In this document: positions 1 to 37,229 of the stretch, in pieces
How positions within the stretch are numbered: position 1 is the stretch's first letter
Layout: each line of letters opens with the position of its first letter
Source: Amylibacter sp.
Lineage (GTDB): Bacteria > Pseudomonadota > Alphaproteobacteria > Rhodobacterales > Rhodobacteraceae
Reading direction: 5' to 3'
Length of the DNA stretch: 37,229 bases
Assembly: GCA_016764475.1 (NCBI GenBank)
Contig: JAESRV010000097.1
Span: 5,766 to 42,994 of the forward strand
Program-made: the position numbers and the translations under genes
The notes under the pieces: generated by a model
The model's database searches: none
What the model was told of the DNA's origin: nothing
Seen by the model: only the letters and a program-made list of their open reading frames with translations

Positions 1-405
1 TTTTCCAAACGCACGGATGCCAAAATGGCTTTGGCCACACAGTTCTGTTTTGAAAGCGGCCCTGTGATTGAATGGGCGGATAACTTGGTAGCCCAAGGCA
101 TTGATATACCTGTTCATATCGGCATTGCAGGCCCTGCCAAGTTGCAAACCATGATCAAGTTCGCCATTGCCTGCGGTGTCGGCCCGTCTTTGCGGGTATT
201 AACCAAGCGGGCCAAGGATGTGACCAAGCTGCTTTTGCCATTTGAGCCAAATTCAATATTATCCGAACTGGCTGACCATAAAGCCGCACATCCCGACTTT
301 AACATTGCAAAAGTTCACTTCTTCCCGCTTGGTGGCATTAAAACCAATGCCAACTGGGCCATAACACACGGCGGCAGCGCAGCTGTTCCCGCCGCACAAT
401 CCTAA
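1..405 (+). CDS. methylenetetrahydrofolate reductase (MetF-like), C-terminal part, 5' truncated by window
   Basis: Frame is open from base 1 (FSKRTDAK-MALATQFCFESG...). MetF-like C-terminus HFFPLGGIKTNANWA; directly upstream of a methyl-THF methyltransferase. Confidence 0.8.
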   Translation, partial: FSKRTDAKMALATQFCFESGPVIEWADNLVAQGIDIPVHIGIAGPAKLQTMIKFAIACGVGPSLRVLTKRAKDVTKLLLPFEPNSILSELADHKAAHPDFNIAKVHFFPLGGIKTNANWAITHGGSAAVPAAQS

Positions 406-417
406 AGGACTAAACCT

Positions 418-1470
418 ATGACACGCACGATTGTCGAAAGTAAGACACAGACCGCCATTATCGGTTTTGATCAACCGTTTTGTGTGATTGGCGAGCGGAT
501 CAACCCAACAGGGCGCAAGAAACTGGCGGCTGAGTTGGAAGCCGGTGATTTTTCAACCATTGAAACCGATGCAATAGCACAGGTGTTGGCGGGGGCTACC
601 ATGCTCGATATCAATGCAGGTGTGGTTTACAATTCCAACCCCAACCCAAATGAGACAGAGCCGCCCTTGATGACCAAAGTGTTGCAGATTGTGCAAGGTC
701 TGGTCGACATTCCTTTGTGTATCGACAGTTCCGTGCCTGCGGCATTGGAAGCGGGTTTGGCGGCGTGTGAAGGCCGCCCGTTGTTGAATTCGGTAACGGG
801 TGAAGAAGATCGTCTGGAAGCAATTTTGCCGCTGGTCAAGAAATACAACGTACCTGTTGTGGCGATTTCCAACGATGACACAGGCATTTCCGAAGATCCT
901 GAAGTGCGCTTTGCCGTGGCCAAAAAAATCGTGGAACGTGCGGCTGATTTCGGCATTCCGGCCCATGATATCGTGGTTGACCCGTTGGTGATGCCGATTG
1001 GCGCTATGCGCACAGCTGGCCTGCAAGTATTTGAATTGGTGCGTAAATTACGTAATGAGCTGGGTGTGAACACCACTTGTGGTGCCTCTAACATCTCGTT
1101 TGGGCTGCCCAATCGTCACGGTATCAACAATGCGTTTTTGCCGATGGCAATGGCCGCCGGTATGACAAGTGCCATTATGAACCCGCTGCAACTACCAGTT
1201 AGCGCAAAGAAAATTCTGGAAAAAATGGAAGCTTTAGCCGCCGCCGGTATCATCGTGCCAGCTGATATTGACCCCGAGGTTTTCGTGACCCTGATGGGTA
1301 TGGGGTCTACCAAGTACAAATCCGGCTCTGAAATGACAGCCATTCGCGCCGCCAACTTCCTGACGGATAATGATCCGCACGGGGCGGCATGGATTAAAGC
1401 CAACCGCGCCCCGTCTGCGGGTGGTGAAGGGGCTGCGCGCCGTCGCGCAGGTGGACGCCGTCGCGGATAA
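418..1470 (+). CDS. methyltetrahydrofolate:corrinoid (cobalamin) methyltransferase, pterin-binding/DHPS-like fold
   Basis: GERINPTGRKKL, DINAGV, CIDSS, LLNSVTGE, VVDPLV and GASNISFGLPNRH motifs of the MeTr family; Arg/Gly C-terminal tail GGEGAARRRAGGRRRG. Confidence 0.88.
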   Translation: MTRTIVESKTQTAIIGFDQPFCVIGERINPTGRKKLAAELEAGDFSTIETDAIAQVLAGATMLDINAGVVYNSNPNPNETEPPLMTKVLQIVQGLVDIPLCIDSSVPAALEAGLAACEGRPLLNSVTGEEDRLEAILPLVKKYNVPVVAISNDDTGISEDPEVRFAVAKKIVERAADFGIPAHDIVVDPLVMPIGAMRTAGLQVFELVRKLRNELGVNTTCGASNISFGLPNRHGINNAFLPMAMAAGMTSAIMNPLQLPVSAKKILEKMEALAAAGIIVPADIDPEVFVTLMGMGSTKYKSGSEMTAIRAANFLTDNDPHGAAWIKANRAPSAGGEGAARRRAGGRRRG

Positions 1471-1537
1471 TATTCACAATCGGTTGTGTTAGGGATTAGA
1501 CCTTTCAATCTGTGCTCTTTTATGGCCATTTAGGCGA

Positions 1538-2221
1538 ATGAAAAGCACAGATGATACCGCCTTTAAATACTCGGCCATAACCCGCACATTTGCGCGTATC
1601 GCACTTATTGTAGCTATCGTTTTTACCGTGCATCAACTGATGTCATGGCTGCTTGTAAATGTGGAAACAGCCCAGAACACACCTTTGATGATCGGGCTGA
1701 TGTGTCTGGTACTTTTGACCTATATCCTGCTGATCTCAATTCCGTTTGTTCCCGGCATTGAAATTGCCCTGTCCCTAATGGTGGTCCGTGGCCCTGATGT
1801 GGTGATCTGGGTCTATGCGGCAACCATCATGGGGCTGATGCTGGCATTTTTGGCGGGCCGGTATTTATCTTACACCCATTTGCACAACATCTTTCGTGAC
1901 CTTAGGATGAAACGCGCCTGCAAATTACTGGATACAATCCAGCCCTTGTCCCGTAGCGAACGGCTGGACACATTGAAAAACCGTATCCCCGCATTTTTGC
2001 GCCCGTTTCTGATTGAAGGCCGTTATGCGTTGATCGGCATTGTGCTGAACATCCCCGGCAATGCGCTGGTTGGCGGTGGCGGTGGTATATTGCTGGTCGC
2101 AGGCCTGTCACGGTTATTTTCCACAGGCTGGATGTTCATCACTTTAATGATTGCCGTGGCCCCCGTTCCCATTGCCATTTTGGTTTTCGACATTGATCCA
2201 ATGGCATTTTTGCGGGGCTAA
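1538..2221 (+). CDS. membrane protein, TVP38/TMEM64 (VTT domain)-like
   Basis: Multiple hydrophobic segments; VLNIPGNALVGGGGGI resembles the VTT-domain PGN/G-rich motif. Confidence 0.55.
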   Translation: MKSTDDTAFKYSAITRTFARIALIVAIVFTVHQLMSWLLVNVETAQNTPLMIGLMCLVLLTYILLISIPFVPGIEIALSLMVVRGPDVVIWVYAATIMGLMLAFLAGRYLSYTHLHNIFRDLRMKRACKLLDTIQPLSRSERLDTLKNRIPAFLRPFLIEGRYALIGIVLNIPGNALVGGGGGILLVAGLSRLFSTGWMFITLMIAVAPVPIAILVFDIDPMAFLRG

Positions 2222-2366
2222 AGCCCACTACAAACATCATGCAGTCCGGTTTGTGTTGCCACAAATTGGCAATAACATAGGTTTAGCAACACAGAGTTTC
2301 GTAACGATATATTGCATTGATGCGCATGAAAGATTTCACTGGGCAAAACAATTCAGGAGCCTGACC

Positions 2367-2870
2367 ATGACACAGCCTTATAAAATCCCCGATGCCACCA
2401 CGATCGGGCATGTTCATCTTAAGGTCGCAAATATCGACCGCGCATTAAAGTTTTACCAAGACCTGCTGGGCTTTGATATTATCATGCGCAGGGGCGATGA
2501 AGCGGTATTCTTGTCCGCAGGCGGGTACCACCACCATATCGCTTTGAACACGTGGCACAGTAAAGATATGCCGCCTGCCCCCAAGAATGCGGCGGGCCTG
2601 TTTCATATCGCTATTCTTTATCCTACGCGCAAAGACCTATCGGTTATCTTGCGCCGTTTGATGGATGCGGGTGTGACCCTTGAAGGTTCGGCCGATCACG
2701 GCGTGTCCGAGGCCTTATACTTCAATGACCCCGATCAAAACGGCATTGAGCTTTATTGGGACAAGCCGAAATCTGACTGGCCACATTCCGAAGATGGTAT
2801 GCTGACAATGATCAATAAGCCCTTGGATATTGATGGTTTACTGGCAGAAACCGCCCCCGATTTAACATGA
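2367..2870 (+). CDS. VOC family (glyoxalase/extradiol dioxygenase-like) protein
   Basis: IGHVHLKVANIDRALKFYQDLLGFDI ... YFNDPDQNGIELYWD, typical VOC fold. ORF-track start at 2151 trimmed to ATG 2367, preceded by aggagc. Confidence 0.85.
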   Translation: MTQPYKIPDATTIGHVHLKVANIDRALKFYQDLLGFDIIMRRGDEAVFLSAGGYHHHIALNTWHSKDMPPAPKNAAGLFHIAILYPTRKDLSVILRRLMDAGVTLEGSADHGVSEALYFNDPDQNGIELYWDKPKSDWPHSEDGMLTMINKPLDIDGLLAETAPDLT

Positions 2871-2995
2871 CGTTGTAACAAGCTGCACTATATTTTGGTA
2901 TTCAATAAAAATCTTGTGATTGTACGCCGCAGCATGTGGACAAACCCGTGGCAACTTGTGATATTGCAGGCAGATAAAACCAGATGGAGTAGACA

Positions 2996-3412
2996 ATGAA
3001 AATTTTACTTTCAGCACTTGCTGTAATAACACTATTTTCCGGGCAAATTGCCGTCGCACAAGATGTTGATGCTGGAAAAAAGGTTTTCAAGAAATGCAAA
3101 GCCTGCCACAAGGTTGGTGAAAATGCCAAAAACGGTGTTGGCCCAGACCTGAACGACATAGTCGGCCGCGTTGTTGGCAGTGCCGAAGGGTACAAGTATT
3201 CAAAAACCTTCAAAGCCGCGAATGCAGCTGGTTTGGTCTGGGATGAAGCAAGTATTGCAGACTATATTGCAAACCCCAATGATTACATGAAAGCCGCACT
3301 TGATGATCCTAAAGCCAAGACAAAAATGTCGTTCAAGATGAAAAAAGAACAGCAACGCAAAGATGTGGCAGCCTATGTTGCCAGTTTTTCTGCCGCACCC
3401 GCAGCAGACTAA
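2996..3412 (+). CDS. secreted c-type cytochrome (class I, c2-like)
   Basis: Signal peptide, CKACH heme motif, KTKMSFKM distal Met region. Confidence 0.88.
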   Translation: MKILLSALAVITLFSGQIAVAQDVDAGKKVFKKCKACHKVGENAKNGVGPDLNDIVGRVVGSAEGYKYSKTFKAANAAGLVWDEASIADYIANPNDYMKAALDDPKAKTKMSFKMKKEQQRKDVAAYVASFSAAPAAD

Positions 3413-3428
3413 TGATAAAATAAGCCCG

Positions 3429-3459
3429 TTCCAACGCCGATTAACCTTTGGCGTTGGAA
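3429..3459. repeat. perfect 10-bp inverted repeat (stem-loop) downstream of the cytochrome c gene
   Basis: TTCCAACGCC - 11 nt - GGCGTTGGAA; no adjacent U-tract. Confidence 0.7.
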
Positions 3460-3573
3460 ACCGCCCCTAAATTGGCGAATACGCACATGAAAGCGGCGCA
3501 GATACCGCTTTTATATTTGCCATATTCCTGCATATTGCTATCAAAGACAGACGCAAAACAGTGAAGTGGGCAT

Positions 3574-5616
3574 ATGACAAAATCAAACGATCCGTTAGTG
3601 ATATTCACCCCGTCCGGCAAGCGCGGAAATTTCCCTGTTGGCACCCCGATATTAACCGCCGCACGCAAGCTTGGCGTTGATCTGGACAGTGTTTGCGGTG
3701 GGCGCGGCATATGTTCCAAATGTCAGGTGCAGCCGTCATATGGCGAGTTTGCCAAACACGGCGTGACCGTGGCGGCTGATGCCCTGTCAGAATGGAACGC
3801 GGTTGAAGAACGCTACAAATCCAAACGTCATATGCTGGATGGCCGCCGTTTGGGCTGTCAGGCAAAGGTGCAGGGCAATGTGGTGATTGATGTACCACCC
3901 GAAAGCCAAGTGCACAAACAAGTGGTGCGCAAGCGCGCCGAGGCCCGTGATATTACGCTGAACCCGTCGACAAAACTGTTTTATGTCGAAGTGCAGGAAC
4001 CCGATATGCACGACCCGTCAGGTGATCTGGAACGGCTGGTGGCCGCCCTGCGCAAAGACTGGGAATTGCCTGAACTAGAGGTTGATTTTTCAGTTCTGGC
4101 CACTTTGCAATCGCGCTTGCGCAAAGGCGGGTGGAAAGTCACTTGTGCCGTGCATCTGGGTGATGATTACGTCAGCCCGCGCATCATCCATGTATGGTCT
4201 GGTTACTACGAAGGCTCGATTTACGGCATGGCGGTTGATCTGGGATCTACCACAATAGCCGCCCATCTGTGCGATCTGCGCACTGGCGAAGTGGTGGCCA
4301 GCAGTGGTATCATGAACCCGCAAATCCGCTTTGGCGAAGACCTGATGTCACGCGTTTCCTATTCGATGATGAATGAAGGTGGGGCCGATGAAATGACCGT
4401 GGCAGTGCGCACGGGTATTAATGATCTTTTTTCTGAAATATCAGAGATTTCAGGGATTGATTTAAACTTGATTATGGATGTGGTTCTGGTCTGCAACCCC
4501 GTCATGCATCACCTGTTTCTGGGCATTGACCCGTTCGAGTTGGGCCAAGCCCCGTTCGCATTGGCCACGTCCGATGCGGTGTCAACGCGCACCAAAAATC
4601 TGGGCATGAATATCCACCCTGCATCACGCATTTACCTGCTGCCTTGCATCGCGGGGCACGTAGGCGCAGACGCCGCCGCCGTGACCTTGTCAGAGGCACC
4701 TGATAAATCCGAAGATCTGGTTTTACTGGTCGATGTCGGCACCAATGCGGAAATTCAGTTGGGCAATAAAGACAAAGTTCTGGCCTGCTCATCCCCCACC
4801 GGCCCCGCCTTTGAAGGTGCGCAAATTTCCAGTGGCCAACGGGCAGCACCCGGTGCCATTGAACATGTTGAAATTGACCCCGTCACCAAAGAACCGCGTT
4901 TTCTGGTGATCGGTTCTGATCTGTGGTCGGATGAGGACGGTTTTGCCGAAAGTATTGCCTCTTCAGGTATCACCGGCATTTGCGGGTCGGGTATTATCGA
5001 AATGGTGGCAGAGATGCGCATTGCGGGCATCGTTGACGGGCCGGGTCTGATCGGCAGCCCTGAACAAACCGGCACAACGCGTTGTTTTCTGGACGGGCGC
5101 ACCCATTCCTACATGGTTTTTGACGGTTCTGCCGATAGCGGCCCGGTCATCACTGTGACCAACCGCGATATCCGCGAAATCCAGATGGCAAAGGCAGCCC
5201 TTTATTCAGGTGCGCGGCTGTTGATGGACAAGTTCGAGGTCGATACGGTTGATCGCATCGTGCTGGCAGGCGCGTTCGGCGCGCACATCAGCCCGAAACA
5301 CGCCATGGTGCTGGGCATGATCCCCGATTGCGCGCTGGACAAGGTGACTTCGGCGGGTAATGCGGCGGGCACTGGTGCGCGGATTGCGTTGCTGAATACC
5401 GAGGCGCGGGCTGAAATAGAGGAAACCGTGCGTAACATCCACAAGATTGAAACCGCTATTGAGCCGCGTTTTCAAGAGCATTTTGTGAACGCGTCCGCGA
5501 TCCCTAACAGTGTCGAGAAGTTTCCTATATTGGCGACCATCGTGACCTTGCCGGATGTGAACTTCAATACCGGTGGCGATAAAGAAGGTGGTAGAAGGCG
5601 GCGTAGGCGGGGGTGA
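3574..5616 (+). CDS. RACo-like corrinoid activation protein (2Fe-2S ferredoxin domain plus ASKHA/DUF4445 domain)
   Basis: N-terminal CGGRGICSKC...LGCQ [2Fe-2S] motif, AVDLGSTTIAAHL and LLVDVGTNAEI ASKHA motifs; C-terminal tail GGDKEGGRRRRRRG. Confidence 0.88.
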   Translation: MTKSNDPLVIFTPSGKRGNFPVGTPILTAARKLGVDLDSVCGGRGICSKCQVQPSYGEFAKHGVTVAADALSEWNAVEERYKSKRHMLDGRRLGCQAKVQGNVVIDVPPESQVHKQVVRKRAEARDITLNPSTKLFYVEVQEPDMHDPSGDLERLVAALRKDWELPELEVDFSVLATLQSRLRKGGWKVTCAVHLGDDYVSPRIIHVWSGYYEGSIYGMAVDLGSTTIAAHLCDLRTGEVVASSGIMNPQIRFGEDLMSRVSYSMMNEGGADEMTVAVRTGINDLFSEISEISGIDLNLIMDVVLVCNPVMHHLFLGIDPFELGQAPFALATSDAVSTRTKNLGMNIHPASRIYLLPCIAGHVGADAAAVTLSEAPDKSEDLVLLVDVGTNAEIQLGNKDKVLACSSPTGPAFEGAQISSGQRAAPGAIEHVEIDPVTKEPRFLVIGSDLWSDEDGFAESIASSGITGICGSGIIEMVAEMRIAGIVDGPGLIGSPEQTGTTRCFLDGRTHSYMVFDGSADSGPVITVTNRDIREIQMAKAALYSGARLLMDKFEVDTVDRIVLAGAFGAHISPKHAMVLGMIPDCALDKVTSAGNAAGTGARIALLNTEARAEIEETVRNIHKIETAIEPRFQEHFVNASAIPNSVEKFPILATIVTLPDVNFNTGGDKEGGRRRRRRG

Positions 5617-5690
5617 TCTTGGGGTAGCATCAGTTAATTAACTACAACTTTTAGTGTTAATAAGCATCCGCGATACAACTAATTGAGAGC

Positions 5691-6377
5691 TTAATTTGCT
5701 TCTTCATCCGTTTCCAGATGTGATGCCCCTTGATTATCTTTCATCACTATCCAAAACGTTTCGCTTGCTAACTTGGCGATTTTTGGACGCCCACTTCTTT
5801 CACTACCTGTCCAAGCTTTTTCTAACATTTGAATAATTTCAATCGTATCTTTTGCCATATTAAGCAATTTAAGTAATTCTACTTTCTGACTAGAAGTAAT
5901 TTTGCTCCAATCTATATGAGCAATGTAACCATTCCTAATAATTCTGATTTCACTAGCAAGTTTCCATTTCTCGAAAGCACATGTAATAGCATCAAAGTCC
6001 TCTTTGGCTCTCTTTTGAGCTTCTGCTGAATCAATTTCGGGAAAGCGTAAGAGGGTTAGTTTTCGTATGCTATTCTCTGTTTCATTTTTGTTACCATGTT
6101 CATAGCCAAAACATAGAATTGCTTTCTTGAGTTTTTCCAGCTTGTCGGTACTTTTAGTCCTGTCCCAGCACCGTGCAATAAACATGATTAAAGCATCACC
6201 ACTGCTCGGAATAATATGTCGCGTAACACGACCAAGATGTGAATAGAAAAAACCATTATCGATTTCAGAATCAAAGAAACGTTCCAATAATTGAATATTG
6301 AACATCGCTCGGTCTGCTTCCGCAGAATACCAACCAAGTAATCCATCAATCTGATCTTTATCTAAGTTTTTGCTCAT
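5691..6377 (-). CDS. HEPN-domain protein, AbiU2-like
   Basis: RNGYIAH fits the RX4-6H HEPN motif; overall helical architecture like AbiU2. Markedly AT-rich against its neighbours. Confidence 0.55.
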   Translation of the reverse strand: MSKNLDKDQIDGLLGWYSAEADRAMFNIQLLERFFDSEIDNGFFYSHLGRVTRHIIPSSGDALIMFIARCWDRTKSTDKLEKLKKAILCFGYEHGNKNETENSIRKLTLLRFPEIDSAEAQKRAKEDFDAITCAFEKWKLASEIRIIRNGYIAHIDWSKITSSQKVELLKLLNMAKDTIEIIQMLEKAWTGSERSGRPKIAKLASETFWIVMKDNQGASHLETDEEAN

Positions 6378-6466
6378 GAAAAATACTCGGAGGTTTATAA
6401 CGTATCCTTATAATATACGGCATAGGAAACATCTGCAACAACATCAAAAGAATTCAAACACCCCAC

Positions 6467-7405
6467 CTACCCCCGCCAATACGGGTTCAGCCATGCGCGT
6501 TTGCCTGCGTGATCAATCAGGGTGACACGCAGCCAGTCGGAACCTGCAACACGCGGCGTAATGGGTACTTTTGTTCGGGTCATTGAATGGCCGTGTACGG
6601 CGGCGGTGGCCGTGCCCTGCCCTTGCAGGATGATCGTGGCCACGGAACTGCTTTCAACCTCGACATAATCATCTGTCCAGCGGACATTATTGAACTCCGG
6701 CCCTTGTGTGGAATAATTATGCCCCGCCTTCAAAGCCTCCAACAAAGCCTCGGGGGTGTTTTGCGCCGCTTTGACCATGACCCAACCGCCGAAATAATCC
6801 GGCCCTTTGAAATGGGCGTCGTCCGTGGCGCATAGGGTCAGTTTACGGTCTTCGGACAACAACATATCCAGCATATAGGTGCCGTCGGCGCGGTCGCTTT
6901 CTGTATGGCAACCGTGGTTATAGACCTCAACCGCGTGGGCGGCCTTAATGCTGCGCGCATCCTCTATAGTTAGCCCTGACCATTGCGGATGGGCAATCGC
7001 CACATAGGCACCAGCCGCACGCGCACGCGCGGCAATTTCCGGCCCGGTTTCTTGGCCCGCAACGGGCGCGAAGGTCGGGCTATGCGACAGGGCGAAATCA
7101 GTGGGTAGCCCCACGGCCAGAATATGCCACAGCTCACCGTTTTGCATGGCACCCGAATGCAATTCGGCGCCCAGAATGGTGGTAAAACTATCGTCCCGAA
7201 AGCCCGTTGTATCGACAATCGGATAATTATAATCCCCGACGAAGTGATCTGTTAAGGCAATAAAATCATAACCTTCCGCCTTATACCTACGGCATACTTC
7301 GGCAGGTTCCAACACGCCGTCTGACAGGGTTGAATGGGTGTGAATATTACCGCGATAAAAGCGGCCTTTGGCGGAAAACATGGTGGTGGTCATCGTAAGC
7401 CTCAT
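6467..7405 (-). CDS. PHP-domain metal-dependent phosphoesterase (CehA/McbA-like)
   Basis: GNIHTHSTLSDGVLEP...FIALTDH, AIAHPQW and TDDAH metal-binding motifs. Confidence 0.85.
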   Translation of the reverse strand: MRLTMTTTMFSAKGRFYRGNIHTHSTLSDGVLEPAEVCRRYKAEGYDFIALTDHFVGDYNYPIVDTTGFRDDSFTTILGAELHSGAMQNGELWHILAVGLPTDFALSHSPTFAPVAGQETGPEIAARARAAGAYVAIAHPQWSGLTIEDARSIKAAHAVEVYNHGCHTESDRADGTYMLDMLLSEDRKLTLCATDDAHFKGPDYFGGWVMVKAAQNTPEALLEALKAGHNYSTQGPEFNNVRWTDDYVEVESSSVATIILQGQGTATAAVHGHSMTRTKVPITPRVAGSDWLRVTLIDHAGKRAWLNPYWRG

Positions 7406-7467
7406 TGATCTGCATATCTGTTTTACAGAATCAATATGATTGAACTGAGCCGCGTTTCTTGCCCGAA

Positions 7468-7520
7468 AGCGACAGAACTGTCGCTAGCAGGTTGACCCTG
7501 CGCGCATCAAAGGTTAGGCA
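7468..7520 (+). promoter_or_regulatory. putative tRNA-Gly promoter with upstream perfect inverted repeat
   Basis: AGCGACAG-AA-CTGTCGCT at 7468-7485; TTGACC (7492-7497), 17-nt spacer, TAGGCA (7515-7520). Confidence 0.45.
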
Positions 7521-7529
7521 ACGGCGCAG

Positions 7530-7603
7530 GCGGGTATGGTGAAAAGGTATCACGCGAGCTTCCCAAGCTTAAGTTACGGGTTCAATTCCCGTTACCCGCT
7601 CCA
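7530..7603 (+). tRNA. tRNA-Gly (CCC)
   Basis: GCGGGTA/TACCCGC acceptor, ACGGG-TTCAATT-CCCGT T-arm, anticodon loop TTCCCAA, encoded 3' CCA; 74 nt. Confidence 0.92.
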
Positions 7604-7715
7604 CTGCCATATATGCCTTAAAACTTTCTGTTCCAAAAAATACTATGAATGACGCACCTTTACTGTTAACCACACGGTCTAAATCTTACGAAAACGATAG
7701 TCAGACAATATTGCC

Positions 7716-8312
7716 ATGAACATTAATATTTTTACCACTTTAAAGACTGCCTTTTTACTTACATTCGTTATATTCACCTCTGCGGCCTATGCATCAGGGG
7801 GTTATGATAACGGCACGCCTGCGGGCAAAGGCCGCTTGGATCTTGATTTCACCCTGAACCCCGGAAATCAGATTGATAATGGTCAAAGCTATATTGTCTG
7901 GGGCTACGGCATTACTGAAAAGCTGGATTTTCACGGCTATATATCGCATGAAGCCAGCGGCACAAATCAGGTATATTACGGTTTGATGTATAATTTCCTA
8001 AGCAATCGCAGGCTGGATTTGTCTACAGCTTTTGGCTTGCGGCATCGCAGTGGTGATCTGGACATAATTTTCCCGCAAATACTATATACGATAAAACTGC
8101 CGCGTAACTTCGATATCATCGGCAGTTCAACGCTGGTCTACAGAACAGATACCCACACAAACCTAGGCTTAAGCTTTGATATTGCTTTTAGAATTCCTGT
8201 CCCAAAGAAGTTCACACCCAAATTTATACGCGATATAAAATTCGCCATCGGCGCGTTTCGCAGTACTTCTGATAAGTGGTTGCCGACCTATAGTATCGAC
8301 TTCAGGTTCTGA
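7716..8312 (+). CDS. predicted secreted/outer-membrane beta-barrel-like protein of unknown function
   Basis: Signal peptide ending SAAYASG; alternating amphipathic strands; ends in aromatic residue (YSIDFRF). Confidence 0.5.
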   Translation: MNINIFTTLKTAFLLTFVIFTSAAYASGGYDNGTPAGKGRLDLDFTLNPGNQIDNGQSYIVWGYGITEKLDFHGYISHEASGTNQVYYGLMYNFLSNRRLDLSTAFGLRHRSGDLDIIFPQILYTIKLPRNFDIIGSSTLVYRTDTHTNLGLSFDIAFRIPVPKKFTPKFIRDIKFAIGAFRSTSDKWLPTYSIDFRF

Positions 8313-8319
8313 AAACAGG

Positions 8320-8673
8320 CTACCGCTTCAGCCCTTCGGCTTTCAAGATAAGCCCCATGTGTTTGTCTGCCACTTTCAGGCCACCTTCATTATTATTCCA
8401 TGAAATTTTGCCGTCGCCATTAACATCCAAACCCACCAAAGCACCTTTGGTCAGCTGGGCTAATTTCACCGCATGTACCAATGCAACCGTCGTATCAGGT
8501 GCGGCAATAATCGCGTCGGCCTCAAGCCCCGCTCTGAGGGGGTATCTTTCCAATTACTGACAACATGGCCGATATGCGCGTGTGCTTCGCTGCCTGCATA
8601 TGCAAGGGTTACCTGCAAACGTTGCTAACGCCACAGTAAGTAGCATTGCGGATAAATGTTTAAAATTATTCAT
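8320..8673 (-). pseudogene. frameshifted small secreted EF-hand-containing protein
   Basis: Three frames give a contiguous protein: MNNFKHLSAMLLTVALATFAG / LAYAGSEAHAHIGHVVSNWKDTPSERG / LEADAIIAAPDTTVALVHAVKLAQLTKGALVGLDVNGDGKISWNNNEGGLKVADKHMGLILKAEGLKR. Confidence 0.6.
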
Positions 8674-8761
8674 AAAATACCCCAGGAAATGATTTATTAA
8701 CTATGGTATGATTAGTATTTCGATACAAACAAGGTCGTGGTGGCACATCTGGATCGGCGGA

Positions 8762-9457
8762 TCATTTACCCAAAGTGTGATGCACCAATACCGTGTTTAC
8801 CCCGTGTAAAACACACCTGATCGGGGCCTGCAATGTTGTCCCGTCGCCCTCTTCCGCTTCTATGTACGAGGCCAATTTTTCAGGCCCTGTGATTAGCAAA
8901 TGGATGTTCTTTGCCGCAGCCAATACTGGTGCGGTCATGGTTAGGCGTTGTTCTGGCTGGCTATCACTGGTCATCACCATCAAAGGTGGCGCGTCAGGCG
9001 CAAGGGCTGCGGGCAATTCAGCCGCATCGGGGAACAGGCTGGCCGTGTGCATATCGGCCCCCATGCCCAGAACCACCACATCCAAGGGTAAATGCGGTGT
9101 GTATCGTTCGGTGGCAGAGGCAAGTGCATCATCAGGGGTCTGATCTACCGCCCCCATTGGAAGCAATTTCGCTTTAGAAGATGCATTTTGGCTTAGATAA
9201 TGCTCGACCATGCGGTAGTTAGACCTAAATGGATCAGTGGGCTGCAAGCGTTCATCGGTCAGCAAAACTGTAACGTTTTGCCAATCCATTTCCATCAGGC
9301 TAAGACGTTCCAGAAACGGTGCGGGCGTGGTACCACCTGGTACGGCCAACACTGCACGGCCCTTATCTGCCAAACATTGCTTAAGCTGCTTGGCCACTAT
9401 TTTGGCCAGCCCTGTCATCAGGGTTTCAAAGTCTGGATAATCCAACAGAACACTCAT
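8762..9457 (-). CDS. pgl: 6-phosphogluconolactonase
   Basis: AVPGGTTPAPFLERLS, LLTDER, VVLGMGADMHTASLFPDA; immediately downstream of zwf. Confidence 0.93.
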   Translation of the reverse strand: MSVLLDYPDFETLMTGLAKIVAKQLKQCLADKGRAVLAVPGGTTPAPFLERLSLMEMDWQNVTVLLTDERLQPTDPFRSNYRMVEHYLSQNASSKAKLLPMGAVDQTPDDALASATERYTPHLPLDVVVLGMGADMHTASLFPDAAELPAALAPDAPPLMVMTSDSQPEQRLTMTAPVLAAAKNIHLLITGPEKLASYIEAEEGDGTTLQAPIRCVLHGVNTVLVHHTLGK

Positions 9458-9460
9458 GAT

Positions 9461-10909
9461 CTACACCTCTCGCCAACGGCGGCCATCTTTGTGCATCAGC
9501 ATTAAACTATCGTCAGGCCCATTGCCACCTGCATCATAAGGTGCTGGTTTCGCTTGTTTTTCCTCCCAATTTTTGATGATTGGGTCAACCCATCCCCAAG
9601 CCGCTTCCACCTCATCACCGCGCATAAACAGGGTTTGGTCACCCCGGATCACATCCATGATCAGCCGTTCATACGCGTCCGGAATACTTAGCTCATCATC
9701 ACCCAGAACCTCGGCAAAGGTCATGTCCAGCGGCACTTCAGTCAAACGCATACCGCCCGGCCCCGGTTCCTTGATCGTCATGCTTAGATTGATGCCTTCA
9801 TCGGGTTGCAAACGGATGGTCAGCACATTGCCTTTCAAATCCTGACTGTCTGCAAAAATCGAATGTGGCGGGTCTTTGAATACCACGGCAATTTCCGATG
9901 CACGGTTGCGCAGTTTTTTGCCCGTGCGCAGATAAAACGGTGTGCCCACCCACCGCCAATTCGACAGGTTGGCTTTAAGTGCGATATAGCTTTCTGTGGT
10001 GCTGTCAGGGTTACCGCTTTCATCTTGATAGCTGGGGCTATCGCCATCCGCACGATACTGTCCGCGCACAATATCCACTTCAAGTATAGGATCCAGTGCT
10101 TTGATAACTTTAAGTTTTTCGTCCCGAACAGAGGTCGCATCAAACGTTGCAGGTGGTTCCATCGCGGTCAAGCAAAAAAGTTGCATCAGGTGGTTTTGGA
10201 TCATGTCGCGCATAGCACCCGACTTGTCATAGTAAGCCCCGCGCCCTTCAACCCCGATACTTTCGGCGACCGTGATTTGCACATGGTCGATGTGTTGCGA
10301 ATTCCACAACGGTTCAAACAGCGCATTGGCAAAGCGCAAAGCCATCAGGTTCTGCACGGTTTCCTTGCCCAGATAATGGTCAATGCGAAAGATCTGATCC
10401 TCGTTAAAACTGCGCGCCAGCTCTGCATTCAAGGCTTGTGCGCTGGCCAGATCGCGGCCAAAGGGTTTTTCCACCACAATGCGGCTGTTGTCATTGGTGA
10501 TTTTATGTTTCAATAAACGCTCTGCCAAAGGCGCAAATAAAGACGGGCCGACCGAGAAATAAAACGCGTGAATAACGCCCTTGCGCAGGGTTTTAGCTAG
10601 GGGTTCCCAGCCTTCATCGCCCAAAGCGTCCAGTTTGATATAAGACAGGCGTTCCAGAAAAAACTCAATTTGTTTTTTGTTCTTCTTTTTGGATTTTACA
10701 AATTTTTCAAGGGCTTCACGCACAAAGCTCTTAAACTCATCTTGGGTAAAATCAGAACGCGCAGCGCAGATAATCCGTGCGGTTTCAGGCATTTGCCCCG
10801 CACAAAGCCGCCGAAACAGGCCTGGCAGAATTTTGCGTTTTGCCAAATCACCCGTGCCGCCGATTATCACCAGATCAAAGTCATCAACAGGTATCGTTTG
10901 CGCAGCCAT
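9461..10909 (-). CDS. zwf: glucose-6-phosphate 1-dehydrogenase
   Basis: IIGGTGDLAKRKILPGLF cofactor motif and RIDHYLGKETVQN active-site motif. Confidence 0.96.
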   Translation of the reverse strand: MAAQTIPVDDFDLVIIGGTGDLAKRKILPGLFRRLCAGQMPETARIICAARSDFTQDEFKSFVREALEKFVKSKKKNKKQIEFFLERLSYIKLDALGDEGWEPLAKTLRKGVIHAFYFSVGPSLFAPLAERLLKHKITNDNSRIVVEKPFGRDLASAQALNAELARSFNEDQIFRIDHYLGKETVQNLMALRFANALFEPLWNSQHIDHVQITVAESIGVEGRGAYYDKSGAMRDMIQNHLMQLFCLTAMEPPATFDATSVRDEKLKVIKALDPILEVDIVRGQYRADGDSPSYQDESGNPDSTTESYIALKANLSNWRWVGTPFYLRTGKKLRNRASEIAVVFKDPPHSIFADSQDLKGNVLTIRLQPDEGINLSMTIKEPGPGGMRLTEVPLDMTFAEVLGDDELSIPDAYERLIMDVIRGDQTLFMRGDEVEAAWGWVDPIIKNWEEKQAKPAPYDAGGNGPDDSLMLMHKDGRRWREV

Positions 10910-11064
10910 CGGTTAACCCTTTATGTTTTTTTAATTATTACAATAGTATCCGACCGCTGCAAGCGAAACACACCAACCATCACATCATTGTGGGCATTTA
11001 CCAAAAACCTTTTCAGGCAAGCCCAAACCGTGTAGCCACGGTATAAATAACGCGCAGGCCCCTG

Positions 11065-12027
11065 ATGAACGACCAATCTTTTGACACCAACCACGCCAAA
11101 CCGCTTGGCAAGTTTGAACACCCTGACATTACCGCCAAGGGTGAGACCCGCGCCTCTGTGCCCTTGATCGGGGCCACAACGCTTTGGTTTAATACCGGTA
11201 CTTTGTGCAATATCGAATGTGTGAACTGCTATATTGAAAGCTCGCCCACGAACGATGCTTTGGTTTATATTACTCCCGAAGAGGTGGTGGATTATCTGGA
11301 TCAGATCAAGGCGCGTAACTGGCCAACAACCGAGATCGGCTTCACGGGCGGCGAGCCGTTTATGAACCCCGATATGATAGATATGACGCGCGCCTGTCTG
11401 GAACGCGGGTATGAGGTGCTGATCCTGACCAATGCGATGCTACCGATGATGCGCAAATCCGTGAAAGCGGGGCTTTTGGCATTGCAGGCAGAGTTTGGTG
11501 ACAATCTTACAATGCGGGTGTCTTTGGATCACTTCAAGGCGGAATATCACGATACAGAACGTGGTCGCGGATCGTATAATGTTACCATCAAAGGCATGCA
11601 GTGGCTGCGCGACAACGGCTTTAAAATGGCCGTGGCCGGGCGCACGGTTTGGGGTGATAGTGATGCGCAAAGCCGTGCGGGTTATAATGCGCTGTTTGCA
11701 GAGCATGGCTTTGATATTGATGCGCATAATCCTGCCATGACAGTGTTGTTTCCCGAGATGGATATGTCAGTGAAAGTTCCTGAAATTACAACAGCTTGCT
11801 GGGGTATCTTAAACAAGAAAAAAAGCGATGTGATGTGTTCTTCATCGCGTATGGTGGTCAAACGCAAAGGCGCAAGTAAGCCTGCCGTTCTGGCCTGTAC
11901 ATTGCTGGCTTATAGCCCCGAATTTGAACTGGGTGAAACGTTGGAACAGGCCGAAGGTGACGTGAAACTGAACCATCCGCATTGTGCTAAGTTTTGTGTT
12001 TTGGGCGGGGCCAGTTGTTCGGGGTAA
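11065..12027 (+). CDS. radical SAM protein of unknown function with Cys-rich C-terminus
   Basis: CNIECVNC (CX3CX2C), FTGGEPFMNPD; C-terminal HPHCAKFCVLGGASCSG. Confidence 0.85.
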   Translation: MNDQSFDTNHAKPLGKFEHPDITAKGETRASVPLIGATTLWFNTGTLCNIECVNCYIESSPTNDALVYITPEEVVDYLDQIKARNWPTTEIGFTGGEPFMNPDMIDMTRACLERGYEVLILTNAMLPMMRKSVKAGLLALQAEFGDNLTMRVSLDHFKAEYHDTERGRGSYNVTIKGMQWLRDNGFKMAVAGRTVWGDSDAQSRAGYNALFAEHGFDIDAHNPAMTVLFPEMDMSVKVPEITTACWGILNKKKSDVMCSSSRMVVKRKGASKPAVLACTLLAYSPEFELGETLEQAEGDVKLNHPHCAKFCVLGGASCSG

Positions 12028-12059
12028 AACCACCGAACTTACCAGCCAAATATCCTAAG

Positions 12060-13175
12060 TTAACGCGCCTTTAACGCATCTTCCAACACCGATTTGACCA
12101 CGGCCAAATCCACATCACGGGTCACAAAACTATCGCCGATAGATCGCGCCATGATAAACGCCAGCTTACCGTTTTGCACTTTCTTGTCCTGTGCCATCAG
12201 GGCCAGCAGCCCGTCTGCATCAGGCAGGTCACCGTCGATATCTGACAAATCAACCTTCATGCCCATTACTTTCAAATGTGCGCGTACACGGCTTGGGGCC
12301 TCTTGGCTACAAAGCCCCAACCGCATAGAGGTTTCAAACGCCAAGGCGCAACCGATGGCCACACCTTCACCGTGTAATAAGCGGTCGGAATAGCCGGTTG
12401 CGGCCTCTAGCGCGTGGCAAAATGTGTGGCCCAGGTTCAGTAAGGCTCGGTCACCGTGTTCTTTTTCATCACGTGCCACGATATCCGCTTTCATCTGGCA
12501 AGACCGCTTCACGGCATAGATGCGTTTCGCCATATCACCCGCCGCCATCGCAGGGCCATTATCTTCTAGCCATTCAAAGAATGCGGCATCCCCCAGCATA
12601 CCGTATTTAACCACTTCGCCGTAGCCTGCCAGAAAGTCACGTGGTTTCAATGTGCCCAGAACCTCCACATCAGCCAGTACCAGTTGCGGTTGATAAAATG
12701 CCCCTACCAGATTTTTGCCCTGCGGTGAATTTATTCCGGTTTTGCCCCCGACAGAGCTGTCAACCTGCGCCAGTAATGATGTTGGAACTTGCACAAATCG
12801 AACGCCACGGCGCATAATTGCGGCAGAAAACCCTGCTAAATCACCAATAACCCCACCTCCGAACGCAATGACGATATCATCGCGCTCAATCTGTTCGGCC
12901 AATAGCCACTCAACAGTTTTTTGCAGGTTTTCCCAAGATTTTGTGGCTTCACCGGCGGGTAATTTCAATACCGTGCAGCTGATCCCTTCGGCTGCCAGCC
13001 CCGCCTCTAGGGTAGCCAAATGCAAAGCGGCCACGTTTTCATCTGTAATCACCGCCACATATTTGCGCTTCAAAAACGGCTTTATATAAGTGCCTATATT
13101 GGGCAACAGGTTCGGCCCGATATGAATGTCGTAAGAACGATCGCCCAGATCTACATGTACAGTTTCTTTTTGCAT
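12060..13175 (-). CDS. aroB: 3-dehydroquinate synthase
   Basis: AFGGGVIGDLAGFSAAIMRRGV, VDSSVGGKTGIN, LNLGHTFCHALEA. Confidence 0.96.
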   Translation of the reverse strand: MQKETVHVDLGDRSYDIHIGPNLLPNIGTYIKPFLKRKYVAVITDENVAALHLATLEAGLAAEGISCTVLKLPAGEATKSWENLQKTVEWLLAEQIERDDIVIAFGGGVIGDLAGFSAAIMRRGVRFVQVPTSLLAQVDSSVGGKTGINSPQGKNLVGAFYQPQLVLADVEVLGTLKPRDFLAGYGEVVKYGMLGDAAFFEWLEDNGPAMAAGDMAKRIYAVKRSCQMKADIVARDEKEHGDRALLNLGHTFCHALEAATGYSDRLLHGEGVAIGCALAFETSMRLGLCSQEAPSRVRAHLKVMGMKVDLSDIDGDLPDADGLLALMAQDKKVQNGKLAFIMARSIGDSFVTRDVDLAVVKSVLEDALKAR

Positions 13176-13176
13176 T

Positions 13177-13740
13177 TCAGTCCTTCACAACCCCGCTTAT
13201 GGGGTTGTCCAATAATGTTTTAACGGTTTTTGCCGTCATTTGTTCCAGTGTCAGTTCGGCTTCGGCATCCACCATCAGTTCCGCCTTGGCGTAAAGTGGC
13301 GTGCGCGCATTCAGCAATGCGGTCAGCTTGGCCTTTGGGTCAGCCACCCGCAATAAGGGCCGGGTATCTTTGTGGCGCACCCGTTCCCACAATATATCAA
13401 GGTCGGCGCGCAGCCATAAAGCCACGGCTTTTTGTGAAATCAGCTTGCGATTTTGCGCAGCCATATAGGCCCCACCACCGGTTGACAGCACACAAGGTGG
13501 GCCGTCCAGTAAGCGATCCAATATCTGGGTTTCTTTTTGGCGAAAGAACGCTTCACCGTCGCGTTCAAAAATTTCCGGGATTGATGCGTTTGCAGCTTTT
13601 ATAATCTCTTCATCAGAATCAATGAAATCTACGCCCAAAGCCTGCGCCAGCAACCGCCCAACGGCGGTCTTTCCAGCACCCATAAGCCCAATCAGGACAA
13701 TGGTTTTACTCAATCGGTAGGTCACTTTTGCCCCTTGCAT
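13177..13740 (-). CDS. aroK: shikimate kinase
   Basis: LIGLMGAGKTAVGR P-loop, FIDSDEEI, STGGGAY; start trimmed to ATG at 13740. Confidence 0.93.
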   Translation of the reverse strand: MQGAKVTYRLSKTIVLIGLMGAGKTAVGRLLAQALGVDFIDSDEEIIKAANASIPEIFERDGEAFFRQKETQILDRLLDGPPCVLSTGGGAYMAAQNRKLISQKAVALWLRADLDILWERVRHKDTRPLLRVADPKAKLTALLNARTPLYAKAELMVDAEAELTLEQMTAKTVKTLLDNPISGVVKD

Positions 13741-13875
13741 TTCGCCGTAAACCAGAAATGAGCAAAGTTTTGCTTTACCCCATTTCAAACTAATGACTTT
13801 TATTATATTCGTGATAACATCCCCCCCAGACAAGACAAGGTGGAACACACCACCGACAGGCAGTTAAGGTGAATT

Positions 13876-14010
13876 ATGGGTCGTTTGATAAAATTTTTGC
13901 TTATTTTGATCGTTTTAGCCGCAATCGGGTTGGTTGCGTATTCTTATTTCGGTGATATTTCATCACCCAATGTAGAGATCATTCAAACTGTTACGCCGAA
14001 TGAAAATTAG
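13876..14010 (+). CDS. 44-aa single-pass membrane small protein
   Basis: Read directly, absent from ORF track: MGRLIKFLLILIVLAAIGLVAYSYFGDISSPNVEIIQTVTPNEN*; its last 11 nt overlap the next CDS start. Confidence 0.7.
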   Translation: MGRLIKFLLILIVLAAIGLVAYSYFGDISSPNVEIIQTVTPNEN

Positions 14011-15508
14011 ATACGGGCTATCCGTTTTATTGGTGACGCTTGGCTTGCCCGCCTTGGCAGAACCGCTTTCAGCTGTGGATTGGTTATCAAAATCACTTCA
14101 AACCCCACAACAGGTGGCCCCCGAACAACCGCTTTCTGGTGTTTTAATAGAACCAATAGAAATCACCAGCCTGACGGATGTGCAAAAAGACACGGTCGGG
14201 ATTATTCCCAGCCAAATTTCAGGCATTCCACAAGATTTCTGGGGTAACAGCCGGATTGAACGCATTGCGGGCTTTATCCGCACAGCCCCCCTTGGGCAAC
14301 TGCCTGAGATTACCTCTTTATGGCGGCGCATTATACTGGCGGAAATTGATCCGCCTATAGGGGCCGGGCAGGAAAATATTCTGCTGCTGGCGCGTTTGGA
14401 CAATCTGCTGCTGGCAGGCGCATTAGATCCCGCAGAGGCCCTGTTGAAAGCCGCAGACCCAAACAACCCGCAACTGTTTCGCCGCTGGTTTGATGTCAGT
14501 ATCCTGACCCAAAGGGCAGGTAATGCTTGTGCGCGTATGGTCAAAACCCCGAACTTTGCCCCTACCCTTCAGGCGCGGATTTTCTGCTTGGCGCGTGCGG
14601 GTGACTGGCTTGCAGCCACCGTAACCTTAAACACAGGAAGAGCTTTAGGGGATTTCACGGATGATGAAGCTTTGTTGCTGGGGCGGTTCCTGGATCCCGT
14701 AGCTTATGCACAAGCACCCGATCCTGCCCTACCGAAAGTTTTAACGCCGCTGACATTTGTGATGCGTGAGGCTTTGGCCCTGCCGCGCCCTGCCCAAAGC
14801 CTGCCTTTGGCGTTTTTGCATATGGATTTGCAAAATAATGCGGGCTGGAAACTGCGCCTGACATCTGCGGAACGTCTGGTGAAAGAGGCCGCGATCCCGC
14901 CGGTTGCATTGCTTGATTTGTACCTGGAAGGCAAAGCCTCGGCCTCGGGCGGGGTATGGGCACGGGTGGACGCCGTGCAAAAGCTGAATACCGCTTTGGG
15001 GGCGGTGGACGATGACAGGCTTTCGAATGCTTTGGTCAATGCGTATCAAGCATTGGCTATTGTGGGCTTGCAATCCGTGTTGTCCGACTGGTTTGCACCG
15101 GCTTTAGAGGGCCACAAACTGAATGCGCAAGCCAAATCCATCGGCTTTGAGCTGGCGGTTCTACATGCGGATAGCCATGATTTGGCGATAAGCCTGGGAA
15201 CAAGCAAACAGTTGGAAAATTTCATTACTTCAATCCTGAAAGGGCAATTCAATGCGCCCGCCAAAGGTAACCTGCAACAGGCTGTTTTGAATGCACTGTC
15301 AGGGCTGACGACCAAAACCGTTTTGCATCAAAGCGTTGATATGGGGCGCAAAGGCGAAGCGGTTTTATCGGCTTTAACCTTGTTGCATGAAGGGGCGGCC
15401 ACCGATGTGAACGATATCGAGGTTGCTTTGTCAGTGTTGATCTATAGCGGTTTTCATGATGAGGCAGTGCGTATTGCCACCCAGTTGTTATTCGCGGCAG
15501 CACCATGA
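14000..15508 (+). CDS. uncharacterised exported protein (502 aa)
   Basis: Signal peptide (LLVTLGLPALAEP); overlaps the 44-aa ORF upstream and xerD downstream. Confidence 0.7.
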   Translation: MKIRYGLSVLLVTLGLPALAEPLSAVDWLSKSLQTPQQVAPEQPLSGVLIEPIEITSLTDVQKDTVGIIPSQISGIPQDFWGNSRIERIAGFIRTAPLGQLPEITSLWRRIILAEIDPPIGAGQENILLLARLDNLLLAGALDPAEALLKAADPNNPQLFRRWFDVSILTQRAGNACARMVKTPNFAPTLQARIFCLARAGDWLAATVTLNTGRALGDFTDDEALLLGRFLDPVAYAQAPDPALPKVLTPLTFVMREALALPRPAQSLPLAFLHMDLQNNAGWKLRLTSAERLVKEAAIPPVALLDLYLEGKASASGGVWARVDAVQKLNTALGAVDDDRLSNALVNAYQALAIVGLQSVLSDWFAPALEGHKLNAQAKSIGFELAVLHADSHDLAISLGTSKQLENFITSILKGQFNAPAKGNLQQAVLNALSGLTTKTVLHQSVDMGRKGEAVLSALTLLHEGAATDVNDIEVALSVLIYSGFHDEAVRIATQLLFAAAP

Positions 15509-16428
15509 CAAGCCATTGGATTGAAACATTTTTAGAGGCGATGCAAGCGGAACAAGACGCATCTGACAACACCATTTTAGCCTATGCGCGCGACTTGCAA
15601 GAGTTTGAAGCGCATTTGCGCAATGCCAAGCAGAATTTCAAATCGGCCACACGGGCGGATGTTGAAGCTTATATTGTTGACCTTGAAATTCGCGGTTTGG
15701 CGGCATCGACACGGGCAAGGCGATTATCGTCCCTGCGCCAGCTGTTTCGCTTTGCTTTTGAAGAAAGCTGGCGCAGTGATGACCCGTCTTCACAGATCAA
15801 AGGGCCGCGCAAAGCCCGCCATTTACCCAACACACTTTCCGAAGATGAGGTTGACCGTCTGCTGGATGCATCCCTGACCACGGGCCGCAGTAAATCAGAT
15901 CGCTTACGCAATACCTGTCTGATGCAGCTTTTATATGCAACGGGGATGCGGGTGACCGAGTTGGTATCCCTGCCTGTGGCCGCTGTGCGCGGCAATCCTG
16001 AAATGATCTTTATAAAAGGTAAAGGCGGCAAGGAACGCATGGTGCCCCTGTCACCGCCGGCCAAGATGGCTACGGCGGTGTATCTGGTGGATCGCGATAA
16101 ACATGAAGATTTGGCGCACACCAAGGGCAAACCGCCATCCAGGTTTCTGTTTCCATCCAACGGCAAGTTGGGATATCTGACACGGATCAGGTTTTACATG
16201 CTGGTTAAAGAAATTGCTGTGAATGCGGGCGTCAGCCCCGAAACCGTAACACCGCACACCCTGCGCCACGCCTTTGCCACGCATCTTTTGGCGGGCGGGG
16301 CTGATTTGCGGGTGATCCAGATGCTTTTGGGCCATGCGGATGTGGCCACGACCGAGATTTACACCCATGTTCTGGATGAAAAACTGAAGTCTTTGGTGCT
16401 GGACCATCACCCGATGGCGAAAGATTAG
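15505..16428 (+). CDS. xerD: site-specific tyrosine recombinase XerD
   Basis: ATGMRVTELVSL, HTLRHAFATHLLAGGADLRVIQMLLGHADVATTEIYTHV catalytic region (R..HxxR..H..Y). Confidence 0.93.
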   Translation: MTSHWIETFLEAMQAEQDASDNTILAYARDLQEFEAHLRNAKQNFKSATRADVEAYIVDLEIRGLAASTRARRLSSLRQLFRFAFEESWRSDDPSSQIKGPRKARHLPNTLSEDEVDRLLDASLTTGRSKSDRLRNTCLMQLLYATGMRVTELVSLPVAAVRGNPEMIFIKGKGGKERMVPLSPPAKMATAVYLVDRDKHEDLAHTKGKPPSRFLFPSNGKLGYLTRIRFYMLVKEIAVNAGVSPETVTPHTLRHAFATHLLAGGADLRVIQMLLGHADVATTEIYTHVLDEKLKSLVLDHHPMAKD

Positions 16429-16535
16429 GGTCTGTTAACCACCAAAAGCAGGGCGTCTAGTGCCGCTAAATTGGAATAAACGCCACCAAACAGCACCATA
16501 TCGCCCTGAATTTCACCCAAATCGCGGATATTCAC
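16425..16535 (-). pseudogene. N-terminal remnant of a metallophosphoesterase-family gene
   Basis: GTG-start minus-strand ORF VNIRDLGEIQGDMVLFGGVYSNLAALDALLLVVNRP*; the first ~30 residues resemble the N-terminus of a metallophosphoesterase family known from Rhodobacterales, then it stops. Confidence 0.5.
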
Positions 16536-16614
16536 CGCTTAACATCCCTTGAAGTCGCCTATATGAAGCCCCATAACAGTATCTACACCCATAAAATAAG
16601 GAACGCACACTAAA

Positions 16615-17931
16615 ATGGAAACCGCTATGTTGATCACGGCACATCTGGATGCCGCTTTTTGGATCACGATTATCAGTATTCTGGTGCTATTGGTGCTTTC
16701 CGCGTTCTTTTCAGGTTCCGAGACGGCACTGACCGCCGCCAGCCGTGGAAAACTGCACAGCCTTGCCAAGCAAGGATCGCGCGGGGCCAAGCGTGCGCTT
16801 AGGCTTACGGATGATAATGAACGTTTGATCGGCTCTGTTTTGTTGGGTAACAATCTGGTAAACATCCTGGCCACAGCACTTGCCACCAGCCTGTTCACGC
16901 GGCTTTTTGGTGATAGTGGTGTTGCAATGGCGACATTGGTGATGACTATATTAGTGTTGATTTTCGCCGAAGTACTACCCAAAACCTATGCCATTACCAA
17001 TGCAGAAGCGGCAGCCACATCCGTGTCGGCCCCTATTCGCATTGTAGTTTTAGTGCTGTCACCTATCGTGGCTGCAGTGCGTTGGTTTGTGCGGGCTATT
17101 TTACATGCTTTCGGTGTGAAAATGACAGATAAGAATGCATTAACCGCCGTACAGGAAGAAATCGCAGGTGCCATATCATTGGGCCATGACGAAGGTAGTT
17201 TTGAAAAAGACGACCGCGACCGCCTGTTGGGCGCACTTGATCTGAAAGACCGCGAGGTAGAAGAGATCATGCTTCATCGTTCAGATATCGAAATGATTGA
17301 TGCCAATGATGATCCGCAAAATATTGTGAACCAATGCTTGGATTCACCCCATACCCGTTTACCCATTTTTAAAGATGATGCAGAAAATATTGTGGGTGTT
17401 GTGCATTCCAAAGACTTGCTACGCATGGTGGAAAAGCTGCGCGGCAAGGCGGATAACCGCAAGGCCGCTATATCCAAGTTGGAAATCATGGATGTGGCGA
17501 TGAAACCGTATTTCGTGCCCGAAACCACAACGTTGAACGACCAGATGCACCAGTTTTTACGCCGGCACACGCATTTTGCATTGGTTGTGGATGAATATGG
17601 TGCTTTGCAGGGCCTGATCACGCTGGAAGATATTCTGGAAGAAATTGTCGGCGAAATTGCTGACGAACACGATAAAGAAATTCAACTTGATACGAACAAA
17701 GACACCAAAGGCAATTATGATGTGGACGGGGCCGCGACGATACGTGATTTGAACCGTACATATGACTGGAACCTGCCTGATGAGGAAGCCAATACCATCG
17801 CAGGTCTTGTGATCCATGAAGCCCAGATGATCCCAAATGAGGGACAGGTATTCAACTTTCACGGCTACCATTTCAAGATCGTGAAGCGGGAACAAAACCG
17901 CATCACAAAACTGAAAGTACGCCCGGTTTAA
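16615..17931 (+). CDS. CNNM transmembrane/CBS-domain protein (HlyC/CorC family)
   Basis: SAFFSGSETALTAASRGKL, CBS domains, HTHFALVVDEYGALQGLITLEDILEEIVGEI, CorC_HlyC C-terminal domain. Confidence 0.92.
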   Translation: METAMLITAHLDAAFWITIISILVLLVLSAFFSGSETALTAASRGKLHSLAKQGSRGAKRALRLTDDNERLIGSVLLGNNLVNILATALATSLFTRLFGDSGVAMATLVMTILVLIFAEVLPKTYAITNAEAAATSVSAPIRIVVLVLSPIVAAVRWFVRAILHAFGVKMTDKNALTAVQEEIAGAISLGHDEGSFEKDDRDRLLGALDLKDREVEEIMLHRSDIEMIDANDDPQNIVNQCLDSPHTRLPIFKDDAENIVGVVHSKDLLRMVEKLRGKADNRKAAISKLEIMDVAMKPYFVPETTTLNDQMHQFLRRHTHFALVVDEYGALQGLITLEDILEEIVGEIADEHDKEIQLDTNKDTKGNYDVDGAATIRDLNRTYDWNLPDEEANTIAGLVIHEAQMIPNEGQVFNFHGYHFKIVKREQNRITKLKVRPV

Positions 17932-19466
17932 CGGCCCTTGAAAAGACTGCCCAGAATACCACGGATCAGGGTTTTACCCGCCTTGGTGCCCAGTTGACGG
18001 GCCAGAGATTTAGCAAACGTTGTACCAATACTGTCGCCGCGTGATGATCGTTTGCGCGTTGTGCGTTTGCCATGATACCGGCGGGCCAGTTTGCGGGTTT
18101 TTTGCTGTTCTTCCAGACGCTCTTCTTGCTCTTCGGCCTGCTTGGCTTCTTCTGCGGCCTTTTCAGTCCGTTTTTGCAGGATTTCAAAGGCCGAAACCCG
18201 ATCAAGGGCGGCTTCATAGATACCTGCCAAATGCGAGCTTTTAATCACCGCATCGCGTTCTGCTTTAGTCAACGGCCCCAGCTGTGATGAGGGCGGGCGG
18301 ATCAGGGTTTGTTCCACAACACTGGGCGTACCCTTTTTTTCCAGTGTGGAAACAAGGGCTTCGCCTGTTCCCAACGCAGTTATAACATCTGCCGTATCAA
18401 ACCGTTCGTTGGTGCGAAATGTTTCGGCCGCCAATAACAAAGCTTTGCGATCACGCGGGGTAAAGGCGCGTAAAGCGTGTTGTACACGGTTACCAAGTTG
18501 GCCCAAAATGTCATTGGGCACATCTGCCGGGTTTTGGCTGATAAAATAGATGCCAACCCCTTTGGAACGGATCAGGCGCGCCACCTGTTCAACCTTTTTA
18601 AGCAAGGCTTTGGGGGCATCGTCAAACAGCAGATGCGCCTCATCAAAGAAAAACACGATTTTAGGTTTGTCGGGGTTGCCCACTTCAGGCAGATTTTCAA
18701 ACAATTCAGACAGCATCCAAAGCAAGAAGGTTGCATATAGGCGCGGCGATTGCATCAGCTTGTCAGCGGCCAAAATATTGATGCGCCCCTGCCCGCTTGG
18801 GGTGGTCGTCATCATGTCTTCAAGGTTCAACGCAGGCTCGCCAAAGAAATGCGTGGCACCTTGGTTTTCCAGCACCAAAAGACTGCGCTGGATCGCCCCG
18901 ATAGAGGATGTGGAAACATTGCCGTAACGCAAAGACACATCATCCGAATTCTTACCCAACCACACCAGCATCGCACGCAGGTCTTTCAGGTCCATCAATG
19001 CCAGCCCCTGTTCATCGGCCACACGAAACGCGATGTTCATCACACCTTCTTGTACGTTCGACAGTTCCAACAAACGCGATAGTAACAAAGGCCCCATTTC
19101 GGTGATAGTTGTGCGCACGGGGTGGCCCTGTTCGCCGAATAAGTCCCAGAAAGTAACAGGGAATTTTTCATACCCGAAATCATCGAACTGAATGGTTTCG
19201 GCGCGACTGACAAAGGCATCGTGATATTTGAAATCCGGTGTGCCCGCTTTGGCCATGCCTGACAGGTCGCCCTTTACGTCCGACATGAAAACCGGAACGC
19301 CTGCCTTGGAAAAACCTTCGGCCAGAATTTGCAAGGTAACGGTTTTACCCGTGCCTGTGGCCCCTGCAATCAGCCCGTGGCGATTGGCATATTTCAAGAT
19401 CAGGCTTTGCGCGTCTTTGTAGCCTTCGCCACCGCCGCCTACAAATATACGATCACTATTATTCAT
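17928..19466 (-). CDS. HerA/DUF853-family ATPase
   Basis: GLIAGATGTGKTVTLQ Walker A, KIVFFFDEAHLLFDDAPKALL Walker B; start trimmed to ATG at 19466. Confidence 0.88.
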   Translation of the reverse strand: MNNSDRIFVGGGGEGYKDAQSLILKYANRHGLIAGATGTGKTVTLQILAEGFSKAGVPVFMSDVKGDLSGMAKAGTPDFKYHDAFVSRAETIQFDDFGYEKFPVTFWDLFGEQGHPVRTTITEMGPLLLSRLLELSNVQEGVMNIAFRVADEQGLALMDLKDLRAMLVWLGKNSDDVSLRYGNVSTSSIGAIQRSLLVLENQGATHFFGEPALNLEDMMTTTPSGQGRINILAADKLMQSPRLYATFLLWMLSELFENLPEVGNPDKPKIVFFFDEAHLLFDDAPKALLKKVEQVARLIRSKGVGIYFISQNPADVPNDILGQLGNRVQHALRAFTPRDRKALLLAAETFRTNERFDTADVITALGTGEALVSTLEKKGTPSVVEQTLIRPPSSQLGPLTKAERDAVIKSSHLAGIYEAALDRVSAFEILQKRTEKAAEEAKQAEEQEERLEEQQKTRKLARRYHGKRTTRKRSSRGDSIGTTFAKSLARQLGTKAGKTLIRGILGSLFKGR

Positions 19467-19551
19467 ATGGCCAACTCCGTTTATGTATTCATTGTTATCT
19501 ATATGAAACGGAAAGCCCCATGACACAATGCTTTGAAGCCACTTTAAGCTG

Positions 19552-19658
19552 TTGACGCAGCACCATGCAGATCGTAGGTTAAGCATATATTTCGGCCAGT
19601 CCGATGGGGAGAATGCCAAAAAGGCACAAAAGACGCATCATCTGATGTGTCTTTTTTC
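19552..19658 (+). ncRNA. candidate intergenic small RNA with Rho-independent terminator (range includes its putative promoter)
   Basis: TTGACG (19552-19557)-17 nt-TAGGTT (19575-19580); terminator AAGACGCATCA-TC-TGATGTGTCTTTTTT at 19630-19657; no CDS on + strand before the terminator. Confidence 0.35.
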
Positions 19659-19762
19659 TTTGAAATGCCTAACTTATTAAATATTGTGATCTTTTTTTAC
19701 CTGACAAAGCGGCGATTCACACGTATTAAGCAACAAATGAAATGAAATGATGAGTTCTTAGA

Positions 19763-20419
19763 ATGCATAAAATACTTCTTACCAGCCTATTCGCCTTAAG
19801 CCTAAGCACGGGCACTGCGGTTTTTTCGCAAGACACAACGACTGAAACCACAACAACGCAAACCACAACAACGCAAGCAAGCCCGGATGCCGCCGCTGAA
19901 GATCAGACATTTCCTGTGGCGCAAGCTGAAGAAAATCAGATCGGTAAAGATTTCATCAAAGAAGAACATGGTGACTGGAAAGTCCTTTGTACCATTGTTG
20001 GTGAAGGCAAAGCCCCGAATTGCCGATTGTTGCAGATATTGGACGATGCCAACGGCGGATCCGTTGCAGAACTGAGCATCATCGCTTTAAGTTCAAAGGC
20101 TCAGGCCGAAGCCGGTGTAAATTTTGTATCCCCGCTGGGAACATTGCTGACGTCACAACTTAGCATGCGCGTAGACTCCGGTCAGGTAAAACGCTACCCA
20201 TTCAGCTGGTGTGAAGCGCAAGGATGCGTAGTGCGTTTCGGCCTTACCAAAGCAGAGCTGGGCAATCTGAAAAAAGGCAATGTAGCCGTTATGACGATTG
20301 TAGCAGCGGCAGCCCCGAAAACACCGCTTGCTTTGAATGTTTCTTTGAAAGGCTTCACCGCCGCATGGAACACCTTAAAAGAAATGCGCGCAACAAAAGA
20401 CGCAGCCGCCGCTGAATAA
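19763..20419 (+). CDS. invasion-associated locus B (IalB) family protein
   Basis: Signal peptide, Thr/Gln-rich linker, then HGDWKVLC...CRLLQ...PFSWCEAQGCVVRFGLT IalB pattern. Confidence 0.85.
   Translation: MHKILLTSLFALSLSTGTAVFSQDTTTETTTTQTTTTQASPDAAAEDQTFPVAQAEENQIGKDFIKEEHGDWKVLCTIVGEGKAPNCRLLQILDDANGGSVAELSIIALSSKAQAEAGVNFVSPLGTLLTSQLSMRVDSGQVKRYPFSWCEAQGCVVRFGLTKAELGNLKKGNVAVMTIVAAAAPKTPLALNVSLKGFTAAWNTLKEMRATKDAAAAE
19846..19875 (+). repeat. two perfect tandem copies of a 15-bp unit inside the ialB-like gene
   Basis: aaccacaacaacgca x2, encoding repeated TTTTQ. Confidence 0.9.
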
Positions 20420-20442
20420 GCAAGGTACATATATTTTCAAAG

Positions 20443-20466
20443 CCCCGCTTTAATGCGGGGTTTTTT
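20443..20466. terminator. bidirectional-looking terminator between convergent ialB-like and ketosynthase genes
   Basis: CCCCGC-TTTAAT-GCGGGG followed by TTTTTT. Confidence 0.8.
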
Positions 20467-21673
20467 ATGGGGATTTCAGAACCAGAACCGCATTCAACCC
20501 GCCAAAAGCGAAGGCATTGCTGATGGCCACTTTTACTTGGCTGTGGCGCGCAGTATTAGGCACTACATCCAGATCACATGCAGGGTCTGGCCTTGTGTGA
20601 TTTACCGTTGGCGCGATCATGGCGTCTTTCACGGCCGCGATCACTGCCAACAATTCCACAGCACCCGTGCCCCCCATCAAATGCCCGTGCATGGCCTTTG
20701 TTGATGAAATCATTACAGCGTCAGCAGCCCCGCCCAATACGTCCCGAATAGCCGCACATTCAGTTTTATCATTTGCCGTTGTCGCCGTGCCATGCGCATT
20801 GATATACCCCACATCGCCTGCATTCACGCCTGCATCTTTTAGCGCAAGACGTATGGCACGTGCGGCACCTGTTTGGCTGGGCATGACAATATCGGACGCG
20901 TCCGATGTCATCGCAAAACCGATTACTTCGGCCAAAATATCCGCACCACGGGCTTTGGCATGCTGGTAATCTTCAAATACAAAAACGGCGGCCCCTTCAC
21001 CTTGAACCATGCCATTGCGCGTGGCACAAAACGGGCGGCACCCATCGGGGGACATCACACGCAGAGCTTCCCACGCTTTGATACCGCCAAAGCAAAGCAT
21101 GCTTTCACTGCCCCCGGTCACCATTATCTGCGCCATGCCTGAGCGGATCATATGATAGGCCTGCCCCATCGCGTGATTGGATGATGCACAGGCACTGGCC
21201 ACGGTAAAGCTGGGGCCACGCAGCCCGTGTATCATGGAAATATGGCTGGCGGCTGCATTATTCATCAGGCGGGGTACCACAAAAGGGTGTACGCGGTTTT
21301 TACCATCCTCATAAACACTGCGAAAATTCTGATCCTGGGTTTGCAGGCCGCCGCCGGCTGTTCCCAACACAACGCCGGTATTTTCGGCCAGTGCATCCGA
21401 AAAACCCAACCCGCTTTGCGCAATAGCTTCTTGTGCGGCAATCACAGCGAACTGGGTAAACGGGTCATACAGGGCGATTTCCGAGCGGGTAAAATGATCT
21501 TGCGCGGTATAGCCCTTGATCTGCCCACCGATTTTAATATTCAGCCGATCGACATTATCAAATTCCAGCGGGCCAATGCCGCAGACACCGTTTGACATGG
21601 CGTCCAGTGTTTCGGCTACATTCTTGCCTAGGGCATTGATTGTACCTTGGCCTGTTATCACAACACGGTTCAT
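20465..21673 (-). CDS. beta-ketoacyl-ACP synthase (KAS II/FabF-like)
   Basis: VASACASSNHAMG active-site Cys, NAHGTATTANDKTE and KAMHGHLMGGTGAVE His motifs; start trimmed to ATG in MNRVVITGQG. Confidence 0.92.
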   Translation of the reverse strand: MNRVVITGQGTINALGKNVAETLDAMSNGVCGIGPLEFDNVDRLNIKIGGQIKGYTAQDHFTRSEIALYDPFTQFAVIAAQEAIAQSGLGFSDALAENTGVVLGTAGGGLQTQDQNFRSVYEDGKNRVHPFVVPRLMNNAAASHISMIHGLRGPSFTVASACASSNHAMGQAYHMIRSGMAQIMVTGGSESMLCFGGIKAWEALRVMSPDGCRPFCATRNGMVQGEGAAVFVFEDYQHAKARGADILAEVIGFAMTSDASDIVMPSQTGAARAIRLALKDAGVNAGDVGYINAHGTATTANDKTECAAIRDVLGGAADAVMISSTKAMHGHLMGGTGAVELLAVIAAVKDAMIAPTVNHTRPDPACDLDVVPNTARHSQVKVAISNAFAFGGLNAVLVLKSP

Positions 21674-21680
21674 AAGTTGT

Positions 21681-21941
21681 TCATGCCTTTTGCGCGGCAA
21701 TCAAGCCTTCTACCGCGTGGATAATGGTTTGAATGGTGGATATATCGAATTGCGACGCTTCGGGATCATTGGCATTGAACGGCACTTGGACATCGAAAGT
21801 TTCTTCGATGGCAAAGATACATTCAACCAGGGCCATCGAGTCTATACCCAACGCTTCCAGAGTGGCCTCTGGATTTATATCCGCCGGCTCCAAGAAAGCC
21901 TGCTGCGCAATAATTGCGATAATTTTGTCGGCTACAGACAT
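21681..21941 (-). CDS. acyl carrier protein
   Basis: LEALGIDSMALVECIFAIEETFDV contains the DSM phosphopantetheine site. Confidence 0.9.
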   Translation of the reverse strand: MSVADKIIAIIAQQAFLEPADINPEATLEALGIDSMALVECIFAIEETFDVQVPFNANDPEASQFDISTIQTIIHAVEGLIAAQKA

Positions 21942-21974
21942 AAGCCAGATTTCCCCATATGACGTTTAAGCGAT

Positions 21975-23081
21975 CTATTTCTTATGATCATCTCTGAAAA
22001 TAACGTTCTTCATCGCCTCTTCCAAAGCGGCAACTTTGGCCACAAGACGCGGCAATCGTCTGACGGCTTTATAAGACGCAATATTGGTTTCCATCTTCAC
22101 CGCAGGATTGCCCATCATCAGGCGTTTTGGTGGCACATGTGATGAAACACCAGTTTTACCCGCGATAATAACATCAGAGCCAACCCGAATGTGATCCGAA
22201 ACCGCAGATTGCCCGCCGATCACCACACGATCCCCGATAACGGTACTGCCGGCAACACCTGATTGACCGCACAACAAGCAATGATCACCGACCGTAACAT
22301 TATGCCCCAAGTGCACCATGTTATCCAGTTTTGTACCGTTACCAATGCGAGTGTTCGAAATTGTACCACGATCAATCGTTACATTTGCCCCCAGCTCAAC
22401 ATTGTCACCGATCACAACAGACCCCAGTGAGTTGATACGGGCAAAACCGGTTGTCGCCCGCGCATTTGATATCGTGCCTGACTTTTTGGCTTCTTCAATC
22501 GCGCCCGCTTGCGGTGTAACAAAGGAAAATCCATCCGCACCGATCACCGCATTTGGTTGGCAAATAAAGCTGGCACCGATTTGCACCCGCGCGCCCACAC
22601 GCACACCTTGATAAAGCAATGCATCCTTGCCGATGCGCGCGCCCTTAGAGATTGTACAGTGCGAGGCGATCCGTGCATTATCACCGATGACAACATCCGC
22701 AGAGATTACAACGAACGGGCCAATGGCAGGGTTGCCACCGATCTGCGCCGATGGATCAATGACGGCAGTTGGGTGAATGCCTTTTTCAATATCAATCTCA
22801 TGTTCAAAAAACTTGGTCACACCCGATAACACATAGCGTGATCTAGGGGCGAAAATAGCCGCTTTCAAACCCAATGCCTGCCAATCAGCCCCCTGCCACA
22901 AAATAGCCGCCTGTGCCGCACCCTTTTGCAAGGCTTCGGTATAGGTTTCTTCCATCGCCAAAGCCAATTCACCTGCGTTGGCCGATTGAGGTTCGCTCAT
23001 TGTTGTAACTTCAAGGGATAAATCCCCTGAGGCTTCTGTGCCCAAGGCATCCGCGATTTCTTTGATTGTATAGCGTTTCAT
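21975..23081 (-). CDS. lpxD: UDP-3-O-acylglucosamine N-acyltransferase
   Basis: Left-handed beta-helix hexapeptide repeats; IHPTAVIDPSAQIG, GADGFSFV, HLGHNVTVGDHCLLCGQSGVAGS; start trimmed to ATG at 23081. Confidence 0.93.
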   Translation of the reverse strand: MKRYTIKEIADALGTEASGDLSLEVTTMSEPQSANAGELALAMEETYTEALQKGAAQAAILWQGADWQALGLKAAIFAPRSRYVLSGVTKFFEHEIDIEKGIHPTAVIDPSAQIGGNPAIGPFVVISADVVIGDNARIASHCTISKGARIGKDALLYQGVRVGARVQIGASFICQPNAVIGADGFSFVTPQAGAIEEAKKSGTISNARATTGFARINSLGSVVIGDNVELGANVTIDRGTISNTRIGNGTKLDNMVHLGHNVTVGDHCLLCGQSGVAGSTVIGDRVVIGGQSAVSDHIRVGSDVIIAGKTGVSSHVPPKRLMMGNPAVKMETNIASYKAVRRLPRLVAKVAALEEAMKNVIFRDDHKK

Positions 23082-23154
23082 AAGCTTACCTTGCATGAAA
23101 ACGGGCAGCTGTTTAACCAGCCGCCCGTATAAAGTCTTACCAGTTAGGGGCGTT

Positions 23155-24774
23155 TTAGCTTTGAACGGCGCGTAAGGAAACCCCAGCTTTAGAAAGCGCC
23201 TTAAAAACCTTCTTATCGCGGCCATAAATGTCGGCATAGAAGGTAGGTTTTTTTGCATCACCAAAATATACCGTACGGTACGTTAGATAGACAGGTACAG
23301 GGTCTGCTAGGTTCACGTATTGCTCTTTGCCGGTTTTCAGCCAGGCTGCAAACGCCGCTTTCGGGTTGGATGTCTGTTTTTCCAACAACTTATAGGCAAA
23401 TTCAAATGGCTTTTGGATGCGCACACAACCATGGCTGAACGCGCGGGTATCACGGTTGAACAGGCTTTTGCTGGGCGTGTCATGCAGATAGATATTGAAC
23501 TTGTTCGGGAACATAAACTTCACAAGCCCCAAAGCATTACCAGCACTGGGGCGTTGTTTGATGCTGTAAGGAAAGTTTTTGGCGGTATATTCCGACATAT
23601 CCACGTTTTCAGGGTTTACAGATTTACCACTGGCGGAAACCATCACCATGTTGCGGCGTTTTAGAAAGCCCGGATCTTTGCGGATGATCGGCAAGTATTC
23701 TTTACCGGTGATTGAACGCGGCACATGCCATGTGGGGTTCACCACCATATGGGTCATCTCATCGTAAAATTCCGGTGTGCGCCGATCACTGGCACGTGTG
23801 CCGATAACCGCACGGGTTTGAAATGATACCCGCCCATTATCAATCATATAGACCGTGTACGCGGGCTGATTAACGAAAATATTACGTTTGCCACGCGGGA
23901 AATTCATCCAGCGTTCCCGCTCAAGGTTCACCAGAACCTTGATCAGTTTCTGCTTCGGCCCTTGGTTCAAACGCCCTATTGTACTTGGGCCGGCAACCCC
24001 ATCAGCACTTAATCCGTTGGCTTTTTGAAATTTTGCAACAACGGTTTTCAGTGCATCATCAAATTTAGGCGCATTCCCAAGCTTGCCATAACCAAGTTTT
24101 GTCAGGCGTTGGCGCAACAGCACAACAGAATCACCGGACGAGCCTTTTTTCAAAGTGCGGCTTGGAATGGCTATGGCCGCACCCGCCGCGCCCATATCAC
24201 GTTCCAGTTTCTTCTTTTCTGCCAACAATAACTGGTACTCTTTGGTTTTGGGTGCCAGAGATTTCAAAAATCCCGAAGGCGCGCTTTTGGTAAAAGCTTG
24301 CAGCAGATTTTGATCACTGCGGCGCGGGCGATCAATCGCAATCTCTTTATCAATTTTTCTGGGATTTACCGCACCTGATGTTAAATCATGTGCATATTGC
24401 AGATATGTCTTTGTCGCCAGCAACTCGGTAGCCCCGACATTTGTACCATTGCGCGATGCGTTTAAGGCAGTCTCTAATGTATTAATTTTATAACGCGCGG
24501 TTGGCAGACCTTGATCACCCGAAGATTTCAACGCAGCTAATAGCGCATTACGGCGGGCTTTGTTTTTCTGCCCAATCCAGATCGCTTTATAATTAGTAGA
24601 GGCGTAAAATGCCTGAATGCCTTTGGCACCTTTTCCGGTACGTTTAACGACATCATAAATGACTTGATTGGAAACGACGGTTTGCGCTGTTACATGCCCT
24701 GCGGTAAGGGGCGTAAATGTTGTTAAAAGGGCTAAAACCATAGCCTTGAAAATAGTGTTACTTAAAAAATACAT
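23155..24774 (-). CDS. murein L,D-transpeptidase (YcbB/YkuD family) with peptidoglycan-binding domain
   Basis: SVVLLRQRLTKLGYG...FQKANGLSADGVAGPSTI PG-binding domain; YLHDTPSKSLFNRDTRAFSHGCVRI catalytic HGC motif. Confidence 0.93.
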   Translation of the reverse strand: MYFLSNTIFKAMVLALLTTFTPLTAGHVTAQTVVSNQVIYDVVKRTGKGAKGIQAFYASTNYKAIWIGQKNKARRNALLAALKSSGDQGLPTARYKINTLETALNASRNGTNVGATELLATKTYLQYAHDLTSGAVNPRKIDKEIAIDRPRRSDQNLLQAFTKSAPSGFLKSLAPKTKEYQLLLAEKKKLERDMGAAGAAIAIPSRTLKKGSSGDSVVLLRQRLTKLGYGKLGNAPKFDDALKTVVAKFQKANGLSADGVAGPSTIGRLNQGPKQKLIKVLVNLERERWMNFPRGKRNIFVNQPAYTVYMIDNGRVSFQTRAVIGTRASDRRTPEFYDEMTHMVVNPTWHVPRSITGKEYLPIIRKDPGFLKRRNMVMVSASGKSVNPENVDMSEYTAKNFPYSIKQRPSAGNALGLVKFMFPNKFNIYLHDTPSKSLFNRDTRAFSHGCVRIQKPFEFAYKLLEKQTSNPKAAFAAWLKTGKEQYVNLADPVPVYLTYRTVYFGDAKKPTFYADIYGRDKKVFKALSKAGVSLRAVQS

Positions 24775-25103
24775 AGTGTCCCCCAGAAAACACACTTAGG
24801 TTGATATAAATTATACACTACCATTTTCCAAAAATCAGCGAACATACCAATCAAGTTTTCGGCAAATATTCGCTCAATTTGGTTCATATATGCACCAATT
24901 CTTAGGAACAAAGAGGGATCATAGTAAATATCGGCAGATTTTAGCGTAACCCACGGTGATTGCTGCATAATTTATTTATGCGGCAAACTTAACACTTGGA
25001 AAACGAATCGCTTTGTGGCATAACATTTGAACCTGATGACGAGGGAATAGTCAGGAAAAGCCCCCTGAATGGGCTACTAACAACAAGATGGACAGGCAAT
25101 TTT

Positions 25104-25676
25104 ATGACTAAACCAGCTGAAACTGCGCTTTCGCGCCGCAAACTTCTTGGTGTTTTTGCAGGAATTTCCATGATATCCGCTGCACCGGTTTTTGCAGGCA
25201 CTACTGGCTACTTAAAGGGTGCTGGAAACATTCGCAGGGTTACATTGCGGTCTGGTCGCACTGGTGAAAATATTGACACAATCTACTGGATTGAAGGCCA
25301 ATATATTAAACCTGCTTTAGAAGAAATTAACTATTTCATGCGTGACTGGCGCGAAGATGCGGTTACCAATATTGATCGCCGCCAAGTCGACATCATTGCA
25401 GCATCCCATCATCTGCTGGATACCAACGAGCCCTATCAAATGTTGTCTGGTTACCGCACAGCGCGTACAAACGCGATGTTGCGCCGCCGCAGCCGCCGTG
25501 TAGCTAAAAGCAGCTACCATATTAAAGGCATGGCAACGGATTTACGTCTAAGTTCCCGCTCAGTTAGTCAAATGGTCCGTGCCGCTGTTGCCTGTAATGG
25601 CGGCGGTGTTGGACGTTATTCACGATCAAACTTTGTGCACATGGATTGTGGGCCATTACGGACTTGGGGCCGCTAA
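25104..25676 (+). CDS. YcbK/DUF882 family (peptidase M15-like) exported protein
   Basis: SRRKLLGVFAG Tat-like signal; YQMLSGYRTARTNAMLRR..SYHIKGMATDLRL, NFVHMDCGPLRTW. Confidence 0.85.
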   Translation: MTKPAETALSRRKLLGVFAGISMISAAPVFAGTTGYLKGAGNIRRVTLRSGRTGENIDTIYWIEGQYIKPALEEINYFMRDWREDAVTNIDRRQVDIIAASHHLLDTNEPYQMLSGYRTARTNAMLRRRSRRVAKSSYHIKGMATDLRLSSRSVSQMVRAAVACNGGGVGRYSRSNFVHMDCGPLRTWGR

Positions 25677-25702
25677 GACCTAAAACCACATGCAAATTAA
25701 TC

Positions 25703-25733
25703 AACCCGCCTCTTTCAAGGCGGGTTTTGTTTT
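25703..25733. terminator. terminator between convergent ycbK-like and proA
   Basis: AACCCGCC-TCTTTCAA-GGCGGGTTTTGTTTT. Confidence 0.8.
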
Positions 25734-26988
25734 AGGCGCGTACTGTGCCGTCACCCACAACGATATACTTAAAGCTGGTCAGCTGTTCTGCACCAACAGG
25801 CCCGCGTGCATGCATTTTACCCGTAGCAATGCCAATCTCGGCCCCCATACCAAACTCACCCCCATCGGCAAATTGGGTAGAGGCATTGCGCATCAGGATC
25901 GCACTATCGACGCGTTGAAAAAAACGGTCTGCAACCGCGTCATCTTCGGCCATAATACAATCAGTATGGTTTGAACCGAACTCATCAATATGTGCAATCG
26001 CGCCATCCACACCATCCACCAATTTGGCGGCAATGATCATATCCAGATATTCTTGCCCCCAGTCACTAGAAGAAGCCACGGTAGTGCCTTGAATTTCAGA
26101 TATTATCTTACCGGCACGCACATCCACACCCGCATCCATAAGGTCTTGAATAAAAGGCGCACCATGGGTTTCATAGAATTTACGATCAATCAGCAGACAT
26201 TCCGCTGACCCGCAAATCCCCGTGCGCCTTGTCTTCGCGTTCATAACCACCGCGCGGGTTTTTTCCATATCGGCACTGGCATCAACATATATATGGCAAA
26301 TGCCTTCAAGATGGGCAAACACAGGCACGCGGGCATCCGATTGCACGCGCCCCACCAGCCCTTTGCCGCCACGCGGCACGATCACATCTATGTAATCAGT
26401 CATCGTCAGCATTTCCCCCACGGCTGCACGGTCGCGCGTTGGGACAAGCTGTATTGCAGTTTCCGGCAGGCCAGCAACCCGCAAGCCATCCACAAGGCAT
26501 TGATGAATAACGCTTGAGGAATGGAAACTTTCCGAGCCACCACGCAAAATCACCGCATTACCTGCTTTCAAGCACAAGGCCCCCGCGTCCGCCGTTACAT
26601 TCGGGCGGCTTTCATAGATCACGCCAATCACGCCCAAAGGTGTGCGCACCCGTTTAATGTGCAAGCCAGAAGGCTGATCCCATTCAGCCAAAACCGCGCC
26701 AATAGGGTCGGCTTGACCAGCCACCGCGCGTAAGCCGTCAACAATGCCCTGAATACGGGCCTGATCTAGCATCAAGCGATCCATCATAGCGTCTGTCAGG
26801 CCTTTTTCGCGGCCAAAATCCATATCCTTGGCGTTTGCTGCAATGATTTCATCGCGCCGCGCCCAAACTGCGTCAGCCGCCGCGATCAAGGCTTGTTCCT
26901 TGGCTTCAGCCTTTGCAAACGCCAGTTCTTTACTGGCGGCTTTGGCCTTTTGGCCCATCTCATTCATTACCGCTTTAACATCCATCAC
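25732..26988 (-). CDS. proA: glutamate-5-semialdehyde dehydrogenase
   Basis: [36 protein letters not shown]; overlaps proB by 4 bp. Confidence 0.96.
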
Positions 26989-28091
26989 ATCACCATATTA
27001 TCCCGGTGTACCAAGCTGGCACGCCCTGGATAGCCTAAAATTTCTTTGACTTCAGAGGTTTGATGCCCTGCAATCGCATTCACCTCAACCTGATCATAAT
27101 TCATCAAGCCTTTGGCCAGCTCATTGCCACCGTCATCACAAATCGACACCATGTCCCCGCGCATAAAGTTGCCTACACCGCGCACAACGCCCACCGGCAA
27201 TAGTGATTTGCCTTGTGTCAGCGCACGCGCAGCACCTGCATCCACAATCAATATTCCCATAGGTTTCAACGCCGCAATCCATTGTTTACGCGCCTTTTTA
27301 GGGTCACCAATGGCCCGGAACCAGCTGCACTTTGCGCCCTTTTCCAAAGCCGTCAAAGGCTGATCCATATCACCCAGCATAATTGCCATAGCACAGCCAG
27401 ATTGCATTGCGGTTTTCGCGGCCATCACCTTGGTCTTCATCCCGCCCTTGGCGTTCAGTGTGCCCGCATCCCCCGCCATCGCTTCCAGTTCCGGCGTGAT
27501 TTTTTCGATCAGTGCAATATGTTCGGCATCTTTGTCGATTTTCGGATTGCCAGTATAAATCCCGTCCACATCGGACAATAAAACCAACACATCGGCCCCC
27601 GCCATTGAGGCCACTTGTGCGGCCAATCGATCATTATCGCCAAAGCGGATTTCGTCTGTGGCGACCGTATCATTTTCATTCACAATCGGCACCACACCGT
27701 AGCCCAGCAAAGTGGTAAAAGTTGCCCGAGAATTCAGATACCGCCGCCGATCAGTGCTGTCTTCCAACGTCAGTAATACTTGCGCAGTTGTAATGCCAAA
27801 AGGTGCCAGAACCTGTTCATAGGCACGTGCCAACTGGATTTGCCCAACGGCGGCTGCCGCCTGACTTTGTTCCAGCGTTAACAACCCATCTGGCAAGCCA
27901 AGCACCCTGCGCCCCAAGGCGATAGAGCCAGACGACACCAGTAAAACATCCCTGCCCGCCTGTTTTTGCGCGGCCACATCACGTGCTAATCCTTGCAGCC
28001 ATTCCAGACGCAATTCACCGCTTTTTGCATCGACCAATAGGGCCGATCCGATTTTAACGACAATACGTTTGGCTGTGGCTAAGGCCGCCAT
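26985..28091 (-). CDS. proB: glutamate 5-kinase with PUA domain
   Basis: [44 protein letters not shown]. Confidence 0.96.
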
Positions 28092-29116
28092 CCGATATCC
28101 TCTTCCTCAGGCGCGTCTTCCGCCTTATTGCGCGTATCAATTGTGGCGCGAATTGCACGCAGAACATCTGTCAGACCCTGTTGCGAAACGCCTGAAATTT
28201 GGAACACTTTGCCGCCTGCGGCTTTTTCCAACTCATTATGCAGCTGCGCTTGCTCTGTATCATCGATCGCATCGCATTTATTCAATGCCGTCACCCTGGG
28301 GCGGCCAGCCAAATCGCCACCATACATTTCCAACTCATTGATAATCGTATGATAATCTTCTAGGGCCGTTTCTGAAGTGCCGTCCACCAGATGCAGCAAA
28401 ACCGCGCAGCGCTCCACGTGGCTTAAGAACCGATCTCCAATACCTTTGCCTTCATGCGCCCCCGCAATCAGGCCCGGAATATCGGCCATAACGAACTCTG
28501 TGCCGTCCACGCCCACGACCCCAAGGTTGGGGACAAGCGTGGTGAACGGATAGTCGGCAATCTTGGGCCGCGCGTTCGATGTGGCTGCAAGAAACGTGGA
28601 TTTTCCCGCATTCGGCAAGCCCAACAGGCCCGCGTCGGCGATCAGTTTCAGGCGCAACCAAACCACGCGTTCCACCTCTGGCTGGCCGGGGTTGGCACGG
28701 CGCGGTGCCTGATTGCGTGACGATTTGAAATGCAGATTGCCGAAACCGCCATTGCCACCTTCTGCCAGCAAAGCCCGTTGGCCCACTTGCGTCAGATCAG
28801 CAATAATAGTTTCCTGATCCTCTTCCAGAACTTCAGTGCCCACAGGCACTTTCAGAATAATATCTTCACCGGTCTTGCCCGACCGTTGATTGCCCATACC
28901 GGGGCGCCCGTTCTGGGCAAAGAAATGCTGTTGATAGCGAAAGTCGATCAGCGTGTTCAAACCCTCAACGGTTTCAACCCAGACATCACCACCACCGCCG
29001 CCATTGCCGCCGTCAGGGCCGCCATATTCAACATGGGCTTCGCGACGAAACGAAACACAACCGTTGCCGCCTGCACCAGAACGTACTTGGACTTTTGCCA
29101 GATCAAGGAATTTCAT
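28079..29116 (-). CDS. obgE: GTPase ObgE/CgtA
   Basis: [70 protein letters not shown]. Confidence 0.96.
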
Positions 29117-29244
29117 TTTATATCCGCCACTTGTTTTTTGTTCGATACCGAATGCCTGCAATATTCACAAGCATTTCAGCCAAAAGAAAAAGGGCCAGCG
29201 TTTCAGCCGACCCTTTCGAAAATTCACATTTCGCTTAAATCAGC

Positions 29245-29514
29245 TTATTCCGCAGCCTCGGCCAGCGGTAAAACAGATACGAATGTACGGCCTTTGAAAC
29301 CCTTGTGGAATTTCACATTGCCTTCAATCAGCGAAAATAATGTGTGGTCTTTACCTTGACCCACATTTTCACCCGGCCACCATTTATTGCCGCGTTGACG
29401 CGCAATGATGTTGCCCGGAATAACCAGTTCGCCACCGTATTTTTTAACGCCTAAACGACGTCCAGCTGAGTCGCGACCGTTGCGGGTTGAACCGCCTGCT
29501 TTTTTATGTGCCAT
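29245..29514 (-). CDS. rpmA: 50S ribosomal protein L27
   Basis: [29 protein letters not shown]. Confidence 0.97.
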
Positions 29515-29525
29515 ATCGCTTGTCC

Positions 29526-30038
29526 TTACTTGTCTTCAGCTTTAGCGGGCGCTTTTTTCTTAGGCGCTGCTTTTTTAGCTGCTGGTTTCGCGTCTGCTTT
29601 GGCTTCCACTTTAGGGGCTGCCTTTTTTACCGCTTTTTTCTTTGCTGCTGGCTTCTTAGCAGGTTCTTCACTTGGCACAAAGCCTTTACCGTTCAAGGCA
29701 GCTGCTACACCGGACTTGTCACCACCTTTGGCAAGAATGTCTGTCACGCGCAAAACGGTGATTTGTTGACGATGACCTTTTTTGCGTTGTGAAGAGTGCT
29801 TACGGCGACGTTTCACATAGTGAATAAGCTTGGGGCCTTTGCCCTGCTCAAGTATCTCAGCTTGTACAGCCGCACCCGCAACAGCAGGCGCACCGATCAC
29901 CGGCTTATCGCCGCCAACCATCAGAACTTCGTTGAATTGAACCGTGTCACCAGTGTTGCCAGTAACTTTTTCAATGCGAAGAATGTCTCCGCTGGCAACT
30001 TTATACTGCTTGCCCCCAGTTTTAATAACCGCAAACAT
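29526..30038 (-). CDS. rplU: 50S ribosomal protein L21 with Ala/Lys-rich C-terminal extension
   Basis: [41 protein letters not shown]; tail [20 protein letters not shown]... Confidence 0.95.
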
Positions 30039-30129
30039 ATGCGTTTCCTTTAGTATCCGCGTTCTGTGGCCTTAGGAAATTCATGTTGAATTTCATATGT
30101 TTAGCGGTGTATCCGCGCCTCGAACAGCG

Positions 30130-30216
30130 TGCACCCGTTGGTGCAAGATGAATATTTACCTGCCGACAAGAGTCGCCCAGATGGCGGCTTATCGTCAAAT
30201 ACCCCTTTAAAGTCAA
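30130..30216 (-). promoter_or_regulatory. putative rplU promoter and structured leader
   Basis: Minus strand TTGACT-17 nt-GATAAG (30216-30188); leader hairpin TGCACC-AACG-GGTGCA (30145-30130). Confidence 0.5.
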
Positions 30217-30304
30217 GCGGTTTGCGGGGGGTTGCGCCTTATTTTCGTATTGGCACATACAACGCTACATGTCAGATTACACATGATAATTCAAAGGATA
30301 AAAA

Positions 30305-30775
30305 ATGCCGGAAAACTTAACACTTGAAACTTACACCGCTCTTGTGGGCCAGATCATCGGCCGTTCCAGTTGGATCAACGTTGACCAGAAAATGATCGAC
30401 GGATTTTGCGACGTAACTGGCGATTACCAGTTCATTCATTCTGATCCGAAACGCGCCAAAGAAGACACGCCTTTTGGCGGCTCTATCGCGCATGGGTTTC
30501 TAACGCTGTCACTGATCACCCAGATGTATAAAGACCATGTACCACGTCTGAAGGGCCATGAATTGATCATCAATTACGGGCTGGAACGCATCCGTTTCCT
30601 GAACCCCGTCCCCAGTGGCAGCGATATTCGCGGTCAATTCACCCTGAAAAACCTGACAAAACGCCGTGAAGGCCAGTATCTGGCTGAAAACGAGGTGCAG
30701 GTTGAAATTAAAGGCCAAGATAAGCCCGCAATGATCGGCACTTGGCTGACGTTATTGGTAGCGGGGGATTTGTAA
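30305..30775 (+). CDS. MaoC-like (R)-specific enoyl-CoA hydratase/dehydratase family protein
   Basis: DVTGDYQFIHSDPKRAKEDTPFGGSIAHGFLTLSL hot-dog hydratase motif. Confidence 0.88.
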   Translation: MPENLTLETYTALVGQIIGRSSWINVDQKMIDGFCDVTGDYQFIHSDPKRAKEDTPFGGSIAHGFLTLSLITQMYKDHVPRLKGHELIINYGLERIRFLNPVPSGSDIRGQFTLKNLTKRREGQYLAENEVQVEIKGQDKPAMIGTWLTLLVAGDL

Positions 30776-30785
30776 AAGGGGAAAG

Positions 30786-30862
30786 TGGCGCGGTTGACGG
30801 GGCTCGAACCCGCGACCTCCGGCGTGACAGGCCGGCACTCTAACCAGCTGAGCTACAACCGC
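30786..30862 (-). tRNA. tRNA-Asp (GTC)
   Basis: GCGGTTG/CAACCGC acceptor, CCGGC-CTGTCAC-GCCGG anticodon arm, GCGGG-TTCGAGC-CCCGT T-arm, encoded CCA; 77 nt. Confidence 0.95.
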
Positions 30863-30903
30863 GCATTTCCTTACACCAAACGAAGCTGCTTGGTGTGAGG
30901 TGG

Positions 30904-30932
30904 CTTTTAGGGTCTAACATTGGGTGCGTCAA
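30904..30932 (-). promoter_or_regulatory. putative tRNA-Asp promoter
   Basis: Minus strand TTGACG-17 nt-TAAAAG. Confidence 0.5.
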
Positions 30933-31053
30933 GCGGGTTCGCACGACAATAACCACTTTTTCTGAAATTACTGTTTCGCGGTTTTAACTTGTAAAACCCA
31001 CGGTCTGAAAAACAATATAGACAGTGGTTGAAATGCCTGATTAGGGTGCATTC

Positions 31054-31941
31054 ATGTCAAAGCTATATGCATCTCTTTTAATCCTGCTTGGTGGCACGTG
31101 TATGAGCTTTGTCGGCCTGTTGTTGCGTCTGATCGACACTGCCGACGGCTTTCAGATACTGGCCTACCGATCGATTGCCATCTCGCTTATGGTCGTTTTG
31201 GTTGCCTGCCTTAAACGCAGAATAAGCCCAGGCATGTTTTTGCGCGGTCTTGATGCAAATGACCTGAAAATGGGGGCTGCCCTTGCTATCGCGTTTTCGT
31301 TCTATATCTTTGCAATGCTTTATAGCTCTGTCGCCTCGACCTTGTTGATCCTGACCACAGTGCCATTTTTCACAGCTATTCTAGCCTGGTTTTTTCTGGG
31401 TGAGGTACCTGCCCGCCTGACATGGGTCTGCATGATCGCCGCAGTTTTAGGGGTGGGGTTAATGGTAAGTGACGGGGTGCAACTGGGCCGTAGTCTTGGC
31501 AATATATTCGCGCTTATATCTGGGTTTTTCTTTGCCATTATGCTGGTTCTGGCGCGCAATTCCAAACAACCTGATCCGTTGGGCGGCACCTTCCTTGCAG
31601 GGGTTATATCGGTTATTATCGGACTTGGGCTTTCAACTACATTGGGCAACGGGTTGATCCTGTCAGCCCATGATTTCGCGATTATCCTGTTCATGGGGGC
31701 TTTCACCATCGGCCTTGGCATTGCCTTGGTCACATGGGGCACGGGCTTTGTGCCTGCAGCAGAGGCCAGCCTGTTATTGCTGATCGAAAGCCTGCTTGGT
31801 CCGGTCTGGGTTTGGCTGTTTTTAGGTGAAGCCATGACCGTGGCAGAAATGATAGGCGGGGCTTTGGTTTTGTTTTCAGTCGCTGTTCTGGCTCTTTCTC
31901 AAAAGAAAACCAAAATGCCCCTTGATAATTTGATCGACTAG
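31054..31941 (+). CDS. DMT family transporter (EamA domains)
   Basis: About ten hydrophobic segments in two repeats; EASLLLLIESLLGPVWVWLFLGEAMT. Confidence 0.88.
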   Translation: MSKLYASLLILLGGTCMSFVGLLLRLIDTADGFQILAYRSIAISLMVVLVACLKRRISPGMFLRGLDANDLKMGAALAIAFSFYIFAMLYSSVASTLLILTTVPFFTAILAWFFLGEVPARLTWVCMIAAVLGVGLMVSDGVQLGRSLGNIFALISGFFFAIMLVLARNSKQPDPLGGTFLAGVISVIIGLGLSTTLGNGLILSAHDFAIILFMGAFTIGLGIALVTWGTGFVPAAEASLLLLIESLLGPVWVWLFLGEAMTVAEMIGGALVLFSVAVLALSQKKTKMPLDNLID

Positions 31942-31976
31942 TAAAATAATGCCTGCGAAGTAGGAAAGAATTAGAT

Positions 31977-32609
31977 ATGCCCCAACACTTAACCGTCGTG
32001 AACCATCCGTTAATCCAGCATAAACTGACCATCATGCGTGACAAAAACACCCCGTCGAATCAGTTTCGCCAGTTATTACGCGAAATCAGCCATTTGCTGG
32101 CTTATGAGGTGACGCGCAATCTGCCGATCACCATGAAAACGATCGACACACCGATGGCTACGATTGAAGCACCTAAACTGGATGGCAAGAAACTGGCACT
32201 AGTGTCAATCCTGCGCGCAGGCAACGGTTTGCTGGACGGTATGCTGGATTTGATCCCGTCAGCGCGTGTAGGTTTTGTAGGGCTTTACCGCGATGAAGCG
32301 ACCCTGAAGCCGGTAAAATACTATTTCAAAGTCCCGTCCGAGATCGACAAACGCTTTGTTATCGCAGTTGACCCGATGCTGGCCACAGGAAACTCATCCG
32401 CTGCCGCGATTGATATGTTGAAAGAGGCAGGTGCGAAGAACATCGTATTCTTATGCCTGCTCGCCGCCCCCGAAGGTGTGGCGCGCATGAAAGAAGCCCA
32501 CCCAGATGTGCCGATCATCACCGCGTCCCTGGACGAAAAACTAAATGAGGTCGGGTATATCGTACCGGGCCTAGGTGATGCGGGTGACCGGATTTTTGGC
32601 ACACAATAA
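31977..32609 (+). CDS. upp: uracil phosphoribosyltransferase
   Basis: [30 protein letters not shown] motif; [15 protein letters not shown]-terminal [13 protein letters not shown]. Confidence 0.95.
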
Positions 32610-32631
32610 CAGCCAAATTAAATCATAAAAA

Positions 32632-32671
32632 AGACACCGCATTTACCATAGCTGCGGTGTCTGTTATTTTA
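32632..32671. terminator. terminator between convergent upp and cytochrome b genes
   Basis: AGACACCGCA-11 nt-TGCGGTGTCT; the minus-strand copy is followed by TTTTTT. Confidence 0.75.
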
Positions 32672-32679
32672 AAGTACCG

Positions 32680-33267
32680 TTATTTTTTCAACGACCACAT
32701 TTCACGTAAGTCCATATCTTTCAAATAATGATGCAGCACAGCGAATCCTGCATGGGCGAACAGATAGACCCAGACAAGATTGGCCAGGGTTGTGTGGATA
32801 AACATCACCACGCCAACCAAACCACCTGCATCGGGATCACCCGTATTGATAAAATAGTAAATCGTGCCAGACCCCGCCATTGCCAAGATTAACAACAACC
32901 CAAGCCCATGCACCGCAGGGGCCAAGGGGGAATGCGGATCAAAGCTGGGAATTTGGCGGGATTTCAACGTTGCATAATGCGTCTTTAGCTCGGCCCAAAT
33001 CATCGCACGACGTGCCTTTGCAACCCAAGGAAACAGTAAAGCCGGATCAGTCCCTATGTTGCGAATCATAACGATCAGCCAAAACAGCAAAATCAGTACA
33101 AAAGCCACAAGGCCTATATATTGATGATATAGCAAAATATCCTTTCCGGTCTGGGTATCCTCAAAGATCTCGATTAAAAGGCTGCCCAGCATTTGTAGGG
33201 TAACCGCAAGGGCCAACCCCATATGTATCATGCGCGTTAAACGTGCGTGTTTTATCTGTTCTGACAT
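32680..33267 (-). CDS. cytochrome b/b6-type (b561-like) membrane protein
   Basis: Four hydrophobic segments with His residues (ARLTRMIHMG, LYHQYIGL, AVHGLGLLL, FIHTTLANL, FAHAGFAVLHH); start trimmed to ATG at 33267. Confidence 0.75.
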   Translation of the reverse strand: MSEQIKHARLTRMIHMGLALAVTLQMLGSLLIEIFEDTQTGKDILLYHQYIGLVAFVLILLFWLIVMIRNIGTDPALLFPWVAKARRAMIWAELKTHYATLKSRQIPSFDPHSPLAPAVHGLGLLLILAMAGSGTIYYFINTGDPDAGGLVGVVMFIHTTLANLVWVYLFAHAGFAVLHHYLKDMDLREMWSLKK

Positions 33268-33348
33268 TGAGTGTGTCCTGTATTCCTGTGTAATGGTTGT
33301 ATGCGTAATGCACAAACGTGGATTTAAAGTTAAAAGATTACAACAACC

Positions 33349-33942
33349 TTACGGTCTGCGTGTCCTAATCTGTTCTTCTGCTTCAATCAGGGCAAAGATG
33401 CAACCTTGGGTAAAGGGTAGATGTTTCATCGCATTGAAATCCAACCCACAGACCAGCCCGCGCAAAACCATGCTGGTAATACCGTGGGTAATCACCACGG
33501 TTGGCCCCGTAAGGCTGCTTAGAAAATCCAAACAACGCGTGGTCAAACCTTCATAACCTTCGCCCTTAACAGCGTTCAGTGACGCTTCAAAGATCGTTAT
33601 ATCATCGTTAAATAAGGCAGGCCATTTCTTGGCGATCACATCATGGGGCAACCCCGTCCAGACACCTGCCCCAACCTCAGCCACTCTTGGGTCAAAACGT
33701 ATAGGAACTTCATTCCCCACCAAAGCAATTTGCGCTGTTTCACGCGCCCTACCTTGCGGGCTGCACACTACTTGTATTGTCGGGTGTGCCGCAAATATAG
33801 CCCCCAGCAACACGCCTTGATCCGCCGCTTGCGCCCGCCCCAAAGCGGTTAGGCCAGAATTCATCTGCCCTTGGCATCGGCGTTGCAGGTTCCATTCAGT
33901 CTGCCCGTGGCGCAGGATATAAATCGGCGGATAATCAGGCAT
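33349..33942 (-). CDS. histidine phosphatase family protein
   Basis: YILRHGQTEWN RHG motif and VVITHGITSMVLRGL second-His motif. Confidence 0.9.
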   Translation of the reverse strand: MPDYPPIYILRHGQTEWNLQRRCQGQMNSGLTALGRAQAADQGVLLGAIFAAHPTIQVVCSPQGRARETAQIALVGNEVPIRFDPRVAEVGAGVWTGLPHDVIAKKWPALFNDDITIFEASLNAVKGEGYEGLTTRCLDFLSSLTGPTVVITHGITSMVLRGLVCGLDFNAMKHLPFTQGCIFALIEAEEQIRTRRP

Positions 33943-33944
33943 GT

Positions 33945-36191
33945 TCAGATGAAATCAATATGCTTGTTCAACGGCAATTCGCGGATACGTTTGCCAGTGG
34001 CGGCAAAAATCGCATTGGCCAAGGCAGGGGCCGCAGGCGGTACTGACGGCTCACCAATACCCCGGATTTGCGTACTGTTTTCCAAGCCCTGCACTATAAT
34101 TTCAGGGGTTTGATACAAACGCAATACTTCATAAGTATCAAAGTTATCCTGCTCAGCGACGCCGTCATCAAAACTTAGTTCACCCATAATTGCATGGCTT
34201 AATCCCCAGATCACCCCGCCCTGAACCTGATTTTCAAAATTGACCGGATCCATGATTTTACCCACTTCAGCGACAACATAGACCTTATCAATCCTTATGC
34301 CATCAGATGTATTGGTGATCTCAACCACTTCCGCTACAGGCACCCCGAATGACAGTGTAAAGGCCACACCGCGCGCGCGGTTGGCACCCAAATCACTGCC
34401 CCAATTCGACATCTCGCCGACCGCTTCCAGCACTTTGCGAGAGGGTTCATGCCAGCAAAGTCGCAAGCGTTCTTGCAACGGGTCGGCCCCAGCTGCATGG
34501 ATCAGCTCATCCAGAAAACAATCATGTAAAAATCCGTTCCCCGAGGCCCCGACCGAGCGCCAAGAACTGACAGGTACCATTTCAGGCACACGGTAGCCCG
34601 TCACGCGGTAATGCGGGATGGAAAAGGGTTGATCCCAGGCCCCTGCGACGATCATCATATCAGGGCCAAGTGCAGGTTGCCCAATGCGGCTAAGCTGCGA
34701 AGCAGTCACCGATTGCGCCGCAATGCCCAGATCATAGGCATAAACCTGGCCATCTTTCACAGAACCGCGTGCGCGTGACATTTGCATCGGGCGCGGGAAG
34801 TCATGGGTCATGTCTTCTTCACGGGCCCATGTCATTTTTACGGGTGTACCTTTGATGGCCCCCGCCACCTCAATCGCTTGCTGCACATAATCATCTTCCA
34901 AACGCCGCCCGAAGCTGCCGCCCGACATCAACACATGCACATGCACGTCGTCCGCATCCAAACCCGTCAATTTGGCGGCATTTACCTGCATGAAGCGTGG
35001 AATTTGCGTGGCTGTCCAAATATCCAACCGCGTATCGGTCAGCAATATTGTGGCTGTCATCGGTTCCAGTGGCGCGTGTGCAAGATAGGGAATGCGGTAT
35101 TGTGCTTCCAGTATATCGGCCTCATTCAGGGTCGTTTCCACATCCCCGTCATCCTTGAACTGACTGTCTTGCAAACTGCTGGTAAAGCTATTGCCAACAA
35201 CCGCCCACATTTCATCACTGGTCGGCGGGTATGGGGCTGCACCCCATTCGAAATCCACCGCAAGAGCCGCTTGAAACGCCCGCCATGTATTATCCGCAAT
35301 CACCCCGATACCACCTGTGATCGGCACAACAGCTTGCACCCCGCGCATGGCTTTGGCCGCACCATCATCATACCCCTTCACCCCGCCCCCAATACGCGGG
35401 TTGGTGCGCACGGTGGCATAGACCATACCATCCATCACCGTATCTATCCCGTAGCTTTGGGTGCCTGTGGATTTCGCCACAATATCAACGCGCTGCATAT
35501 CTTTACCCAAATAACGCCAGTCGCTTACAGGCTTCAAGCGTACTTGCACGACAGGGTCGGTAACCGCTGCAATCGGGGCTAAAGACGTGTAGCTTATTTC
35601 TGTTCCGTCAGGCAAAATAACCGCGCCGTCTTTGGTTGTCAGCTTGGCGACCGCCACACCCGTTTTATGTTCTGCCGCTTTCAACAAAGTCGCCCGCGCC
35701 ACGGCCCCAGCCATTCGCAGTTTTTCATAAGCGTCAGGCACGGTGGAAGATCCGCCCGTCAGTTGTAAGCCAATCAACTTGCCCGCCACATCACTGGCAA
35801 TCCGGCCTTTATCAGCAAGAAATCCAGTGGCAGTAGCCGCCAGTGGAAAACCTTCAAAGGCTACCTTGCCGTTGTAATAAGCCGCACTTGGCACACCGGG
35901 ATCAACCCGGATCTGATCCAGCCGCACATCCAGTTCTTCTGCAATCAAAGCTGCCTGAACCGAATAGGCACCCTGCCCCACATCCGCACGCGGTGTAATC
36001 AAGGTGATGCCGCTTTCGTCAATCAGTACATAAGGCGTTAGCGCCGCTTGCCCTTCTGCCAGCCCGTCTAGCAGCGGGTTTTCAATCGGTTTCTGATAAG
36101 CATAATAGCCAAACGCCACCCCGCCTGCGATAGCGGCAGAGCCGATCAGGAAGGTACGCCGTGCAATGGTTTTGATCCGTCCCATATTCAC
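33945..36191 (-). CDS. xanthine dehydrogenase-family molybdopterin-binding subunit (isoquinoline 1-oxidoreductase beta-like), Tat-type signal
   Basis: N-terminal [34 protein letters not shown]-like and [17 protein letters not shown] molybdopterin regions; partnered with a 2Fe-2S subunit. Confidence 0.9.
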
Positions 36192-36646
36192 GCCCCCCGC
36201 AATGTGGCAGCGGCGGTTTTAATCGCCGCGCGAATACGCGGATACGTGCCGCAACGGCACAGGTTAGATGACATCGCATCATCAATATCCGTGTCTGTAG
36301 GGTTGGCATTACCCGCCAAAAAAGCCGCCGCTTCCATGATCTGACCCGATTGGCAATAACCGCATTGCGCCACTTGATGCGTGATCCATGCCGCTTGCAC
36401 CGCGTGCAACGCATCGGGTGTACCCAACCCTTCTATCGTGGTAATCGCACCCTGAACATCACCTACCGCATAAGAACAAGATCGCACTGCTTCGCCATCA
36501 ATATGCACCGTGCAGGCGCCGCATTGGGCAATGCCGCAGCCGTACTTTGGCCCGTGAATGCCCAACTCGTCGCGCAATACCCATAACAGTGGCATGTCGT
36601 CTTCTACATCAATGTCGTAAGATTTTCCATTCACCGAAAGCTGCAT
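36188..36646 (-). CDS. (2Fe-2S)-binding subunit of molybdenum hydroxylase (isoquinoline 1-oxidoreductase alpha-like)
   Basis: [16 protein letters not shown] and [10 protein letters not shown]...[16 protein letters not shown] two [2Fe-2S] motifs; 4-bp overlap with downstream large subunit. Confidence 0.94.
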
Positions 36647-36679
36647 ATTGTGACCCTTTATTAGAATCGCAGTTTAGCC

Positions 36680-37229
36680 CTATTCGGCTTCTGTCAAAAG
36701 CGTTTCCTGACCGTCCTTGATCTCATAAATGCAGCCTTGCTGACGGTCGAGTTGGGTGAATTCTTCATAAGACAGCGCGCGCGCAATGGTGCGCAGAAAC
36801 GTGATTGTCATACCGTGGGTAAAAACCACAGCAGGTTGGGTTAAGCCCGCTAAAAAGCGATGGCAACGATCATGCATGTCATCATAATTTTCACCATTTG
36901 GCGCAAACATGAATAAATCCGTGTCGGTTTGGGCTTCATTGAAAATATGCGGCCAACCCGCTTCTATTTCAGATTTAAGCAACCCTTCCCAATCACCAAA
37001 AGAAATCTCTTTCAGATCATCATTGAAAACAGGGGTGCGGCCATGATCCGCTAGGGCAATTTCAAAGGTTTCGCAAACACGACCCAGCGGGCTGGCGTGA
37101 GTTTCTATGTCGGGGAACTGTTCGAAAACCGGCCCCAGCAATCGCCCTTGTGCCGCAGCATGGCCTTTACCTACATCCGTCAGATCAGAATTCATTTGCC
37201 CCTGAAACCGTCCCGCTTCATTCCATTCG
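36680..37229 (-). CDS. histidine phosphatase family protein, 5' end beyond window
   Basis: Frame stays open to window edge (EWNEAGRFQGQMNSDLTDVGKGHAAAQGRLL...); VVFTHGMTITFLRTI second-His motif. RHG motif expected just outside. Confidence 0.85.
   Translation of the reverse strand, partial: EWNEAGRFQGQMNSDLTDVGKGHAAAQGRLLGPVFEQFPDIETHASPLGRVCETFEIALADHGRTPVFNDDLKEISFGDWEGLLKSEIEAGWPHIFNEAQTDTDLFMFAPNGENYDDMHDRCHRFLAGLTQPAVVFTHGMTITFLRTIARALSYEEFTQLDRQQGCIYEIKDGQETLLTEAE

Follow-up and report, generated by a model that had tools for sequence, protein, structure and literature searches.

Genes and Arginine-Rich Tails at the Locus

The window, which is the whole stretch of 37,229 nucleotides analyzed, contains the following features at its beginning.

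1..405, + strand: 3' part of a metF2-like gene (methylenetetrahydrofolate reductase-like), which starts upstream of the window and whose product has no Arg tail
418..1470, + strand: mtgD, encoding a methyl-THF:corrinoid methyltransferase of 350 aa (PF00809, PRK07535), the pterin module of a split methionine synthase/glycine-betaine demethylase
1420..1467, + strand: Arg/Gly C-terminal tail of MtgD, GGEGAARRRAGGRRRG, at the end of ORF 418-1470
3574..5616, + strand: gene for a RACo/RamA-like ATP-dependent corrinoid reactivase of 680 aa, with Fer2, RACo linker, middle and C-terminal ASKHA domains
5572..5613, + strand: Arg/Gly C-terminal tail of the reactivase, GGDKEGGRRRRRRG, at the end of ORF 3574-5616

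Both Arg tails had been described in an earlier note and were confirmed at these positions. The Arg codons of the tails are CGC/CGT in mtgD and AGA/AGG/CGG/CGT in the reactivase gene. This difference matches the earlier description and places the similarity at the protein level. Both genes are present in single copy in the genome of the window (3.04 Mb, 95% complete). MtgD scored 400 bits against PRK07535 (NCBIfam), whose curated cut-off is 259, and 95 bits against PF00809, and it is not part of a MetH fusion. Its orthology to SPO1863/PGA1_c16040 is based on family, context and literature (Mausz 2025, PMC12478193; Price 2018, PMC5764234). The reactivase matched all four RACo Pfam domains above their cut-offs, including the N-terminal 2Fe-2S ferredoxin, and also matched 3ZYY (E = 2e-89). 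Its score against NF040756 was 397 bits versus a curated cut-off of 800, identifying it as a relative and not as AcsV itself. The initial assignments of the two proteins as MtgD and RACo/RamA-like stand. The folded cores of the PDB homologs stop before the tails, at about query residues 255-274 for MtgD and at 646 for RACo. Moreover, residues 329-350 of MtgD were predicted to be disordered, with a pLDDT below 50 in the AlphaFold model. The AlphaFold model of the reactivase was poor (pLDDT 48, seven sequences) and was left out of the argument.

The System to Which the Two Genes Belong

The methionine synthase of Phaeobacter inhibens is split into homocysteine, pterin and B12 proteins and also has a RamA-like ferredoxin-DUF4445 protein and DUF1638, according to Price 2018 (PMC5764234). 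The names MtgB/C/D/E were given in Ruegeria pomeroyi, whose mtgC and mtgD mutants lost both methionine synthesis and growth on glycine betaine; this split, aerobic version is widespread and is expressed in the ocean (Mausz 2025, PMC12478193). Loss of mtgC or mtgD results in methionine auxotrophy in R. pomeroyi and P. inhibens (PMC12478193; PMC5764234). The same two sources agree with the earlier proposal that MtgD and the reactivase act on one corrinoid protein.

In the genome of the window, MtgC, DUF1638 and MtgE are together on contig C50, with DUF1638 immediately after mtgC (L218), while MtgD and RACo are in the window. A PF13769 gene adjoins metF2-mtgD. A full-length copy of the metF2-like gene was found at L083:5208-6170 and also in L002. 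The metF2-like product ends in ..GGSAAVPAAQS, and the similarity of its family to PF02219 is weak. The PF02574 proteins of this genome comprise only MtgE pieces and a small unrelated HMT-like protein. MtgC is its sole PF02607 protein, so that all tailed clients share MtgC; for the same reason, no single-chain MetH was found in this assembly, which is about 95% complete. Thus, the system is a split methionine synthase, which the earlier note had not named. It has the same MtgD, MtgC, MtgE, MtgB, RamA-like reactivase, DUF1638 and MetF2 as the split methionine synthase of P. inhibens and the MtgBCDE of R. pomeroyi (PMC12478193; PMC5764234), all of which were identified in the genome of the window or in close relatives.

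Conservation of the Tails of MtgD and the Reactivase

After removal of duplicates, at least five Arg were found in the last 25 residues of all 145 MtgD orthologs (median 7, minimum 5) and of 92 of the 95 RACo orthologs (median 6), although these counts are not independent events because the genomes are related. In the three failing RACo orthologs, the Arg patch was displaced or degenerate. Both tails passed the strict test in 70 of the 74 orthologous systems that had both genes, and three of the remaining four had a weaker MtgD tail. A Fisher co-occurrence test with ad hoc thresholds scored folded helices of paralogs as tails; the stricter count and reading of the ends were used instead. Every MtgD and RACo end read in 80 Rhodobacterales neighborhoods was tailed. 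When the 133 conserved ORF families of these neighborhoods were ranked by the Arg content of their final 15 residues, RACo came first and MtgD second. The mtgD and RACo genes share nearly identical 55-60 genomes of 289 alphaproteobacterial genomes. The tails span about 40 alphaproteobacterial families and are kept even where the MtgD cores are only 65-70% identical. In a second proteobacterial class, both tails were present in 11/11 genomes with orthologs, including one whose RACo was only 43% identical, while the sole distant paralog found there had no tail. In one system of this class (L315), MtgB was also tailed and MtgC was also acidic. The tails of MtgD and the reactivase thus occur together in relatives, and the outcome that the earlier note regarded as fatal to its idea, tails missing or uncorrelated among related genomes, is excluded.

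Tails were absent from both the MtgD-like and the RACo-like proteins of eight paralogous alphaproteobacterial systems, whose RACo were about 30-35% identical; since these systems form few clades, their co-absence represents few independent events. One paralog flagged in the strict count, the RACo of L177, owed its flag to Arg within the folded core. In the second system of one genome (G271), the MtgD tail was lost, the RACo end was a mixture of Lys and Arg, and the nearby corrinoid proteins lacked an acidic extension. No tails were found in the anaerobic PDB homologs of MtgD and RACo.

Arg-rich ends could also arise neutrally, through chance or where the ends of genes drift in a GC-rich genome. 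GC-rich hosts are many. Moreover, 393 kb of the genome of the window contained 289 other ORFs with a length of at least 150 aa, and 15 of these passed a loose test, which required at least five Arg and a net charge of +2 or more within the final 25 residues; a lone Arg-rich end is thus an event of about 5%. Conservation across both families over hundreds of genomes, however, exceeds chance. Arg number was not significantly correlated with GC content (rho 0.08-0.22), and at 33-34% GC the tails remain and are mostly AGA-coded. The MtgD tails contain 919 Arg versus 6 Lys, whereas the whole-protein ratio is 1.9. Moreover, GGRRR is constant while the linker ahead of it varies in length and sequence. 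The GC-independence and the Arg-over-Lys bias refute GC drift as the source of the tails, and a neutral origin is extremely improbable. Together, these results show that the tails are kept by selection and not by drift.

Tails of Other Enzymes That Contact MtgC

On the premise that the tails dock enzymes on MtgC, a tail on the homocysteine methyltransferase MtgE, the remaining client of MtgC, was forecast before its sequence was inspected. It was then found at the C-terminus (..KQPRRNRRRG, GTGDGPIKQPRRNRRRG) in the genome of the window. MtgE ends passed the test of at least five Arg in 44 of 45 cases, and the 42 ends aligned at the end of the core had a median of 6 and a minimum of 5. This genome also encodes an unrelated PF02574 protein, which ends in ..AQKFSEKRT and failed the test.

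Different from the other clients, MtgB carries its tail at the N-terminus. Four of the five MtgB-like loci in the genome of the window start with an Arg-rich tail, MSEAATSANSGRRRARGGGGAARRAER, MARRSRAGGRAGNTRRGG, MSDTHIPTRRRRAERGQRK and MSENKTRRSGGRAARQALR, respectively, where the start codons of MtgB, like those of MtgC, are inferred. The tail is absent from the MtgB-like gene at L187, which has masked bases; this assembly (G000) contains masked stretches and a frameshifted mtgB. Even MtgB with an identity as low as about 26% keep the N-terminal tail. It is included in the chain of the alphaproteobacterial crystal structure 4YYC (MttB of Sinorhizobium meliloti). Two anaerobic MtgB structures, 2QNE from D. 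hafniense and 9YCE, are without most of the tail-bearing N-terminal stretch. Asking whether the other methyltransferases are Arg-rich at an end, as the earlier note had suggested, therefore gave a positive answer for both MtgB and MtgE.

The proportions passing the tail test were 100% for MtgD, 97% for RACo and 98% for MtgE, and among proteins of these neighborhoods with no known need to contact MtgC 0% for MetF2 (0/102 homologs), 5% for DUF1638, 3% for PF13769, 5% for DUF5981 and 17% for MTHFR. These results show that the Arg tails are restricted to the enzymes that touch MtgC, namely MtgB, MtgD, MtgE and RACo. Every MtgC-contacting enzyme has one, except in the second system of G271, the MtgB of L187 and the three failing RACo. 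The tailless MetF2 and other operon partners rule out a mark of the whole pathway. They also speak for contact with MtgC, and against the membrane or RNA in general as the target of the tails.

The Acidic N-Terminus of MtgC

The N-termini of MtgC orthologs follow the pattern M-[SA]-[DE]-rich ... DLDLxxLDDEELVQQMHDDLYDGL. The median net charge of residues 1-40 was -14 in 56 MtgC orthologs versus -7 in paralogs. The matches of 1Y80, 7XCN and 4JGI to MtgC begin at residues 28-31, so that the first ~20 residues are an extension. The first 22 aa have a charge of -8 in MtgC orthologs and -5 in paralogous corrinoid proteins, and because the latter are also acidic, N-terminal acidity is no sharp discriminator. 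Whole-protein acidity was ruled out as a mark of MtgC, given that paralogs are equal (-22.5 versus -22). There is a precedent in the corrinoid protein MtaC, where an N-terminal element aids partner binding (PMC9842639). The earlier note had asked whether the corrinoid protein bears a complementary acidic tail, and MtgC does bear an acidic extension. Taken whole, the earlier interpretation is partly supported: its observation was right, and the phenomenon is wider than first described.

Possible Functions of the Tails

Cobalamin methyl transfer needs several catalytic modules to meet one carrier in turn, and MetH solves this with a tether. We consider the Arg tails to be, on balance, probably docking tags that gather the clients on MtgC in place of the covalent tether of MetH. 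Given four unrelated families with one partner, one tail type and an acidic partner, reversible electrostatic docking is the simplest mechanism. With MtgD and the reactivase, the window encodes two components of a split cobalamin methionine synthase, whose further activity is the demethylation of glycine betaine and similar compounds. In this system the small corrinoid protein MtgC must receive in turn several MtgB, which are the substrate methyltransferases, as well as MtgD, MtgE and the reactivase. Each client has one short flexible Arg-rich tail at a free end, N-terminal on MtgB and C-terminal on the others, and the tails would bind negative charge on MtgC reversibly, chiefly on its conserved acidic N-terminal extension. 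Docking would raise the local concentration of clients. Under aerobic conditions, one enzyme could thereby pass the fragile Co(I)/methyl-Co(III) carrier to the next, and the carrier could be recovered once oxidized. That the tails bind, what they bind and that there is a kinetic benefit are points that we infer from sequence comparison. The reported activity of Bmt (MtgE) of P. inhibens alone in vitro (PMC12366255) counts against the docking explanation.

The tails could instead bind a separate adaptor that assembles the clients, such as DUF1638 or the small PF13769 protein. According to Price 2018 (PMC5764234), methionine synthesis requires DUF1638, to which no function has been assigned and whose phylogenetic profile is nearly equal to that of the RamA-like protein. 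The positions of the DUF1638 gene right after mtgC and of the PF13769 gene beside metF2-mtgD, as well as the net acidity of both products (median -7 and -3, respectively), would also suit an adaptor. However, neither is strongly acidic or present in all loci read, and MtgC, which has a conserved acidic extension, must contact each tailed enzyme anyway. An adaptor is thus unlikely.

Slightly less likely still is binding to RNA, ribosomes, DNA or polyphosphate, by which the enzymes would merely be co-localized or concentrated. RNA-binding proteins typically have low-complexity ends rich in Arg and Gly, the preference of Arg over Lys suits phosphate as well as carboxylate binding, and a helicase-like protein of the genome of the window (L335:17203-18762, assigned from tail composition only) has a basic end. 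Yet the tails are limited to MtgC-touching enzymes, MetF2 being tailless although it is co-operonic and next in the pathway, and the acidic extension of the carrier would not be expected if the tails were a general co-localization signal.

Anchoring to anionic membrane lipids, for instance near the electron donor of the reactivase, is very improbable. Basic disordered tails can bind such lipids, but the tails have no amphipathic or hydrophobic residues, MtgB and MtgE have no reason to need anchoring, and MtgC has no such tail. Binding of folate polyglutamate was ruled out, since three of the tailed enzymes (MtgB, MtgE and the reactivase) make no use of folate.

If the Arg tails do dock the clients on MtgC, they could form part of a charge-based code, in which the acidic B12 carrier would be a hub for any Arg-tailed enzyme and new substrate methyltransferases could join by gaining a tail. 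When highly concentrated, the hub and its clients might assemble or condense reversibly and thereby protect Co(I) in aerobes. We put forward this extension tentatively, as somewhat less probable than not. The tails and the acidic carrier together suggest a hitherto undescribed docking code in many aerobic bacteria. Arg-rich tails on corrinoid enzymes had no mention in the literature searched, to which subscription papers contributed little. The words "arginine," "tail" and "complex" are all absent from the main text of Mausz 2025 (PMC12478193), and neither Arg tails nor an acidic MtgC extension is described in the passages of Price 2018 that were consulted (PMC5764234). The shared tail and the acidic extension of the carrier would provide a simple, testable answer to how the split aerobic synthase stays together. 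The tail could also serve as a sequence mark for finding further clients of the hub, including many uncharacterized MtgB, and possibly as a plug-in tag for engineered multi-enzyme methyl transfer.

Comparison With Other Multi-Enzyme Systems

MetH shares the four chemical modules (pterin, homocysteine, cobalamin and reactivation) with the system described here. In MetH, however, all are on one chain, whereas here they are separate proteins. Because its modules are covalently tethered, MetH needs no docking tags. MtgABC of Desulfitobacterium, MttBC/RamA of Methanosarcina and MeTr/RACo of acetogens have homologous folds and reactions, but differ in that their PDB homologs are without tails. Similar to the role proposed here for the tails, the docking domains of polyketide synthases, for example, unite catalytic partners through short elements at the chain ends. 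Different from the docking domains, which are folded or helical pairs, a single charge-based tail type would serve one carrier and clients from four unrelated families.

Tailless Systems

A diverged second copy of the split methionine synthase was found on contig C57 of a compared genome (G271:C57; loci L171 / L238), in which MtgD had lost its tail and the corrinoid proteins were without the acidic extension. This second system is a natural tailless variant. Moreover, a separate tailless corrinoid system was identified in several alphaproteobacteria (loci L176-L181, L239, and L240), of which the MtgD-like C-terminus was AWRKGE and the corrinoid protein N-terminus was MAELSDIANETIRREIEEYL; a RACo-like protein was also present. 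The MtgB-like protein at L246:1178-2962 was very divergent, yet Arg-rich at its N-terminus, and its adjoining corrinoid protein had no acidic extension. This pair is a possible exception to the tail/extension pattern.

Neighboring Genes

The following genes were found next to or among those of the system:

L083:4894-5211, PF13769 protein, immediately upstream of the window
window 1538-2221, membrane protein not assigned to a family, after mtgD
window 2996-3412, cytochrome c-550-like protein, in the interval from mtgD to the reactivase gene

PF13769 homologs adjoin metF2-mtgD, an arrangement conserved in several families. Their Pfam name, "Virulence factor," looks misleading; they may have an accessory role in the split methionine synthase. 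The cytochrome c-550-like protein is not a known component of the system. The membrane protein, which had no Pfam match, was kept 3' of mtgD in some Rhodobacterales (Amylibacter relatives).

Irregular Gene Copies

In the window's own genome (G000), mtgE was spread across contig ends (L218:6999-7901 and G000:C88:1-459) with masked bases inside; the C-terminal tail of its product was intact. An mtgB encoding an Arg-rich N-terminus occupied two overlapping frames (L221:5440-7220; G000:C68:23718-25204), a split that is a frameshift or an assembly error. Finally, genome G174 contained two tandem mtgD copies (locus L132), the second of which was out of frame ahead of its tail.
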